This document shows positions 1 to 64,000 of a DNA stretch of 64,000 bases, in pieces. The stretch covers positions 372,001 to 436,000 of the forward strand of contig NZ_QVNU01000005.1 in NCBI RefSeq assembly GCF_003545715.1. Reading direction: 5' to 3'. Source of the stretch: Taibaiella koreensis (lineage in GTDB: Bacteria > Bacteroidota > Bacteroidia > Chitinophagales > Chitinophagaceae). A model generated the notes under the pieces. That model saw nothing but the letters and a program-made list of their open reading frames with translations. It ran no database searches and had not been told where the DNA came from. Position 1 is the stretch's first letter, and every line of letters starts with the position of its first letter. A program made the translations under genes and the position numbers.

Positions 1-1380
1 CTTGTTCTTTTTCTCAAGACCACCGATCACACGGTCGATGGCATCGTTGAAATCCTGCATCCGTACCTCGCTCTGTCCTTTACGGGCAGCGATAAGCGCC
101 GCTTCGTTGCAGATGTTGGCGATATCGGCGCCGGCAAAGCCAGGTGTCTGGGAAGCCAGCTTTTTGATGTCGAGATCGGCCGCTTTCTTGATGGGCTGCA
201 GATGCACGTTAAATATTTTTTCCCTTCCATTCACATCGGGCACGTCGATCGAGATCTGGCGGTCGAAGCGGCCGGGACGCAGCAGGGCGCTGTCGAGTAC
301 ATCGGGACGGTTGGTCGCCGCCAGGATGATGATGCCACTGTCGCCGCTGAAGCCGTCCATTTCCACGAGCAGCTGGTTCAGGGTATTTTCGCGCTCGTCG
401 TTGCTCATGACGGCATTTTTGCCACGGGCACGGCCTATAGCGTCAATTTCATCAATGAATACGATACAGGGCGCTTTATCTCTGGCCTGCTTGAACAGGT
501 CGCGCACACGGCTGGCGCCTACGCCTACAAACATCTCCACAAAATCGGAACCCGACATGGAGAAGAAGGGCACCTGAGCTTCACCGGCAACGGCTTTGGC
601 CAGCAGGGTCTTACCGGTACCGGGAGGGCCTACCAGCAGCGCTCCTTTGGGTATCTTACCACCAAGGGAAGTATATTTTTTCGGATTTTTAAGGAAATCC
701 ACGATCTCCATTACCTCTACTTTGGCTTCATCCAAACCGGCAACATCGTTGAACGTGATATTGACCTTGGTCCCTTTTTCAAAAAGCTGCGCTTTGCTTT
801 TACCAATGCTGAAGATACCGCCACCGGCACCGCCACCCGCTGGTCCCATTTTACGGAAAATGAGCACCCACATAGCGATCAGGATAATGAGCGGTAGCAG
901 GGCCGTGCTGAGGAAATCGCGGAAAAAGCTACCCCTGTTTTCCACCTCAACGGGGACCTGGGGCTTGCCTTCGGCGGCATATGCCTTCATTACATCCTGA
1001 AAGTTGCGGTCAAACACATCGTAGGAGCCGATATTGAACTTAAAGTCGGGCTCATCGGCATTGCGGTTGTTGAACATGGGGTTACGCTGGTTGGCATTGG
1101 CCGGCGCATCATGACGATAGAGGTATACTTCGGCGATCTCCTTATTTACGATCACCACTTTCTTTACGTTGCCTTTATCCAGGTAGTTTTGCCTGAACTC
1201 CAGGAAAGAGGTCTTCTTTTCTGAAGACTGGATATTGCTGCCAAAAATATTGAGTCCCAGCAGGGCAACGACAATAAGGCCGTAAATCCAGTACATGTTG
1301 AATTTAGGGCCTTTCCGTTTCGGGTTGTTATCATAACCGGGCGGCAACCCACCGCCCTGTCTGTTTTTATTATCTTCCAT
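1..1380 (-). CDS. ftsH: ATP-dependent zinc metalloprotease FtsH (3' end beyond window)
   Basis: Membrane-anchored AAA+ protease that extracts and degrades membrane and misfolded proteins. The visible 460 residues start at ATG (1378-1380) and cover a Gly/Pro-rich N-terminus, a first membrane segment at about 30-48, a periplasmic domain, a second membrane segment at about 158-175, then the AAA domain with Walker A GPPGTGKT (251-258), Walker B IVFIDEID (306-313) and the second region of homology ending in RPGRFDR (368-374). The HExxH zinc-protease domain lies past the left edge, so the gene is cut by the window and not broken. It is followed in the same direction of reading upstream by rsfS, a neighbourhood common in Bacteroidota. 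Identity is secure; nothing can be said about the missing protease half. Confidence 0.97.
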
Positions 1381-1520
1381 AATCTCCAAGATTGTTTACT
1401 GCTCTTCCCGCATTATTTTATGGGAAGCAATAAACGGTAAACTGTACGCCTGCCCTACTGTGGTCCGATCCGGAACAGGAAGGGCGCTATCTAAATATAA
1501 AAAGCCGGTCTGGGGGAATG

Positions 1521-1925
1521 TTAAGCCGTAGCAGGATGTTCCATTTTTTCAGCGTCCAGCCACAACCCCTCCAGATCGTAAAATTTACGTTCGTCCCGCT
1601 GAAAAACGTGCACTACAATATTGACGTAGTCGACCAGGGTCCACAACTGCCCCGATTCCATATGATAAGGCTTTTCCTCGCAGGCCTTCCTTACTTCCTC
1701 CTCTACGTTAGCAGCGATCGCATTGATCTGTATATGCGACTGCGCCTCGCACAAAATAAAAAAATCTGCCACCGCTTCATCGATCTTCCTGAGATCCAAT
1801 GAAACGATCTGCTCCCCTTTTTTATCCTGGATGGCTTTAATGATGGTTTTGAATAATCTGCTGTTGCGGTTAAGGCGTATATCAGACTTGATACGGTTTT
1901 TCAGTGAACTGATGATTTTCTCCAA
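1521..1925 (-). CDS. rsfS: Ribosomal silencing factor RsfS
   Basis: 134-residue RsfS/Iojap-family protein, which binds ribosomal protein L14 (uL14) and blocks subunit joining when nutrients are low. The family core is visible as KKGEQIVSLDLRKIDEAVADFF near residues 35-57 and the later segments QINAIAANVEE and WTLVDYVNIVVHVF. The only possible start in this frame is TTG at 1923-1925, because an in-frame TAA lies two codons upstream and the next methionine is inside the conserved domain. It is divergent from birA across 57 bp and lies just upstream of ftsH on the same strand, 140 bp away. Family assignment is firm; the TTG start is inferred from the lack of an alternative. Confidence 0.93.
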   Translation of the reverse strand: MEKIISSLKNRIKSDIRLNRNSRLFKTIIKAIQDKKGEQIVSLDLRKIDEAVADFFILCEAQSHIQINAIAANVEEEVRKACEEKPYHMESGQLWTLVDYVNIVVHVFQRDERKFYDLEGLWLDAEKMEHPATA

Positions 1926-1982
1926 TGCTTAGTGCGAATATGCGTTATTGAATTATATTGCGTTCAAAATTAAGGAATCTTT

Positions 1983-2753
1983 TTGGCACAAAACGTAGAA
2001 AATACATTTCCCAAGTGGCTTCACTACTTTGATACTATAGATAGTACCAACAATTATGCCATGCAGCGTATCGACGACGGATTGGCACAGCAGGGTGAAG
2101 TGATATGGGCGGCGCACCAGTTGCAGGGTAAGGGGCAAAGGGGTAAAAAATGGGAAAATGACGAAGGAAATGTAATGATGAGCCTGATATTGAAGCCGGT
2201 AATCCCCACGGAGCGGCAGTTTATACTGAGCGCCGCCGTGGCCCTCACGATTGCTAAATATTTACAAACGCTTTCTGACCGGTGGCAGGTTGCCATAAAG
2301 TGGCCCAATGATATTTATCTGAATGACAAAAAGGCATGTGGCATCCTGATCGAAAATGTATTCCGGGGTATGCATTGGGCTTATTCGGTGGCAGGTATTG
2401 GCTTGAATGTCAACCAAACCGCCTTCCCGCCGGAGCTAACGCGGGCCACCTCGATGGCCATGGTTTCGGGCCGGCAGTTTGATCTTACCGAGATCATTAC
2501 CGATATCCGATCGGGCGTGCTCAACCTGTTGCAGCCGCTTGGCCCCGACCGCTACCCTGCCCTGCTGGCGGATTATAATAAGCTCCTTTTTCGGCGGGAC
2601 AAAGAAACACAGTTTGCCGAAAAGGCTACCGGCAGGGTATTCGAAGCCTTCGTACAGGAGGTAAATGTGGAAGGACAGCTCGTGCTGCTCACCCATAAAG
2701 GGATTGAAAAATACCAGTTCGGCGCGCTGGAGTGGCTATTATCACCTCAATAA
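1983..2753 (+). CDS. birA: Biotin--[acetyl-CoA-carboxylase] ligase (class I, no DNA-binding domain)
   Basis: 256-residue biotin protein ligase that adenylates biotin and attaches it to the carboxyl-carrier lysine of acetyl-CoA carboxylase. Motifs in order: IDSTN at 19-23, the biotinyl-AMP loop GKGQRGKKW at 49-57, KWPND at 106-110 and KKACGILIE at 116-124. There is no N-terminal helix-turn-helix, so it is the monofunctional type and not the E. coli repressor type. The start must be TTG at 1983: an in-frame TAA sits at 1971-1973, there is no ATG or GTG between, and the next Met follows the IDSTN motif. A purine-rich TAAGGA (1971-1976) sits six bases upstream. The 3' end overlaps the convergent gene by 7 bp. 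Confidence 0.94.
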   Translation: MAQNVENTFPKWLHYFDTIDSTNNYAMQRIDDGLAQQGEVIWAAHQLQGKGQRGKKWENDEGNVMMSLILKPVIPTERQFILSAAVALTIAKYLQTLSDRWQVAIKWPNDIYLNDKKACGILIENVFRGMHWAYSVAGIGLNVNQTAFPPELTRATSMAMVSGRQFDLTEIITDIRSGVLNLLQPLGPDRYPALLADYNKLLFRRDKETQFAEKATGRVFEAFVQEVNVEGQLVLLTHKGIEKYQFGALEWLLSPQ

Positions 2754-3631
2754 TCGCTGATCTGCTGCAATCCTTTATCTTTCAATTGCTGCAGCACATG
2801 CGCCGGCAGCTCTGGACTGCTCAGGGCCAGGTCCACCGATATTTTTTCAAACGCTTTGGCCGGCACACGGTCAAACAGCTCATTGAGGGCTACCGGGTCG
2901 CCATTGAAGCTGACGCAAGTGCTTACAAAGTTCATCTGGTCTATACTAAACCCATTTTGCTTCAGCTTGCTGGTGGCATCTTTTAGCCGGCCAATAAAAT
3001 GCCGCTGCCGGATGAAGGTGGTGCTGTTCATGATGATAAAGATATAATCGGCGTAGGCGGTGATCTTTCCATAGTACAGGTGATTGTCCTTACCGGAGCG
3101 TTCGACCAGGTACTCATCGCCCGATTTATAGATCTCCATGGCCGAGCGCCGTACCCGCTCTTCCTTGTGACCCGGTCCGCTCAGCGGTAGATTACTGTTG
3201 TAGCAATACCAATAGCCCACCAGGTGATCCAGCAGGTTCCTGTTGACGGTGCCCAGCGGAATATTGATCTTCAATTCGTGAAAGCTGAAGCTGGCTGCGG
3301 CATTGCTCAGAAAATCCATATAGCTGTCGTAACCCAGCAAGGCAGCGATCGTATTCATTTTGCCAAAATTGGGGCTGCTGATACCCTGCAATGCCTTCCC
3401 TGTACCGGCAGCCTTGAGCCGCTTGATGACGAGATGCTCGTAAAAATAATTATCGCCCAGGAAGGCGACCTCCTGCTGCAGGTGCTGATGCTTTTGCTGC
3501 AGCTTGTTGAATTCCGACGAGATATACAGCCACTCTGCTTTGGATACTTCTTCCCAGGCATTCTTGCGGATAAAATGATGTGCGATATAATTCATTAGCC
3601 GTTCCAGGTGGGCCAGCTCCTCTTTGCTCAT
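2747..3631 (-). CDS. Hypothetical protein, 294 aa
   Basis: Not recognised. A soluble-looking protein with no signal peptide or membrane segment. The N-terminal ~75 residues are mostly helical and charged (lysine, glutamine, glutamate). The middle carries an aromatic stretch around residues 140-165 (HLVGYWYCYN) and a beta-rich part. The last seven bases overlap the end of birA in convergent orientation. A good promoter candidate (TTG-N19-TATTTTCG) lies just upstream at 3647-3676, which supports it as a real, separately transcribed gene with ATG at 3629-3631. No catalytic motif is visible, so no function is proposed. Confidence 0.8.
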   Translation of the reverse strand: MSKEELAHLERLMNYIAHHFIRKNAWEEVSKAEWLYISSEFNKLQQKHQHLQQEVAFLGDNYFYEHLVIKRLKAAGTGKALQGISSPNFGKMNTIAALLGYDSYMDFLSNAAASFSFHELKINIPLGTVNRNLLDHLVGYWYCYNSNLPLSGPGHKEERVRRSAMEIYKSGDEYLVERSGKDNHLYYGKITAYADYIFIIMNSTTFIRQRHFIGRLKDATSKLKQNGFSIDQMNFVSTCVSFNGDPVALNELFDRVPAKAFEKISVDLALSSPELPAHVLQQLKDKGLQQISDY

Positions 3632-3646
3632 AATACGATTTTAATA

Positions 3647-3676
3647 CGAAAATAAGGCTTCGGAGGATTATTACAA
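3647..3676 (-). promoter_or_regulatory. Candidate Bacteroidota promoter for the 294-aa gene
   Basis: On the minus strand a TTG (3674-3676) is followed after exactly 19 bp by TATTTTCG (3647-3654), close to the -33 TTG / -7 TAnnTTTG pattern of the Bacteroidota primary sigma factor. It lies 16 bp upstream of the ATG. Confidence 0.5.
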
Positions 3677-3729
3677 GACGTTCATCTTATGGCCTTACCG
3701 GAGCTTTGTTCCAACTAAAAAGATTAATT

Positions 3730-4473
3730 ATGGAACAAACGACAATTTACAGCTGCAGCCGGGAACAGCTGGCACTATGGCAAAAGATAGCCGCCTTCCG
3801 GTTCGACGAGCCCGGCGCCTCTTTCCCCTTTTCCCGCAAGCTGGCCAGCGAAAACGGCTGGACTTACGCTTTCAGCCAGGAGGCCATTGAAGAATACCGG
3901 AAATTCATTTTCCTCTGCTGCATTTCGCCGCATGGCGCTTCTCCATCGAAAGTGATCGACGAAGTATGGCACCTGCATCTTCTCTATACGCAAAATTACT
4001 GGCAGGCCTTTTGCCGGGACACGCTGGGACAGGACATCCACCACCATCCCTCACGCGGCGGCCCCGAAGAAAAAGAAAAGCATGAGCACTGGCAAACGGA
4101 TACGCTGACCCTTTACCTCCGCACCTTCGGCTACGATGCGCCGGAACGTTTCTGGGACGAAACGCATGAACCACTACCAGCACGGAACAACAAATGGCAA
4201 CGAGCCTTACAACGCCTCTCTCTCCTGCTCCTGGTTATTTTCCCCATTTTATTCCTTACCGGCTGCAGTGATGGCGAGGTCGCCTTTACTCCCATCATCG
4301 CCATTTTCCTGTTGCTCATGGGCATATTCTCTTCCAAGGCACAAAACAGCTACGAACAGGAACAGAAGAAACACAACCGGGATAGTGGCGGCGGATGCAG
4401 CAGCGATGGTGGCAGCAGCTGTGGTAGTAGCTGCAGCAGCGGATGTGGCGGCTGTGGTGGTGGTGGCGATTGA
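3730..4473 (+). CDS. GRDP-like (DUF1399-type) membrane protein with Cys/Gly/Ser-rich tail
   Basis: 247 residues from ATG 3730; the frame can be extended eight codons to a TTG but the ATG is preferred. Residues 5-100 resemble the glycine-rich-domain-containing (GRDP/DUF1399) family, with the hallmark DEVWHLHLL at 77-85 and a later His-rich stretch. Two membrane segments follow at about 163-178 and 186-200. The protein ends in a tail (219-247) made almost only of Gly, Ser and Cys, with seven cysteines. The role of the family in bacteria is unknown. The gene is followed after 29 bp by a small membrane-protein gene that is probably cotranscribed. The family assignment rests on the WHLH motif and general layout. 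Confidence 0.75.
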   Translation: MEQTTIYSCSREQLALWQKIAAFRFDEPGASFPFSRKLASENGWTYAFSQEAIEEYRKFIFLCCISPHGASPSKVIDEVWHLHLLYTQNYWQAFCRDTLGQDIHHHPSRGGPEEKEKHEHWQTDTLTLYLRTFGYDAPERFWDETHEPLPARNNKWQRALQRLSLLLLVIFPILFLTGCSDGEVAFTPIIAIFLLLMGIFSSKAQNSYEQEQKKHNRDSGGGCSSDGGSSCGSSCSSGCGGCGGGGD

Positions 4474-4502
4474 GCCGGACAATAACCTTAAAATAAATTC
4501 AT

Positions 4503-4883
4503 ATGCTATATAAGACTTCTGATAAAACACCAGACCCCGGTTTGCTTTTCCTCTGTTGTGCGGGCTATTTGCTGTTGCCTTGCCTGGCGGCAGGACTACT
4601 TTTCGGACAAGTTTTTCCCTTCTTTTTGAAAGGTCCGCAATTCCTGGTGTTTTACCTTATCCACATGGCCATTGCCTGCGGTATCTTACTGCTCCTGAAG
4701 CAGCGCGCGCTACCGGTACGAACATGCGCCAACTGGTTCCTGGCGCTGACCTATATCGTAGCGCTGGCCCGCATAACACAAGGATGGTTGCATCACAGAC
4801 CGGTAGGCTTCCTGGTGCTGCTGCTCCTGCTGCATTTGCTGCTCCTTGGAGGTCTTGCCCGCTTTACCGCTCGGTCCCGGTAA
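4503..4883 (+). CDS. Small integral membrane protein, 126 aa
   Basis: Unrecognised protein with about four hydrophobic segments (near residues 14-32, 45-64, 79-91 and 100-117) and a basic C-terminus. It follows the GRDP-like gene by 29 bp on the same strand with no terminator between, so the two probably form one transcript and may act together at the inner membrane. It could be a conserved partner of the TIGR04222/GRDP-type membrane proteins, but the sequence gives no specific motif. Confidence 0.65.
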   Translation: MLYKTSDKTPDPGLLFLCCAGYLLLPCLAAGLLFGQVFPFFLKGPQFLVFYLIHMAIACGILLLLKQRALPVRTCANWFLALTYIVALARITQGWLHHRPVGFLVLLLLLHLLLLGGLARFTARSR

Positions 4884-4933
4884 GCAAACCCTCCGAAGAC
4901 CGGTATTCCGGATAATGACCATAATACCAATGA

Positions 4934-4961
4934 AAAAGCTGCCCGGGTACCCGGACAGCCT
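4934..4961 (-). terminator. Rho-independent terminator of the lipoprotein gene
   Basis: GC-rich stem (AGCTGCCCGGGT / ACCCGGACAGCCT with one bulge); read on the minus strand it is followed by TTTTT. It lies 23 bp past the stop of the lipoprotein gene. Confidence 0.65.
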
Positions 4962-4983
4962 TACGTTCTTTATAGCAGCCTGC

Positions 4984-5346
4984 TTACTTTTTCAGGTCTT
5001 CTTTTACTTCTTTGGCTTTCTCTTCTACTTTCTTAGCCCCTTTCTGAGCCGCTTCCTTCACATCTTTTGCGGCCTCTTTTGTACCTTCTTTCACATCCTT
5101 GGCAGTCTCTTTAATCCCTTCCTTAACATCTTTAGCCGTTTCTTTGGCATCTTTCACAGCGGTATCGACTTTCTGTCCCACTGTATTATCCGGTGTGGTT
5201 GTCGTTTCCGTAGTTGTCGTTGTTGTGGTGGTACCTTCAGGAGTTGCGGTGGTATCGGTCTTCGTTTCGGAGGTAGTTGATTCCGAGTTGCAGGCTGTGA
5301 ACGAAATAGCAGCCGCTACTGCAAATACAAGACTTAATTTTTTCAT
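4984..5346 (-). CDS. Lipoprotein with Thr-rich linker and LEA-like 11-mer repeats
   Basis: 120 residues. A signal peptide ends in a lipobox (SFTAC, Cys19), so it should be lipid-anchored. Residues ~24-55 are a Thr/Glu/Pro linker, mostly threonine. Residues ~58-118 are a highly charged amphipathic helix built from repeats of the type AKDVKEGIKET, with Ala/Lys/Glu period 11 as in group 3 LEA and apolipoprotein-like proteins. Such proteins are linked to desiccation or osmotic stress and membrane contact, but that is family knowledge and not seen here. It is a single-gene unit between terminator 4934-4961 and gmk. Confidence 0.8.
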   Translation of the reverse strand: MKKLSLVFAVAAAISFTACNSESTTSETKTDTTATPEGTTTTTTTTETTTTPDNTVGQKVDTAVKDAKETAKDVKEGIKETAKDVKEGTKEAAKDVKEAAQKGAKKVEEKAKEVKEDLKK

Positions 5347-5386
5347 GAGCTTAATGTTTTAGAGCAGCAAAAATGCAATAATTTCT

Positions 5387-5965
5387 CTATACCAACACAT
5401 CCTTTTGCAAAAAATTACTGATTACGGCCATCGTCTCTTCAATAGCATTTTCAAGATTGTCGTTGACAATGATACGATCGAAGCGATCGGCGAAGCTGAG
5501 CTCATAGGCAGCCTTGTCCAGGCGTTCCTGCAAGGTTTCGGGCGTTTCTGTTCCTCTTGCCGAAAGCCGCCGCCGCAATTCTTCTATCGATGGCGCCTGT
5601 ATAAACAGGGATATTGCTTTTTCGCCGTACTGCGCTTTTATGTTCAGCGCACCCAGCACATCGATATCGACCAGGGGCGCCTTATCTTCCGACCATATAC
5701 GGTCGACTTCGGAGCGCAAGGTGCCATAATATTTGCCGGTATACACCATTTCCCATTCTATGAAGGCGTCGGCCTCGATCTTCTGCTTAAAATCTGTTTC
5801 GCTGAGAAAATAGTAATCCTTGCCATGGACCTCTCCCGGGCGGGGCTGGCGTGTGCAGGCCGAGATGGAAAAGCCCAGGCTGCCGGCATGCCGCTGCAGC
5901 AATTGCCGCACAATAGTCGTTTTTCCCGAACCCGAAGGCGCAGTAATGATAATGATCTTATTCAA
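5387..5965 (-). CDS. gmk: Guanylate kinase
   Basis: 192-residue GMP kinase (GMP + ATP to GDP + ADP), essential for GTP and dGTP synthesis. The P-loop PSGSGKTT is at 10-17. The GMP-binding region follows as STRQPRPGE-like SACTRQPRPGEVHGKDYYF (35-53) and the lid region contains RLSARGTETPE. The length is typical. The start is TTG at 5963-5965: the P-loop begins nine residues later, and no upstream ATG/GTG extends the frame. It lies 20 bp downstream of the TlpA-like gene on the same strand, so the two may be cotranscribed. Confidence 0.96.
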   Translation of the reverse strand: MNKIIIITAPSGSGKTTIVRQLLQRHAGSLGFSISACTRQPRPGEVHGKDYYFLSETDFKQKIEADAFIEWEMVYTGKYYGTLRSEVDRIWSEDKAPLVDIDVLGALNIKAQYGEKAISLFIQAPSIEELRRRLSARGTETPETLQERLDKAAYELSFADRFDRIIVNDNLENAIEETMAVISNFLQKDVLV

Positions 5966-5985
5966 TTGTCTTGGTTGAAAAGCCC

Positions 5986-6576
5986 TTATTTTTTGGAAGT
6001 CTTAGCGCTTTTGCCGGCTGCTTTGGTTGACTTTGCCGGTGCACTTTTACCATCGTCCAGGTATTTGCTGATATCGGCAGCAGCCAGCGAAGAGGTGGCA
6101 TACTTTGCGAGTATGGTACCATCGGGCCCCAGCAGGAATGCCTGGGGAATGAACTGGATACCATAAATGCTTACGGCATCGCTGCTCCATTTCTTCAGGT
6201 CGCTGGTATGATAGGGCCAGGCCAGGCCGTCGGCAGCTATGGCCTGCATCCAGGATTCCTTACGATTATCAAGCGATACGCTGAAAACAGTGAAGCCGTT
6301 AGGTGCTTTTTTGAATTTCTGATCTTTAAAACGGTTGTAGGTTGCTACCAGCTCCGGATTGGACATACGGCAGGGGCCGCACCAGCTGGCCCAGAAGTCG
6401 AGCAGGATATAGCGGCCCTTATTCACCTCCTTAAGGGAGATGGTTTTGCCTTCAGGATTGCTGAAGGCAAGCTCAGGAGCCGGTTGGCCTACAGCCATTT
6501 TGGTGTTCTCGTATTGCGCTTTTGCCGTAAAGGAAAGGGCGGTGGCAAGGGCCAGCAGGCCAAAAATCTTTTTCAT
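5986..6576 (-). CDS. TlpA-like periplasmic thioredoxin/peroxiredoxin-fold protein
   Basis: 196 residues from ATG 6574-6576; the longer frame adds 23 residues that do not look like a signal peptide. A signal peptide (1-20, ending TAKAQ) is followed by an AhpC-TSA/TlpA fold with the redox motif WCGPC at 65-69 inside FWASWCGPCRMSNPEL. The C-terminus is an Ala/Lys/Ser tail. Proteins of this type reduce or form disulfides in the periplasm and serve cytochrome maturation or general thiol exchange. A -7 element sits at 6652-6659. It stands directly upstream of gmk. Confidence 0.88.
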   Translation of the reverse strand: MKKIFGLLALATALSFTAKAQYENTKMAVGQPAPELAFSNPEGKTISLKEVNKGRYILLDFWASWCGPCRMSNPELVATYNRFKDQKFKKAPNGFTVFSVSLDNRKESWMQAIAADGLAWPYHTSDLKKWSSDAVSIYGIQFIPQAFLLGPDGTILAKYATSSLAAADISKYLDDGKSAPAKSTKAAGKSAKTSKK

Positions 6577-6651
6577 ATCGTACCGGATGGCATCTACCGA
6601 TGCTGTGGTGTGAACAATAAAGTAAACCTTGCAGGCATGCTGCAAGGCTCA

Positions 6652-6659
6652 CAAAAGTA
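6652..6659 (-). promoter_or_regulatory. Candidate -7 element upstream of TlpA-like gene
   Basis: TACTTTTG on the minus strand matches TAnnTTTG. It lies about 75 bp upstream of the ATG; no clear TTG is found 19-20 bp further up, so this is weak. Confidence 0.3.
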
Positions 6660-6676
6660 AAACTTTTTTGGTATCG

Positions 6677-8125
6677 CTACTCATAGCAGCCGGCAGAGGG
6701 CGGATTGCCCCTGGGCTTGCCATCAAAGTCTACAGTAAGGCCGGGAATGACCTGGCCGGCGCCCTTAGCGGGAGAGCCTTCCTGCAGGTGATAGTTGGCC
6801 TTGCTGTAATCGACAAAAAGCGGGTCCTGGTTCAGCTTGTTGTTGCTTACAGCTACAAAGCCGGGTATCGGTTCCGTCGATTTCAGCAGGCAATTGCCGA
6901 GCGTAACGGCAGCCGGGCTTTCCGGCTTTGCATCGATGAAAATCTCATCTGTAAGCGAACCATAAACAATGCAGTTACGGATATCGGCGGTAAGCGGATG
7001 GCTATCGTAAGTGGTTTGACCCGTAGGAATATAGTTCAGCACTGCCATACTCAGGTTCTCGGTATGGGAAAGATAAGAGCTGCCGTAGGTACCAATGGTA
7101 CAGAAGCGCATTTTGTAGTTACCGCCGTCAAAGAACATGACGTTCTCTCCCCCGCATTCGGTGATCCGGCAGTTGTCAGCCTGTAGCGAGCTGTTGAAGG
7201 CCAGGATGCCATAGCCCTGCGAAGAATAAATGACCGAGTTGTTGATGGTGAGCTTGGGCGTACCATTCTTTACCGTGTCGGCATCGATCTGTATGGTAGC
7301 GCCCTGCGCCGCCTGGCCGTTCAGGGTGGTAATGGCTCCCCCGTTTTTGAATACGGCATGGTTGATCACATTGCCATAGCTTTGCTTAAAGAAGTAAAGA
7401 CCGCCCCACTGCCCCGGTATATCGATATAGTCGCCTATCCATACCAGGGGATCCAGCCGGTCGCCCTGGAAAATGACGCTATCGGCAGCAGTGCCGTTGA
7501 TCTTGAGCGTACCCAGCACGTACAAGCGGGAATCGCGGTGCACATATACCCTTGCGCCGGCCGGTATGGTAAGGGTCTGACCTTCGTCTACCACGGCATT
7601 ATGCACGATCACATAAGGCTTATCTGTGCGCCAGGTCTGCGTTTGCAGCACACTGTCGCGGATATAGTAGGCATTTTGGCCGTAGGCCATCAGGGGTAAG
7701 GAAAAATCTTTTCCATTAAGGGTGACCACCAGGTCGTCGTCTACCACAAAAGGGTCGTTCTCGTTGGTAGGATCGATCGTGATCGCAGCAAATACCCATA
7801 CGCTATCGTTGCCTGCTACTTCGACATCCCGGATCTCCTTCCCCGGCTGACCATTTACATTGAGCCGGTAAGGCGACTTTTCCCCTTTCCGCAACCGGAT
7901 AGAGCTGAGCATTATTTTATCTTTCTGCTTGTTAAAGATACGGATGCTGCGCGTGGCGCTGCCCTGCTGCGTAAATACGGTGTCGAAAGTAAGCGTATCG
8001 AGAGAGAAGGCGATCTCACCACCCGAAGTGAGGAACTTTTCCTTACGGCAGGAAGTAGAAATGGCGATCACCAGCAGCAGTATAGCCAGGGGAAATAACC
8101 AATGTCGTAAACGTTTCAATTGCAT
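6677..8125 (-). CDS. Right-handed beta-helix lipoprotein
   Basis: 482 residues with a hydrophobic N-terminus and lipobox ISTSC (Cys26), so it is probably an outer-membrane or periplasmic lipoprotein. Residues ~35-150 form a beta-sandwich-like region. Residues ~165-440 look like a parallel beta-helix: repeated short strands with Asn/Gly turns such as GTLKINGTAADSVIF, LTINNSVIYSSQGYGIL and LQADNCRITECGG, as in pectate-lyase-like folds. No catalytic residues can be assigned, so it may bind or hydrolyse polysaccharide or be structural. It precedes the TlpA-like gene on the same strand by about 100 bp. Confidence 0.8.
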   Translation of the reverse strand: MQLKRLRHWLFPLAILLLVIAISTSCRKEKFLTSGGEIAFSLDTLTFDTVFTQQGSATRSIRIFNKQKDKIMLSSIRLRKGEKSPYRLNVNGQPGKEIRDVEVAGNDSVWVFAAITIDPTNENDPFVVDDDLVVTLNGKDFSLPLMAYGQNAYYIRDSVLQTQTWRTDKPYVIVHNAVVDEGQTLTIPAGARVYVHRDSRLYVLGTLKINGTAADSVIFQGDRLDPLVWIGDYIDIPGQWGGLYFFKQSYGNVINHAVFKNGGAITTLNGQAAQGATIQIDADTVKNGTPKLTINNSVIYSSQGYGILAFNSSLQADNCRITECGGENVMFFDGGNYKMRFCTIGTYGSSYLSHTENLSMAVLNYIPTGQTTYDSHPLTADIRNCIVYGSLTDEIFIDAKPESPAAVTLGNCLLKSTEPIPGFVAVSNNKLNQDPLFVDYSKANYHLQEGSPAKGAGQVIPGLTVDFDGKPRGNPPSAGCYE

Positions 8126-8225
8126 ACACGCAAAAATGAGATAAAAATAAATAACGGTAAAATATCGGCAATAGTATTTTTAAGCGACAGGCCAGGCGAT
8201 ATATTGGCCCGGATGCTTCAAAAGA

Positions 8226-8255
8226 AGAGGCTGTCCGGTTGGGGACAGCCTCTTT
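8226..8255 (-). terminator. Terminator hairpin after the sterol-desaturase gene
   Basis: Perfect 12-bp stem (AAGAGGCTGTCC / GGACAGCCTCTT) with a 6-base loop, 14 bp past the stop of the 8269-9261 gene. On the minus strand it is followed by CTTTTG. Confidence 0.65.
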
Positions 8256-8268
8256 GCATTTGCTATTT

Positions 8269-9261
8269 TCAGGCGATGCTTTCCATCGCCATTGCTTCTG
8301 TAGCCTGCTGCCGTTCCAGGGCTTCGGCTTTCGCTTTCTCTTTTTCCTGCATAATCCTTACCGGGCTGCCGAAGAGGAAAAACAGCTTGCGCCGCAGGCC
8401 TTTGGCATGCCGCACATCTTTGATCATATCTTTTACTTCATGGAAATTGATGAAGATGGGATTGGCTTTGTTTTCGATATTGGTAGTGATGCCATAGATC
8501 ACTTTTTCACCTTCCGGCTCATAGGTTTTCCAGATACGGTCCCAGAAAATGAAGGTAGCGCCGTAATTTTTGTCAATATATTGCTCCTGTGAGCCATGAT
8601 GCACCCTGTGATTGGAAGGTGTAGCGAAAATATACTCCATCCAACGGGGACACTTACGGATGTATTCGGTGTGTACCCAGAACTGGAACAGCACGGCTAC
8701 CTGATTGGTCACAAAGAAAATAATGGGATGGAAGCCCATAAAGGCAATAGGCAGGAAGAAAATGACCTTGATATGCTGGATCCAGCTGAGGCGGAAGGAT
8801 ACCGCCAGGTTATAATTTTCCCCGCTATGGTGTACCACATGCGTGGCCCACCAGAAACGCTGCTCGTGGGAAATGCGGTGTGCCCAGTAGCTGCATAGAT
8901 CGTAGATCACATAACAAGGGATAAACATCCACCAGTAAGAATCCCAACGCCAGGGCGCCAATTTGTAATTGAGCTCCATACGCCAGGGTACCAGGTTGTA
9001 GATGCCGACCACCAGGTAAAGCAAGACCACTTTTACGCCGGCACTCACTACAAGATTGCCTGCGCCAACCAATATTGAGCCGATCGTTTCTTTCTTTTCG
9101 TAGAATTTGCGGTCCTGGAGATAAGAGATCAGCATTTCGAGGGCTGAAAACAAGACCATAGCAGGAACGGCCCAGATTATCAGATTAGGTGCATTTTTCT
9201 CCACACTGTGAATCACGTCCATCGGTATCTTGTCTGCACCAAAAAGAGATAAAAAAGTCAT
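8269..9261 (-). CDS. Sterol desaturase / fatty acid hydroxylase family membrane protein
   Basis: 330 residues with several membrane segments and the three histidine clusters of the di-iron fatty acid hydroxylase superfamily: HRISH at 128-132, HVVHH at 141-145 and HRVHH at 218-222, followed by NYGATFIFWDRIWKTY. These enzymes use O2 and a non-haem di-iron centre to hydroxylate or desaturate lipids; the substrate (ceramide, fatty acid, sterol-like) cannot be read from the sequence. A single-gene unit with its own terminator. The last ~40 residues are Lys/Glu/Ala-rich and not part of the catalytic core. Confidence 0.9.
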   Translation of the reverse strand: MTFLSLFGADKIPMDVIHSVEKNAPNLIIWAVPAMVLFSALEMLISYLQDRKFYEKKETIGSILVGAGNLVVSAGVKVVLLYLVVGIYNLVPWRMELNYKLAPWRWDSYWWMFIPCYVIYDLCSYWAHRISHEQRFWWATHVVHHSGENYNLAVSFRLSWIQHIKVIFFLPIAFMGFHPIIFFVTNQVAVLFQFWVHTEYIRKCPRWMEYIFATPSNHRVHHGSQEQYIDKNYGATFIFWDRIWKTYEPEGEKVIYGITTNIENKANPIFINFHEVKDMIKDVRHAKGLRRKLFFLFGSPVRIMQEKEKAKAEALERQQATEAMAMESIA

Positions 9262-9375
9262 CGGCTATTTTTTAAAAGAGGCATAAAATGTTTACAAGAA
9301 TAACGAAAACGGCCCACCTGGCCTAATGATCAGGCTATTTCTTATGTTATTTTTACAATGAGACAATTGACGGCG

Positions 9376-10443
9376 CTAAGACCCTAAGGGTAATAATTGC
9401 ACTGTTTCATAGTAAGGATGAACGGTTTGCAGCAGATCGTCGGCCGAGGTATGCGTCATAAACACCTGCGACAGGGAACATTGCTGCAGCAGGGAAAATA
9501 ATTGCAGCAAGCGCCGGCGATCCAGCTTTTCAAAGATATCGTCGAGCAGCAGGAAGGGCTTTTTGCCCAGGCCCTGCAGCCAGTTGATATGCGCCAGCTT
9601 GAGGCTCACGAGAAAGGATTTTTTTTGCCCCTGGGAGGCATATGATTTCAACGGGTTATCCTCTATCGTAAACAGCCAATCTTCGGTATGCGGGCCGGTA
9701 AGGGTACGTTTATATTCCACATCGCGCTGGCGGGAGCGCTGCAACAGGGTAAACAGCTGGCCGGGTTCGGCGCAACGCCGGTATTGCAGGCCTACCTGCT
9801 CGGCATCGCCGCTGAGTATGCCGTAATACTGCTGTATCAGGGCCGGAATACGAACCGAAAGCTTTTCCCGCTCCTGTACCAGATAAGCGCCATGCCGGGC
9901 CAGCTGCTCGTCGTATACGTCGAGCAGACTATGGATATGGTGCTGTCCGCCTTGCTGCCGCAGCAGGGCATTGCGCTGCATCAGGTACTTCTGGTAGGCC
10001 AGCAGCTGCTCGAGGTAGTAAGGATCGCTCTGCGACAGCAATCCGTCGATAAACTTACGGCGTAGCTCACTGCCTTCGTTGATCAGCTCTATGTCGTCGG
10101 GCGCGATCATTACGGCGGTGTATTTACCAATATGCTCCGTTACCTTTTCGTACAGGACATCATCATGCTCCACGGTTTTTTTGCCCTCCTTCCATTTACA
10201 GACGATCTGCTCGGGGCCAAAGTGGCCTTCGATGCGAAAGCCTGCAGTGCCCCGCTGTGCATTGTTGAGCTCACGGCTCTGAAAATAGCTTTTGGTGTAG
10301 CAGAGGTAATAAATGGCATCGAGCAAATTGGTTTTGCCCACGCCATTGAGTCCCGTGATGCCCACCACAGGCGATTGGAAGCTGAATGTCTCGGCTGTGA
10401 AATTCCGGAATTGGGTAATTGATATTTTCTCTAAAAAGGACAA
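9376..10443 (-). CDS. recF: DNA replication and repair protein RecF
   Basis: 355-residue SMC-like ATPase that loads RecA at gaps with RecO and RecR. Walker A GLNGVGKT lies at 31-38, the signature region reads SYASQGQKKSFLVSLKLA, and Walker B is FLLLDDIFEKLD near the C-terminus. The frame stays open for another 99 codons upstream, but the family N-terminus starts right before FLEKISITQFRNF, so I place the start at TTG 10441-10443; no in-frame ATG is available at the right place. It is divergent from pdhA, with 174 bp between the two starts. Confidence 0.92.
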   Translation of the reverse strand: MSFLEKISITQFRNFTAETFSFQSPVVGITGLNGVGKTNLLDAIYYLCYTKSYFQSRELNNAQRGTAGFRIEGHFGPEQIVCKWKEGKKTVEHDDVLYEKVTEHIGKYTAVMIAPDDIELINEGSELRRKFIDGLLSQSDPYYLEQLLAYQKYLMQRNALLRQQGGQHHIHSLLDVYDEQLARHGAYLVQEREKLSVRIPALIQQYYGILSGDAEQVGLQYRRCAEPGQLFTLLQRSRQRDVEYKRTLTGPHTEDWLFTIEDNPLKSYASQGQKKSFLVSLKLAHINWLQGLGKKPFLLLDDIFEKLDRRRLLQLFSLLQQCSLSQVFMTHTSADDLLQTVHPYYETVQLLPLGS

Positions 10444-10617
10444 GCTTAAGGGATTGGCTATGCAGCTGCTGTTAGGGCCGGAACACAGCTTACCGGCATG
10501 ATATAAGTCAATAATTGCGCTGTGGCCTTGCAGGCCGCGAAAGGCGCCGGCATTTTTCGCCCTTGCCCCAAGCATTTCTGCAAAGTTTTTATATTTTCGC
10601 ACAAAAATAGTTAAACT

Positions 10618-11610
10618 GTGCAAACACAATTCGGAAAAGAGATTTATCTGAAATGGTATGAAAGTATGCTGTTGCAGCGCCGTTTCGAAGAGAAGGCCGG
10701 CCAACTGTACGGCATGCAGAAGATCCGCGGATTTTGCCATTTATATATAGGACAGGAAGCTGTATCGGCGGGCATTATGTCGGCTATTCGGGAAGACGAT
10801 AACCTGATCACCGCTTATCGTGATCACGGTTTAGCTATTGCCAAAGGCATTACTGCCAATGCCTGTATGGCTGAGCTCTATGCCAAAGCCACCGGCTGTA
10901 CCGGTGGCAAGGGCGGCTCCATGCACTTTTTTTCCAAAGAAAAGCGCTTCTTCGGTGGGCACGGTATTGTAGGCGGACAGATAGGCCTGGGCGCCGGCAT
11001 AGCCTTTGCCGACCAGTACAATAACAACGACCGGGTGACCATTTGCATGTTTGGCGATGGCGCTGCGCGTCAGGGTATGCTGCACGAGACCTTCAATATG
11101 GCTGTGCTGTGGCAGCTTCCCGTGATCTTCATTTGCGAGAACAACCATTATGCCATGGGTACTTCGGTTGAACGTACCTCCAAGGTGCTTGATATCTATC
11201 GCCTGGCCGATGCCTACGATATGCCCGGCGATTCGGTAGATGGGATGAGCCCCGAGGCCGTGCATACAGCTATCGAGCGCGCCGCCAAGCGCGCCCGTGA
11301 AAAAGGCGGACCTACCTTCCTGGAGATCAAGACCTATCGCTACCGCGGCCACTCGATGAGCGATCCGGCCAAATACCGCTCCAAGGAAGAGGTAGAAGAA
11401 TACAAGGAGCAGGATCCAATCGAAAAGGCGCTGGTAAAGATAAAAGAGAACAACTGGGCTACCGACGAAGAGATCGAAGCCATCAACGAAAGGGTAAAGG
11501 AGGAAGTGGAAGAATCGGTGCGTTTTGCAGAAGAAAGTCCTTATCCCGAGGACAGCGCCCTGTATGAACACATCTACATGCAGCCCGATTATCCTTTTAT
11601 CAAAGACTAA
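10618..11610 (+). CDS. pdhA: Pyruvate dehydrogenase E1 component, alpha subunit
   Basis: 330-residue ThDP-dependent alpha subunit, which with E1 beta decarboxylates pyruvate and passes the acetyl group to lipoyl-E2. Visible features: the family N-terminus RRFEEKAGQLYG (21-32), YRDHG (67-71), ThDP/Mg motif GDGAA...ENN (146-150, 174-176), and the loop YRYRGHSMSDPAKYR near 235-250. The start is GTG at 10618; there is no usable in-frame ATG before the conserved region. Here pdhA stands alone, without pdhB or the E2 gene beside it, and is followed by a terminator. A separate fused E1 gene at 30213-32264 handles another 2-oxo acid. Confidence 0.95.
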   Translation: MQTQFGKEIYLKWYESMLLQRRFEEKAGQLYGMQKIRGFCHLYIGQEAVSAGIMSAIREDDNLITAYRDHGLAIAKGITANACMAELYAKATGCTGGKGGSMHFFSKEKRFFGGHGIVGGQIGLGAGIAFADQYNNNDRVTICMFGDGAARQGMLHETFNMAVLWQLPVIFICENNHYAMGTSVERTSKVLDIYRLADAYDMPGDSVDGMSPEAVHTAIERAAKRAREKGGPTFLEIKTYRYRGHSMSDPAKYRSKEEVEEYKEQDPIEKALVKIKENNWATDEEIEAINERVKEEVEESVRFAEESPYPEDSALYEHIYMQPDYPFIKD

Positions 11611-11623
11611 GACCATTCCGGAC

Positions 11624-11660
11624 AAATGCCGCCCGGGAATTAAAGCCCCGGACGGCATTT
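11624..11660 (+). terminator. Terminator after pdhA
   Basis: Stem AAATGCCGCCCGGG / CCCCGGACGGCATTT with one mismatch, starting 14 bp after the pdhA stop and followed by TGCTTTC. Confidence 0.6.
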
Positions 11661-11713
11661 GCTTTCAAGCATAATTTATTGCGGGTAAGGCGACTCTTTT
11701 TGCCAGGCGACAC

Positions 11714-11743
11714 TTGACAAATTGAGAAAATATTTTACCTTTG
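11714..11743 (+). promoter_or_regulatory. Consensus Bacteroidota promoter for the TPR protein
   Basis: TTG at 11714-11716, 19-bp spacer, then TACCTTTG at 11736-11743: an exact -33/-7 match. Transcription would start near 11749, so the upstream candidate start at 11741 would not be in the mRNA and ATG 11774 is chosen. Confidence 0.7.
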
Positions 11744-11773
11744 CGCTCACTTTATATTACTTTATTACCCCAA

Positions 11774-12478
11774 ATGGCAAATACTACCAGAACGAATCCA
11801 GGCGAAGCCCCGGTAATTACGGAGAACAAGGGAGGCGACTCCCTGAGAAAAATGCAGTCTTCTTTTGAAAAAAATCAAAAAATAATTGTCGGCGCTGTTG
11901 TGGTGGTGGTGTTGCTGGTAGGCGGTTATTTCGGTTATAAACAATTGGTGCAGAAGCCCAACGAAGAAAAGGCAGCCAATGCCTTATTCAGTGCCGAGCA
12001 ATGGTTCGGTATGGATTCGCTTAACTACGCCCTCAATGGCGATGGCCAGCATGGCGGCGCTTTGAGCGTGATCAAGAAATACGGCGATACCAAAGCCGGT
12101 AACCTGGCCCGCTATTATGCCGGCCTCAGCTACCTGCGTACCGGCGATGCCAAGAATGCGATCGTACAGCTGGAAAAATTTGACGGTAAAGGTACACCGC
12201 TGGAATACCTGGCCTATGGCGCCCTTGGCGATGCCTATATGGAAACCAACAACAATGCCAAAGGCATTGAAATGTACAAGAAAGCTTCAGCCAACGAGAA
12301 AGATAACTTCATTTCTCCACTGTACCTGTTCCGTGCGGCCCTGGCCAGCGAGGTATCGGGCAAAGCAGATGACGCCAAAAAGCTCTATCTCGACCTAAAA
12401 GCCAAATATCCCTACAGCCAGCAGGCTCAGGAAGTGGATAAATACCTGGCCCGCCTGGGTGAGCTGACTAACGATTAA
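11774..12478 (+). CDS. Membrane-anchored tetratricopeptide-repeat protein
   Basis: 234 residues from ATG 11774. A short cytoplasmic N-terminus is followed by one membrane segment (about 37-54, rich in Val/Gly). The rest is helical with TPR-like repeats, for example ARYYAGLSYLRTGDAKNAIVQLEKF and EYLAYGALGDAYMETNNNAKGIEMY. This resembles YfgM/TPR_21-type proteins, which sit in the inner membrane with the TPR part outside and act in envelope protein handling; that role is inference. The start is set by the promoter at 11714-11743. A strong terminator follows at once. Confidence 0.85.
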   Translation: MANTTRTNPGEAPVITENKGGDSLRKMQSSFEKNQKIIVGAVVVVVLLVGGYFGYKQLVQKPNEEKAANALFSAEQWFGMDSLNYALNGDGQHGGALSVIKKYGDTKAGNLARYYAGLSYLRTGDAKNAIVQLEKFDGKGTPLEYLAYGALGDAYMETNNNAKGIEMYKKASANEKDNFISPLYLFRAALASEVSGKADDAKKLYLDLKAKYPYSQQAQEVDKYLARLGELTND

Positions 12479-12493
12479 TAATCCTATTCGATA

Positions 12494-12530
12494 AAAGAAC
12501 CCTCCGGCCTTAATGACCGGAGGGTTCTTT
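12494..12530 (+). terminator. Strong terminator after the TPR gene
   Basis: Perfect 14-bp stem AAAGAACCCTCCGG / CCGGAGGGTTCTTT with a 9-base loop, 15 bp after the stop. It may also serve the RiPP genes coming from the other strand. Confidence 0.85.
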
Positions 12531-12545
12531 GTTTATACGGCGAGA

Positions 12546-12722
12546 TCAGCATTTACAAGTAAACAGGTGCTTGGAATCGCTGCACATGACCTGGCTGAGG
12601 CAGGTAAAGGGATCCACTTCGGAGCTTCCGCCGCGGAGCAGATACATTTTTTGCTCGCCCAGGGAAACGATGGTTTTTTTCTTCAAAGACAAACGGGTAC
12701 TTGCGCTTTTCTTTTTCATCAT
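12546..12722 (-). CDS. Putative class I lanthipeptide-type RiPP precursor 2
   Basis: 58 residues, starting at a double ATG (12717-12722). A basic N-terminus (MMKKKSAST) leads into a leader that runs 23 residues from RLSL to a double glycine (residues 10-32), then a 26-residue core with four cysteines (41, 47, 56, 58) and several Ser/Thr, ending KC. The leader pattern (R/K-L-x-L-x-K-K-x-I-x-x-L then GG) is that of Bacteroidota class I lanthipeptide precursors, in which a LanB-type enzyme dehydrates Ser/Thr and LanC cyclises with Cys. It is 47 bp downstream of a second precursor on the same strand. No such enzyme or C39-type exporter is in the window. The precursor call is inferred from pattern; the ORF itself is well supported. 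Confidence 0.7.
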   Translation of the reverse strand: MMKKKSASTRLSLKKKTIVSLGEQKMYLLRGGSSEVDPFTCLSQVMCSDSKHLFTCKC

Positions 12723-12769
12723 TATTTGTTTTTGGGGGTGAAAAAAGAACTTGTTCCTTACCGGCAGGC

Positions 12770-12946
12770 CTACCAGTCGGGACAGTTGCAGGTAATGCAG
12801 GGCTGATACTTGGTGCAGCCTACAGAAGGCGGGCAGTTCGCATTGGTGTTAACACCACCCAGGATCTTCCGGCTTTCGCCGGTGCTGAGGCTGAGGATTT
12901 CTTTTTTAGCCAGGTTCAGCTTTGACGATTGCAGTTTCTTCTTCAT
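12770..12946 (-). CDS. Putative class I lanthipeptide-type RiPP precursor 1
   Basis: 58 residues from ATG 12944-12946; a 13-residue longer frame is rejected because MKKK is the usual start of such peptides. The leader KLNLAKKEILSL...GG spans residues 9-31, exactly 23 residues as in the three other precursors of this window. The 27-residue core has five cysteines (38, 44, 50, 53, 55), two prolines together and a C-terminal Asp-Trp. First gene of a two-precursor unit on the minus strand, between the TPR gene and the bestrophin gene. Modification enzymes would have to act in trans from another locus. Confidence 0.72.
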   Translation of the reverse strand: MKKKLQSSKLNLAKKEILSLSTGESRKILGGVNTNANCPPSVGCTKYQPCITCNCPDW

Positions 12947-13155
12947 AATCAAAATGGTTGTTTGGGGTGAACTTAAAATTACCAAAACCTGCTTTGTTAT
13001 TGCCCTTTTTAATACACATCGTCGACAGCAGATGCATAAAAGACTGCCTGACAGCAGCTGAGCATATGTTAATTATAATACAAGGGAAATAACCTGGTGG
13101 AGCAAGCCGATACGGAACACAAGTGGAGGCTCCGGCGGTTTTAATACAAATCGTA

Positions 13156-13163
13156 TATATTTG
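13156..13163 (+). promoter_or_regulatory. Candidate -7 element for the bestrophin gene
   Basis: TATATTTG fits TAnnTTTG and lies 23 bp upstream of ATG 13186; no clear -33 TTG is seen at the expected distance. Confidence 0.35.
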
Positions 13164-13185
13164 CCGCCTATATTCTATAGCATCG

Positions 13186-14064
13186 ATGAAGATATACAAC
13201 CCCAAAGACTGGTACGAAGTATTGTTCCATATCCAGAAGTCGGATACGCTCAGGCGGCTTTTTCCCTACATGGTTTTCGTAGCCCTTTTTTCGCTGGGCA
13301 TCGCCTTCTGGGAGATAGAGTACCTGCACCTGGGCCAGAACAGCTGGGTGAAGAATGTGCCGGTGATGCATACGTTGCTGGGCTTTGCGATATCCATGCT
13401 GCTGGTATTCCGTACCAATACGGCATACGACCGCTGGTGGGAAGGCCGTAAGCTTTGGGGCGCCCTGGTCAACAACAGCCGCAACCTGGCGCTGAAGCTA
13501 AACGTGATGCTGGATACCGAAGATAAAAACGCCAGGAATTTCTTCCGGGAAACGATCCCTTTATATGCCTCTGTGCTCAAAGACCACCTGCAATCGGAAG
13601 TAACCCGCATGGCCCTGGACGAGACCGACCATCCCGAGCTAGACAGTATCGATACCCGTAAGCATGTGCCCAACCAGGTAGCAGGCCTCATGATGCAAAG
13701 GATCAATACCCTGTACAAGCAGGACAAGCTAAGCGGCGACCAGCTGATCACGCTCAATGGCGAGCTCTCCTCTTTTACCGATATCTGCGGAGCCTGCGAG
13801 CGTATCAAGAATACGCCTATCCCCTACTCCTACAGCTCCTTTATCAAGAAATTCATCTTCATTTATGTGATGACGCTGCCCTTTGGCTATGTGGTATTGC
13901 TGGGCTATTATGTGGCGCCTATCGTCACCTTTGTCTTTTATGTGCTGGCGAGCCTGGAGCTGGTGGCCGAGGAAATTGAAGATCCTTTCGGCTTCGATCC
14001 CAATGATCTGCCGATGGATAAGATGGCTTCCAATATCAAGAAGCATGTGGGGGAAATTATCTGA
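13186..14064 (+). CDS. Bestrophin-family (UPF0187) membrane channel
   Basis: 292 residues from ATG 13186. Bacterial bestrophins form pentameric ion channels. Family features visible: N-terminal NPKDWYEVLFHI-like start, membrane segments near 27-45 and 60-77, the motif FRTNTAYDRWWEGRKLWG (about 79-96) followed by NSRNLA, a long cytoplasmic helical part, two membrane segments near 222-255, and the acidic end EEIEDPFGFDPNDLP in the position of the Ca-clasp region of animal homologues. Monocistronic; followed by the REP-like palindromes. Confidence 0.9.
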   Translation: MKIYNPKDWYEVLFHIQKSDTLRRLFPYMVFVALFSLGIAFWEIEYLHLGQNSWVKNVPVMHTLLGFAISMLLVFRTNTAYDRWWEGRKLWGALVNNSRNLALKLNVMLDTEDKNARNFFRETIPLYASVLKDHLQSEVTRMALDETDHPELDSIDTRKHVPNQVAGLMMQRINTLYKQDKLSGDQLITLNGELSSFTDICGACERIKNTPIPYSYSSFIKKFIFIYVMTLPFGYVVLLGYYVAPIVTFVFYVLASLELVAEEIEDPFGFDPNDLPMDKMASNIKKHVGEII

Positions 14065-14099
14065 TCTTCCAGTACTATTCCGTAGAGGCGTAGCAAATG

Positions 14100-14132
14100 C
14101 TGTACAGACGTAGCAATGCTACGTCTGTACAG
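14100..14132. repeat. REP-like palindrome 1
   Basis: Perfect inverted repeat with 16-bp arms (CTGTACAGACGTAGCA / TGCTACGTCTGTACAG) around a single central A. It lies in the convergent gap between the bestrophin and MFS genes. A partly matching half-copy (CCGTAGAGGCGTAGCA) sits just before it at 14080-14095. Confidence 0.8.
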
Positions 14133-14181
14133 GTATGAAAGATTCCCGGAGCGGCATGTAATGAAAATTATTTGATCTCTC

Positions 14182-14232
14182 AGCAGTATTCCGTAGAGAT
14201 GTAGCATTGCTACATCTCTACGGAATACTGCT
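14182..14232. repeat. REP-like palindrome 2
   Basis: Perfect inverted repeat with 25-bp arms around one central T, ending 3 bp before the MFS stop codon. The inner part (GTAGAGATGTAGCA) matches palindrome 1. The stretch TGATCTYYCAG...ATTCCGTAGAG occurs both here and near 14062-14087, so the unit seems duplicated in tandem. It can also act as a bidirectional terminator. Confidence 0.85.
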
Positions 14233-14234
14233 TG

Positions 14235-15614
14235 CTAACCCGATGTAGCATCTTCCTTTTTCTTCGTACCCCTTTCTTCGGCAAATGAGAATAGCCGTAA
14301 TTGCGGCGCCCGCCAGAAGGTAAGGGCCACCACGGCCAGAGTAAGACAACCGCCGAGAACGATAGCGTGCACCGTACCCAGCCAGTTGGCCATTACGCCG
14401 CTTTCAAAATCGCCCAGTTCGTTGGAGGAGCTGATGAACATGGTATTGACAGAAGCCACACGGCCCCGCATATCGTCGGGTGTTACCAATTGCAATATGG
14501 TGCCGCGGATAACCACGCTCACAGCATCGAACATACCCGATAAGATGAGCACGCCGAAGGAAAGGAAGAAATTGCGGGAGATCCCGAAAATGATAATGCT
14601 CACGCCAAAACCGGCTACACAGGCAAACAGTTTTTTGCCGGGATGAGTACGCAGCGGTATAAAGGCCAGCAAACCCAGGGTGATCAAAGCGCCGATGCCC
14701 GGCGCCGCGCGCAGGAAACCGAATGCCGTGGCCCCGCTGAAGAAGCTGCCGTTGTCGGGGAAAAATTCCTGCTGTACGGCAGGGAGCAGCGCGACCGCGC
14801 CGCCAAACAATACCGAGAACATATCAAGGCATTGCGCCCCCAGCAGTGCGGGGGTTTTGAAAACAAATTTAAGACCCTCTCCTATGCTTTTGAATATAGG
14901 TTCGCGGGTCTGCTTCAGGATCGGTTTAGGCTTTATGCGCAATAGCGGGATGAGCAATAACAGCTCGATGAAGAATACCATGGCCGACGCGATAACGATG
15001 CCGCCGCTGTTGGCTTTCAGGGCACTCACTTGTTCCGCATTGTTGATCATACTTTCTGGTATAGCCGGGCTGAACATAGCGATCGTAGTACCGGCAATAA
15101 GCGGTCCCAGTACGGCGCCGATCTGCCAGGCCATGCTGGACCAGCTGGTCGCGTTGGGATATTCGGAGCGCGGCACCAGTTGCCCCAGTAAGGAAAAGGA
15201 AGCCGGTCCCAGGAAGGAGCGTAAAATACCGCCGATGAAAATGAGAAAAAAAATGCTGCCCAGCCGCAGGTCGTGGCCCAGGTGCTGCATCGCGAAAGGT
15301 GTGGCCAGGTAGAAGAGCCCCAGCCCCAGCATAATATAGCCTGTGAGCGCCTTGAGGAGCATACCCCTTTTTTCGTGCTGGTCGACAATGTGGCCCGAAA
15401 ATAAAGAGCAGCTGATAACGGGGATCACTTCGGCCAGACCTACAAAACCCAGCGCAAGCTTGCTTTGTCCCGTGAGGTGGTATACCCAGTAACTAACAAT
15501 CGAGAACTGCATGGCCAGCGCAAAAATGAGACCGAAGCGAATGGCGAGGTAGTTTCGGAATTCTTTAACCGCAAGCGCGGGATTCTTTTGCAGAAAGGTA
15601 TCGGAAAAGGACAA
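14235..15614 (-). CDS. Major facilitator superfamily transporter
   Basis: 459 residues with about 12 hydrophobic segments and the MFS cytoplasmic loop motif GHIVDQHEKR between segments 2 and 3. The N-terminus KNPALAVKEFRNYLAIRFG and general layout match the MFS_3-type (enterobactin-exporter-like / multidrug) family. The substrate is not known. The start is TTG 15612-15614, since the first in-frame Met lies inside the first membrane segment. It lies downstream of nothing on its own strand, and ends in the REP-like palindrome. Confidence 0.88.
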   Translation of the reverse strand: MSFSDTFLQKNPALAVKEFRNYLAIRFGLIFALAMQFSIVSYWVYHLTGQSKLALGFVGLAEVIPVISCSLFSGHIVDQHEKRGMLLKALTGYIMLGLGLFYLATPFAMQHLGHDLRLGSIFFLIFIGGILRSFLGPASFSLLGQLVPRSEYPNATSWSSMAWQIGAVLGPLIAGTTIAMFSPAIPESMINNAEQVSALKANSGGIVIASAMVFFIELLLLIPLLRIKPKPILKQTREPIFKSIGEGLKFVFKTPALLGAQCLDMFSVLFGGAVALLPAVQQEFFPDNGSFFSGATAFGFLRAAPGIGALITLGLLAFIPLRTHPGKKLFACVAGFGVSIIIFGISRNFFLSFGVLILSGMFDAVSVVIRGTILQLVTPDDMRGRVASVNTMFISSSNELGDFESGVMANWLGTVHAIVLGGCLTLAVVALTFWRAPQLRLFSFAEERGTKKKEDATSG

Positions 15615-15810
15615 GGAGCTAACTTTTTTTGCAAAAATACGATTCCCCGCAGGAAGGGGTTTTTATTTCTGATCAAAAGAACGTTAAGCGGCGGAGTGTG
15701 GCTACAATCCCGCCAATCCAACAGCCCATACCACAAAGTAATTCTGCTATACCACAAGTTAATCCTGTCCGGGTCCAGCCCCCCTGCTTACTTTTATTAA
15801 AAAACCAAAC

Positions 15811-17937
15811 ATGAACACACCAAAACTAGTTTTATTCGTCCTGCTGCTATCCCTTACCCAGGTGTGTAGCGCGCTGATAACCGGTACCACTTGCGTTAAA
15901 GTTGGGCAACCGGCATCCTTCACCTTGCAATATCCTGGCTCGCAAGGTATATATTGGATACTTTCCGGCAACGGTGACGTCACTTTAGGTCAATATTCGA
16001 ATAAAGTAACTATTGTACCGACACAGGGCACATGCAATATGACGCTTGAAGTGCAATTTTATGATGCCGGTTGGAACTATCAAAGCGAAAGCATCACACT
16101 GACACTCGCCCCTTACATCGCTGCACCTACACAGGATGTTTATCCCGGCGAACTGTTTTCGGCCAATATGATCAACCCATGTGGCAGCGCTTGCAGCTAC
16201 TCCTGGAGTATTCCCGGCTGTGTATGTATTACTGGTTCCAGCAGCCTGCCTTATATCCAGGCATACCCACCACCTTTGACCGGGGGAAATGGCTCTTTCG
16301 TGGTCAACTGTACCGCTAACTGTAACGGCAACTGCTCTTCGGGAATAACGGCTTCACTCACCTTCCAGACAAGACTACGGACACCAAGTAATCTTACGGC
16401 CTCGGGGCAGCCTTTCTGTTCTTCTTCAACACCGATCACGTTTTCTGTCAATACCGTTAACGGCGCCGCCGCCTACGACTGGAGCCTGCCCACCGGATGG
16501 ATAATCACCTCTTCGCCCACCACCAGCAATACCATTACCGTAACTCCCGACGGCATTCATGGCGGTACAGTCTCCGTCAGAGCAGTGTCGGGTAGCCTTA
16601 CTTCCAATTCTGTCAGCCTGAATATGCCACTGATCAACGACGACAGCCGTCACAATCTGATTACGATGCCTAATGGTCAACTGATGTATACAGGTACTGA
16701 CCAGAAACTGCATCACCGTCGATGGGATGGCAGTCAATGGGCTTATACCGCCATTAACCCTATCAATGGCTGGGGAAATGTCAGGGTCTCCGGTTGGTTG
16801 GCAAGCGATGATCTCGGAACCTTGGTCTATTTTAAGTCGACGAACAATAAGCTCTACCGTATGCTTTATTCCACTGCAGCCAACTTTTGGGTATTGCAGG
16901 CGATTCCTACCATAGTGGATGTCAAAAGCAATATTGCCTGGCGGTCTGATGGTATTTTTTACATTGGTACCGACGACAAAATTTACAGGGTTTATCAATC
17001 GGGAGGCGGCTGGGTCGCCTCAGGTATTGACCCCGGCAACTGGCAGGGAATACAAGTAGCAGGTTCCCTCGCCCTCAGCCCCGCCGCGGGAGGCAATGTC
17101 TTTTTTAAAACTACCGATAACCGTATTTTCAATTTATGGAACGGATATGCTGCTCCCCAGCTAAATGAAATTCCTACTACCGGTTGTATCGGAGAAGTCG
17201 CATTTTACGGAAGCAGGCTTTACTTTAAAGGTACCGATAGCAAGATACATTATGTAACCTGGAATGGCAGTACCTGGGTTGAATCCACTTACGGTGCCAA
17301 TATGCCTTATACCATGGATGGCTTTATGGCTTTCGACAATCTTACGGACAAGATATTCTACAAAGGAACAGACGGAAGGATACACAATGTTTATCCTGTA
17401 AGCCCGGGAAGTAGTACCTATACTGATGGCCCACTCGCTAACAACATAACGAATGTTGCCGGCGATCTTGCTTACCCGGGTGGTCAGCTATTCTACATTT
17501 CGAAGGATAATAAGATCCATGATTTTATGTGGAACGGAACAGCCTGGTGGGATGCCGATTTCCCCTTGGCTAATGCTAAGACTTGCTCCGACCAGTACAA
17601 CGGTTTTATGTATAAGCCTGCAGGAACAGGAGGAACTAACGCGAGCTCACAGGAAAATACCGGCATGTCGACGGTGCATCAAGCTACAAGTTCCGGCAAC
17701 CTATCACTCTATCCCAATCCCAGTGATGGCTTGTTTACGATTGAAGGCGATGGTATAGGCGATGCTGTAATTGATATGTATGATGCTAGGGGCAGGAAAA
17801 TTGTGCCGGTATTCGGCTCAAGAAATGCTATTACCGTTACGGTAGATCTTCGCAGTTATCCCAATGGGCTTTACATGGTACATATCGTGACGCCGCAATA
17901 CCGCATTTCGAAAAAAATATTGCTGCAACGGCAATAA
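15811..17937 (+). CDS. T9SS-secreted PKD-like / lectin-type beta-propeller protein (paralogue 1)
   Basis: 708 residues. Signal peptide 1-21; two Ig/PKD-like domains (about 22-195 and 195-275) with paired Cys motifs such as NPCGSACSYSWSIPGC; a repeat region (about 278-600) of ~45-residue blades with signatures GTDQKLH..WDGSQW, GTDDKIYR, GTDSKIHYVTWNGSTW and KDNKIHDFMWNGTAWW, like seven-bladed PLL/fucose-lectin propellers; then a C-terminal T9SS type A sorting domain beginning SLYPNPSDGLF (~630). Likely exported across the outer membrane and cell-attached, with carbohydrate binding possible. The next gene (18017) is a paralogue of the same layout. Sugar binding is inferred from the fold only. 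Confidence 0.85.
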   Translation: MNTPKLVLFVLLLSLTQVCSALITGTTCVKVGQPASFTLQYPGSQGIYWILSGNGDVTLGQYSNKVTIVPTQGTCNMTLEVQFYDAGWNYQSESITLTLAPYIAAPTQDVYPGELFSANMINPCGSACSYSWSIPGCVCITGSSSLPYIQAYPPPLTGGNGSFVVNCTANCNGNCSSGITASLTFQTRLRTPSNLTASGQPFCSSSTPITFSVNTVNGAAAYDWSLPTGWIITSSPTTSNTITVTPDGIHGGTVSVRAVSGSLTSNSVSLNMPLINDDSRHNLITMPNGQLMYTGTDQKLHHRRWDGSQWAYTAINPINGWGNVRVSGWLASDDLGTLVYFKSTNNKLYRMLYSTAANFWVLQAIPTIVDVKSNIAWRSDGIFYIGTDDKIYRVYQSGGGWVASGIDPGNWQGIQVAGSLALSPAAGGNVFFKTTDNRIFNLWNGYAAPQLNEIPTTGCIGEVAFYGSRLYFKGTDSKIHYVTWNGSTWVESTYGANMPYTMDGFMAFDNLTDKIFYKGTDGRIHNVYPVSPGSSTYTDGPLANNITNVAGDLAYPGGQLFYISKDNKIHDFMWNGTAWWDADFPLANAKTCSDQYNGFMYKPAGTGGTNASSQENTGMSTVHQATSSGNLSLYPNPSDGLFTIEGDGIGDAVIDMYDARGRKIVPVFGSRNAITVTVDLRSYPNGLYMVHIVTPQYRISKKILLQRQ

Positions 17938-17961
17938 CGTCTGCAACAGTGCTTTATCAAT

Positions 17962-17985
17962 ACCGGTACCGGGATCGGTACCGGT
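17962..17985. other. Hairpin between the two paralogous propeller genes
   Basis: Perfect 10-bp inverted repeat ACCGGTACCG / CGGTACCGGT with loop GGAT, in the 79-bp gap between the two genes. There is no strong T-run, so it may be a processing or attenuation hairpin more than a terminator. Confidence 0.5.
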
Positions 17986-18016
17986 TACTATTCTTTCTAC
18001 AACCAATCTAAATACT

Positions 18017-20125
18017 ATGTCACTATCCCGAATTATTTCTTTAATCGCTGCTCTGTTGCTTACGGTCAGTGGCAAGGCAGCTATACAAGGCGATACCTGT
18101 CTTACCAAGAATGCGCCTTCCATGTTTACCCTTGTATTCCCCGGTGCCCATAATATTCAATGGTCGATGTACGGAGGAGCTTACTTTCAGTCGGTCACCA
18201 ATATGGCCAGCGTTTGGGTTTTCCCATACGATAATATTTGCGCTACCGTTCTTACTGTGAATTATGACGATGTAAACAATGTTCATCTAACAGAGCGTGT
18301 TGTGTTACACCTGAAACCATACCTGTTGACATATCCAAATCAATTGGTTGAGGCCGGCGTTCAATCTGTAGTATCTTGTTACAATCCCTGTCCGGGCAAC
18401 TGCACCTATCAATGGAGCATACCAGGTTGTTCCAATTGTATTATTGGATCAAGTACTTCATCCACTGTCAATTTCTATCCGCCGCCCATAAGCGGCAATG
18501 GCAGTTTTACTATCCAGTGTTTCGTCGATTGTGGCACCGCCTGCGTACCGGGTAATACACTGAGCATGAATTTGAAAACGCAACTGGCCCGGCCACAGGT
18601 GACAGCCTCGGGACAAGGGTTTTGCGCTTCGGCAAATCCGATTACTTATACCACAACACCAGTTCCGGGTGCAACCAGTTACGAGTGGACGCTCCCGGCC
18701 GGCTGGACCGGTAACTCCACTACCAACACGATCGTAGCTACGCCCAACGGAACTTATGGAGGCAATGTTACTGTCGCGGCTAAGGCTGCTAATGTCAGCT
18801 CTGCCACAGCTGTAGTTACGGCTGCACAGCTTTCTGATACCAGCAGGCACAACCTGATCGCCATGTCGGATACCAGGATTGTTTATGTGGGTACAGATCA
18901 GAAACTGCATAGCCAGCATTGGGACGGCACACAATGGGTCTATACTGCTATTAATCCCTCAGGCGGCTGGGGCAATATCCAGGTAGAGGGCTGGTTGGCC
19001 GCAAACGATCTGGGCACCAGGGTCTTTTTCAAAACAACAACCGGCAAGCTTTACTTCCTTATCTTTTTGAATAACAGCTGGTTCATTAGCTCCGTTCCCA
19101 CAACTACAGATGTCAGAAGCAATATTTTGTGGCGGTCCGACGGTATATTTTATATTGGCGTCGATAATAAAGTTTACAGAGGTTACCAGTCGGGCAGCTT
19201 CTGGAATGTAGCGGCAATCGTGCCTCCCGGATGGCCGGGTATACAAATCGCAGGCAACCTGGCACTGGATCCGGCAACGGAAGGCAATATTTTCTTCAGA
19301 ACCAAGGATAACCGGCTGTTCAACATTTATGACCTTACAGGTGGCTATAGCTCGCCAAAGCTTGGTGAGATTATTACCTCCGGCTGCAGCGGAGAGGTCA
19401 TTTTCCGTAACAACAGGGTATACTTCAGGGCGACGGACTACAAAATCCACTATATGCAATGGAACAATGGCTGGGTAGAATCAGTTTATGCACCGAATAC
19501 AGCCTACGACGTTAATGGTTTCATCGCCTTTGACAATATGACCGACAAGATATTTTATAAGGGATCCGATGGCAAAGTGCGTAATGTTTACCCTGTGAGT
19601 CCCGGAAGCAGCACTTATGCGGACGGCCAGTTGGGCAACAATTTAAATGTTGCCGGCGACCTGCTATACATGGGTGGGAAGCTTTTTTATATCGCAACGG
19701 ACAATAAAATTCACAATTTCCAATGGAACGGAACCAATTGGTGGGATTCTGATTTTCCATTGCCCAATGCAAAAACTTGCTCCCGACAATACTTCAGTTT
19801 CAGCGCCAAACCAGCCGCTGATCCGGACGATATATCCCCTACAAACAATGGCTCTGATCAACATATGGTCAAAGAAATGCGGGAGGCAACAGGCTTTTCC
19901 CTGTATCCCAATCCCAGCAAAGGATTATTCACTATCGAGATGCCGGACATAAAAACTGCCGGTATTACTTTATACGACGCACAGGGCAACAAACTGGTGC
20001 CGGTAATGAGCATAGGAAATGATACACGCTGTACCATAGATCTCAGCCGCTATCCCAAAGGCCTCTATATGATACATATCACCACCAACGGGCAACGGAT
20101 TTCCCGAAAAGTATTATTTCAGTAA
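18017..20125 (+). CDS. T9SS-secreted PKD-like / lectin-type beta-propeller protein (paralogue 2)
   Basis: 702 residues, same domain order as the preceding gene: signal peptide (1-22), Cys-paired PKD-like domains, propeller blades (GTDQKLHSQHWDGTQW, GVDNKVYRGYQSG, ATDNKIHNFQWNGTNWW) and a sorting domain starting FSLYPNPSKGLF (~627). The two proteins align over their whole length, with the propeller and the stretch FYKGxDGxxxNVYPVSPGSSTY nearly the same, while the N-terminal Ig-like domain differs most. This shows a tandem duplication followed by divergence of the outer domain. It is followed 104 bp later by a RiPP precursor gene. Confidence 0.85.
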   Translation: MSLSRIISLIAALLLTVSGKAAIQGDTCLTKNAPSMFTLVFPGAHNIQWSMYGGAYFQSVTNMASVWVFPYDNICATVLTVNYDDVNNVHLTERVVLHLKPYLLTYPNQLVEAGVQSVVSCYNPCPGNCTYQWSIPGCSNCIIGSSTSSTVNFYPPPISGNGSFTIQCFVDCGTACVPGNTLSMNLKTQLARPQVTASGQGFCASANPITYTTTPVPGATSYEWTLPAGWTGNSTTNTIVATPNGTYGGNVTVAAKAANVSSATAVVTAAQLSDTSRHNLIAMSDTRIVYVGTDQKLHSQHWDGTQWVYTAINPSGGWGNIQVEGWLAANDLGTRVFFKTTTGKLYFLIFLNNSWFISSVPTTTDVRSNILWRSDGIFYIGVDNKVYRGYQSGSFWNVAAIVPPGWPGIQIAGNLALDPATEGNIFFRTKDNRLFNIYDLTGGYSSPKLGEIITSGCSGEVIFRNNRVYFRATDYKIHYMQWNNGWVESVYAPNTAYDVNGFIAFDNMTDKIFYKGSDGKVRNVYPVSPGSSTYADGQLGNNLNVAGDLLYMGGKLFYIATDNKIHNFQWNGTNWWDSDFPLPNAKTCSRQYFSFSAKPAADPDDISPTNNGSDQHMVKEMREATGFSLYPNPSKGLFTIEMPDIKTAGITLYDAQGNKLVPVMSIGNDTRCTIDLSRYPKGLYMIHITTNGQRISRKVLFQ

Positions 20126-20229
20126 CCCCGATCAGGAAATGTTTCTAAATACTTTTATCGAAGCCATGCCAACAACGCTGAAATATTCCTATGGCGGTCA
20201 AGACAAGGAAATTACTCAAACCAATTTTT

Positions 20230-20439
20230 ATGAAAAAGAAACAGTTAGTACTCGGCCAAAAATTATTCATTAGGAAAGAACAGATCGGAGCGCTTACAGC
20301 AGGAGCGCAGCAAGCACTGGCAGGAGGAAGTACAATAGGTCCCGGCTGCTCTGTGACGCCTACTGTATGTAACTGCCCTGTCACAGGAACCTCTTGCCTT
20401 ACCACAACGACGGGGGGAAGCATTCGTACAGTTTGTTAG
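20230..20439 (+). CDS. Putative class I lanthipeptide-type RiPP precursor 3
   Basis: 69 residues from ATG 20230 (the frame is open 13 codons further but MKKK is the likely start). The leader from KLFI to GG is exactly 23 residues (KLFIRKEQIGAL...AGG), as in precursors 1, 2 and 4. The core (about 36 residues) has five cysteines and ten Ser/Thr, including a run of four threonines, which would be rich substrate for dehydration and lanthionine formation. It lies downstream of the T9SS propeller pair, on the same strand. No modification enzyme is nearby. Confidence 0.72.
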   Translation: MKKKQLVLGQKLFIRKEQIGALTAGAQQALAGGSTIGPGCSVTPTVCNCPVTGTSCLTTTTGGSIRTVC

Positions 20440-20620
20440 TATGACTTGAATTAGGTGCCTTCTCCTTTACGCACAAAGCGGTGGTGGGGCAATAATCTTT
20501 GCCCACATTTACCCTGTGGTTACTTATAGAAGATGCCTTTGATCATCCCCTTTAACCCTTGTGCCCGACGCTGACAACTCCTTACGGCGATTAAGAGAAA
20601 GGAGCCACTCAAAAAAAATT

Positions 20621-20815
20621 ATGAAAAAAACGAAACTGGCGCTTGGCCCGAAATTAGCGATCAGAAAACAACGTCTAACGCTCCTGGCTACAGAAACGCA
20701 ACATGAAGTAGTAGGTGGCGCTACGCAGATCGTTACCTGCCAGCAGGCCTGTCTGATAACCCGCTCTTGTGCGCCCGCCATTTGCGAAACGACAGCCTGC
20801 CCGCCTACCAATTAA
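20621..20815 (+). CDS. Putative class I lanthipeptide-type RiPP precursor 4
   Basis: 64 residues from ATG 20621. The leader KLAIRKQRLTLL...VGG spans 23 residues (11-33) and starts with the same LxLGxKLxIRK pattern as precursor 3, so these two are recent paralogues by leader. The core (34-64) differs entirely and has five cysteines (40, 44, 50, 55, 60) with spacings of 4, 6, 5, 5 and Ser/Thr between them. It lies 181 bp after precursor 3, and that gap has no other ORF of note. Confidence 0.72.
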   Translation: MKKTKLALGPKLAIRKQRLTLLATETQHEVVGGATQIVTCQQACLITRSCAPAICETTACPPTN

Positions 20816-20879
20816 AAGAATGCGCAGAGGCTGGCTCCTGTGTTTGCGCAAGCAAGCGTAAGAGACAGCTTCTGTTGCT

Positions 20880-21095
20880 TTAGTGCGGCAGTTGCAGCGC
20901 CAGCAGGAACAGGGATCCCAGAAACAATACCACCGCCAGCAACAGCGTAAAGAAAGCGGCTGTGGCCTTTTGCTCAAAGGGATCGCCCAGCCGGCGACTG
21001 CGGCCCGCCTGCCGGTAAAAGAACAGCGAAAGGCATAAGGCTACCATTCCCAACAGGAATACCAGAACTATGCCAGGCGTGATCCGGTGCAACAT
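20880..21095 (-). CDS. Small two-segment membrane protein
   Basis: 71 residues from ATG 21093-21095; a longer frame to 21143 would run through the parE terminator, so the internal ATG is preferred. Two hydrophobic segments (about 6-26 and 48-67) flank a basic, Arg-rich loop with DPFEQKATA. The sequence is not recognised. It lies downstream of parE on the same strand but beyond its terminator. Confidence 0.5.
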   Translation of the reverse strand: MLHRITPGIVLVFLLGMVALCLSLFFYRQAGRSRRLGDPFEQKATAAFFTLLLAVVLFLGSLFLLALQLPH

Positions 21096-21105
21096 ATATA
21101 GGTTC

Positions 21106-21141
21106 AAAAAAAGCAAACAGACCGCCCTGCGGTCTGTTTGC
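21106..21141 (-). terminator. Terminator of parE
   Basis: Perfect 13-bp stem GCAAACAGACCGC / GCGGTCTGTTTGC with a 3-base loop, followed on the minus strand by seven T. It lies 18 bp past the parE stop. Confidence 0.88.
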
Positions 21142-21158
21142 ATAATACATTATGTCGA

Positions 21159-23051
21159 TCAGGCTGCGGCTTCTTCTGCCAGGTCCTTTTCCACGATCAG
21201 GTTTTCAATAATAAATTTCTGGCGCTCGGGGGTATTTTTACCCATAAATTCCTGGAGCAGCTTCTGGATGTGCGCATCCTTGGTCAGCAGCACCGGCTCC
21301 CGGCGCATGTCTTCGCCTATGAACTGGCCGAATTCATCGGGCGATATCTCACCCAATCCTTTAAACCGGGTAATTTCAGGACGGTTGCCCAGCTCGGCCA
21401 CGGCCTTCTGCTTCTCTTCCTCGTTGTAGCAGTAAATGGTCTTTTGCTTGTTGCGTACCCGGAACAAAGGCGTTTCCAGGATATAAATATGCCCGTTGCG
21501 CACCAGGTCGGGAAAGAATTGCAGGAAGAAGGTCATAATGAGCAGGCGGATGTGCATACCATCCACATCGGCATCGGTCGCGATCACGATATTGTTGTAC
21601 CGCAGACCTTCCAGGCCCTCCTCAATATTGAGCGCATGTTGTAGCAGGTTGAACTCTTCGTTCTCATACACCACCTTTTTGGTAAGGCCAAAGCAATTGA
21701 GTGGCTTACCCCTGAGGCTGAATACTCCTTGTGATTCTACATTGCGGGTCTTGGTGATGGAACCGCTGGCCGAGTCGCCTTCGGTGATAAAGATCGTCGA
21801 TTCGAGCTGGCGCTGCTGGAACACTTCCTTGTTTCTGGCAGGAGGCTCATCGTTAAGGTGAATGCGGCAATCGCGCAGCTTCTTGTTGTGCAGGTTGGCT
21901 TTCTTGGCTCTTTCATTGGCCAGCTTACGAATACCAGACAGCTCTTTGCGTTCCCGCTCGCTTTGCTCGATGCGCTTTTTAAGCGCTTCAGCTACTGCGG
22001 CATTCTTATGCAGGTAATTGTCCAGTTCCTTGGACAGGAAATCCAGTACGAAGCTCTTCATCGAAGGCCCGTTCTCATAAGTGGTAAGCGAGCCCAACTT
22101 GGTCTTTGTCTGCGATTCAAATACGGGCTCCTGTACCCTTACCGAGATCGCGGCGCATATACTCTGCCGTATATCGGCGGCATCGTAATCTTTTTTATAA
22201 AAATCCCTGATCGTTTTCACGAAAGCCTCGCGGAAAGCCGCCTGGTGTGTACCGCCCTGGGTCGTGTGCTGCCCGTTTACAAAGGAATAGATCTCTTCGC
22301 CGTAATCGCCGGTATGGGTAAGCGCCAGCTCGATATCTTCTCCTTTCAGATGAATGATCGGATAGCGGATCTCTTCGGCATTGGTCTTATTAGTAAGCAG
22401 ATCGAGCAAGCCATTCTTCGACAGGTATTTTTTACCATTGAAATAGATTGCCAGCCCTGCATTGAGGTAGCAATAATTCCATATCTGGTTGATGTTATAG
22501 TCCTGGATGAAGTGGTAATTCTTAAACACGGAATCATCGGGTGTAAAGCTCACCTCGGTACCGTTCGGCTCACTCGTCGCGACTTCTTTATGCTCCTTCT
22601 TCAGCTGTCCTTTTTCGAACTCGGCCGTCTTGGCCCTGCCATCGCGATAAGAGGTCACCCTGAAGCTGCTGCTGAGCGCATTCACGGCTTTTGTACCCAC
22701 GCCGTTAAGACCCACCGACTTCTGGAAGGCCTTGCTGTCGTATTTGGCGCCGGTATTGATCTTGCTCACCACATCGACCACTTTTCCCAGCGGAATACCC
22801 CGGCCATAGTCCCTTATCAGCACCGAGCCTTCGGCTACCGTGATCTCGACCTGCTTGCCAAAACCCATGGTGTACTCATCGATACAGTTGTCCACCACTT
22901 CTTTCAGCAATACATAGATACCATCGTCCATGCTGCTGCCATCGCCCAGCTTGCCTATGTACATACCCGGGCGCAGGCGTATATGCTCGCGCCAGTCGAG
23001 CGACCGGATACTATCTTCATTATATTCCACCATTACTTTTTCTTCTGCCAT
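21159..23051 (-). CDS. parE: DNA topoisomerase IV subunit B (type IIA, ATPase subunit)
   Basis: 630 residues. The GHKL ATPase is shown by [10 protein letters not shown] (51-60), DYGRGIP (81-87) and GLNGVGT (114-120); the Toprim part by ITEGDSASG (near 420) and later DADVDGMHI. The length near 630 without the long insert of GyrB, and the opening [16 protein letters not shown], fit the ParE type found in Bacteroidota. It works with ParC to decatenate chromosomes. ParC is not beside it in this window. A -7 element TATTTTTG lies upstream. A GyrB identity is less likely but not fully excluded. Confidence 0.9.
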
Positions 23052-23078
23052 AGTGCTTCTTGTTGCTTTTTAGCTGCG

Positions 23079-23086
23079 CAAAAATA
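23079..23086 (-). promoter_or_regulatory. Candidate -7 element of parE
   Basis: TATTTTTG on the minus strand fits TAnnTTTG, 28 bp upstream of the ATG. No clean TTG is seen at -33. Confidence 0.35.
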
Positions 23087-23194
23087 AGGAAATGATCGCT
23101 GGATCGGAAAGCATGTTATAGTTAAGCAATAACGCATTATTACAAAAAATACATAACCATGTACATTAACTGTATATGAAATTTACCCGCATGC

Positions 23195-23225
23195 TTGTGT
23201 GGCTTTGGGGGAATCTCTAATTTTG
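23195..23225 (+). promoter_or_regulatory. Consensus promoter of the T9SS choice-of-anchor protein
   Basis: TTG (23195-23197), 20-bp spacer, TAATTTTG (23218-23225). This is a full -33/-7 match and lies 46 bp upstream of ATG 23272. Confidence 0.65.
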
Positions 23226-23271
23226 CCCAACTTATTTTTATAATATAATCAAATTTACAAAAACGGTGTGT

Positions 23272-25188
23272 ATGAGATCATCACTATTGAACAAGAGAAC
23301 ATTGGCTACAGGCCTGGCAGCGCTGACGCTGACAGCTGTATTGGGAACGGACGCGAATGCCCAGCTGAGCCTGACCGGAGCCAGCTATACACAGGATTTT
23401 AATAGTATTGCCAGCGGCCTGCCTGTAGGTTGGACCGTACGTACCGGCGCAACGGCTACCATACTGGGCACTGACGTTACCGCCACTAAATATACCGGCA
23501 CTGTCGGCGCTGCGACAGAGTGGGCTAACTTTTCCGGCGGTTTCCGGAATGCTGCATCTGCTACCCCTTTTACCTATTACGCTTCTGGTACAACTGCTTT
23601 GCAGGCTTCTGAAACCAACCGTGCACTTTCTGTAAGGCAGGTTGGCGCTACCAGCGCCAGTTTCCCCAATTCTGATTCCGGCGCTGCTTTTGTATTGCAG
23701 ATCGCGAATACTACTGGTCTGACCGCCTTCAATCTTTCTTTCAAATTGCAGTCCCTGGATTCTACTTCGGCCAGGGTAACTACCTGGAAAGTGGATTATG
23801 GCTTCGGCAGCAGCCCTACTACATTCACTCCGGCTACCACTACCGGTACAATGACTACAGGCGGCAACACCTATGCCAACCATGCCGTTACCGTGAATTT
23901 CGGCACTGCACTGGATAACCAATCCGGTCCGGTATATATCCGTATCGTAACGTTGAACAATAGTACTGGCGCGAGCAACAGGACCACTACAGGTATCGAC
24001 GATTACACCCTTACCTGGACCGGCGCTGCTACTGCTACCAATATCCAGGTGGTATCCAAAACGCCTACAGGAACCGGCGTTCCCCTGAGCACCAATACCC
24101 TGCATATCAAATACGACAACCCTGTAGCGATCGGCACGGGTAACGTACGGCTGTACAAAGCATCTGCTCCCAGCGCACCAGTGGCCACCTTTAATGTGAC
24201 TACTGCTGCTACGGCTAATACCGATTCGTCTGTTACCATCACCGGTATGGCGCTGGAAAACAATACCAACTATTTCGTGAATATGGATGCCGGTGCTGTC
24301 ACCAAAACCGGTGGAACCCTGCCCAACGAAGCGATTACCGGCGCTACAGCATGGACCTTCTCTACTGTAGACACTACAGGACCTGCTGCGATGACCAGCC
24401 TGAACGAGACCTTTGCTTCTTGCAACTTCCCTGCCATGGGTGTATTTGTTCAATATAGCGTTGCCGGTACCAAAACCTGGAGATGCTCTACCCGCAACTA
24501 CCATGGTACTGCCGATACCTTCTCGGTTTATATCAACGGCGGTTCTGCTACCGGTATATCTGAAGCAAACGATGACTGGCTGATCTCCAAAGCGCCTTTC
24601 GATTTTTCTGCGCTTACCTCACCCGAGCTGAGCCTGTGGCAATACCGTCATTTTGACGGCAATGTAACCCGTACCGTGAAGATCTCTACCAACTACGTGG
24701 CTGGCACCAACCCCAACAGCGCCATCTGGACTACATTGACCGTACCCGCTATGGGCACCACGCCTACTGCAGATACCTGGGAGCAGGTAGCCGGTATCGA
24801 TCTTACGCCTTATAAGAGCAGCCCCTTCTACATTGCCTTTACGTACAACTGCGGTACAGACGGTGCTTATGAGCTGACTTATGACGATATCAAAGTACAG
24901 AACAAAACAGTGGGTATCTTCGGAACCAACCGCGGACAGCTGGCCCTGCAAGTGCTGGGTGATGCTACTGCCAACGCGATCCAGCTGGGCATCTCCCTGG
25001 AGAAAGCAGCTGACGTAACTGCCCAGGTTTTCGATATGACCGGCCGTAAAGTATACAGCCAGGCGCTGAAAGTAAACAGCGGTCGCGGTGTATACACCCT
25101 GTCTAACACTGGTCTGCAAGCCGGCATGTACGTGATCCGTATCACAAACGGCGCCGAGTTTGGCTCGATCAAAGCAATGGTAAAATAA
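23272..25188 (+). CDS. T9SS-secreted Ig-like / choice-of-anchor J protein
   Basis: 638 residues from ATG 23272 (an earlier GTG two codons upstream is less likely). Signal peptide ends at NAQ (~31). Residues ~33-250 form a beta-sandwich seen in T9SS surface proteins (TQDFNSIASGLPVGWTV start). An Ig-like domain of the SbsA/Big_5 type (VVSKTPTGTGVPLSTNTLHIKYDNPV) spans ~255-370. A choice-of-anchor J module follows (LNETFASC...DDWLISKAPFDFS...LTYDDIKVQ, ~375-545). The end is a T9SS sorting domain with VFDMTGRKVY and AGMYVIRI. It is very rich in Thr/Ala. No catalytic motif is seen; probably adhesin-like. Strong own promoter and terminator. Confidence 0.85.
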   Translation: MRSSLLNKRTLATGLAALTLTAVLGTDANAQLSLTGASYTQDFNSIASGLPVGWTVRTGATATILGTDVTATKYTGTVGAATEWANFSGGFRNAASATPFTYYASGTTALQASETNRALSVRQVGATSASFPNSDSGAAFVLQIANTTGLTAFNLSFKLQSLDSTSARVTTWKVDYGFGSSPTTFTPATTTGTMTTGGNTYANHAVTVNFGTALDNQSGPVYIRIVTLNNSTGASNRTTTGIDDYTLTWTGAATATNIQVVSKTPTGTGVPLSTNTLHIKYDNPVAIGTGNVRLYKASAPSAPVATFNVTTAATANTDSSVTITGMALENNTNYFVNMDAGAVTKTGGTLPNEAITGATAWTFSTVDTTGPAAMTSLNETFASCNFPAMGVFVQYSVAGTKTWRCSTRNYHGTADTFSVYINGGSATGISEANDDWLISKAPFDFSALTSPELSLWQYRHFDGNVTRTVKISTNYVAGTNPNSAIWTTLTVPAMGTTPTADTWEQVAGIDLTPYKSSPFYIAFTYNCGTDGAYELTYDDIKVQNKTVGIFGTNRGQLALQVLGDATANAIQLGISLEKAADVTAQVFDMTGRKVYSQALKVNSGRGVYTLSNTGLQAGMYVIRITNGAEFGSIKAMVK

Positions 25189-25217
25189 TATTGACCGGCA
25201 ACGGTATCGATAATGAA

Positions 25218-25247
25218 GTTGCCGGGTTTGTCCCGGCAACTTTTTTT
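25218..25247 (+). terminator. Terminator after the T9SS gene
   Basis: Stem GTTGCCGGG / CCCGGCAAC with a 5-base loop and seven T. Confidence 0.88.
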
Positions 25248-25312
25248 ATGGCCGGAACCGGATCACCTGCTGTTTTTTGTGCCCGGATTCCGTGTACCTC
25301 CCCCGAAAAGCT

Positions 25313-25320
25313 TACTTTTG
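25313..25320 (+). promoter_or_regulatory. Candidate -7 element of the deoxyhypusine-synthase-like gene
   Basis: TACTTTTG fits TAnnTTTG and lies 44 bp before ATG 25364; the -33 position has no TTG. Confidence 0.4.
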
Positions 25321-25363
25321 CAGCGCTAAAACAAATCATCCTTTAAACAATAAATACAACGAT

Positions 25364-26338
25364 ATGAGTAAAGGCCCGGTTTCACAATTCATACAACATC
25401 ATTACCGTCATTTTAATGCGGCTGCCCTGATGGACGCCGCGAAAGGCTATGAAACGCACCTGGCGGAGGGCGGCAAAATGCTGGTCTCGCTGGCTGGCGC
25501 TATGAGCACCGCCGAGCTCGGTATCTCGCTTGCCGAAATGATACGCCAGGACAAGATCCACCTGATCTCCTGCACCGGCGCCAACCTGGAAGAGGATGTG
25601 ATGAACCTGGTCGCTCACTCCCATTATAAAAGAGTGCCCAACTACCGCGATCTTACCCCCCAGGATGAGTGGGATCTGCTGGAAAACCATTATAACCGTG
25701 TAACCGATACCTGCATTCCTGAAGAGGAAGCTTTCCGCCGCCTGCAAAAGCACCTCGAGCAGGCCTGGAAAGATGCCGAGGCCAAAGGAGAGCGCTATTT
25801 CCCACACGAGTTCCTGTACCAGGTGGTCCGGAGCGGCGACCTGGAGCAATACTACGAGATCGATCCCAAGGACAGCTGGATCCTGGCTGCCGCAGAAAAA
25901 AATATTCCCATTGTAGTACCAGGCTGGGAAGACAGCACTACTGGCAACATCTTTGCCAGCTATGTGATCAAGGGCGAATTAAAAGCCAGCACCGTAAAAA
26001 GCGGCATCGAGTACATGGTATGGCTCACGGAGCTGTACCGCGAGATGAGCACCGGCAAGGGACTGGGCTTTTTCCAGATCGGCGGTGGTATCGCGGGCGA
26101 CTTCCCCATTTGCGTGGTGCCTATGATGTACCAGGACCTGGAATGGCATGATGTGCCTTTCTGGTCTTACTTCTGCCAGATCTCCGACTCTACCACCTCT
26201 TACGGTTCTTATTCCGGAGCGGTGCCCAACGAGAAGATCACCTGGGGCAAGCTGGATATCCACACCCCTAAGTTTGTGGTCGAAAGTGATGCGACTATTG
26301 TAGCGCCGCTGATCTTTGCCTGGCTTCTGGGTTGGTAA
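25364..26338 (+). CDS. Deoxyhypusine synthase-like protein
   Basis: 324 residues from ATG 25364; the longer frame adds 29 residues that would lie upstream of the likely transcript start. The deoxyhypusine synthase fold uses NAD and spermidine. The NAD/substrate segments MLVSLAGAMSTAELG and FFQIGGGIAGDFPICVVPMM are present. The lysine that carries the aminobutyl group in eukaryotic enzymes is matched by K296 in ITWGK. Bacteria lack eIF5A, so bacterial members act on another acceptor, for some as homospermidine synthases; the substrate here is open. Monocistronic between two terminators. Confidence 0.88.
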   Translation: MSKGPVSQFIQHHYRHFNAAALMDAAKGYETHLAEGGKMLVSLAGAMSTAELGISLAEMIRQDKIHLISCTGANLEEDVMNLVAHSHYKRVPNYRDLTPQDEWDLLENHYNRVTDTCIPEEEAFRRLQKHLEQAWKDAEAKGERYFPHEFLYQVVRSGDLEQYYEIDPKDSWILAAAEKNIPIVVPGWEDSTTGNIFASYVIKGELKASTVKSGIEYMVWLTELYREMSTGKGLGFFQIGGGIAGDFPICVVPMMYQDLEWHDVPFWSYFCQISDSTTSYGSYSGAVPNEKITWGKLDIHTPKFVVESDATIVAPLIFAWLLGW

Positions 26339-26370
26339 TACCGGTAAAGAATTATCGTTGAATTGCAAAG

Positions 26371-26397
26371 CAGCACCTTTATGTAGGTGCTGTTTTT
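26371..26397 (+). terminator. Terminator after the deoxyhypusine-synthase-like gene
   Basis: 8-bp stem CAGCACCT / AGGTGCTG with a 6-base loop and TTTTT. Confidence 0.8.
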
Positions 26398-26478
26398 GCT
26401 TTTACATCATTTAATTTTTTTAAATTCGATGGTTCACCATTTTTCTAAGGCCCATTAACGACGGACAAACAACCAACG

Positions 26479-29400
26479 ATGAAGCAACTCAACTATTTCC
26501 TGCTGGCAGCCGGAATCTTTTTTCTGGCGCCATCTATGCAGGTAAAAGCCCAGGACACGACATGGGTACAGACCTATACCTTCGATTCCCTGTGGACACG
26601 CAGGGCAAAATTCTACTTTCCCACAGCCGATGAAAGCTACCGGAAGATCCTGATGTTTTTCAACATCAAATGTTATCCCGACAAGTCGGGCGACGGCAAC
26701 TATGCCTGCGGCGAGTGGGACTATATCTACTTCAACAGCATTTACGACCATCGCGGGAAGCTGGACTCAACCCTGATGCAGCAACGTTATTTTACAGTAG
26801 ACGGCCGTAGCAATGTAGACACGTTGCATTACCAGCCGCAGGCGCAGTACGACATTTACCGCTCTTTTCTTTACAATACGGTGATCGACAACCTCAGCAG
26901 CAGCAACAGCTATACGCTTGGCGGGTCGGGCGTGGCTATGCCCCATCCTTTTAACCTGGCAGCCGGCCACGAGCGTAGCCAGTTCATCTGGAAAGCCGGC
27001 GAGCTAAATACAGCCGGCCTCACAGCAGGTAATATTACCGGCATCCGCCTGAATTTTCAAAATAGCACTGCGGTCCTGAACAATGTGGTGATCCGCATGA
27101 AACAGCTCCCAGCCGACGGTTTTACCGTGCCGGCCATGGAAAACGACACCTTGCAAACGGTATACAACTATCACAGAACGATCACCACTGCGGGGATGAA
27201 CAACTTCCAGTTCAGCAACGCTTTTGTGTGGAACGGTACTTCCAACATCCTGGTGGATATTTCTTTTGAAAATAACGCAGCGGCAGCCGCTAATCCTCTC
27301 CTTGGCGAAACAACCACCGCTTCTTCGGGACTGTTCAGCACGGTTACCGACTATGCTATGGGCTCTTATGGTACTACAGGTGGCAACATCCGTTTCCCCG
27401 CCTCGCTCAATATGTTTGCGGGCACGGCGCCCCGCACCTACGACCTGTGGATGAACGTGGATTCCTTTATAGCACCCGAGGGCACGCTCTTCAGCGCCGG
27501 TCTGCGCGGCACCAACAGTGCAGATTTTACCATGCGCACTACGAGCCCCGACAACAACTACAGGCTTAACCTATGGGGTACCAACGATGCAAGCTTCTCG
27601 GGTCCCAATACCAAGAAAGTATGGAAGCACCTTACGGTTACCTATGCCAACGACACCTTCAAATTTTATATGAACGGCAGCCAGGTGTACCTGAAGCGGC
27701 GCATCGGACTCAATACGGCAACTGCAGGCGATTTCTTCATGGGAGAGTCGCGGGAGGGCGGTTACTATTACCTGGGGCAGTTCTCGCACCTCCGTATATG
27801 GGATAAGGCGCTTTCGGCAGCCGACATACGCAATTGGGTAGGTCAGGATATTACAGCCGCCCACCCCGAGTACAGCCACCTGAAGGCAGATTACCGTATC
27901 AATACCGGTATTATTGACAGCGTGCATGACCAATCTTCGTCCCTGCAAGCTTCGGGTGCTGTGAACGGTAACCTGTGGTGGAAAAGGATCAAGGCAAAAG
28001 ATAGCTATTATGGCGCCCAAAAGCTGAGCTGGCGGCCGCAGATCGTTTTCGAACGCAATACCTATACATCACACCGGGATTCTGTGCCGGTCAGCGATAC
28101 CGTTTATAACCAGCCGACTTTCGTCCGTTTTTATGAAAACCCGGATGGGAGCTATGTTATCAATGACAATGATCCTGCCAATCCCGGCCTGATCACAAAA
28201 AAGCGTCATGTATGGACACATGCCTATACTTATGTTTACCAGAACGGCGCCCTTGTCGACTCCATCCCCAATGCGCTGGATTCGATGTTCGTGAATCGCA
28301 CCAAGACCTGGTACAGCAATACGGTGAAGTATGAGATCGGCCGCAGCATATCGCCATACGGCAAGCAGCTGGACCTGGGCGGTGGCCGTACCCGTATTCA
28401 CGATGTTACCGACTATTATTCCTTGTTACAGGATACGGTAGACCTTGAAGTAGGTGGTACACAGGAAATACAGGACGTAAAATTTGCCTTTATCAAGGGT
28501 GATCCCCCGGCAGTCGTTAACCGGATCGACCAACCTTGGGGCAAGGGCTGGAACCAGTACAGATATGCTGCGCTTGCGGCAGATACCGCGCTGCGCCCGC
28601 TTTCCATACCATTGGACGCCAGTACCGACCAGGTAAAGTTCAGGTCTTATATTACCGGTCATGGCGGCGCCGAGAACAGCGGCCCTGGCTTTCCCAATGG
28701 CTGTTGCGAATTCATGTACAACGACCATTTTTACAAAGCCAATGGCCAGGTCATTCATCCGTTCCGTATCCAGCGTGTTGATTGCGGGCTTAACCCCATT
28801 TATCCGCAAGGCGGTACCTGGGTATACGACCGCGAAGGCTGGTGTCCCGGCGATATCATTACCGGTCACGACTACAACGTGAGCGCCTATGCCTCCGGCG
28901 GATCGATCAACCTGGACTATGCGATTTCTCCCATCCCGGCCGGCAATGCCAACACAGGCAACGGCGTCTATGATGTGGGCCTGCAGGTAATCGAATACAA
29001 AACACCCGGCAGGAACAACGATGCCGAGCTATACGATATCCTGAAACCCAGCGATGCCTTTGCGCTGTCCCGCATCAATCCCATCTGTCACACACCGCAG
29101 GTAATTATCCGCAACGCCGGTAAAAATCCGCTGACTTCGGCTGTGATCAAATACAAGGTATCGGGCGGCACAGAAGAAACCCTTAACTGGACCGGTAATC
29201 TTAAGTTCCTGGATACGGCCAAAGTAGATTTGCCGGTGAGCGGGCTCCCCTTCTGGAGCGGCGACCAGAGCAACCGGTTCATTGCCCGCATAGCCGGGGC
29301 CAACGGTGGTACCGACGAATACGCCGGCAACGATGAAGCAACAGCTGCTTTTAACATACCGGATATATTGCCCAACGATAAGGTTGTGATCAAATTCGCC

Positions 29401-29970
29401 ACCAACGCTTCGCCACAGGAAAACACCCTGCGTATCCGCAACAGCCAAGGCAATGTAGTACTGGAGCGCAGCGGGCTCGCGGCCAATACCACCTACCTCG
29501 ATACCCTCACCCTACCCTGGGATTGCTATACACTGGTGCTCGACGATGCCGGCAACGATGGTCTCTCCTGGTGGGCCAACCCGGGACAGGGACAAGGCAG
29601 CCTATCGCTAGTCGACGGTCGCACAGGCACACAGCTCAAAAGCTTCAATGCCGATTTCGGCGTGCAGGTCTTCTATGCTTTCACTGTAGTATTTGGTCTT
29701 AGCGTGCCCGAGATCGACCTGAACAAAGATGTGCTGGTCTATCCCAATCCCAACAACGGCAGCTTTACAGTACAGATGCAGGGTTTCAACGGAAAAGTTG
29801 ACCTGGAGCTATCCAATGCTGTGGGTCAAAAAGTATGGGGCCGGCAGGTAAGCTGCTTGGGCAGCATGACAAAAGTACCTTGCGAGACCAGACTGCCCGC
29901 CGGTATTTACCTGATGCGGATGAGCAGCGGCGGCGCTTCCGTGGTGAAAAAGATCGTGATCGAAAGATAA
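26479..29970 (+). CDS. T9SS-secreted multidomain protein with LamG and PNGase-F-like domains
   Basis: 1163 residues. Signal peptide 1-24. Next comes a region like the N-terminal PNGase F fold (FNIKCYPDKSGDGNYACGEWDYI, ~55-80), a concanavalin/LamG-type domain (~310-470, with KHLTVTYANDTFKFYMNG and FSHLRIWDKALS), and then a PNGase-F-like catalytic half (~670-850) holding SYITGHG, PGFPNGCCEF and TWVYDREGWCPGDIITGHDY. The last ~75 residues are a T9SS sorting domain starting YPNPNNGSF. PNGase F cleaves N-glycans from glycoproteins as an amidase. The similarity points to a secreted glycan-releasing enzyme, but which acidic residues are catalytic cannot be verified by eye. Confidence 0.8.
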   Translation: MKQLNYFLLAAGIFFLAPSMQVKAQDTTWVQTYTFDSLWTRRAKFYFPTADESYRKILMFFNIKCYPDKSGDGNYACGEWDYIYFNSIYDHRGKLDSTLMQQRYFTVDGRSNVDTLHYQPQAQYDIYRSFLYNTVIDNLSSSNSYTLGGSGVAMPHPFNLAAGHERSQFIWKAGELNTAGLTAGNITGIRLNFQNSTAVLNNVVIRMKQLPADGFTVPAMENDTLQTVYNYHRTITTAGMNNFQFSNAFVWNGTSNILVDISFENNAAAAANPLLGETTTASSGLFSTVTDYAMGSYGTTGGNIRFPASLNMFAGTAPRTYDLWMNVDSFIAPEGTLFSAGLRGTNSADFTMRTTSPDNNYRLNLWGTNDASFSGPNTKKVWKHLTVTYANDTFKFYMNGSQVYLKRRIGLNTATAGDFFMGESREGGYYYLGQFSHLRIWDKALSAADIRNWVGQDITAAHPEYSHLKADYRINTGIIDSVHDQSSSLQASGAVNGNLWWKRIKAKDSYYGAQKLSWRPQIVFERNTYTSHRDSVPVSDTVYNQPTFVRFYENPDGSYVINDNDPANPGLITKKRHVWTHAYTYVYQNGALVDSIPNALDSMFVNRTKTWYSNTVKYEIGRSISPYGKQLDLGGGRTRIHDVTDYYSLLQDTVDLEVGGTQEIQDVKFAFIKGDPPAVVNRIDQPWGKGWNQYRYAALAADTALRPLSIPLDASTDQVKFRSYITGHGGAENSGPGFPNGCCEFMYNDHFYKANGQVIHPFRIQRVDCGLNPIYPQGGTWVYDREGWCPGDIITGHDYNVSAYASGGSINLDYAISPIPAGNANTGNGVYDVGLQVIEYKTPGRNNDAELYDILKPSDAFALSRINPICHTPQVIIRNAGKNPLTSAVIKYKVSGGTEETLNWTGNLKFLDTAKVDLPVSGLPFWSGDQSNRFIARIAGANGGTDEYAGNDEATAAFNIPDILPNDKVVIKFATNASPQENTLRIRNSQGNVVLERSGLAANTTYLDTLTLPWDCYTLVLDDAGNDGLSWWANPGQGQGSLSLVDGRTGTQLKSFNADFGVQVFYAFTVVFGLSVPEIDLNKDVLVYPNPNNGSFTVQMQGFNGKVDLELSNAVGQKVWGRQVSCLGSMTKVPCETRLPAGIYLMRMSSGGASVVKKIVIER

Positions 29971-29998
29971 AGCGTATACAGGTCTCGCCTACCTGTCC

Positions 29999-30026
29999 AA
30001 AAGCCTGCGCATGTGCGCAGGCTTTT
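29999..30026 (+). terminator. Terminator after the PNGase-F-like gene
   Basis: Stem of 13 bp (AAAAGCCTGCGCA / TGCGCAGGCTTTT) with a 2-base loop centre, followed by GTTT. Confidence 0.85.
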
Positions 30027-30154
30027 GTTTGCCGGAAAGATCCCTATTGATACAATATCTGCTCTACGACACCGGAAAAGCTGACCTGTGGCGCTGGCAA
30101 CGCCTGCAATACCTTAGATGCCCGCAGGAATAGATCTGGCATCAATATATGCAA

Positions 30155-30190
30155 GCAATAAGCCCCGGTCTGGCGACCGGGGCTTATTGC
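30155..30190 (-). terminator. Terminator of the fused E1 gene
   Basis: Perfect 16-bp stem GCAATAAGCCCCGGTC / GACCGGGGCTTATTGC with loop TGGC, 22 bp past the stop of the 30213-32264 gene. Confidence 0.8.
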
Positions 30191-30212
30191 TTTATGATGT
30201 TACTATAGGTAT

Positions 30213-32264
30213 TTAATAATTCAGCAGCCACGCTATTTTCTCCTTCACCTTATCGGCATTGGGCAGCATAGCCGCTTCAAGGCCGGTATTCATAGGCACA
30301 GCAGGCAGGTTTAGCGCGCCTATTGTTTGTACCGGCGCATCCAGGTTACGGAAACAATGTTGCGCTATCTTGCCCGAAAGCGCTTCGCAGAAAGAGTTAT
30401 TGAGCTGCTCTTCGGTGAGCACGATGCATTTACCGTGGCGGGTCACAGCCTCATATACCAGCGCTTCGTCGAGCGGGTACAGTGTACGCAGATCAACAAT
30501 CTCTACACTTCCCGGGAAATGCCTGGCCGCCGCCTTGGCCCAATACACCCCCATGCCATAAGTAATGATGCAAAGCGAATTACCGTTAGCCATCTGTTCT
30601 TCATCGGCCGCCAGCACCACATTTCCTTTGCCGAAAGGCAACACATAATCTTCATCGGGCTCTACGGTGCGGGCCTCATCGGTACCGGGCACCTTGCTCC
30701 AGTAAAGTCCCTTATGCTCCAGCATCACTACGGGATTGGGATCGAGGAAGGCCGCTTTCATAAGGCCTTTCATATCGGCTGCATTGGAAGGATAGGCAAT
30801 CTTAATCCCTTTGATGGTGGCCAGTGTGCTTTCCACGCTACCGCTGTGATAGGGTCCGCCACCGCCATAAGCACCTATCGGTACCCTTACGATCATGTTG
30901 ACCGGGAACTTACCGCAGCTCAGGTAGCAGGATTTGCTGATCTCGGTCACCAACTGGTTCAGACCGGGATAGATATAATCGGCAAACTGCACTTCCACGA
31001 TCGACTTCAGGCCCAGTGCGCTCAGGCCTACTGTAGAACCAATAATGTATGCTTCCTGGATTGCGGTATTGAACACACGCGCATCACCAAATTTATCGGC
31101 AAGGGTGGCTGCTTCACGGAACACCCCACCCAGCCTGCGTCCTACGTCCTGTCCGAAGAACAGGGCCTCGGGGTATTTCCGTAATATCTCTTCCACCGCA
31201 TGCAGTGCAGCATCTACCATCACGGTCCGCTCCTTGCCTGCCGGGCTACGGTTTCCTTTTTCTTCAGTAACCGGCGTAGGCGCAAATACATGATCGGACA
31301 CGGTAGCCGGATCAGGATCGGGCGCTGCCATGGCCATCTCAAATTCCCTTTGTATAAATGCCTTTTCCTCTTCTTCTATCTTATCCAGCTCGGCTTCACT
31401 TAAGCCGCGGCTCAGCAGCACCACTCTCAGCTTCGGTCCCGGATCATCTTTATAGTGCTTGGCCAGATCTTCTTCGGTACGGTACCATTCTTTACGTACG
31501 CCCGAAGTATGGTGACCCAGCAGGGGCACTTTGGCATGCACCAGTATGGGTTTCCGCTCCTTTCTTACCCAGTCGATGGCCTGCTGCATACCATTGTACG
31601 AGGCTTCGAAGTCGCTGCCATCGATCCTTACCCGCTCCAGGCCCTTGAAGCCGGCGGCATACTCGTAAGCATCCATAGTACGTGCCTCGTCGCTGCTCAC
31701 CGAGATACCCCAGTCGTTATCCTGCACGAGATAGATTACCGGTAGCTCCTTCAGCACGGCAAACTGGAAGGCTTCGCTTACCTCGCCTTCGGTCACACTG
31801 CCATCGCCCAGCGAGCATACCACCACCGGCGGTTGCGGAAATTCCTTCAGCTGCTGCGATTCAATATAGGCGATACCCTGCGCCACGCCTGTGGTGGGGA
31901 TCACCTGCATACCGGTAGCACTGCTCTGGTGAATGATCTGCGGTAGATTGTCCCTGCGGCTATTGGGGTGATTGTAGTAAGCGCGTCCCCCGGTAAAGGG
32001 GTCTTCTTCCTTAGCCAGCAGCTGCAGCATCATTTCATAAGGCCGCCAGCCCATACCCAGCATCAGGCTTTCGTCGCGATAGTAAGGGCTGACGTAATCG
32101 TATGGCTTCAGCAGAAAACCCGTGGCCAGCTGTATCGCTTCATGCCCCCTGGAAGTGGAGTGTACATATTTACAGACCGGCCGGTTATTTTCATAAATAT
32201 CAGCCATCGCCCTTGCGGTCATCATGAGGCGGTAAGCTTTGAGCAAAATATCGTTGGAAAGCAT
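30213..32264 (-). CDS. 2-oxo acid dehydrogenase E1, alpha and beta subunits fused
   Basis: 683 residues. The N-terminal half is an E1 alpha subunit with YYRDESLMLGMG (61-72) and the ThDP motif GDG...QDN (153-155, 181-183). The C-terminal half, from about residue 345, is an E1 beta subunit (ALHAVEEILRKYPEALFFGQDVG, later PVQTIGALNLPAVPMN). Fusions of this kind are common in Bacteroidota and are usually named branched-chain 2-oxoisovalerate dehydrogenase E1 or pyruvate/2-oxo acid dehydrogenase. With pdhA elsewhere in this window, the branched-chain role is more likely, feeding branched fatty-acid primers. E2 and E3 genes are not adjacent. Confidence 0.92.
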   Translation of the reverse strand: MLSNDILLKAYRLMMTARAMADIYENNRPVCKYVHSTSRGHEAIQLATGFLLKPYDYVSPYYRDESLMLGMGWRPYEMMLQLLAKEEDPFTGGRAYYNHPNSRRDNLPQIIHQSSATGMQVIPTTGVAQGIAYIESQQLKEFPQPPVVVCSLGDGSVTEGEVSEAFQFAVLKELPVIYLVQDNDWGISVSSDEARTMDAYEYAAGFKGLERVRIDGSDFEASYNGMQQAIDWVRKERKPILVHAKVPLLGHHTSGVRKEWYRTEEDLAKHYKDDPGPKLRVVLLSRGLSEAELDKIEEEEKAFIQREFEMAMAAPDPDPATVSDHVFAPTPVTEEKGNRSPAGKERTVMVDAALHAVEEILRKYPEALFFGQDVGRRLGGVFREAATLADKFGDARVFNTAIQEAYIIGSTVGLSALGLKSIVEVQFADYIYPGLNQLVTEISKSCYLSCGKFPVNMIVRVPIGAYGGGGPYHSGSVESTLATIKGIKIAYPSNAADMKGLMKAAFLDPNPVVMLEHKGLYWSKVPGTDEARTVEPDEDYVLPFGKGNVVLAADEEQMANGNSLCIITYGMGVYWAKAAARHFPGSVEIVDLRTLYPLDEALVYEAVTRHGKCIVLTEEQLNNSFCEALSGKIAQHCFRNLDAPVQTIGALNLPAVPMNTGLEAAMLPNADKVKEKIAWLLNY

Positions 32265-32283
32265 GGTTCTTGTTTAATGCGCG

Positions 32284-32291
32284 CAAAGATA
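32284..32291 (-). promoter_or_regulatory. Candidate -7 element of the fused E1 gene
   Basis: TATCTTTG on the minus strand, an exact TAnnTTTG match 20 bp upstream of the ATG; no -33 TTG. Confidence 0.45.
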
Positions 32292-32399
32292 AGCGAAATG
32301 CTGCAAGAGGGCTACACGTCTATATTACAGGTTTTACCTATAGATGGCATTCCGTGCTGGTAACCTGGCACTACCGGCAAGCCAGAGGTTTTACATATA

Positions 32400-32427
32400 A
32401 AGACGCAGGCTTAATGTACTGCGTCTT
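32400..32427 (-). terminator. Possible terminator of the 1293-aa T9SS gene
   Basis: 9-bp stem AAGACGCAG / CTGCGTCTT with a 10-base loop, 63 bp past the stop at 32491; no T-run. The rest of the gap 32265-32490 shows nothing else. Confidence 0.4.
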
Positions 32428-32490
32428 GGGTATCAAGACAACACAAGCTCTATTCCGTCGCGCAGCGTTGCACTTGCATATTATCAATTT

Positions 32491-35400
32491 TTATTCTTTT
32501 CTAACCTTAATTGTTTTGGTCTGTAAGGTATCTATGTACTTAATCAGATAAAGCCCATTTGCAAAATGGCTCATGTTTATTGTCATTTCCTGAGCTACCG
32601 GTTGAAGTCTTACCAGTTGCCTCCCGGCTACATCATAAATGATAATCTCAGCACCATCTCCATGGTTCCCAGAGGTTTTCAGCGTAAAATACTGCCTGGT
32701 AGGATTCGGATAAACTGTTAAGGCAAATTCTCTGGCTGGACCTACTAATGCTGTCACCGTTTTTGAATAGCCAATGCTATGATCTGCACCCAACATCTTC
32801 AATCGATAATAACTAATCCCTTGCCATGGCAATTTGTCAACATATTGGTAATCTGAAGGCCTTTTTTTTGCGCTAACTGTGGTTAGGTAGGTAAATATTT
32901 TTCCGTCAGCGCTTCTCTCCAGCTCGAAATAATCGGCTGCCGATTCATTTGCCGTACGCCAGCTTATTTTGTTTACAGTCCCTTCATTATGCGCCGATAT
33001 GTCAATCAATGTTACTCGCAACGGCACAGACCGTGCACTGTTGCTTGTAAAGTTAGTAGCAAAAAAACCCAGGTAATTATAAATAATATCCGCTTTATTA
33101 AGGATAACAGTACCAGGCGTTATAGCACCAGCAGGCATTAATGAAAAACGTATCATGCCCGAAACACCGGGAGCAATGACACCAGGAGAACCTGAAAAAG
33201 TAAATTTCAGAACATTTCCTGCCATCGGTACAATAGTATAATTATGAGAGGCACTTAATATCTGCAATGTATTTATATCAAGAAGCGGACTTATAGTATC
33301 GAACACAGTAACTACCTGCATCGGCGCGGTGCTTGTATTCTTAAATAAAATTGTATAAACCACAGGCTGCCCGGTTTGCAAGTATATACTATCAGTAACG
33401 CCTGTTTTTAGCTGTGGTGCCGCCATTCCGTATACACTATCACACAAAATGAACGTATTATTTACAGCATTCAAGTCGGGTTGCACAGGCATTATTACTG
33501 CAGTATTACAAAGGTAACTGCCTGTAGACGGATTGGAATTGAGCATCAAAGCAACTTTTATTGGCGCAGTTCCCAGCGCACTCAAATTAGCAACACTCCA
33601 AGTAAGCACCTGCCCGGTTTGCGTTTGTCCAGCTAAGGAAGAGGCCAAGAAGTTTAATGCGGGGTCGAGACTTAGCGATAAGGTGGCAGCGTCTGATGAG
33701 CACCCGCTATATTGAGGATAAATATAAACGGTATCAATACTTCCTGGCGTCCAGTAATTATGAGCTGCAATAATACTGTAGTCGCTTGCACCGACAGCAC
33801 ATTGGTAAGGAATATTGTACGTTATATATCCCGCGGCGTTATACATGTAAGTCAAAGTGCTCGCCGGCATACAAGTTGCACTTAAGGACTGGCCATTGGT
33901 CAGTTGCTGGGGAACCGTGATATTCACCTGGCTCCCTTCAGCTGCATTAAAATAAATATAGCCATTGATATCAGTTACGGCATTAAAGGTCTGCCCGTTT
34001 GCTGTTACCACTACTGTAATATTGGTCAGGGCCGTCTCATTGCCTTGCTTGGTACAGTTACCGTTAAGATCTGTAAACAGCCTGGCTTTTGGCACTTCAC
34101 AAGAATGGGATACAATCAGGTTAGTAGTATAGGTATATTTATACACTGCCGAATCATTTTGACCTTTGATGAGCCAATAGCCTGGACAATAGGTTCCGTA
34201 GCTGTAAGTTGTTATCGGCCCCGCGGTATAATAGTAAGCAGAAATGGAGTTAAAGGGATCGGGGAACAAGAAACTAACCGTGTCCGGTTGACCACCCATA
34301 CCATCGAAATAAGCAAAATAAAATTGATTCTGCTCGTTACGGTTGCCCCAGAGATGCCCTTTGAGCGTAGGGGTAAATACGCTGTCGCAAGGCCGGATAT
34401 TACTCACTTCAGGAAAGACGTTGTAGCCGTTCGTCAGACCCGCACCGACTATAGTTACACTATCGATAAGCGGTATTTCGTAATAGCCGGTATCGCGTTG
34501 CAATATAGGCCAGGAACATCCTGGCGTAAAATAACGAGAATAATACCCTTTGCCCAATTGAGACGTAGCGCTAAGTACTATTTCGCGTAAGGTATCGTTA
34601 CTGGCCGATATACTGAAACGCAAAGTCTCATTATCCAAGGCAACAGGGTATAGATTATAGCTACATGCAGCCATGAAATTCTGGATGAAAGCCTCTCCTG
34701 TATCTCTTACACAATTCCTATTCGCATCATAAAAAGCTTTTATTTTTGCTACACCACAATTGTTGATCTGGAAATTCTGTCGCAAAGTATCTGCGTAAGT
34801 ATCATCCCACTTTTTGACAATGAAAGTCCCCTCCAGGTTATAGCCAGTAGTGTAGATTACCTTCTGGAAATAAAAGGTGAGTGTGTCATTTATAGGGGGA
34901 GCTATAGCAAAAGAATCCACCTGGCCGTCGCTGTAGGAAGCGATCAGAGAATAAACTGTGCCGGGGCCACCGCCAACCGTCTTAGTGTGTAATGCCAGTA
35001 ACAATGTGTCGCCCTTGCATCTACTTCCATTCAGATTCTCATCGACGTCCAGGGATGCGATATCGATCCCGCCTTTATAAGCAAAATCCACACTATCCAA
35101 AGCGTCGGTAATGTAGGAGGGACTGCAATCCGCTGCTTCAGCAATATTATCAAAATAGTTGTAGTAGCCGGGACCGTATTGGGTAGTATAACCAAATTGC
35201 GGATCCCGATATACTGTGTCTCCGGGCCATACCAGAGTTGTAATGGTACCATCAGTGTTCTGCTGATAAGGGTTGCTGCCGTTACGGGCTACAGAATATA
35301 GCGTGTAGTTGTCGGCGTTATCTGCCAAATTGTAAAGGAACTCTCCTGGAGTCTTTAGACAATCATTGTTTTCATCACTAAATCCGGTGATTCTTACCGG

Positions 35401-36372
35401 ATGACAATTCGCGAAACTTAATGTCTTTGGTAATGACATTAAAGGCCCATAGTAATTTTCGTTGTACAGGTAAATTCTTGCAGTCACCAATCCGTTAACG
35501 CCGTTATATAAATGGCTGAAATTCTGATAGCCGTTAGTTGTAAAAAAATTACTGGTTACCCCATCACCGAACGTAAAGTTGACCTGCCAGCTTCCGAAAG
35601 TGTTGGATTCGGAATTGACGTGGAAAGGAAAATCAACTAGGGAGCCGTTACAAATCATAGTATCCATATAATCACCAAACATCGTCAGTGCTACATTCTG
35701 CCCGCTATACAGACGAACGGGGATACTGTAATTGGAAACCGCGCCTGTAATAGGTGTAATTGTGTTGCACGCGGTTTCGACATAAGCATTGGCAAAATCA
35801 AAAGTTCCCGTTTGAGGTAATAAAGACTCGCCCGGATATACAGGCAGTTTAAACTTCCCCAAGCTATCGAGATACACCTTTCGGCTAGTGCTACCATTAA
35901 AAAAATTATGATACCGATTAGCACATCCTAGTTCCGCGTCATCTTGGACGCAATTCTGAATACAATCATAAAATACTGTACCTGATGCTTTAACACAGTT
36001 ACCTATAGTCACGTTTAGCTGTACACTATCATGCAACACATTTCCAAGATCACGTACATAAGCTTTGACAAGATAGCTACCGTTGGCGGCATACTGATGC
36101 TGCCCCTGAAAAATATAGGAGCTATTATAGCTGCTTGTCTGAAAGGTATAAGTGCCTGTACTTCCGTCCCCGAAATCGAAATCGACATAATAATTCAAAT
36201 TTTGATTGTTGAGCGCAAACAGCGCACAGGAAAAGGAGGCAGTATCTAGAACAGAGCAAATGCCGCCATCGGCAATCAACGGTCCGTTAATCGTATACTG
36301 CGGCGGTTGCGAAAAACTTCCGAAGCTGAACAAAATGCAAGCAAACAAAAAAGAGAAATACTTTAATAGCAT
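32491..36372 (-). CDS. Large T9SS-secreted multidomain surface protein
   Basis: 1293 residues, signal peptide 1-21. It contains several PKD-like domains (DFGDGSTGTYTF, NFTFGDGVTSNF). Repeated SdrD/Cna-like blocks carry CxxDxNxNCxxxxxE motifs (DENNDCLKTPGEF, DANRNCVRDTGEAF, DLNGNCTKQGNE), which suit Ca-binding beta-sandwich repeats. Then comes a DUF11-like/conserved repeat part (~1000-1140) and a C-terminal T9SS sorting domain (VYPNPTRQYF). Probably a stalk-like adhesin. The gene is clearly richer in A/T than its neighbours, with many TTA/AAA/ATA codons, which hints at different age or expression. Confidence 0.82.
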   Translation of the reverse strand: MLLKYFSFLFACILFSFGSFSQPPQYTINGPLIADGGICSVLDTASFSCALFALNNQNLNYYVDFDFGDGSTGTYTFQTSSYNSSYIFQGQHQYAANGSYLVKAYVRDLGNVLHDSVQLNVTIGNCVKASGTVFYDCIQNCVQDDAELGCANRYHNFFNGSTSRKVYLDSLGKFKLPVYPGESLLPQTGTFDFANAYVETACNTITPITGAVSNYSIPVRLYSGQNVALTMFGDYMDTMICNGSLVDFPFHVNSESNTFGSWQVNFTFGDGVTSNFFTTNGYQNFSHLYNGVNGLVTARIYLYNENYYGPLMSLPKTLSFANCHPVRITGFSDENNDCLKTPGEFLYNLADNADNYTLYSVARNGSNPYQQNTDGTITTLVWPGDTVYRDPQFGYTTQYGPGYYNYFDNIAEAADCSPSYITDALDSVDFAYKGGIDIASLDVDENLNGSRCKGDTLLLALHTKTVGGGPGTVYSLIASYSDGQVDSFAIAPPINDTLTFYFQKVIYTTGYNLEGTFIVKKWDDTYADTLRQNFQINNCGVAKIKAFYDANRNCVRDTGEAFIQNFMAACSYNLYPVALDNETLRFSISASNDTLREIVLSATSQLGKGYYSRYFTPGCSWPILQRDTGYYEIPLIDSVTIVGAGLTNGYNVFPEVSNIRPCDSVFTPTLKGHLWGNRNEQNQFYFAYFDGMGGQPDTVSFLFPDPFNSISAYYYTAGPITTYSYGTYCPGYWLIKGQNDSAVYKYTYTTNLIVSHSCEVPKARLFTDLNGNCTKQGNETALTNITVVVTANGQTFNAVTDINGYIYFNAAEGSQVNITVPQQLTNGQSLSATCMPASTLTYMYNAAGYITYNIPYQCAVGASDYSIIAAHNYWTPGSIDTVYIYPQYSGCSSDAATLSLSLDPALNFLASSLAGQTQTGQVLTWSVANLSALGTAPIKVALMLNSNPSTGSYLCNTAVIMPVQPDLNAVNNTFILCDSVYGMAAPQLKTGVTDSIYLQTGQPVVYTILFKNTSTAPMQVVTVFDTISPLLDINTLQILSASHNYTIVPMAGNVLKFTFSGSPGVIAPGVSGMIRFSLMPAGAITPGTVILNKADIIYNYLGFFATNFTSNSARSVPLRVTLIDISAHNEGTVNKISWRTANESAADYFELERSADGKIFTYLTTVSAKKRPSDYQYVDKLPWQGISYYRLKMLGADHSIGYSKTVTALVGPAREFALTVYPNPTRQYFTLKTSGNHGDGAEIIIYDVAGRQLVRLQPVAQEMTINMSHFANGLYLIKYIDTLQTKTIKVRKE

Positions 36373-36462
36373 GGCAATTTTTGGATTAAGATGTGCAAAA
36401 ATATGACATAAATTAACAATTAATATTATTTCTCTTGGTAATCTTTGTGTCTAAATCATTTT

Positions 36463-36486
36463 AAAAAAGCCGCCCTGTCGGGCGGC
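36463..36486 (-). terminator. Terminator of the 158-aa lipoprotein gene
   Basis: Stem GCCGCCC / GGGCGGC with a 4-base loop; on the minus strand it is followed by six T. Confidence 0.78.
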
Positions 36487-36579
36487 TCAGATGTGTCCGG
36501 GTACCTTGGAGCAAGCGTTTCCCTTTGAGAACATCGGCATATTTCCCATGTGCAACATGCAAACGGGACTCATGATCGT

Positions 36580-37056
36580 CTATTTTATCTTTATACCCAC
36601 TTTGGCGGCATAGGTCCGCTGTGCGGTCTGAGCATCGGATTCACCGGTATTAATCTTGTTTACGGCAGCATTAAAAGCTTCGATGGCTTTGTTGTATGCT
36701 TCTACATCTTGGCTGCCATTCAGATTGAGCAGCTTTTCGGCAGCGGGCACATAATCTGTCTTCACGATCTGGAACATCTTTAACACTTTTTCGTGAAAAT
36801 CTTTGGCCGCTTCAGAAGGTTTTAGGCCATTCATGACACTGATACAACTGTCAGTGCTTTTGGTAATACTTTTCAATTCAGACATGGATTTTTCTTTATC
36901 TGTACCGCTGCTTGCCGCTGTTACTTTGGAAGCAAAATTGGTAGCATAGGCGGTATACATATTGGCTACCGTATCATTGTACTTCTTTTCGCTCATCTGG
37001 CTACAAGCGCTGAACAGCACGAGCGCGGCGGCAAGAATAAAAATGCATTTTTTCAT
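36580..37056 (-). CDS. Small helical lipoprotein, 158 aa
   Basis: Signal peptide with lipobox LFSAC (Cys18). The mature part is mostly alpha-helical and rich in Lys/Ala/Ser, with a repeated pattern of about 30 residues that could form a helical bundle. No recognised family by eye (LIC11966-type helical lipoproteins look similar in style). It is divergent from groES across 303 bp and has its own terminator. Confidence 0.75.
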
Positions 37057-37359
37057 AATTTATCAGTTTTTCGGTGTAAAAATACTTTTATACTCCCGGG
37101 GCCCCTGCCTTTCTTTCACATGCGTGCTTTTCAACTAAAAATTTGTCGGCAGAAAAAAGAAAAGCGTTTTTCTATCTGCCAGCTGCAGGCATCGCTGTGC
37201 AATTTTGGCTGTCAACCGTTACAAGTGGCTGTTATTCCTGAAAAAATGGCAAGATTTGCCGGTTGGCACATTTTTGGAGGGCCATTCTGTTGCAGGGTTG
37301 TAGGGTTTACAGCCGCAGCATACATTTCCAAACAATTAATATCTATAATCAATCTTTTT
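37057..37359. other. 303-bp divergent intergenic region upstream of groES
   Basis: No gene seen. It holds the regulatory regions of the lipoprotein gene and groES-groEL. I see no CIRCE-type inverted repeat (TTAGCACTC-N9-GAGTGCTAA). The only motif of note is a TTGGCAC box at 37263-37269. Confidence 0.5.
37263..37278 (+). promoter_or_regulatory. Sigma-54-like TTGGCAC...TTTGG element before groES
   Basis: TTGGCAC (37263-37269) is followed by ATTTTTGG. The -24 half matches sigma-54 promoters, but the -12 half is TTGG with spacing one base short of the consensus. It lies about 80 bp before the groES ATG. Confidence 0.25.
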
Positions 37360-37641
37360 ATGGCTAAGAAAGCTAGCATTACCCCGCTTCACGACCGAGT
37401 GATCGTAAAACCGGCTGCCGCTGAAACGAAAACCGCAGGTGGCATCATTATCCCCGATACTGCTAAAGAAAAACCCCAGCGCGGCGTTGTTGTGGCAGCA
37501 GGTCCCGGTAAAAAAGACGAGCCCGTAACCGTTAAAGCTGGCGACACTGTGCTTTATGGCAAATATGCCGGCACCGAGATCACTGTCGAAGGTGAAGACC
37601 TGATCATCATGCGCGAAAGCGATATCCTGGCAATTGTATAA
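37360..37641 (+). CDS. groES: Co-chaperonin GroES
   Basis: 93 residues from ATG 37360 (the frame is open 80 codons further upstream but those are not GroES). The family sequence is clear: [31 protein letters not shown] (mobile loop) and the end [16 protein letters not shown]. It caps the GroEL cavity as a heptamer during folding. It is followed after 96 bp by groEL in one operon. Confidence 0.97.
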
Positions 37642-37719
37642 CGTAAAATGAAAATTAAAAATGCAAAAGGATACCCTTGCTGCATTTCAGATGCTCATTT
37701 TTTGAATTTTTACTTTTAA

Positions 37720-39372
<1,653 letters not shown>

Positions 39373-39401
39373 TCGATCTTTCGATAAAAGCTTATATAAG
39401 A

Positions 39402-39436
39402 CAAAGGCTCCGGATTATTCCCGGGGCCTTTGCTCT
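39402..39436 (+). terminator. Terminator after groEL
   Basis: 12-bp stem CAAAGGCTCCGG / CCGGGGCCTTTG (one G-U pair), 7-base loop, then CTCTTTT. Confidence 0.78.
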
Positions 39437-39494
39437 TTTAAGAATTCCTAAGGCCTGAATGTGCTACCTTAGCCGGGTACCAAAAACACCCGTT

Positions 39495-40166
39495 ATGACC
39501 ACAACAGTCCCTCATCGCGATCGCAGAAGCTTCCTGAAACATTCTGCGGCACTCACACTGGGCCTCACCTTCCTTGGCCGCCTGGGCCACGCCGCAGCCC
39601 CCGTTCCCGCTGATGATGAAGAAGGCCTGCTGACCATAGGACCACTAAAAGGATATACGCCGCAGATAGGCACCCTGGTTTCGATGCTTAACTACAACCG
39701 GGATACCATTGTGAGAGCCGTAAAATCGTTGACCATGGAACAGCTGGACTACCTGCATGACGGCCATGCCAATACCATAGGCGCTCTGGCAATGCACCTT
39801 GCCGCCGTAGAAAAATACTACCAGATCAATACCTTTGAAGGCCGGCAGGAATTCAGCGCCGAAGAAAGCAAACTATGGCATGCCCCCATGTCGCTGGGTA
39901 AGGACGGCCGGGCCAGCATCAAAGGCAAAGACGCCCCGTACTACCTGGATCTCCTGGGTTCGGTGCGGGCCCATACCCTCGAAGAGTTCAAGAAAAGAGA
40001 CGATAAATGGCTGCTGGCCAAAGATCCTGTATGGTCTAAACCCGGAGAACCGGTCAATACTTATTGGAAATGGTTCCATGTATGCGAGCATGAATCCAAC
40101 CACCGCGGACAGATCACCTTCCTGAAAAAAAGGCTCCCCGGCGCCAAGGTTGATGATGGAGAATAA
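39495..40166 (+). CDS. Tat-exported DinB-superfamily protein
   Basis: 223 residues from ATG 39495 (a 12-residue longer frame is not likely, as the twin-arginine motif should be near the start). The Tat signal DRRSFLKH is followed by a hydrophobic stretch ending in GHAAA. The body is a DinB/YfiT-like four-helix bundle with candidate metal-binding histidines: one in AMHLAAVEKYY and an HxxxHxxxH set (H195, H199, H203) in HVCEHESNHRGQI. DinB-like proteins often act as bacillithiol or other thiol transferases or are of unknown role; export by Tat suggests a periplasmic metalloenzyme. Confidence 0.8.
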   Translation: MTTTVPHRDRRSFLKHSAALTLGLTFLGRLGHAAAPVPADDEEGLLTIGPLKGYTPQIGTLVSMLNYNRDTIVRAVKSLTMEQLDYLHDGHANTIGALAMHLAAVEKYYQINTFEGRQEFSAEESKLWHAPMSLGKDGRASIKGKDAPYYLDLLGSVRAHTLEEFKKRDDKWLLAKDPVWSKPGEPVNTYWKWFHVCEHESNHRGQITFLKKRLPGAKVDDGE

Positions 40167-40214
40167 CCTTGGAAAAGCGTTCCTGCTGTTCTAGTCTCAA
40201 AAAAGAATACTTAA

Positions 40215-40242
40215 GTCTGCTGAACCAACAGCAGGCTTTTTT
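40215..40242 (+). terminator. Terminator after the DinB gene
   Basis: 8-bp stem GTCTGCTG / CAGCAGGC (one G-U pair) followed by six T. Confidence 0.78.
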
Positions 40243-40338
40243 ATGTCGTCTATAATTTTACCGGGCTGGCACGTTTACTTTTTATAACACTTAACATCCG
40301 GCCATCAATAAAGAACTATAGCACGAATACCCCCCACC

Positions 40339-40782
40339 ATGAAATCACAACACATCACCGGCGCCCTGCTCCTACTTGCGGTTGCCTTCAGCGCCTGCAC
40401 CAAGAACACCTGTCCGGCCTACTGGCAATACCCCGGCTGCCACTCACCGGAACGGGAAAGATTTTACGGCCTATATCGCGGCACTTCCCTGCTGGACGAT
40501 AGCCAGCAGACGACAACCCAATGGCAAATGCAGGCCGGCCCCGAAATAGGCCAGCTCAGCATGGCGCCCGACCTGGTGCTGCAACTTGACGAAAAGGACC
40601 CGAGGGTGTTCACGATCAAAGACCGGTCCCTTATGGGCAATAACCGGTATATCCGCAGCAAAGGCTCCAAGGGATTTTTCAATGGCAGCGAGGTAACTAT
40701 GGAGTTCTGGGCCGATGAGGGCTCATCGGTTGTGCCCGGCGAAAAGCTGATCCATTATACCTTTACCGGCACCAGGCAGTGA
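40339..40782 (+). CDS. Small lipoprotein, 147 aa
   Basis: Signal peptide with lipobox AFSAC (Cys20), then a Cys/Pro-rich start (TKNTCPAYWQYPGCH) and a domain that looks like a small beta-barrel (YGLYRGTSLLD...YTFTGTRQ), comparable to lipocalin-like lipoproteins in Bacteroidota. No family can be named with confidence. Converges with the M1 peptidase gene, with 13 bp between stops. Confidence 0.7.
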   Translation: MKSQHITGALLLLAVAFSACTKNTCPAYWQYPGCHSPERERFYGLYRGTSLLDDSQQTTTQWQMQAGPEIGQLSMAPDLVLQLDEKDPRVFTIKDRSLMGNNRYIRSKGSKGFFNGSEVTMEFWADEGSSVVPGEKLIHYTFTGTRQ

Positions 40783-40795
40783 GCAGGGCACGGTA

Positions 40796-42769
40796 TTAAA
40801 GCCGGAGCAGCTTCAACGTTTGCTTTACAGCCCCCTCATTATTTACCTTAAGCAAATAAAGTCCCCGCGAAAGGGTGCCGGCGCCAATCCGTATCGCGGT
40901 GCTGTTGCCATTGGTACCCTGCCATAGCCTTTTCCCGGCAATATCATATAAAACCAGGCGGCAACCGGTAGGTATTCCTTCCAGCAGCCAGGAATCGGCC
41001 GTGGGATTGGGATAGACCAGGTATAAGCTCGTATCGAAGCCTTGCAGGGACAAGAGCGAATGATCGCGGCGTATACTGTCGGTGCGCAGCAACACATGAT
41101 GTTCGGGATCCAGGGCTATGCTGTCTACCGGCCGGTTCCAGGTAAAGGCAAAGGTCTCTGCCGGTTGCCTGTTATCGGCGCGCACTATGGTATCGCCACC
41201 GGAGCCATAGATTCTTATAGGCAGCGGCGTACGGAACAAAGCGACCGAAGCCGGGGCCGAGCCGGCTTGTTCCAGGTGCACCAGCACCTGGTCACCCACC
41301 TGGTTCCAGCGCGCCTGGTACACAGGGTAACCCTGCCCGTAGATCCATTGTGTGAAAAAGGTATCCAGGTTGCGCCCCAGGAAGCTTGCCGCCACCGCTT
41401 TGATTTGCTCGGTACCGGCAGTACCATAGGCATATTGCTCCTGGTAGCCTTTCAGCATAGCGAAGAACAAGGAATCGTTATCAAAAACATACCGCAGCGT
41501 ATGGGCTATCACAGCGCCTTTGCAATAGCTGAGCTGGTAGCTGAATATCCTGCCCGTAGCGGTAGTGTCGGCACAGTATACCGAACCATCCGGAATGCTC
41601 CGGGCCTGGTCGTGCAGGGCACTCATGATCGCGGCGCCTGAAACCGCACCTTCGGCATGCGACCTGAAGAGATAATCGAGGTAAGTCGCCATCCCCTCAT
41701 TAAGCCAGATATCGGCCCAGGAGGCGCAGGTCACATGATCGCCAAACCATTGGTGGCCCAGCTCATGCGCCACCAGGGAGGTGCCGAAATTGTTGAGCGT
41801 GGTCATGGTCTGGTGCTCCATTCCACCGCCCAGCGGCGTAGTGCAGTGGCCGTATTTTTCTTTCCAAAATGGATAACGGCCAAAGAGTCCGGAGAAATAG
41901 CGGACCATTTCCGCCGTAGCATCCATGCCGGGCTTATACGAGGTGAAAGCCCCCGTATCGCTGTAAATATAATTCTGGACCAGCATCGAATCGGTGCTGC
42001 CGTCGAAATGCATATAGTACGAGTAGTCGGTATAGGGACCTACCGCCACCGAGATCAGGTAGTAGTCGATGGGATAGCGGCTCTTCCACTCAAAACGGGA
42101 ACGGCCGCCGGGCAAAACCGTGATCTGCTCCAGCTTGCCATTGCTCCCGGCTTTCAGACTTTCCGGTACGGTGATCCATACATCGGAGGAATCGATCTTG
42201 TCGGCCAGCGATTGCTTCACCGGCCACCAGTCGCGGGCAAAGTAAGGTTCGCTTAAGGTATAGGTGATCGACTGGTGCCATTCGGGAGATACTTCGGTAC
42301 GGATACCTGCCGAAAAGAAACCTGCGCCGGCTGCTGGCTGTCCATGGTAATAAACAAGAACTTCCAGGAGCGCGCCCGGAGGCAAAGTCGAGGGAAGGCT
42401 CACCTCACGCAGGGACCCCGCCGTAGCTACCGGTAGCATAGCCCCGTTGAGCCGCAACGAATCGATGGTATAACCGTCCGACAGCTCAAATACATAATGT
42501 TCCAGCGGCGCATCGCGGACCACGGCCCTGGTATAGGCATTACCGGAGAGCTGCGGACTAAGATTGTCCAGCACAACATCCAACTTGACATAACGGACAT
42601 CGTATGTTTCTTCCCGCGGGTCGGCGACATAAGGAACAGAAGAAGCCTGCTGCTTGTAGCGGCTGCAATGGCCATAAGAGGCGTCCTCCGTCTGGGCGCC
42701 GGCAGACAGCGCCATACCGCAGGCAACTGCAACGGAAAATATCTTCTTTCGTAAAAATGCCGGGATCAT
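40796..42769 (-). CDS. M1-family zinc aminopeptidase with T9SS sorting domain
   Basis: 657 residues from ATG 42767-42769 (a TTG two codons earlier is less likely). Signal peptide ends at AGAQ. The M1 (gluzincin) signatures are GGMEHQTM, the exopeptidase motif, and HELGHQWFGDHVTC at about 335-348 followed by WLNEGMATY, giving the two zinc histidines and the zinc glutamate. The C-terminal ~80 residues are a T9SS sorting domain (YLVYPNPTADSW ... SRGLYLLKV). So this is a secreted or surface aminopeptidase that trims peptides outside the cell. Confidence 0.93.
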   Translation of the reverse strand: MIPAFLRKKIFSVAVACGMALSAGAQTEDASYGHCSRYKQQASSVPYVADPREETYDVRYVKLDVVLDNLSPQLSGNAYTRAVVRDAPLEHYVFELSDGYTIDSLRLNGAMLPVATAGSLREVSLPSTLPPGALLEVLVYYHGQPAAGAGFFSAGIRTEVSPEWHQSITYTLSEPYFARDWWPVKQSLADKIDSSDVWITVPESLKAGSNGKLEQITVLPGGRSRFEWKSRYPIDYYLISVAVGPYTDYSYYMHFDGSTDSMLVQNYIYSDTGAFTSYKPGMDATAEMVRYFSGLFGRYPFWKEKYGHCTTPLGGGMEHQTMTTLNNFGTSLVAHELGHQWFGDHVTCASWADIWLNEGMATYLDYLFRSHAEGAVSGAAIMSALHDQARSIPDGSVYCADTTATGRIFSYQLSYCKGAVIAHTLRYVFDNDSLFFAMLKGYQEQYAYGTAGTEQIKAVAASFLGRNLDTFFTQWIYGQGYPVYQARWNQVGDQVLVHLEQAGSAPASVALFRTPLPIRIYGSGGDTIVRADNRQPAETFAFTWNRPVDSIALDPEHHVLLRTDSIRRDHSLLSLQGFDTSLYLVYPNPTADSWLLEGIPTGCRLVLYDIAGKRLWQGTNGNSTAIRIGAGTLSRGLYLLKVNNEGAVKQTLKLLRL

Positions 42770-42971
42770 TGACAATAAAGGTATTTAAAAATACCTGATC
42801 GGGGTTGTGATAAAGCGTCATTTTCCCACCACCTGCCCTTATTAAGATCCGGTCGGCGTCGTCCGCAACAGCAAAGAAATTTCAGACCTGCAGAAAAGTT
42901 CCGATATTTACGAGAGGAAGACCAAAGGGCATTGTCGCCCCCCAGTCCGTTTTTCTCCCTTAAATAAAATT

Positions 42972-43361
42972 ATGCTCCCGGTCTCCGGCATCCACCATAT
43001 TGCACTTATCTGTTCGGATTACGAACGCTCGAAGCAATTCTATACAGAAATCCTGGGGCTCACAGTCATTAACGAAACATACCGTGCAGAACGACGTTCG
43101 TACAAGCTCGACTTGGCGCTCAACGGCGTCTATATACTCGAATTATTTTCCTTTCCCGATCCGCCGCCAAGGCCAAGCAGGCCCGAAGCCACCGGTTTAA
43201 GGCACCTGGCCTTTGCCGTTACTGACCTGGCGCTTACCATAAGTTTGCTGCAAGCAGCGGGCATCGCCACAGAGCCCGTACGCACCGATGTGCTTACCGG
43301 CAAGCGTTTCACCTTTATCGCTGATCCCGACGGGCTGCCTATCGAATATTACGAGCAATAG
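42972..43361 (+). CDS. VOC-family (glyoxalase-like) protein, YaeR type
   Basis: 129 residues with the vicinal-oxygen-chelate layout of two beta-alpha-beta-beta-beta units: IHHIALICSDYERSKQFYTEILG (7-29) with the first metal His, then LRHLAFAVTDL and the final LPIEYYEQ with the last Glu. It closely resembles the YaeR/GloA2 group (PPRPSRPEATGLRHLAF). Substrate unknown. Start ATG 42972 is right before the conserved strand. Confidence 0.88.
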   Translation: MLPVSGIHHIALICSDYERSKQFYTEILGLTVINETYRAERRSYKLDLALNGVYILELFSFPDPPPRPSRPEATGLRHLAFAVTDLALTISLLQAAGIATEPVRTDVLTGKRFTFIADPDGLPIEYYEQ

Positions 43362-43376
43362 AGCTGCTGGCTTCGG

Positions 43377-44012
43377 CTACCATTTGAACGATAGGCCTAC
43401 GTTCAGCGCGCTCATCTTATCGGGTCCGAACTCAAAATAAGCACCAAAGCCACTGACGATATAGTAACGGGCGCCCAGCCGCAAAGAGAACACACCGGTA
43501 TTATCACTCACCTTGGACTCGGTGCCGGTACCATCGGTGGGCTGCGACTTAACACTTACCGTTTTAAAACCCAAACCGATACCGGCATAGCAATCCAGGT
43601 TTTCCACCTGGATCAGCTTGTTAAAGTGGTAAAAGCCGTTGACCCCAAAGCTCAAAGCATTGGTACGGTAGTCCTTCGGCGAGGCTTTATTCATCTGGTC
43701 TTTAGCGTAGGCATAGGCGCCATAAACGCCCAGCCCTATAGCATCGGCAAGGCCGTACTCGTACTTCAGGTATATGGGCCCTACATTGGTATGGCTGATC
43801 TTTTCTTCCAGGTTAACATTGAGATAACCCGTACCGGAGGTGTTTCCCAGCCCATAGCCAAATGTCAGGATCTGCGTACCCCGGTCGAAAGTACCATTAT
43901 TCCTCTCCTTATAGGGTTGATCGTAGAAATCGACGGGTGTTTGTGCATGAAGCGCAGCATTACTTCCCAGTAACACCATGCACAGGGCGCCGGTTAGCTG
44001 TGCGGTAGTCAT
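43377..44012 (-). CDS. Outer-membrane beta-barrel-type protein, 211 aa
   Basis: Signal peptide 1-24 (ends LHAQ). The mature part has alternating hydrophobic/polar strands rich in Gly/Tyr (LTFGYGLGNTSGTGYL, IGLGVYGAYAYAK, GVFSLRLGARYYIVSGFGAYFEFG) and ends in the aromatic VGLSFKW typical of barrels inserted by the BAM machinery. Small 8-stranded porin-like fold is likely; function unknown. Divergent from the STAS-like gene by 148 bp. Confidence 0.75.
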   Translation of the reverse strand: MTTAQLTGALCMVLLGSNAALHAQTPVDFYDQPYKERNNGTFDRGTQILTFGYGLGNTSGTGYLNVNLEEKISHTNVGPIYLKYEYGLADAIGLGVYGAYAYAKDQMNKASPKDYRTNALSFGVNGFYHFNKLIQVENLDCYAGIGLGFKTVSVKSQPTDGTGTESKVSDNTGVFSLRLGARYYIVSGFGAYFEFGPDKMSALNVGLSFKW

Positions 44013-44160
44013 AAAGTTTCTTTTTGGTTAAAGAATGGTGTCTGGCGATAGGAAAACAGGAATCTGACAGCCGCGACCGGCCATCTTATCATATCTTAAT
44101 TTCAAACAATTGATCTATTCGATTGTTGGAAGATAATATACACGAGAAAGAACATATTCT

Positions 44161-44562
44161 ATGATAGAGCCATTGATGAATCTACCAGGCAATGTTGTGG
44201 GCTTCAGGGCAACGGGAAATGTGACCAGGGAAGATTTTGAACAGGTTGTATTGCCAGAGGTGGAACGCCTGGTTGCGAAGACGGGTAAGCTGAATTACCT
44301 GCTGATCCTGGATACCCCCTTAAAGGAATTTACTTTCGGCGCCTGGATGCAGGATGTGCTGCTGGGTATCAAACACCTGACGCAATGGAACCGTGCTGCG
44401 ATCATTACCGACTCGGCAGGGCTGCAGCATTTTACCAGGATCTTCAGCGCGCTGATGCCCGGAGCATTCAGGGGTTTCGACAAGCTGGATATTGATGTTG
44501 CCGTCGATTGGGTGTCGGAAAAAAGCGATGACACGAAAGGGAAAATGGATTTTAACGGATAG
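44161..44562 (+). CDS. SpoIIAA-like/STAS-type protein (DUF3478-like)
   Basis: 133 residues with the SpoIIAA-like layout: short strand VVGFRATGNVTREDFEQVV, then LNYLLILDTPLKEFTFGAWMQDVLLG and the alpha/beta end RAAIITDSAG...FRGFDKLDIDVAVDWV. These cytosolic proteins bind lipids or are partners in regulation; no catalytic site is known. Followed 21 bp later by an NTF2-like gene in what looks like a two-gene operon. Confidence 0.8.
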   Translation: MIEPLMNLPGNVVGFRATGNVTREDFEQVVLPEVERLVAKTGKLNYLLILDTPLKEFTFGAWMQDVLLGIKHLTQWNRAAIITDSAGLQHFTRIFSALMPGAFRGFDKLDIDVAVDWVSEKSDDTKGKMDFNG

Positions 44563-44583
44563 CTTTGCCCTCAAAAAAAGGGA

Positions 44584-44949
44584 ATGACAAAAGCATTACA
44601 ACATGAGCACATTGCCCGGCAATGGTTTGCAGCGTTCAACGCGCATCAGTTGGAACAGTTGCTGTCGCTGTACGACGAACAGGCGCAGCATTACAGCCCG
44701 AAGCTAAAGCAGCGGCAACCCGAAACCGAGGGTCTGATCAAAGGAAAGGCTGCATTAAGGGCATGGTGGCAGGATGCCTTTGAGCGCCTGCCGGGCCTGC
44801 ACTATGAAGTTACCTCCCTTACCGCTAACGACGACAGGGTCTTTATGGAATATATACGGCAAGTACCTGGTGAAGAAGATATGCGGGTAGCGGAAGTGCT
44901 GGAGATAGGAGACGGCAGCATACTGGCGTCGAGGGTATACCACGGCTAA
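44584..44949 (+). CDS. NTF2/SnoaL-like protein
   Basis: 121 residues. SnoaL/NTF2-like cone fold: HIARQWFAAFNAHQLEQLLSLYDEQAQHYSP, GKAALRAWWQDAFERLPGLHYEV and the last strand AEVLEIGDGSILASRVYHG. Members may be isomerases, dehydratases or non-enzymatic binders; nothing here decides. Coupled closely to the preceding gene; a purine-rich stretch AAAAAAAGGGA precedes the ATG. Confidence 0.85.
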   Translation: MTKALQHEHIARQWFAAFNAHQLEQLLSLYDEQAQHYSPKLKQRQPETEGLIKGKAALRAWWQDAFERLPGLHYEVTSLTANDDRVFMEYIRQVPGEEDMRVAEVLEIGDGSILASRVYHG

Positions 44950-44981
44950 AAGGATACCAATGGAACTACATACAAATAAAA

Positions 44982-45009
44982 CAGGGCTGCCCCGGATAGG
45001 ACAGCCCTG
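44982..45009 (-). terminator. Terminator of panB
   Basis: Stem CAGGGCTG / CAGCCCTG; on the minus strand followed by TTTTATTTG. Seven bases from the panB stop. Confidence 0.75.
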
Positions 45010-45015
45010 CTGCTT

Positions 45016-45831
45016 TTAATATTGTTCCTGCTCGTTTGGAAAATCTTTACTCTTTATATCGCTGATGTACTGTCCTGCAGCCTTTTTGATATCATCGTAA
45101 AGGTTCAGGTAGCGGCGGAGAAAGCGCGGCGAAAAATCTTTGGTAATGCCCAGCATATCGTGCATCACCAGCACCTGGCCGTCGACATGCATCCCGGCGC
45201 CAATGCCGATCACCGGTATCTTCAGCTCCTCGGCGACGCGCTTACCCAATGTAGCCGGTATTTTCTCCAGCACCAGCGCAAAAGCACCGGCGTCCTGCAC
45301 AGCATGGGCATTGCGGATCAGCAGCTCTGCCTCCTCCTCTTCTTTTGCCCTCACGCTGTAGGTACCAAACTGGTAGATCGACTGCGGTGTAAGACCCAGG
45401 TGGCCCATTACGGGTATGCCGGCCGATACGATGCGGGCTATGGACTCGCACACCTCGGCGCCGCCTTCCAGCTTCACAGCATGCGCGCCGGACTCTTTCA
45501 TGATGCGGATAGACGAGTTCAGGGCTTCTTTGCTATTGCCCTGGTAGGTGCCGAAGGGCAGATCACAGATCACAAAGCAGCGCTGGGCGCCTCTCACCAC
45601 ACTCGAGGCCAGGAAGATCATCTGGTCGAGGGTAATGGGCAAGGTGGTCTCATGCCCGGCAATCACATTGGATGCCGAGTCGCCGATGAGCAGGATATCG
45701 ATACCGGCTTCATCAAATATTTTGGTGAAAGAATAGTCGTAGGCGGTCAACATAGAGATCTTCTCCCCGCGATCCTTCATTTTTTGTAACGTGTGGGTCG
45801 TTACGCGTTTTACTTCGCTGTGCACCGACAT
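45016..45831 (-). CDS. panB: 3-methyl-2-oxobutanoate hydroxymethyltransferase
   Basis: 271 residues; transfers a hydroxymethyl group from methylene-tetrahydrofolate to 2-oxoisovalerate, the first committed step of pantothenate synthesis. Visible: MLTAYDYSFTKIFDEAGIDILLIGDSASNV (metal-binding D), LPITLDQM, VKLEGG with the substrate Lys, GHLGLTPQS and IGIGAG. Length and motifs are standard. Promoter at 45854-45883. Other pan genes are not adjacent. Confidence 0.97.
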   Translation of the reverse strand: MSVHSEVKRVTTHTLQKMKDRGEKISMLTAYDYSFTKIFDEAGIDILLIGDSASNVIAGHETTLPITLDQMIFLASSVVRGAQRCFVICDLPFGTYQGNSKEALNSSIRIMKESGAHAVKLEGGAEVCESIARIVSAGIPVMGHLGLTPQSIYQFGTYSVRAKEEEEAELLIRNAHAVQDAGAFALVLEKIPATLGKRVAEELKIPVIGIGAGMHVDGQVLVMHDMLGITKDFSPRFLRRYLNLYDDIKKAAGQYISDIKSKDFPNEQEQY

Positions 45832-45853
45832 AATTATCGCATTTTTGAGGGTG

Positions 45854-45883
45854 TAAATGTACCTTTTTTCAGTAAAGCGGCAA
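45854..45883 (-). promoter_or_regulatory. Promoter of panB
   Basis: TTG (45881-45883) and TACATTTA (45854-45861) on the minus strand, spaced by 19 bp; one mismatch in the -7 box. It ends 22 bp upstream of the ATG. It also overlaps the end region next to the SDR stop (45887). Confidence 0.5.
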
Positions 45884-45886
45884 GCT

Positions 45887-46708
45887 TTACAGGAAAAGGT
45901 CCTTTTGCAGGCTGCCGCCCGGATTTACCGCATAAGGACTGAAGTCGGTGACACCGGCTTCGCCCAAAATAACCTCGTCCAGCAATTGACGGCCGGTGAG
46001 CTTACCTGGTCCCTGCTGCAGTATATGAAACACCGCATCAGCCAGTATATCGGGCTTACGGCTCCGCTGCATCAGGTATTCACCGCCCAGCAGGTTGTTT
46101 ACTGCAGCCGTTGCGATGGTGGTTACCGGCCACAACGAATTGGAAGAGATACCGTCTTGCTTAAACTCCTCGGCCCAGCCCATGGCCATCATGGTCATGT
46201 TGTATTTGCTCAGGGTATAGGCAATGTGTGCGCCCAGCCATTTGGGCTGCAGGTCTACCGGCGGCGACAAAGTGAGGATATGCGCATTCTTTGAACGCAG
46301 CAAGTGTGGCAGACAGTGCTTTGTCACCAGGAAGGTGCCACGCACATTGATGTCATGCATCAGGTCGAAACGCTTGCTCTCGGTATCTTCGGTATTGGTG
46401 AGCGAGATGGCCGAGGCATTGTTGATCACGCCGTCGATACCGCCAAATGCCGATACTGTCTGCGCTACAGCATCCTGTATCATCTCTTCCATACGGATAT
46501 CGCAGTGTACGGGCAGTGCTTTGCCGCCGGCCTTTTCAATTTCTTCAGCCGCAGAAAATATAGTCCCTCCCAGCTTCGGATTTTCCTGTACCGATTTGGC
46601 AGCGATGGCAATATTGGCGCCTGCCGCAGCGAGCTTCAGCGCTATTGCCTTACCAATACCCCGGCTTGCGCCGGTAATGAGAAAGGTCTTATTTTGGAAA
46701 AGAGACAT
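45887..46708 (-). CDS. Short-chain dehydrogenase, HSDL2-like
   Basis: 273-residue SDR with TGASRGIGKAIALKLA (NAD(P) motif TGxxxGIG, 13-20), NNAS (about 94-97), and the active site S...YTLSK (Tyr-x-x-x-Lys near 165-169). The stretch LTLSPPVDLQPKWLGAHIAYTLSKY and the late LWPVTTIATAAV match the HSDL2-like group, which is linked to fatty-acid metabolism. This fits the acyl-CoA genes that follow upstream on the same strand, though a 306-bp gap separates them. Confidence 0.9.
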   Translation of the reverse strand: MSLFQNKTFLITGASRGIGKAIALKLAAAGANIAIAAKSVQENPKLGGTIFSAAEEIEKAGGKALPVHCDIRMEEMIQDAVAQTVSAFGGIDGVINNASAISLTNTEDTESKRFDLMHDINVRGTFLVTKHCLPHLLRSKNAHILTLSPPVDLQPKWLGAHIAYTLSKYNMTMMAMGWAEEFKQDGISSNSLWPVTTIATAAVNNLLGGEYLMQRSRKPDILADAVFHILQQGPGKLTGRQLLDEVILGEAGVTDFSPYAVNPGGSLQKDLFL

Positions 46709-47014
46709 AAGATCTTGTTGTATGAAGATTACAGAAAAACTTACCAGATACCATACTTAGTGACTATCCAGATAAAGGAAACAAAGTTTTGTAGGTCTAT
46801 AAATACTGGCTGACACGCTCTGCTTCATTCGACTTTTTATTTGGTGTCAATATCCCATTTTTCTTTCTTTTTTGCTTCGCCAAAAAACAGGTATCGACTT
46901 TAATGCAGTATTGCCGAACATAGGATCATAGATTAACGTTTTAATCATTAACCAAAAGTGTCCTTTCCATTGCTCCTGTTTTGGGGGCTGGTTTCCTATA
47001 TACGGATAATCACT
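46709..47014. other. 306-bp gap without a gene
   Basis: A/T-rich with several T-runs on the plus strand (46830-46885). I see no ORF, strong hairpin, promoter consensus or repeat. It would hold the promoter of the SDR gene and the 3' end of the KASIII transcript. Confidence 0.4.
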
Positions 47015-48079
47015 TTATACTTTATAGACAATCGCATTGATATTCATCCCTGCGCCTACCGAGGCCAGCAGGATCACGTCGCCGGCATGTAGCTCATGTT
47101 CCGGAAGCTTTCCCTTGCGTACGAGGTCGAGCAAGGTAGGCACTGTGGCTACAGAACTATTGCCCAGCTTGTGGATGGTCATCGGCATCATATGAGCCGG
47201 CACGGATTCTTTGCCATACAGGGCAAAAAAACGTTTACCAATCGCCTCATCCATCTTTTCATTGGCCTGGTGCAGGAACACTTTTTTCACCTCATCGATA
47301 GCAATACCCGATTGATCCAGGCAAGCCTTCATGGCCAGCGGTACCTGGTTGAGGGCGAATTCATAGATCTTGCGGCCCTGCATCCTGATGAACCGTGTAC
47401 CGGGTGTCGCGCCTGGTTTCAACGATGTTTCGAAATTCAGGTAGTACACCTCGTCATAGGTAAAAGAACGGCTGGCTGTACTCAATATACCACTATCGGG
47501 AGCATCGTCCCATTCTGCTATTACCGCGCCCGCGCCGTCGGCATAGATCATGGAATCCCGGTCATGTACATCCAAAACCCGTGACAATGTCTCGGCACCA
47601 ATGACAAGGTATCGCTTTGCGGCGCCCGTTTTAAGAAACTGGTTGGCGATAATCATTCCTTGTATCCATCCCGGGCAGCCGAAAAGAACGTCGAAAGCGA
47701 CGCAGCCTGCATTTCGTATCCCGAGATTATGCTTCACTCTTGCCGCTAAAGAAGGCACCGTATCCGACTGGACCTGACCTGAGGGTATATTACCATAATT
47801 ATGGGCGACGATAATGCCGTCCAGGGTTTCGGGATCGATCGCAGCATCTGCTACAGCCTCCCGGGCCGCCATCGTTGCCATATCGGAAGTCTGCTGATCC
47901 GGCCGGGCATAACGCCGCTCTTCAATACCGGTGATCCCTCTGAATTTCCGGATAATTTCGGCTGGATCGGCATCGATCGGCTGATGGGTAGTGTCGTAAA
48001 ACTGGTGCTGAAGAAATTCCTTTTCGCCGATGATCTTTTCCGGTATATAGTTTCCTGTGCCGATTATCCGTGCTGCCAT
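47015..48079 (-). CDS. 3-oxoacyl-ACP synthase III (KASIII/FabH)-family protein
   Basis: 354 residues with the full KASIII triad: Cys135 (FDVLFGCPGW), His270 (VFLHQANE) and Asn307 (KLGNSSVA). The N-terminus MAARIIGTGNYIPE and GITGIEERR are typical, but the protein is ~25 residues longer than FabH, with an insert (FYDTTHQPIDADPAEII, 28-44). That insert is seen in non-FabH KASIII-like enzymes, which join acyl-CoA chains head to head or with beta-keto acyl chains. It precedes no other synthase gene, but an acyl-CoA-binding protein gene lies 56 bp upstream on the same strand. So it may use acyl-CoA and not only acetyl-CoA as starter. Confidence 0.88.
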   Translation of the reverse strand: MAARIIGTGNYIPEKIIGEKEFLQHQFYDTTHQPIDADPAEIIRKFRGITGIEERRYARPDQQTSDMATMAAREAVADAAIDPETLDGIIVAHNYGNIPSGQVQSDTVPSLAARVKHNLGIRNAGCVAFDVLFGCPGWIQGMIIANQFLKTGAAKRYLVIGAETLSRVLDVHDRDSMIYADGAGAVIAEWDDAPDSGILSTASRSFTYDEVYYLNFETSLKPGATPGTRFIRMQGRKIYEFALNQVPLAMKACLDQSGIAIDEVKKVFLHQANEKMDEAIGKRFFALYGKESVPAHMMPMTIHKLGNSSVATVPTLLDLVRKGKLPEHELHAGDVILLASVGAGMNINAIVYKV

Positions 48080-48135
48080 GAATATTATTGTTTACATGAC
48101 CCGGACGTTGTGCCCAAGCCTGATTATTGGCGTCA

Positions 48136-48393
48136 TTACTGCGCCAATTGGTTCACAAGGGCGATATATTGCTGCTTCGCAGCATCTTTTGCCACACCTT
48201 GCTGTCGCCTCCAGGCTTCATGCTTGGCTTTAGCTACAAAGTCAAAGGTACCATAATCTCCTTTATCAGGAGCATCTCCCTCCGTAGCCTGCTTATATAA
48301 GCTGTACAGTTGCAACAGGGTATCATTATCCGGCTTTTCCGGTAAAGTCTTGCTAGCCGCTACTGCAGCCTCAAATTCGGTTATAATTGCCAT
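48136..48393 (-). CDS. Acyl-CoA-binding protein
   Basis: 85-residue ACBP of the standard four-helix type. The signature LLQLYSLYKQATEGDAPDKGDYGTFDFVAKAKHEAW (26-61, shown here only in part) includes the ligand-contact Tyr/Lys residues known from eukaryotic ACBP (YxLYKQATxGD, K-x-K-x-x-A-W). ACBPs hold long-chain acyl-CoA and deliver it to enzymes. Next to a KASIII-like gene and near two thioesterases, it suggests a local acyl-CoA-handling set. Confidence 0.92.
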   Translation of the reverse strand: MAIITEFEAAVAASKTLPEKPDNDTLLQLYSLYKQATEGDAPDKGDYGTFDFVAKAKHEAWRRQQGVAKDAAKQQYIALVNQLAQ

Positions 48394-48437
48394 AATCGGT
48401 TATTATTTTAGCCCTCACCAAATATTTCCGGTGGGCA

Positions 48438-48890
48438 TCAATTCGGACTCCGGGTCCAAGTGGTCGTGCGCCCCAGCATGGAAATGCCTACATATCCCCG
48501 TATCGATAGCTTGCTGTCGCTTTCGTAGGTAATCTTGCAGCTATAGGTCTTTCCGTTCTTGGGATCGTAAATGGTGCCATCTTCGTACATTTTGTCGCCA
48601 TCCTTGTTGAAGCCCTTCAGGATGAGCAGGCCAATGATGGGCTGAGACTGCAGGTTTTCCTTGGGATTATTGACGTCAGTCTTAGGCTTACCGTCTTTAT
48701 TCGGCTCTTTCAACCATACGATCTTTCCATAGAATTTCCCGTTCTTAGCTTTGTATATCTCGATCTTTGCTTCCTTCTCCTGGTTGAGCCAAAAACCTTC
48801 CACCTTATCTTTCTGAGCGTAAGTAACTTTGGCGCCCAGAACCATTACGCCTAGTAGTAACGTCGCCAACAGGGCTATTTTCTTCATCAT
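48438..48890 (-). CDS. DUF2147-family exported protein
   Basis: 150 residues, starting at a double ATG, with a signal peptide ending TYAQ (~26). The mature part matches DUF2147: VEGFWLNQEKEAKIEIYKAKNGKFYGKIVWLK, then PIIGLLILKGF...GTIYDPKNGKTYSCKI and the end GYVGISMLGRTTTWTR. The family is a small periplasmic beta-barrel of unknown role, common in Bacteroidota and Proteobacteria. Confidence 0.9.
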   Translation of the reverse strand: MMKKIALLATLLLGVMVLGAKVTYAQKDKVEGFWLNQEKEAKIEIYKAKNGKFYGKIVWLKEPNKDGKPKTDVNNPKENLQSQPIIGLLILKGFNKDGDKMYEDGTIYDPKNGKTYSCKITYESDSKLSIRGYVGISMLGRTTTWTRSPN

Positions 48891-48929
48891 AAGCTTTCGT
48901 TTTTTTTAGGGTAAAGAAAAAAATTCCGT

Positions 48930-49442
48930 TTAATCCGCTTTTGTTCTGACATGCTTCCAGGATTTGATCTGCCAATTGATCAGCCCGGTACAGATATGGT
49001 TCCCATCGGCATCGTAGACCTCTGCCGGGAACTCTTTGAAGATGGCCTCCATATGTTCCAGGGGCTGCAATACTTCCTTTGTAAAATCCGCGTCCGGCAA
49101 CCGGAAGGTAACCGACACATCCTTTTTGGCCTGGTAATGATAGGTCATATGGATGTTCTTCAGAATAATGCGGTATGCCTTTGGGTCCAACCGCAGCAGC
49201 AGGCTCAATCCAGAAACGTACTCGCACAAGGTTGCCAGCAGACAGGCATGTATCCCTTTGATATGGTTCCGGTTGGGTCGTACATTCTTCGCCACGATAG
49301 TAATGCTGTCATCCCCTATTTGCGTTACCTTGAGTCCATGCGGCTTATTGAACGGCACGGTACGCAGCAAACCCATATTGAGCAGCCATAGCTGGAAAGA
49401 AGATCGCCTGGCTTTGGCTACTTGTTGCTGTAAACGGTTCAT
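48930..49442 (-). CDS. DUF4442 hotdog-fold protein (possible thioesterase)
   Basis: 170 residues of the YiiD-C/DUF4442 hotdog family: NMGLLRTVPFNKPHGLKVTQI, RNHIKGIHACLLATLCEYVSGL and the end NHICTGLINWQIK. Such proteins resemble acyl-CoA thioesterases and are often found with fatty-acid genes. Its ATG overlaps the stop of the upstream 4HBT gene by four bases (ATGA-type coupling), so the two hotdog genes are translated together and may pair. Confidence 0.85.
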   Translation of the reverse strand: MNRLQQQVAKARRSSFQLWLLNMGLLRTVPFNKPHGLKVTQIGDDSITIVAKNVRPNRNHIKGIHACLLATLCEYVSGLSLLLRLDPKAYRIILKNIHMTYHYQAKKDVSVTFRLPDADFTKEVLQPLEHMEAIFKEFPAEVYDADGNHICTGLINWQIKSWKHVRTKAD

Positions 49443-49906
49443 CCTTTTTGGATTGTTTTATCGGGTACAGGTTCCAGCACAAAATCATCGGTACGCGGCA
49501 GCTCTTTCAGAAAGCGCTCTCTGAAGGGCTCCGGCGGGGCTGTAAGCTTGCGCTTCACCATGTCGATCCAGGCGCCGTCCACCTGAATTCTTGCCGCCAA
49601 CACACCATCGTCGCGGAATATTTCCTGCAGAAACGACCAGCGGGAGCCATCTTCACGGCATTTGCCGAGCAGGCAGGTTACCCTCACAGTATGTCCCAGC
49701 ATCACTTCACGCAGGTACACGCTTTCTTCGCGGAACAGTATTGGTCCGATCTTCGCTTCCTGCATCACGGTGATATTCATACCCAGCCGTTCCAGCATCT
49801 CAAGCCTGGCCTGTGCCGCAAAATCGGCATAGGCACTGTGTCGCAAATGCATATTGGCATCTATCTGCGCCCACAATACTTTCGCTTCTAAAAAAAATTT
49901 GTCCAT
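49439..49906 (-). CDS. 4HBT-family acyl-CoA thioesterase
   Basis: 155 residues from ATG 49904-49906; the frame opens ten codons further up but the hotdog core starts right after this Met. The motif VLWAQIDANMHLRHSAYADF (12-29 in part) holds the catalytic Asp16 and the helix start of 4-hydroxybenzoyl-CoA-thioesterase-type enzymes. It hydrolyses acyl-CoA to free acid and CoA. Coupled to the DUF4442 gene by a 4-base overlap. Confidence 0.88.
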   Translation of the reverse strand: MDKFFLEAKVLWAQIDANMHLRHSAYADFAAQARLEMLERLGMNITVMQEAKIGPILFREESVYLREVMLGHTVRVTCLLGKCREDGSRWSFLQEIFRDDGVLAARIQVDGAWIDMVKRKLTAPPEPFRERFLKELPRTDDFVLEPVPDKTIQKG

Positions 49907-49918
49907 AATAATAAAGCC

Positions 49919-49943
49919 GGGAGCGCCGTCCGGCAACGCTCCC
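49919..49943 (-). terminator. Possible terminator of the SGNH lipase gene
   Basis: 7-bp stem GGGAGCG / CGCTCCC in the 50-bp gap before the 4HBT gene; followed on the minus strand by GGCTTTATTATT, so only weakly T-rich. Read-through is likely. Confidence 0.4.
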
Positions 49944-49956
49944 CAGGTTTCTTTTT

Positions 49957-51294
49957 TTAGGGGAACCGGACACCGCTGTACTTATTGACATCTACATCCG
50001 GAATAGACGAACGGTAAGTCTGATTGGCGACGCGAATAATTTCGTTGGCCACCAACGCATAACCCCTGGGTGTAAGGTGAATTCCATCGAGCGAAAAAGC
50101 GCCACCGGTTACAAATGCAGGTGTATAGGTTACGCCGTTCCAGGTAACACCCGATTGCAGGCTTTTCAGGTAAGTATTGGCATCCATGAGCGCCAGGCCA
50201 TATTTGTTCGCATTATCCGCAATTACCTGGTTGAAGGCCGCGGTAGCGGTCTTTACATTGCTTACTTCCGAAGCATCCAGCACATATTGCTTAGGTATGG
50301 GCTTCATGCTGCCCCAGCCGCCACATTTCAGCGAATCGCCCGGGGTAGTGATCAGCAGGTATTCGCCGGCCTTGATCTGCCTGAGGTTACCGGGAGCCGC
50401 CTCATCTTCGATAATAAAGTAGTTGGCCCCTGCAGTAAAAGAGATACCCAATGGGGCATAGGCTGCGCTCAATTGTGCAGCCTGCGTCGCATCCAATACA
50501 AGACCTTTAGGATTGATGGTAGTGAAATAAGGAATAGTGGTCACATCGGGTATATTGATCAGGACGCCTTTAGGGCTTCTGCCGCTGGTCACGATTGCGC
50601 CTACCACCTTATTGTAAGTAGCCGTAAAAGCAGGTAGCGGAGAGATGTCGGTCAGGTTGATGCCGCCGTTGGCGCCTTCGCCCCCGGCTGTAGCATAGCC
50701 CAGCACATCGTTGGCGCCCAGCCAAAGGGTAAAGAAGGTGGGTACGGGTTGCAATGCGGCATCCAAAGGACGTTGCATAGGGCTGGAAAAGAAACGGCCG
50801 GCATAGGGATTGGCCAGGCCATAGCCTGCCACATCATAATCGATGCAACGGATACCCGGTATACCTACATTGTTGTAAGGGCCACCGGCGGCGATATTGG
50901 TAGCGCTGCCGGCCGTATCGGGCACACCGGAGTAGAGCTTCGGTCCCAGCGATGTAACCCCTTTGCAATCCGTTACCAGATCCAGCACGCGCTTGGGTAA
51001 GCGGCCGGCAGCCGGTGCAATGGGCCAGCCCGATTCGCCGGGCAGTAGCGGTTGCTTGAAATCTCCGCCGCCTACGAGTTTGAATTGCCCGGCAAGCATA
51101 TTGGGGTACGAATTTTCCTGTCCGCTGCGATAGAGCGAGCCATCGGCAAAGCCGGCCGTAAGCGAATTGCCCATGGCAACATAGACAGAAAAGTCGGCCG
51201 AACCAGCCGAAGGTGTATCGGGATCGATCTTGGATTTACAGGAGAAGGTAAGCAATGCAGCAGAGGCCGCTATGAAGAGATATGATTTTTTCAT
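49957..51294 (-). CDS. SGNH/GDSL-family lipoprotein hydrolase
   Basis: 445 residues, lipobox LTFSC (Cys19). SGNH blocks are visible: block I GNSLTAGF with catalytic Ser44, block II/III with Gly in GIPGIRCID and Asn in WLGANDVLG (~190-200), and block V DGIHLTPRGY with Asp/His near the C-terminus. Likely a lipid-anchored esterase or lipase facing the periplasm or cell surface. It lies 18 bp downstream of the FadL-type porin gene, so an operon that frees and imports fatty acids is plausible. Confidence 0.9.
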   Translation of the reverse strand: MKKSYLFIAASAALLTFSCKSKIDPDTPSAGSADFSVYVAMGNSLTAGFADGSLYRSGQENSYPNMLAGQFKLVGGGDFKQPLLPGESGWPIAPAAGRLPKRVLDLVTDCKGVTSLGPKLYSGVPDTAGSATNIAAGGPYNNVGIPGIRCIDYDVAGYGLANPYAGRFFSSPMQRPLDAALQPVPTFFTLWLGANDVLGYATAGGEGANGGINLTDISPLPAFTATYNKVVGAIVTSGRSPKGVLINIPDVTTIPYFTTINPKGLVLDATQAAQLSAAYAPLGISFTAGANYFIIEDEAAPGNLRQIKAGEYLLITTPGDSLKCGGWGSMKPIPKQYVLDASEVSNVKTATAAFNQVIADNANKYGLALMDANTYLKSLQSGVTWNGVTYTPAFVTGGAFSLDGIHLTPRGYALVANEIIRVANQTYRSSIPDVDVNKYSGVRFP

Positions 51295-51312
51295 TGTTGG
51301 TTGGATTAGCGG

Positions 51313-52542
51313 TTAAAAAGTATAAGAGATACCGATAGCAGGCAGCAGGCTCTTGATCTGGTAAGCACCCCTGAAATTGGCCGGATCGTAGGTTACATCT
51401 CTCCTCGGTGTGGTGGTATAATTCAGGGCCGCCATTATGCTAAGCCGAGGCAAGGGCTGATAGGTAGCGCCACAGGACAAGGTAAGCCTGTTGCCATCTA
51501 CCGCATCGGGCGACAGCAGGTTGTCGCGTGTGGGCGTAGGATCATAGGCGCCTCCGGCCATAATCGCAAACTGGTCGGCGATCTGATAATGCGCTCCCAA
51601 CCGGAAGGCAACCGTATTCTTATAAGAACGGGGATCGTGTGTATCCTGTACCGCTTTGTTTTCAGCAAAATCGAAGCTCAGAGAGTCGTAAGTCTTCCAG
51701 CCGGCAAACACGACGTCAGCCTGTACCATAAGGTCGCTGGTAAATTTATAACCCAATCCTACCGTCAGTATTTCGGGCAGCGGCAGTTTCGAATCAAAGG
51801 TGGTATTGGGAAAATTGCCGGCCAGCGATCCGGGTACGGTAAAGGTCGCGTCTCCTTCATTTACTTTCATATTTACCTTGGAGCGATAAGAGATGCCGAA
51901 CTGCAGGTCATCGGTCGCTTTGATCTGTACGCCCACATTGAAGCCGTAGCCATTGGCGCCGCCTTTCAGCTTGGCCTGCCCGTCGTTGCCGTTGATATCC
52001 TGTACTGGTACAGCCTTCGTAATATCGACTGTTCCCCGGGCATATACAAAACCGGCGCCTACAGAGATCATATCGTTGACCGCATAGCTTACCGTTGGCT
52101 GGAAAAAGAAACTTTGCAGACTGATCGACTCCACTACATACCGTCCGGTCCAGCTATTGCCCCAATCCAGCTTATTACCAAAAGGAGTGTAGATGCCCAG
52201 GCCTATGCCTATCTTGCTTCCTTTCTTTATAGGCCCGCCAACGTACACAGCAAAGGGAGTGGTCGTATGCGTCTCGGAACTGGCAGAATAACCGCCGGTA
52301 GGCGTTTGCACATACTTCACATTGGGAGTAACAATATTGACACTACCATAGGCCTGTATGCCATTTAGCCGCGACAGCCCACCGGGGTTAAAAAAGATAG
52401 TAGAGGCATCCCATGGCCAGGCCACACCGGTTCCGCCCATTGCGGTTTGCCGTATACCCTGCAGATTTAGTTGAAAGCTGCCGCCGAAAGCCATAGAAGA
52501 GGCCACCAGCGCAGTAGCGGTAAGCGTACAGATCTTTTTCAT
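51313..52542 (-). CDS. OmpP1/FadL-family long-chain fatty acid outer-membrane porin
   Basis: 409 residues with a signal peptide (ends ~20, SMAFGG). The FadL hatch/N-terminal motif appears as FQLNLQGIRQTAMGGTGVAWPWDASTIFFNPGGLSRL (21-57 in part), with the NPAG-like FNPGG. The rest is long amphipathic strands, ending in LLPAIGISYTF with a terminal Phe. It should bring fatty acids across the outer membrane. Placed between the SGNH lipase and the fadE gene on the same strand, with a hairpin before it. Confidence 0.92.
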   Translation of the reverse strand: MKKICTLTATALVASSMAFGGSFQLNLQGIRQTAMGGTGVAWPWDASTIFFNPGGLSRLNGIQAYGSVNIVTPNVKYVQTPTGGYSASSETHTTTPFAVYVGGPIKKGSKIGIGLGIYTPFGNKLDWGNSWTGRYVVESISLQSFFFQPTVSYAVNDMISVGAGFVYARGTVDITKAVPVQDINGNDGQAKLKGGANGYGFNVGVQIKATDDLQFGISYRSKVNMKVNEGDATFTVPGSLAGNFPNTTFDSKLPLPEILTVGLGYKFTSDLMVQADVVFAGWKTYDSLSFDFAENKAVQDTHDPRSYKNTVAFRLGAHYQIADQFAIMAGGAYDPTPTRDNLLSPDAVDGNRLTLSCGATYQPLPRLSIMAALNYTTTPRRDVTYDPANFRGAYQIKSLLPAIGISYTF

Positions 52543-52620
52543 TGTTGTTGTTTTGGGTTAGTAAAAATGGCTAAATGCATCATGCTTCTTGCCGGTAGCG
52601 GCGGCGCCTTGCCGGAAGAA

Positions 52621-52656
52621 TAGCAGGCAGGAAAGCCGTGGCCTTCCTGCCTGCTA
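52621..52656 (-). terminator. Hairpin after fadE
   Basis: Perfect 13-bp stem TAGCAGGCAGGAA / TTCCTGCCTGCTA, 6 bp beyond the fadE stop. It has no T-run on either side, so it may be a partial terminator or a 3' stabiliser between fadE and the FadL-type gene. Confidence 0.6.
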
Positions 52657-52661
52657 CTTAT

Positions 52662-54440
52662 TTAATAGCAATATTTATTGGCTTCGATCAGCTTCGCAGC
52701 AATACTCCTGCGTGCTTCGGTCGTATTCAATTCGTCGGTCTTGGTAAAACGTTTCAGTCCCATCATCATCATCCTGCGCTCATCTCCATCGGCAAATGCA
52801 TTGAGCGCATTGCGACCCGCGGTATGGATGCGTTGCGCAGCATCGAAAATATAGACCTTTGCCATGGCTATCTTTTCTTTTGCCGCTTCTTCACCGGCGC
52901 TACCTGCAAGCTTTTCTACACGCAACAGTACCGACTCGCTTACATAGAGCTCGATCAGCATATCGGCCAGGTACAGGATCACTTCCTGCTCCTTGCTCAG
53001 GCTTTGCATAAGCTTCTGTACCGCGGCGCCTGCAGTCATCAGGATCGCCTTTTTAAATCCGGAAATATAGCTATGCTCTTTGGCAAAAAGGCCTTCTTCC
53101 TGCGCCCCGAAGTCGGGAATGCTCATCAGCTCGCCTGCCACTTTCTGTGCAGGGCCCATCAGGTCGAGCTCGCCTTTCATGGCACGTTTCAGCATCATAT
53201 CCACACTGAGCATGCGGTTGATCTCGTTGGTTCCTTCGAAAATACGGTTGATGCGTGCATCGCGGTAGGCACGATCCATAGGCGCTTCGGCGCTATAGCC
53301 CATGCCACCATATATCTGCACGCCTTCATCGGTTACATAATCCAGCACCTCCGAGGCATGCACTTTGATGATGGCCGCTTCAATGGCAAATTGCTCGGTG
53401 CCCTTCAGCTTGGCCTGCGCGGCGTCCATACCACCGGCAATGTAAGCATTGGTCGCATCTTCGATATTCTGGCTGGCGCGATATACGGCAGCTTCCGAGG
53501 CATAGGTACGAATAGCTTGTTCGGCAAGCTTGTATTTGATCGCGCCATACTTGGCAATAGGACGTCCGAATTGCTCCCGCTCGCCGGCATAATTGACGGC
53601 TTTGCTGATCACCTCTTTGGAAGCGCCGAGCGCCGCGCCACCCAGTTTGATACGGCCCAGGTTCAGGATATTGACAGCGATCTTAAAACCGTTCTCCCGG
53701 GTCGACAACAGATTTTCGACCGGCACCTTGCAATCGTTGAAGAATACCTGGCGGGTAGAGCTGCCCTTAATACCCATTTTATGCTCTTCGGGGTTGAACG
53801 ATATACCTTCAAAGCTTTTTTCGACGATGAAGGCGCTCAGATTCTTATCGTCGTCAATCTTGGCAAACACCGTAAAGATATCGGCAAAGCCGCCATTGGT
53901 GATCCACATTTTCTGTCCGTTGAGGATATAATGCTTGCCGTCGGCAGAAAGCGTGGCTTTGGTTTTGCCGGAATTGGCATCCGATCCGGCTCCGGGTTCG
54001 GTAAGACAATAGCAGCCCTTCCATTCGCCAGTAGCCAGCTTGCTCACATACTTCTTCTTCTGCTCTTCGTTGCCATAATAAAGGATAGGCAAGGTTCCGA
54101 TACCCGTATGGGCCGAAAGCGCCACGGCAAAGGAATGTCCTGCGCCCAGCACCTCAGTAGTGAGCATGGACGTCACGAAGTCTTTTCCTACACCATTGTA
54201 TTCTTCGGGTACACTCATGCCCAGCAAGCCCAGCTCACCGGCTTTGTCGAGGAGAGAAGGCATAAGGCCCTCTTCCTGCTCGTCGATGCGGTTAAGATTG
54301 GGATCGACATTTTGTTTCAGAAAATCGCGGCACATTTCCGCAATCATACGTTGTTCTTCGTTCCAGTCTTCGGGAATGAAGATATCTCCGGCTTTCGTGT
54401 CTTTGATCAGAAATTCGCCGCCTTTGATTGCTGCGTTCAT
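52662..54440 (-). CDS. fadE: Acyl-CoA dehydrogenase (FadE-like)
   Basis: 592 residues, near the 594 of Bacillus subtilis FadE. FAD-dependent oxidation of acyl-CoA to trans-2-enoyl-CoA, the first step of beta-oxidation. Visible: CLTEPGAGSDANSGKTKA (substrate/FAD loop), MWITNGGFADIFTVFAK, GGMGYSAEAPMDRAYRDARINRIFEGTNEIN with the candidate catalytic Glu in YSAEAP and the C-terminal FEGTNEI. A ~150-residue C-terminal helical extension follows, as in very-long-chain acyl-CoA dehydrogenases. Last cistron of fadN-fadA-fadE; a heptamer array stands only 4 bp upstream of its ATG. Confidence 0.94.
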   Translation of the reverse strand: MNAAIKGGEFLIKDTKAGDIFIPEDWNEEQRMIAEMCRDFLKQNVDPNLNRIDEQEEGLMPSLLDKAGELGLLGMSVPEEYNGVGKDFVTSMLTTEVLGAGHSFAVALSAHTGIGTLPILYYGNEEQKKKYVSKLATGEWKGCYCLTEPGAGSDANSGKTKATLSADGKHYILNGQKMWITNGGFADIFTVFAKIDDDKNLSAFIVEKSFEGISFNPEEHKMGIKGSSTRQVFFNDCKVPVENLLSTRENGFKIAVNILNLGRIKLGGAALGASKEVISKAVNYAGEREQFGRPIAKYGAIKYKLAEQAIRTYASEAAVYRASQNIEDATNAYIAGGMDAAQAKLKGTEQFAIEAAIIKVHASEVLDYVTDEGVQIYGGMGYSAEAPMDRAYRDARINRIFEGTNEINRMLSVDMMLKRAMKGELDLMGPAQKVAGELMSIPDFGAQEEGLFAKEHSYISGFKKAILMTAGAAVQKLMQSLSKEQEVILYLADMLIELYVSESVLLRVEKLAGSAGEEAAKEKIAMAKVYIFDAAQRIHTAGRNALNAFADGDERRMMMMGLKRFTKTDELNTTEARRSIAAKLIEANKYCY

Positions 54441-54444
54441 ATTA

Positions 54445-54496
54445 GTATTGAGATTTGGGTATTGGGTATTGAGATGTTACGTTGCCAATACCCAAA
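54445..54496. repeat. Left heptamer array of element A, with a 12-bp inverted repeat
   Basis: Five 7-bp units in plus orientation from 54445 to 54479: GTATTGA, GATTTGG, GTATTGG, GTATTGA, GATGTTA. In addition, TTTGGGTATTGG (54454-54465) is repeated in inverse as CCAATACCCAAA (54485-54496). Confidence 0.85.
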
Positions 54497-54513
54497 AGGT
54501 TTTAAAAATTATT

Positions 54514-54867
54514 TTAAGTCAATAAGCTTTGCTGAAGTCGGTAATTCATCTTCTGCAGATCATCCAGACGATCCAATAAAAGTGCTGACCGCTCTGTATC
54601 CAGTAGTTCCAGTCTTTGGGCAATAATAATCTGAGTTTGGAGTTCGTACGAAGAACCATTGGCGATAGCCAGAAAATGCTTAAAATCTCCATTTGTATTT
54701 CTACCCGCCCCTTCTGCAATATTTGAAGGAACAGAAACAGCTGATCTCCTGATTTGAGAAGTTAATCCGTAGGTTTCCTCTTTAGGAAAGTAAGCAGTGG
54801 CACCATACACTTGTGTCGCAAGATCAATGGCCTTGTGCCATATCTTCAAATCGCTGAGCTTATGCAT
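54514..54867 (-). CDS. Four-helix-bundle S23/IVS-type protein (element A)
   Basis: 117 residues of the S23 (23S rRNA intervening sequence) / Avd-like family: [45 protein letters not shown] and [16 protein letters not shown]. Known members sit in 23S rRNA insertions or, as Avd, in diversity-generating retroelements, where they form pentameric RNA/RT-binding barrels. There is no rRNA or reverse transcriptase here. The gene lies between fadA and fadE on their strand and is flanked by oppositely oriented heptamer arrays. The paralogue at 56228-56590 shares the order and most of the first 90 residues. Confidence 0.9.
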
Positions 54868-54910
54868 ATTCTTACAATTTTAATTGCGAAAATTCACCTG
54901 ACGCTGGTAC

Positions 54911-54953
54911 TTATTACTTACTGCCTCAATACTCATTACTCACTACCCAATAC
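54911..54953. repeat. Right heptamer array of element A
   Basis: Units TTATTAC, TTACTGC, (one base), TCAATAC, TCATTAC, TCACTAC, CCAATAC on the plus strand, i.e. the reverse complement of the left array type. It lies between the S23 gene and the fadA stop. Confidence 0.82.
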
Positions 54954-54958
54954 TCAAG

Positions 54959-56137
54959 CTACATCATCTCAAATATCCCGGCGGCGCCCTGCCCGGTACC
55001 TACACACATGGTTACCATGCCATATTTCTTTTCGCGGCGCTTCAGCTCGTTCAATACTTGTACGGTAAGCTTGGCGCCGGTACAACCCAAAGGATGTCCC
55101 AGGGCAATAGCACCGCCATTAACATTAACGATCTCCGGATTCAGGCCCAGCTCCCTGATCACCGCCAGCGATTGCGAGGCAAATGCTTCGTTCAACTCGA
55201 TCAGGTCGATATCATCCTTCTTCATACCTGCTACCTTAAGGGCTTTAGGAATGGCTTCTATAGGACCGATACCCATGATGCGGGGCGGCACACCGGCGGA
55301 GGCATAGCTAACCATACGCGCTACCGGTGTGAGGTTATTTTCTTTCAGGAACTGCTCGCTGACCACCATCACAAAAGCCGCACCATCGCTGGTCTGCGAA
55401 GAATTGCCTGCGGTCACGCTGCCACCTGCGGCAAACACGGGCTTCAGCTTCGCCAGCGCTTCTGTTGAAGTATCGGCGCGCGGGCCTTCGTCGGTATCGA
55501 CCACGTACTCCCGGGTCTTTTTCTTACCGCAATTGGCGCCCACATAGGTTTCCTGTATAGTCACCGGCACGATCTGGTCTTTGAACTTCCCTTCGGCCAA
55601 TGCCTTCAGGGCCTTTTGATGAGAATGCAAGGCAAATTGATCCTGGTCTTCACGGCTTACTTTATATTCTTTGGCCACCTGTTCGGCAGTCAGGCCCATA
55701 TTCCAGTAATAATCGGGATGTGCCAGGGCTGTATCGGCATCGGGTACCACCCGCCATCCCCCCATGGGAATAAGGCTCATGCTTTCGGAACCGCCGGCAA
55801 TAATACAATGTGCCAACCCACTATGGATCTTGGCTGCAGCGATAGCGATCGTTTCGAGTCCCGAGGCGCAGTAGCGGTTCACAGTCACGGCCGATACTTT
55901 GTCGGTATCGAAGCTCATGAGGGATACAAAACGGGCGAAGTTGAGCCCTTGCTCCGCTTCCGGCATGGCATTGCCTACGATAAGGTCGTCGACCTGTTCG
56001 GCTCTCACCTGCGGTACCGAGGCCATCAGGTGTTTGATCACGTCAGCAGCCAGTACATCGGGGCGGGTGAAACGGAAGCCTCCGCGGGGCGCTTTGCCCA
56101 CGGCTGTCCTGAAGCCGGTTACGATATATGCGTTCAT
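54959..56137 (-). CDS. fadA: Acetyl-CoA C-acyltransferase (thiolase)
   Basis: 392 residues, like B. subtilis FadA (391). Thiolytic cleavage of 3-oxoacyl-CoA, the last step of beta-oxidation. Nucleophile Cys90 in [27 protein letters not shown] with the His, and the second Cys in [10 protein letters not shown] near the C-terminus are all present. Middle cistron of the set, between two S23 elements. Its ATG (56135-56137) stands 8 bp from a TTAGAYR heptamer array. Confidence 0.96.
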
Positions 56138-56145
56138 TTGATTTT

Positions 56146-56187
56146 TTAGATGTTAGATGTTAGACATTAGATATTAGACATTGGGAT
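56146..56187. repeat. Left heptamer array of element B
   Basis: Six contiguous 7-bp units in plus orientation: TTAGATG, TTAGATG, TTAGACA, TTAGATA, TTAGACA, TTGGGAT. Confidence 0.85.
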
Positions 56188-56227
56188 CGTATTGTCCTGT
56201 CTCCTTCCGTCTTTTCTTTTTACGATG

Positions 56228-56590
56228 TTATAGCGTTCTGTTCTTGATATTTTCCTTGAAGGCATAAGTCATTTTTAGCAGTTCATTGATATTGTGTGTC
56301 AGATATTCAGATTGCTCGGCGTTGATCAGATGTAACTTCTCTGAAATAATAACCTGCGTTTGCAGCTCATAAGCCGATCCGGTCGCTATACCGAGAAAGT
56401 GTATGAATTCTTTATTTGAATTTCGACCGGCGCCTTCCGCGATATTAGAGGGAATAGAAGCAGATGACCGCCTTATCTGAGCAGTAAGCCCATAAGTCTC
56501 TGTTGGCGGGAAATGGGCCGTCGCCTTATACACATCTACGCATATGTCGATAGCCTTGTTCCAGATTTTCATATCCCCGAGTTTATGCAT
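56228..56590 (-). CDS. Four-helix-bundle S23/IVS-type protein (element B)
   Basis: 120 residues, same family and layout as the element A protein: [61 protein letters not shown]. The two differ mostly after residue ~90. It lies between fadN and fadA on their strand, again within inverted heptamer arrays, here of the TTAGAYR type instead of GTATTRR. Function unknown; by family it may bind structured RNA. Confidence 0.9.
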   Translation of the reverse strand: MHKLGDMKIWNKAIDICVDVYKATAHFPPTETYGLTAQIRRSSASIPSNIAEGAGRNSNKEFIHFLGIATGSAYELQTQVIISEKLHLINAEQSEYLTHNINELLKMTYAFKENIKNRTL

Positions 56591-56650
56591 AACATTTTGT
56601 TTTAAAAAGATGAATACCGTTTATACAGGCACATCAAAAGGTTATGGTTT

Positions 56651-56706
56651 TATCTGGTATCTAATGTCTAGCATCTAATATCTAACGTCTGATAACTAAT
56701 TTCTAA
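56651..56706. repeat. Right heptamer array of element B, running into the fadN 3' end
   Basis: Eight contiguous units on the plus strand (TATCTGG, TATCTAA, TGTCTAG, CATCTAA, TATCTAA, CGTCTGA, TAACTAA, TTTCTAA), the reverse complement of the left array. The array covers the fadN stop codon (56696-56698), and the last codons of fadN (Leu-Arg-Asn) are encoded by array units. Confidence 0.85.
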
Positions 56707-59074
56707 GTACTTTTCCGCCGTTCAGAATAGACTGTATCCTTTCCAGGGTTTTCTTTTCGGTCGTCAGGCTCAGGAAGGCTTCGCGCTCCAGGTCGAGCAG
56801 GTATTGCTCGCTCACCTCAGTGGGCTGGGAAAGGTCCCCGCCGGCCAGCACATAGCCCAGCTTCTGCGATATCTTTACATCGTGCTCGCTGATATAATTG
56901 CCGGTAAACATGGAGTTGGCGCCCAGGTAAGCCAGGCCCAGCGCCTGCTTGCCCAGCACTTTAATATCCTTGCGGTGTGCAGGCTGCACATAGCCGGCGT
57001 TAGCCATTTCCAGGCATTCGGCCTTGGCCTCGGCCAGCAACCGGTTGCGTGAGATCACTACCTTATCCAGGCCTCTACGCAGGTAGCCCAATTCAAAGGC
57101 TTCTTCTGCCGAGGTCGATACCTTGGCCTGACCTATGGTAAGGAAACGGTCGCGATAGGTATTGAGCGCTACATCGCCTTCATGCAGAGAATCGGAGAGC
57201 CGTACAGCAAACTCCTTGGAGCCACCCCCGCCCGGTATCAGTCCTACACCAAACTCCACCAGGCCGATATAGGCTTCGGCATGCGCCACTACCTTATCGG
57301 CATGCAGGCACATTTCACAGCCGCCGCCTAATGCCATATTGTGCGGAGCCACTACTACGGGTATAGCAGAATAGCGGACACGCATCATGGTATTCTGAAA
57401 CTGGCGTATAGCAAAGTCCAGCTCATCGTATTCCTGCTCTACAGCCATCATGAAGATCATGCCCACATTGGCGCCGGCGCTGAAATTGCCGCCTTCGTTG
57501 GAGATCACCAGGCCTTTGTATTCTTTCTCAGCCAGGTCTATCGCCTTGTTGATACCTTCCAGCACCTCACCGCCGATACTGTTCATCTTGGTATGGAATT
57601 CCAGGTTCAGGATACCATCGCCGATGTCGGTGATTGTAGTGCCGCTGTTCTTCCATACCGTCTTGCTTTCGCGTATGTTCTCCAGCAATATAAATTCTTC
57701 GGTGCCCGGAATGACTTGGTATGATTTTGTAGGAATATCGTAATACAGGCGATGGCCATTCTCTATCTTGTAGAACGTAGTGTTTCCTGCCGACAGCATA
57801 TCGTATACCCACTGTGCAGGCTTATTGCCGGCCTCTTCCATTGCTTTTATGGTAGCTTCAACGCCCAGTGCATCCCAGGTATCGAAGGGTCCGAGCTCCC
57901 AGCCGTAACCGGCCTTAATAGCATCGTCGATCTTGTACAGCTCGTCGGAGATCTCGGGTATACGGTGGCTGGAATAAGCAAAAAGCGGGAACAGTGTGGC
58001 GCGGTAAAAATCACCGGCCTTATCTTTTGCGGCGATGAGCATGCGCAACCGCTGCCGCAGGTCGTCGACAGGTTTGGTGGCTTCCAGCACGGCAAACTTC
58101 ACTTTCTGGGAAGGTTTATATTCCAGGGTCTTCAGATCCAGTGCATGGATCTCGCTTTTGCCACCCTCCCCTCTTACTTTTTTAAAGAAACCTTGCTCGG
58201 TCTTGCTACCCAGCCATTTGTTCTCAATCATTTTGTTGACGAAGGCCGGTACTTTCAGCATCCCTTTTGCTTCGTCATCCGGTACATTTTCTACCAGGCT
58301 GTTGGCTACCAGGGCCAGCGTGTCGATTCCCACCACATCGGCGGTACGGAAGGTGGCCGATTTGGGACGGCCCACTACGGGCCCCGTTAGCTTGTCTACC
58401 TCTTCAACGGTCATCCCGGTCTTTTCCACATATTGCAACAGGCTCATCATGCTGAAGACCCCGATACGGTTGCCAATGAACGCTGGCGTATCCTTGGCCT
58501 GCACGGTCGTCTTACCGAGGAATTTTTCACCGTAATGCATCAGGAAACTGATCACTTCCTTATTCGTGTCGGTAGTGGGAATGATCTCGAGCAGCCTGAG
58601 ATAACGCGGCGGATTAAAGAAGTGCGTTCCACAAAAGTGCTTCCTGAAATCTTCGCTGCGGCCTTCGGCCATCAGGTGTATCGGAATACCGGAAGTATTG
58701 GAAGTAATGAGCGAGCCCGGCTTGCGGTACTGCTCTACATTGGCAAACACCTTCTTTTTGATGTCGAGCCTTTCGATCACCACCTCGATCACCCAATCGC
58801 AGTCCTTAATGCGGGGCAGATCGTCGTCCAGGTTACCGGTGCTTATTCTTTTCGCAAAGGATTTGCTATAGATGGGCGAAGGGTTGGATTTAAGGGCGAA
58901 GGCCAGCGCATCGTTCACGATCTTGTTGCGGGCCTTGCCATCGCCTTCGGGCGCATCTTTGGGTACAATGTCCAGCAGCAATACCTCCAGTCCTATATTG
59001 GCGAAATGGCAGGCAATACGACTGCCCATTACCCCGGACCCCAGCACGGCTACTTTTTTAATGATCCGATTCAT
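56696..59074 (-). CDS. fadN: 3-hydroxyacyl-CoA dehydrogenase / enoyl-CoA hydratase (FadN type)
   Basis: 792 residues, close to B. subtilis FadN (789). The order is dehydrogenase first and hydratase last: Rossmann GSGVMGSRIACHFA (12-25), 3-hydroxyacyl-CoA dehydrogenase parts to ~400 (HFFNPPRYLRLLEI, GNRIGVFSM), then an enoyl-CoA hydratase/isomerase fold with GGNFSAGANV and ALGGGCEM (oxyanion/CoA loops). It carries out the two middle steps of beta-oxidation. The stop codon falls inside a heptamer array, so the original C-terminus may have been changed slightly. First cistron after the TetR gene. Confidence 0.95.
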   Translation of the reverse strand: MNRIIKKVAVLGSGVMGSRIACHFANIGLEVLLLDIVPKDAPEGDGKARNKIVNDALAFALKSNPSPIYSKSFAKRISTGNLDDDLPRIKDCDWVIEVVIERLDIKKKVFANVEQYRKPGSLITSNTSGIPIHLMAEGRSEDFRKHFCGTHFFNPPRYLRLLEIIPTTDTNKEVISFLMHYGEKFLGKTTVQAKDTPAFIGNRIGVFSMMSLLQYVEKTGMTVEEVDKLTGPVVGRPKSATFRTADVVGIDTLALVANSLVENVPDDEAKGMLKVPAFVNKMIENKWLGSKTEQGFFKKVRGEGGKSEIHALDLKTLEYKPSQKVKFAVLEATKPVDDLRQRLRMLIAAKDKAGDFYRATLFPLFAYSSHRIPEISDELYKIDDAIKAGYGWELGPFDTWDALGVEATIKAMEEAGNKPAQWVYDMLSAGNTTFYKIENGHRLYYDIPTKSYQVIPGTEEFILLENIRESKTVWKNSGTTITDIGDGILNLEFHTKMNSIGGEVLEGINKAIDLAEKEYKGLVISNEGGNFSAGANVGMIFMMAVEQEYDELDFAIRQFQNTMMRVRYSAIPVVVAPHNMALGGGCEMCLHADKVVAHAEAYIGLVEFGVGLIPGGGGSKEFAVRLSDSLHEGDVALNTYRDRFLTIGQAKVSTSAEEAFELGYLRRGLDKVVISRNRLLAEAKAECLEMANAGYVQPAHRKDIKVLGKQALGLAYLGANSMFTGNYISEHDVKISQKLGYVLAGGDLSQPTEVSEQYLLDLEREAFLSLTTEKKTLERIQSILNGGKVLRN

Positions 59075-59085
59075 TTGAGATTTAA

Positions 59086-59183
59086 GTATTAAGAGTCAGG
59101 TATTAAGTATTAAGTATTAGGTATTAAGTATTGGGTATTGGGTATTGAGTATTGGGTATTGAGTATTAAGTATTGGGTATTGG
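59086..59183. repeat. Fourteen-unit GTATTRR heptamer array (left arm of empty element C)
   Basis: Exactly 98 bp of contiguous 7-bp units in plus orientation, 11 bp upstream of the fadN ATG. Thirteen units are GTATTAA, GTATTAG, GTATTGG or GTATTGA; the second unit is GAGTCAG. Confidence 0.9.
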
Positions 59184-59194
59184 AATTTAGAATT

Positions 59195-59236
59195 TGGATA
59201 CATAGTACTTGAGACCTGATACATAGTACTTGATAC
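59195..59236. repeat. Six-unit inverted heptamer array (right arm of empty element C)
   Basis: Contiguous units TGGATAC, ATAGTAC, TTGAGAC, CTGATAC, ATAGTAC, TTGATAC (42 bp), reading GTATCAA/GTACTAT on the minus strand, opposite to the neighbour array 11 bp away. It also contains a 16-bp direct repeat (59197-59212 and 59218-59233). Confidence 0.8.
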
Positions 59237-59244
59237 CCGCTCCA

Positions 59245-59805
59245 TCACACACTGATCGCCTGCCATACTGCTTCGTGGAACTTTTGCTTGGCGCCTTTCT
59301 TATTCAGATCGGTCTTGTGCGCCAGGTGCAGCTTAATGATCGTATTCATGGGTCCATGGATCAGAGCTAACAAAATGGCATCGGGAATGTTCCGGATCAC
59401 ACCTTGCTTTTTTCCCTCCCGCATCATCTTATAAATGGGCAGGAGCAGGGTAAAATTTTCATCCTGGTTTTCTTTGAATAAAAAAGGGGCATAGGTGTAT
59501 TGCTCAATAAAACTGAAATTGTCCGGCTCAGCCAGATAGAAGTCTATCGCCAGATCGATCATATTGAAGAAATTGGCCTTTACCGGCTTGCCATCGTCGT
59601 AGCCCTCGAGCACATTCTGGTTAAACTCATTCACGATCATGCCATACAATGCATTGATCAGGTCTTCCTTTCCTTTAAAGTACAGGTAAATGGTTCCGGC
59701 TGCTACGCCGGCTTCCTGCGCAATCTTTTTCATGTTCAGGTGATAGAATCCTTCACGGTTGACCAGCTTCAATACACTTTTGAGAATGGCCTGCTTTTTG
59801 TCCAT
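59245..59805 (-). CDS. TetR/AcrR-family regulator, probable fatty-acid repressor
   Basis: 186 residues. The N-terminal helix-turn-helix reads KKIAQEAGVAAGTIYLYFKGKEDLINALY (26-54 in part), the standard TetR form; the C-terminal half is a helical ligand/dimer domain. It is the first gene of the strand leading into fadN-fadA-fadE, in the same place as FadR-type TetR regulators that leave DNA when bound to long-chain acyl-CoA. A palindrome AATGAACGTTCATT lies 24 bp upstream of the ATG and would give autoregulation. Ligand is inferred from context only. Confidence 0.9.
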   Translation of the reverse strand: MDKKQAILKSVLKLVNREGFYHLNMKKIAQEAGVAAGTIYLYFKGKEDLINALYGMIVNEFNQNVLEGYDDGKPVKANFFNMIDLAIDFYLAEPDNFSFIEQYTYAPFLFKENQDENFTLLLPIYKMMREGKKQGVIRNIPDAILLALIHGPMNTIIKLHLAHKTDLNKKGAKQKFHEAVWQAISV

Positions 59806-59827
59806 ACAACAATATTAAGCAAAAAAA

Positions 59828-59846
59828 TGAATGAACGTTCATTTTT
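59828..59846. promoter_or_regulatory. Probable TetR/FadR-type operator
   Basis: Perfect 14-bp palindrome AATGAACGTTCATT (59830-59843), extended to TGAATGAACGTTCATTTT, similar to TGAATGA-type operators of FadR TetR repressors. It sits upstream of the TetR start codon. Confidence 0.6.
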
Positions 59847-59953
59847 GAAAAAAAAGAGTAAGCTGGTACTCACCGGCCCTTAACCGGTCGCTAACCAAGG
59901 CCGCGGCCCTGTTTTCAGCAACCGTTAATGTGCAAAACTTCTTAACGTTTCAT

Positions 59954-59984
59954 TTGATTTTTATGGCGACTATAAATACTTTCG
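59954..59984 (+). promoter_or_regulatory. Promoter of the 184-aa membrane protein
   Basis: TTG (59954-59956), 20-bp spacer and TACTTTCG (59977-59984), one mismatch from TAnnTTTG; 34 bp before ATG 60019. Confidence 0.5.
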
Positions 59985-60018
59985 CCACTGTAACCCTTCA
60001 TCTTTTATACGCATTGTC

Positions 60019-60573
60019 ATGAAACCGCTCAATTTGCAGGAAGACCTGATCCGGGATTTCCAGGAACAGAAAAAGACCGTTAAGGAACAGGTGGCGCTCA
60101 TTGATCCCATGGCCACATCGCTGCGCAAGCCGGCCGCCAAACGCCTGTTCCATACCGGCATCATCGTCTTCATGGAGATCCTTTGCTGGCTGCTCGTATT
60201 GGGCTGCATCGCCTTCGTGCTCTTTGCCGATAAGCTTTATCCTTTTTATTACCTCAGCCAGCTGCAACACGATACTGCATTGGGCGAACGCTATAAGCCG
60301 GAAGACCTGAAGGCGCTGCACTGGATGGTGAGGGGAGCCGGCCTGGTCCTCGCGCTGCTCCTGCTCATAGTCGCCCGCATGCTGGCGGCCATCCGCCTCA
60401 AGAACAGCATCCTGCACATTGCCGGGAAAAATATGAAGCAACTGGTGGAGCAGCTGCTGAAACGGAAGGCAGCCATGGAGAATATGGAGCAGAAGTATCC
60501 TTCCGAGTTACCTCAGAACGACGATGCCGTCGTGATCCAGGTACAGAAACCGCACAATGATATTCTCCTTTAA
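60019..60573 (+). CDS. Two-segment membrane protein, 184 aa
   Basis: A cytoplasmic-looking N-terminus (1-43, charged) is followed by a membrane segment at ~47-69, a loop of ~40 residues, and a second segment at ~104-122, then a helical tail with basic and acidic patches (MEQKYPSELPQNDDAV). The sequence is not recognised. It stands alone upstream of the PNP gene, with 101 bp between. Confidence 0.7.
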   Translation: MKPLNLQEDLIRDFQEQKKTVKEQVALIDPMATSLRKPAAKRLFHTGIIVFMEILCWLLVLGCIAFVLFADKLYPFYYLSQLQHDTALGERYKPEDLKALHWMVRGAGLVLALLLLIVARMLAAIRLKNSILHIAGKNMKQLVEQLLKRKAAMENMEQKYPSELPQNDDAVVIQVQKPHNDILL

Positions 60574-60635
60574 GCCGTCCAATAAGAGCAAAAGGTTAAT
60601 ATTCGCGGCAACGGTATTTCATATGGATTTAAAAT

Positions 60636-60643
60636 TATCTTTG
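60636..60643 (+). promoter_or_regulatory. Candidate -7 element of the PNP gene
   Basis: TATCTTTG, an exact TAnnTTTG match, 31 bp before ATG 60675; the -33 region has no clear TTG. Confidence 0.45.
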
Positions 60644-60674
60644 CAGCCATTTTTTAAAAAAACCGTATCCTTCA

Positions 60675-61493
60675 ATGTCCTTTGAACAAATACAGGAAAC
60701 CGCTGCATTCATACAAAGCAAGATCAAACAGACGCCCATTGCGGGTATTATCCTGGGCAGCGGCCTGGGCGACCTCGCCAGGGTGGTAGAAGCCGAGGTA
60801 GAGATCCCTTATTCCGATATCCCCAATTTTCCTCACAGCACGGTTGAGGGACATGCGGGCAAGCTTATCTTCGGTACATTGAAGGGTCGGCAGGTAATGC
60901 TGATGGCCGGCAGATTCCATTATTACGAAGGCTACAGCATGCAGGAGGTAACTTTTCCTGTAAGAGTAATGAGGGCGTTGGGTGTGGAAACCCTTATCGT
61001 GTCCAATGCCGCCGGTGGCATGGACCCCGGGTTCAAGGTGGGCGATATCATGTTCATCCGCGATCATATCAACCAGTTTCCCGAACACCCGCTGCGCGGT
61101 AAAAACGACGATCGCCTGGGCACCCGCTTCCCCGACATGAGCGAACCCTATAACCTGGGCTTGCTGGCCAAGGCCAGGGATATAGCCCGCAGGCTGGAAA
61201 TACCGGTACACGAAGGTGTCTATGTGGGCCTGCAGGGGCCCACTTTTGAAACCCGTGCCGAATACCACTGGCTGCATGTGATCGGTGGCAATGCCGTAGG
61301 CATGAGCACCGTACCCGAAGTGATCGTGGCGATACACGGAGGCATGAAGGTATTTGCCGCCAGCATTATTACCGACCTCGGCATCCGCGACGAGCTCAAT
61401 GTGATTACTCATGAAGAAGTGCTGCAGGCCGCCAATGCCGCAGCACCTAAGCTGGCTGCCATTGTATCGGAACTGATCAAGACGATCAATTAA
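60675..61493 (+). CDS. punA: Purine nucleoside phosphorylase (trimeric type)
   Basis: 272 residues; phosphorolysis of (deoxy)inosine and guanosine to base and ribose-1-phosphate. Phosphate-binding GSGLGDLA (28-35) and MAGRFHYYEGY (77-87), VSNAAGGMDPGF (109-120) and the purine-contact Glu in GPTFETRAEY are all in place. The length is typical of the low-molecular-mass class. A terminator follows. It could also be annotated as xanthosine phosphorylase (XapA), but the IDs around the substrate loop do not decide. Confidence 0.95.
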   Translation: MSFEQIQETAAFIQSKIKQTPIAGIILGSGLGDLARVVEAEVEIPYSDIPNFPHSTVEGHAGKLIFGTLKGRQVMLMAGRFHYYEGYSMQEVTFPVRVMRALGVETLIVSNAAGGMDPGFKVGDIMFIRDHINQFPEHPLRGKNDDRLGTRFPDMSEPYNLGLLAKARDIARRLEIPVHEGVYVGLQGPTFETRAEYHWLHVIGGNAVGMSTVPEVIVAIHGGMKVFAASIITDLGIRDELNVITHEEVLQAANAAAPKLAAIVSELIKTIN

Positions 61494-61511
61494 GCGACAA
61501 ACATATCCCGG

Positions 61512-61543
61512 AGCGCTGCCCATTGAGTTGGGCAGCGCTTTGT
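61512..61543 (+). terminator. Terminator after punA
   Basis: Perfect 11-bp stem AGCGCTGCCCA / TGGGCAGCGCT with a 6-base loop, then TTGTT. Confidence 0.8.
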
Positions 61544-61653
61544 TGCAAGCAGGCGGGCATACCACCTGATGCTGTATTCCTGCAAGGCCGTTCCCATAAG
61601 GCTATTTTTATTTGATACAGCCTGCCCCGAAAGTTATTATCTTAGCCTCCGGC

Positions 61654-64000
61654 ATGGGTTATTGTTTTACGAAAAGGATAAACAAGGCAGGATCAGGCAT
61701 TCATGCGGCTGTAACTTTTGTTCTGGGCTTGTTGCTTTTATGCGCCGGCCCCGGAGGTGCTTTTGCCAAATCGGTACTGTACGACGGGCGGGACGGGCTT
61801 AACGGCAACGATATTAATGTAGTGGAAAAAGACAGCCGCGGCCTTATGTGGATAGGCACACACAATGGCCTGAATATTTATGACGGCTATACCTTCACCC
61901 GGGTTACCGGTCCTCTCGCCAACAGGCATATTTCCAGCCTGGCCTTGTATGAAGCCCGGCAACAGATGCTTGTGGGCACCGATGCCGGTCTCTTTGCCGT
62001 CGACCTCGCCACATTGACCACTTCGGCGGTGCTGGCCGCTGTGCCCGCCGACCGGGAATGGGCGATAAGCCGTGCCCACCATATTTTTGTCGATCCCGGC
62101 ACCAGCACCGCTTACATATCTTTCGGGCAAGGCTATATAGCCCGGATCGATGCACAGAACCGGCTGCGGCTCCTGTGCCGGATGGCAGACACCGGCCGCG
62201 CCGTGGGGCAGATCATCGCCATGGATGGCCACCTGCTGGTCAACAACGGCTGGCTCTACCGGATCGACCCTGGCAACGGGAGCATGAAGATGCTGACCGA
62301 GGCGAATGCAGGAGGACCTTTTACCTACCTGGCCAGGTCCGGCAATACCCTGCTGCTAAACAACAGCTCAGGTAAGCTGTCGCTGCTGGATGGCCACAGC
62401 CTCAAAAGTGCTTTCCCGCCGGAGTTGAAAAAGAAGATCGATGCGCTGCCCTATGGCATTCTACAAGCCGTGCTGCGGGATAAAAGGCTCTACTTGCTTT
62501 GCAATAACTATACTTTTTTTGTGATCGACCTGCAGAGCGGTAAGGTCATTGAATTTTCCAAAAAATACCCCGACATTTTCGAAGGCAAAAATTACCATTC
62601 TCTTTTTGTAGACGAGCACGATATCATCTGGATCGCAACCAACAAGGGGTTGATCAAAGCAGAAGACAGGGCCGAACGCTTTAACAAAGGACTATACAGC
62701 TTCCCCGACCGTGTGAGCACCCGCAAGATCATTGAAGATGATAACGGCGACCTCTATGTATCGTCTTACAACGGCCTCTGGCACTACTCCAGCCAAACCA
62801 GGGACTGGCATGCCTATATGCGTAATAGCGACGCCGTAATCCAGAGCAATCCCAGGGCTTATGCCGGCCCGGTAACGCCCCATACCCTGCTGCCGGAAAC
62901 GGAGAGCAATTATATTTACCTGGGCTTTGACGCAGAGCAGCTGCTGCGCTTCAACAAGCGGAAAAAGATATTTGAAACGCTCGACTACATGGTCAATCTT
63001 AAGAAGGACCCGATCGGCGGTATCTACGCTATTGTACAGGACAACAAGGGCCGGCTGTGGCTGGGCTGCGGCAATGGCCTGGCTACTTACGATCCGGTGG
63101 CCAATACAATGCTGCTGCATCGCAACGATGGCTTCGATGTGGGCAACAGGGTCCGCTACATTGCTGCCAGCGACAATGAAGACCTGTTTTACGTAGGCAC
63201 CGTTGCCGGCTTGTTTATTGTAGACCCTTTACGCGGTATCCTGCACCAGCTGAATACCCGGACAAAACCGGCTCTGAGCAACAACGATCTTCTCTTTGTT
63301 CAGCGCGACAAGCAAGGCTATATCTGGCTGGGTACCAACGGTGGCGGCATCAATGTGGTATCGCCCGACCTGAAATCGGTACGGTTTATCCGCCGGCAGG
63401 ACGGGCTCAGCAATGAGGTGGTATATGCCATAATACCGCAGCAAAAGGACAGCAATATTCTTTGGATCAGCACGTTTAACGGCCTCGACCGCTATCGTAA
63501 GGACCGGCGTTCCTTCTCCAACTATTTTGAAGAAGACGGGCTCAGCTCCAATGAGTTCAACCAGAATTCCTTTCTTACCACCGCCAGCGGCGAAATGTAT
63601 TTCGGCAGCATCAATGGCATCACTTCTTTCGACCCGGCGGAGTTCAGTGAGCCCGAACCCTTTAAGGTATTTGTATCCGGCATTTCGGGCTGGAACGACA
63701 GGACACAGAGTATTCAGCTCATGCGCAACAAGGCAGCCACAGATAATACCATCGTAAAAAAACCTTCGGACCTGTTGCTGGAACTTCACTTTGGTTGCAC
63801 CGATTACAGCGATCCGCTACGCAATACTTACAGCTACCGCATCAGGGAAGTTTCCGACAAGTGGGTCACGCTCGACGACCGCCATACCCTCAACCTGGGC
63901 GGCATTCCCTACGGCAGCTATACCATCGATGTGAAGGCGATCAACCCAAGAGGCGTCTCTTCGGCAAATGTGCTGACCTTCCTGGTAAAAGTTATCCAGC
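61654..64000 (+). CDS. Two-component propeller sensor (Reg_prop + Y_Y_Y), 3' end beyond window
   Basis: At least 782 residues, open at the right edge. Start ATG 61654; membrane/signal segment ~19-37. The body is a two-bladed-repeat periplasmic sensor of the HTCS type: Reg_prop units such as GLNGNDINVVEKDSRGLMWIGTHNGLNIYD, LWLGCGNGLATYDP, IWLGTNGGGINVV and MYFGSINGITSFDP, then a Y_Y_Y domain (NTYSYRIRE...DKWVTLDDR...IPYGSYTIDVKA, ~715-780). In Bacteroidota these sensors bind glycan fragments and pass the signal to a cytoplasmic histidine kinase and response regulator; that output half is not in the window, so LuxR- or LytTR-type output is equally possible. Confidence 0.9.
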   Translation, partial: MGYCFTKRINKAGSGIHAAVTFVLGLLLLCAGPGGAFAKSVLYDGRDGLNGNDINVVEKDSRGLMWIGTHNGLNIYDGYTFTRVTGPLANRHISSLALYEARQQMLVGTDAGLFAVDLATLTTSAVLAAVPADREWAISRAHHIFVDPGTSTAYISFGQGYIARIDAQNRLRLLCRMADTGRAVGQIIAMDGHLLVNNGWLYRIDPGNGSMKMLTEANAGGPFTYLARSGNTLLLNNSSGKLSLLDGHSLKSAFPPELKKKIDALPYGILQAVLRDKRLYLLCNNYTFFVIDLQSGKVIEFSKKYPDIFEGKNYHSLFVDEHDIIWIATNKGLIKAEDRAERFNKGLYSFPDRVSTRKIIEDDNGDLYVSSYNGLWHYSSQTRDWHAYMRNSDAVIQSNPRAYAGPVTPHTLLPETESNYIYLGFDAEQLLRFNKRKKIFETLDYMVNLKKDPIGGIYAIVQDNKGRLWLGCGNGLATYDPVANTMLLHRNDGFDVGNRVRYIAASDNEDLFYVGTVAGLFIVDPLRGILHQLNTRTKPALSNNDLLFVQRDKQGYIWLGTNGGGINVVSPDLKSVRFIRRQDGLSNEVVYAIIPQQKDSNILWISTFNGLDRYRKDRRSFSNYFEEDGLSSNEFNQNSFLTTASGEMYFGSINGITSFDPAEFSEPEPFKVFVSGISGWNDRTQSIQLMRNKAATDNTIVKKPSDLLLELHFGCTDYSDPLRNTYSYRIREVSDKWVTLDDRHTLNLGGIPYGSYTIDVKAINPRGVSSANVLTFLVKVIQ

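Follow-up and report, generated by a model that had tools for sequence, protein, structure and literature searches.

The fad operon of Taibaiella koreensis carries, at three consecutive junctions, paired arrays of short tandem repeats in opposite orientation, two of which enclose a gene for an S23 four helix bundle protein, raising the question of what these arrays are and whether they belong with the S23 genes. The window (the whole 64-kb stretch analyzed, from contig NZ_QVNU01000005.1 of assembly GCF_003545715.1) contains the junctions at positions 54441-59244. The original prediction described inverted 7-bp array pairs at tetR/fadN, fadN/fadA, and fadA/fadE and interpreted them as elements resembling the intervening sequences (IVS) of 23S rRNA. 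This arrangement was confirmed by the mapped coordinates and by PF05635 matches (Table 1): the fadN/fadA and fadA/fadE junctions contain S23 genes between inverted 7-bp arrays, and tetR/fadN contains an array pair without a gene. The arrays next to the fad start codons lie within the predicted 4-11 bp of the ATG, and the arms of the gene-less pair are separated by 13 bp rather than the 11 bp initially given.

Table 1. Features of the tetR-fad locus of T. koreensis (positions in the window)
Feature	Position	Strand	Evidence
tetR, upstream gene of the operon	59245..59805	-	Pfam TetR_N, 5.8e-13
Array-only pair, upstream arm, 21-bp units	59197..59244	-	Tandem repeat; inverted match to partner arm, score 35; RNA fold pairs the arms
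Array-only pair, downstream heptamer array, 7 bp from fadN ATG	59082..59183	-	Repeat search
fadN, 3-hydroxyacyl-CoA dehydrogenase/enoyl-CoA hydratase	56696..59074	-	Pfam
Element b, upstream arm, G-rich, word TTAGAT(A/G), extends into the end of fadN	56653..56706	-	Repeat search
S23b, four helix bundle protein, operon sense	56228..56590	-	PF05635, 2.2e-38; TIGR02436
Element b, downstream arm, C-rich in sense, 8 bp from fadA ATG	56146..56182	-	Repeats; inverted score 46
fadA, thiolase	54959..56137	-	Pfam
Element a, upstream arm, word GAGTATT/GGGTAGT	54925..54957	-	Repeat search
S23a, four helix bundle protein, operon sense	54514..54867	-	PF05635, 1.1e-38; TIGR02436
Element a, downstream arm, 4 bp from fadE ATG	54445..54473	-	Repeats; inverted score 28
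fadE, acyl-CoA dehydrogenase	52662..54440	-	Pfam

A self-match scan of the 64-kb window at lag 7 yielded three segments with a score of at least 13, one per junction, so that three of the six window arrays pass this threshold; lags 5, 6, 8-11, and 13 yielded none. At tetR/fadN, the downstream array has a word similar to that of the S23a arms, with scores of 43 and 47, and dissimilar to that of the S23b arms (17 and 15); the upstream arm of this pair matches neither. An Rfam scan of positions 52500-60200 detected nothing at the gathering score, and the lone miRNA match, at chance level and under its gathering score, was rejected. In the two S23 proteins, Pfam and NCBIfam scans detected S23/Avd-type domains and no transposase or nuclease; none of the PADLOC-DB families matched either protein, which leaves a role in anti-phage defense without a match in that collection.

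S23 genes and their inverted flanks

A profile search identified six PF05635 genes in the T. koreensis genome. All six have inverted flank matches with scores of at least 28 (28, 46, 28, 35, 30, and 28), as had been anticipated. The 7-bp periodicity expected along with them passes the strict lag-7 test at three of the six, whereas the other three have imperfect heptamers recognizable by eye. Among relatives, at least 80 of 99 encode S23 genes (profile search). From 119 S23 hits (115 loci, among the matches listed), 100 genes were retained after fragments shorter than 95 aa and duplicate proteins were dropped, and 97 after exclusion of those with a flank shorter than 150 bp. In this set, which combines T. 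koreensis with its relatives and is biased to high-scoring S23 genes because it was drawn from the matches listed, 74 of the 97 genes have an inverted flank match, and a clear match is absent in 23; when flank partners were swapped, the match was found in 13 of 194 cases. Direct-orientation matches were detected at 15 of the 97 genes. The inverted match both passes and exceeds the direct one at 71, and the direct match is the better one at 4. Of the 175 other small ORFs compared, 8 have an inverted score of at least 24 and none reaches 28, a score attained by 62 of the 97 S23 genes. Periodicity in the S23 flanks peaks at lags 7, 14, and 21, and the arms resemble each other within one element far more than across elements.

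Inverted flanks are also present beyond these relatives. Among the best 80 hits to a window S23 protein, 76 genome-contig loci with at least 120 bp on each side were used, and inverted flanks were found in 37 of 53 from Bacteroidota and in 16 of 23 from other phyla. Cyanobacterial plasmids have them at S23 genes in 7 of 10 records (10 of 38 matching plasmid records). The anatomy is as follows: a stop codon precedes a G-rich heptamer array, the S23 gene or nothing, a C-rich array in which the word recurs in opposite orientation, and a start codon. In 55 elements with codirectional close neighbors, the median distance is 4 nt from stop to arm and 14 nt from arm to ATG. Among the 127 elements with an inverted score of at least 24, the ends are G-rich inward in 114, opposite in 8, and tied in 5.

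Repeat words, empty sites, and gene-less arrays

The repeat word tends to go with the S23 protein. For pairs of these 127 elements whose proteins align over at least 80 residues (BLAST), S23 proteins that are at least 60% identical and reside at different junctions in different genomes have a common arm word in 16 of 45 pairs. At less than 40% identity and different junctions, arms match in 21 of 3343 pairs, and same-genome pairs less than 60% identical match in 0 of 70. In a permutation test of arm similarity against S23 identity, in which the compared pairs share ancestry, the observed value was 19.7 (permuted mean 11.0, sd 0.62; reached in 0 of 2000 permutations). In Flavobacteriales, the S23 proteins of loci L190 and L221 are 86% identical and reside at two different fad-operon junctions, and fadN/fadA of L221 contains an array pair without S23 (score 33) with the same word as these two S23 genes. 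Because alignment places L190 and a third locus, L203, both after fadN, the latter two were rejected as different junctions, and only L190/L221 is used as a case of a hop. The best within-genome S23 identity in the sample is about 70%, so no recent jump was caught among near-identical copies.

Comparison of orthologous junctions revealed presence and absence of the elements, as expected of mobile ones. S23 occupies 1 of 18 corresponding junctions in congeners, the others being empty or containing gene-less arrays or different cargo, so that operon junctions of closely related species are filled with differing small cargo genes. Both fad junctions of G033 are without S23 or arrays, and nrdB/nrdA is empty in G001 and G002 (gaps of 53 and 44 bp). 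Two junctions taken by eye for array pairs, nrdB/nrdA of G003 and fadN/fadA of G002, scored only 15 and 17 and were rejected. The original prediction held that uniform occupancy in relatives, or S23 genes mostly lacking inverted heptamer flanks, would speak against mobility; given the empty sites and the six flanked genes of T. koreensis, three with clear heptamers, neither pattern clearly emerged. No target-site duplication, a hallmark of DNA transposons and IS, was recognized by eye at the congener junctions, whose flanks have diverged.

The six S23-carrying genomes sampled contain 30 lag-7 arrays over 1160 kb, half of them from a single genome, G023; five S23-free genomes, sampled over 760 kb, contain 0. 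The arrays were detected in five of the six carriers; the exception, G031, has 16 S23 genes and no array in 160 kb. Inverted array pairs without S23, which are hairpins without the gene, number 17 in the carriers vs 0 in the S23-free genomes, and all 17 are G-rich inward. Five of these pairs lie between convergent ORFs (one with a neighbor ORF 2.4 kb off) and show the same polarity; we therefore do not favor G-poor start regions as its incidental cause.

Taken together, these features make it likely that the structures at the fad junctions are small elements of a mobile type, from a widespread family in which the S23 gene and the array belong together. S23 would assemble as a ring, as suggested by the five chains per entry of solved homologs (PDB 2gsc and 2rld), and the ring could bind tandem heptamers, perhaps one per subunit. 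Each S23 lineage would read its own heptamer word, so that gene and arms would move and diverge as a unit. Hairpins that have the word of a lineage but no gene would be non-autonomous copies that depend on help in trans. Elements would settle between cistrons, be expressed along with the operon, and do little damage thanks to the flush fit between stop and start.

Alternatively, slippage or fold-back repair could create the arrays locally, and S23 and other small genes would then insert into them by chance. The existence of array-only pairs fits this scenario, as do GxxExxY and ORF6N genes, which are alternative cargo at junctions that S23 also uses, and loci L098 and L097, whose S23 proteins (74% identical) occupy one junction with arms that differ in word. 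Nevertheless, we consider it unlikely, given that arrays are missing from the sampled S23-free genomes, that the word follows S23 identity across different junctions, and that arms are far more alike within than between elements.

RNA-level and regulatory alternatives

Under the mechanism originally proposed, the arms form an mRNA stem that is cleaved by RNase III, so that the segment with S23 is released and the flanking cistrons stay intact, as happens with the intervening sequences of 23S rRNA. In Coxiella, a 28-bp stem borders the IVS, which RNase III cuts (PMC4990558). The 23S rRNA IVS and the window elements have in common the S23/IVP ORF family (PF05635), terminal inverted repeats, and placement within a transcribed unit; the latter differ in lying between fad genes, not inside an rRNA gene, and in having arms that are 7-bp tandem arrays with an element-specific word, RNA excision being only putative here. 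In lowest-energy RNA folds, the arms pair at fadN/fadA (z -3.3) and tetR/fadN (z -2.9), in accord with the predicted stem, but those of element a at fadA/fadE are unpaired (z -2.1). Where the neighbors are codirectional (80 elements), S23 is in sense to the operon in 76 and antisense in 4, with neighbors called as longest ORFs, so that some strands may be wrong; ordinary genes are similarly disposed (149 sense vs 16 antisense), and this bias thus proves little regarding insertion at the RNA level. Selection for an RNA stem would produce wobble bias in the sense strand, yet of 465 arm mismatches, 100 are of the sense type and 104 of the antisense type. Array-only pairs between convergent ORFs also argue against this mechanism, as does the absence of three 23S motifs (with no positive control) from all 195 S23 loci. 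A real S23 element family at operon junctions survives from the original proposal, whereas an RNA stem and excision appear improbable as the mechanism; the original description was also too narrow, considering the presence in other phyla, the pairs between convergent genes, and the link of word to protein.

It is very unlikely that the arrays are regulatory intercistronic hairpins, affecting stability or translational coupling, with S23 as an mRNA-binding regulator of the host operon: the flush placement, the proposal of such a role for cyanobacterial STRR repeats (PMC2670836), and the recurrence of S23 at fadN/fadA (25 of 166, the sample having been retrieved in part with an S23 query from a fad operon) are compatible with it, but occupancy is patchy in congeners, monophyly of the S23 genes at fadN/fadA, and with it a single vertical origin, is rejected (p-AU 1.3e-6), host operon functions vary (fad by Pfam; nrd, nuo, and acc by eye), and array pairs also occur between convergent genes. 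State changes at fadN/fadA number 14 on a quick tree and 18 with FastTree, against a shuffled mean of 23.5, and the comparison with 14 indicates some inheritance as well.

Known systems and a broader reading

In REP/BIME with RAYT, inverted short repeats flank a gene, gene-less copies are dispersed, and the repeat word fits the protein lineage. Unlike RAYT, S23 has no HUH (Y1) transposase domain (Pfam, NCBIfam). TRAP is an RNA-binding ring that reads phased triplets, and by analogy, an S23 ring would read phased tandem RNA motifs. S23b is a distant homolog of Avd, the accessory protein of diversity-generating retroelements (DGR; NCBIfam DivGenRetAVD, E 1e-4, far below the cut-off). Unlike DGR hosts, the T. 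koreensis genome has no reverse transcriptase (RVT_1, PF00078, 0 matches); RVT_1 is present in 14 of 59 relatives, and dependence on it was rejected.

More tentatively, and with less chance of being correct than not, S23 might represent a new class of mobile elements across phyla, in which a pentameric ring spreads its own gene and gene-less hairpins via a lineage-specific heptamer. Such spread would involve no known transposase and no known reverse transcriptase, and the G-rich-inward ends would look as if heptamers were added at both 3' ends of a break. The rRNA intervening sequences would then be one special landing site, and GxxExxY elements, whose arms have a different period, would form a parallel system. 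The question of the S23 role and of how intervening sequences spread thereby becomes accessible to binding assays and to comparison across genomes.

Heptameric intergenic repeats have been described in cyanobacteria, reportedly with no agreed role (PMC2670836). Like the arrays here, STRR and TAACTGA repeats (MacGregor 2015) are 7-bp tandem intergenic units that form hairpins between genes or arrays close to start codons; the portions of these descriptions consulted do not mention S23, inverted pairing around a gene, or a link between word and protein. If S23 elements constitute such a class, the STRR repeats would be their footprints. The results connect S23 four helix bundle genes with cyanobacterial heptamer repeats through a testable rule: the protein lineage predicts the word, and the arms match.

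Paired heptamer arrays at the fad junctions

The tetR, fadN, fadA and fadE genes, assigned by their domains, lie on the minus strand of the window within a 5.94-Mb genome. Oppositely oriented, paired arrays of 7-bp repeats occupy all three junctions, tetR/fadN, fadN/fadA and fadA/fadE. When the whole 64 kb was scanned for self-match at a 7-bp offset (lag 7), three segments scored at least 13, one at each junction; none reached this score at the seven other lags scanned. Open reading frames of 117 and 120 aa inside two of the pairs match the S23 four helix bundle family (PF05635 and TIGR02436). Repeat and profile searches thus confirmed what had been read from the sequence, namely paired arrays at three fad junctions with an S23 gene inside two. 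The third pair, at tetR/fadN, contains no gene. Its long array carries the repeat unit (word) of S23a, the gene at fadA/fadE (scores 43 and 47), not that of S23b at fadN/fadA (17 and 15), and its short upstream arm carries neither (10 and 12). The S23 proteins of the window match the DGR protein Avd weakly and below the cut-off (E 8e-4 and 1e-4); no RVT_1 reverse transcriptase was detected in the Taibaiella koreensis genome, and domain scans of the S23 proteins revealed no transposase or nuclease domain.

Location of the features for which coordinates are available
Feature	Location
The window, host genome	G000:C19:372001-436000
ORF6N gene (PF10543) of the congener G003, filling a junction that holds S23 in the host genome	L335:961-1497
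Flavobacterium contig, inverted arrays between fadN and S23	L203:1850-3000

Inverted flanks of S23 genes and their polarity

PF05635 genes number six in the T. koreensis genome, and at least one is present in 80 of 99 relatives. The host genome and relatives together gave 97 distinct S23 genes flanked by enough sequence for comparison. Each 250-bp upstream flank was locally aligned with the reverse complement of the downstream flank. Inverted matches scoring at least 24 were found for 74/97 genes, against 13/194 swapped partners and 15/97 in direct orientation; at a score of at least 28, the respective counts were 62/97, 5/194 and 8/97. The inverted match passed and exceeded the direct one in 71/97 genes, and the opposite held for 4/97. 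Control ORFs of 90-175 aa from stretches of S23-carrying genomes passed in 8/175 (at least 24) and 0/175 (at least 28) cases. Self-match peaked at lags 7, 14 and 21 in upstream (0.345, 0.338, 0.324) and downstream flanks (0.345, 0.325, 0.309), with other lags at about 0.26-0.29; intergenic controls showed a weaker lag-7 peak (0.317), indicating that arrays occur without S23 too. The median array length, from 42 arrays on each side of the gene, is 4.6 units. In the host genome, all six S23 genes have inverted flanks scoring at least 28, though an array passes the strict lag-7 threshold in just three; the flanks therefore do not clearly contradict the mobile-element idea of the original prediction. 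Several S23 genes (L032/L064 and others) contain internal stops, and gene decay inside these elements seems common. The contigs of two loci, L091 and L109, stop soon after the S23 gene; arrays may break assemblies, in which case S23 counts in draft genomes would be too low.

Among 90 elements with each neighbor at most 700 bp away, both neighbors are in the sense of S23 in 76 and both against it in 4; the corresponding background counts are 149 and 16 genes, so this bias is not special to S23. In 55 elements, the median distance is 4 nt from the stop codon to the upstream arm and 14 nt from the end of the downstream arm to an ATG. The upstream arm has more G than C in 114/127 elements and the reverse in 8/127. 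Array-only pairs, that is, those without S23, are G-rich inward in 17/17 cases (one decided by a single G), including five between convergent ORFs; this polarity seems to belong to the element itself and not to result from adjacent start codons.

In sampled stretches, six S23-carrying genomes (1160 kb) contained 30 lag-7 arrays and five S23-free genomes (760 kb) none, with arrays present in 5/6 and 0/5 genomes, respectively; lags 5, 6 and 8-11 together gave 15 and 13. Half of the 30 come from 100 kb of a single genome, G023 (L368-L372), and the sampled stretch of another, G031, with 16 S23 genes, has none. Many arrays in G023, where just 4 S23 genes were found, form near-perfect hairpins that separate ORFs in convergent or codirectional arrangement. 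Inverted heptamer pairs number 17 in the S23-carrying and 0 in the S23-free stretches; in 16 of the 17, the loop is shorter than 80 bp, too small for S23, and one 366-bp loop encloses another ORF.

If an RNA stem were under selection, sense-strand G-U pairs would be favored in the arms; the 465 arm mismatches include 100 sense-type and 104 antisense-type wobbles. RNA folding gave z-scores of -3.3, -2.1 and -2.9 at fadN/fadA, fadA/fadE and tetR/fadN, with the arms paired in two of the three. The proposed RNA stem is therefore possible, yet the wobble test shows no trace of selection for it. The solved S23 structures 2gsc and 2rld contain five chains per entry, and S23 might assemble into a ring and bind the tandem heptamers of its own element. 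The gene and its arms would then travel as one unit, and array-only hairpins would rely on S23 in trans.

A literature search, mostly of papers available without subscription, recognized no published link between S23 genes and heptamer arrays. TAACTGA arrays close to start codons have been reported in Beggiatoaceae, cyanobacteria and Bacteroidetes (MacGregor 2015, PMC4679880), in a main text where the term S23 is absent. Other papers describe intergenic 7-bp STRR hairpins without known function (PMC2670836), the Coxiella 23S rRNA intervening sequence with S23, which is cut by RNase III (PMC4990558), and a four helix bundle gene flanked by guanylate kinase and nadD-type genes within a supposed phage region (PMC5524665).

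Arm words and S23 history

Matching of upstream arms at different junctions rises with S23 identity, from 0.6% of pairs at 30-40% identity through 1.3% (40-50%) and 4.4% (50-60%) to 32% at 60-70% (n=41) and 67% above (n=6); matches in the opposite sense are near zero. Again at different junctions, 16/45 different-genome pairs with at least 60% identity share the word, against 0/70 same-genome pairs below 60%. Permutation of the arms gave a mean of 11.0 (sd 0.62) against 19.7 observed, a value reached in 0/2000 permutations, for pairs that share ancestry. In the Flavobacteriales locus L190, S23 lies between fadN and fadA and the gap before fadN has no array pair (score 13); the S23 of L221 is 86% identical but located before fadN, and its fadN/fadA junction holds an S23-less array pair (score 33) with the same word. 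At a junction common to L008, L043, L098 and L097, the S23 proteins are 73-83% identical throughout, and the L097 word differs from the others, shifted in both arms together.

The query biased the sample toward fad S23; within it, 25/166 genes are at fadN/fadA and 8/166 at fadA/fadE. A single clade of the 25 was rejected (p-AU 1.3e-6), and placement at fadN/fadA required 14 changes on the tree, where shuffling gave 23.5, which points to repeated arrival plus some inheritance.

Filled and empty junctions in relatives, other phyla and plasmids

Of 30 fadA loci fetched, 14 have fadN visible upstream, and S23 lies between the two in four (the host genome, the congener G001, G069 and G077). Both fad junctions of G033 and G065 are short and lack arrays; the tetR/fadN gap of G033 is 24 nt. 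At the six host S23 junctions, compared in each of three congeners, the S23 profile detected the gene at 1/18 sites, fadN/fadA of G001, where it is just 58% identical. Mobility is thus not clearly contradicted by relatives either. The nrdB/nrdA junction is unfilled in G001 and G002 (gaps of 53 and 44 bp), and the G003 arrays there show no clear pairing (inverted score 15). In G001 the fadA/fadE junction has an array pair but no S23 (score 34), as does accB/accC in G002 (score 42), where the units are 8 bp by eye. GxxExxY genes (PF13366) occupy fadA/fadE and nuoF/nuoG of G002 and G003.

Named genomes were scanned for relatives of one window S23; of 579, the 80 best were retained, 76 with flanks. 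A score of 24 was passed by 37/53 from Bacteroidota (swapped 9/106, direct 8/53) and 16/23 from other phyla (swapped 1/46, direct 7/23), many records being metagenome bins whose phylum label may err. For plasmids, ten of 38 S23-bearing records, many of the 38 cyanobacterial, were examined; 7/10 passed, against 10/90 swapped, with lag-7 self-match of 0.43 and 0.40 in the flanks. One of these seven, L382, has flanks that match better in direct than in inverted orientation. On the cyanobacterial plasmids L382, L384 and L386, S23 genes sit inside CRISPR operons, at cas6/cas4 in two records and cas10/cmr3-family gene in the third.

GxxExxY (PDDEXK_3) genes likewise tend to be bounded by inverted arms of short repeats. 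Among 30 of them (L117, L119, L146-L175), the inverted match passed 24 in 16, against 9/90 swapped and 8/30 direct, and the flanks show a weak lag-9 and no lag-7 peak; a parallel element family sharing junctions with S23 is possible. On the Flavobacterium contig, a 208-codon open frame lies between the inverted arrays (score 54), an arrangement that suggests stacked elements.
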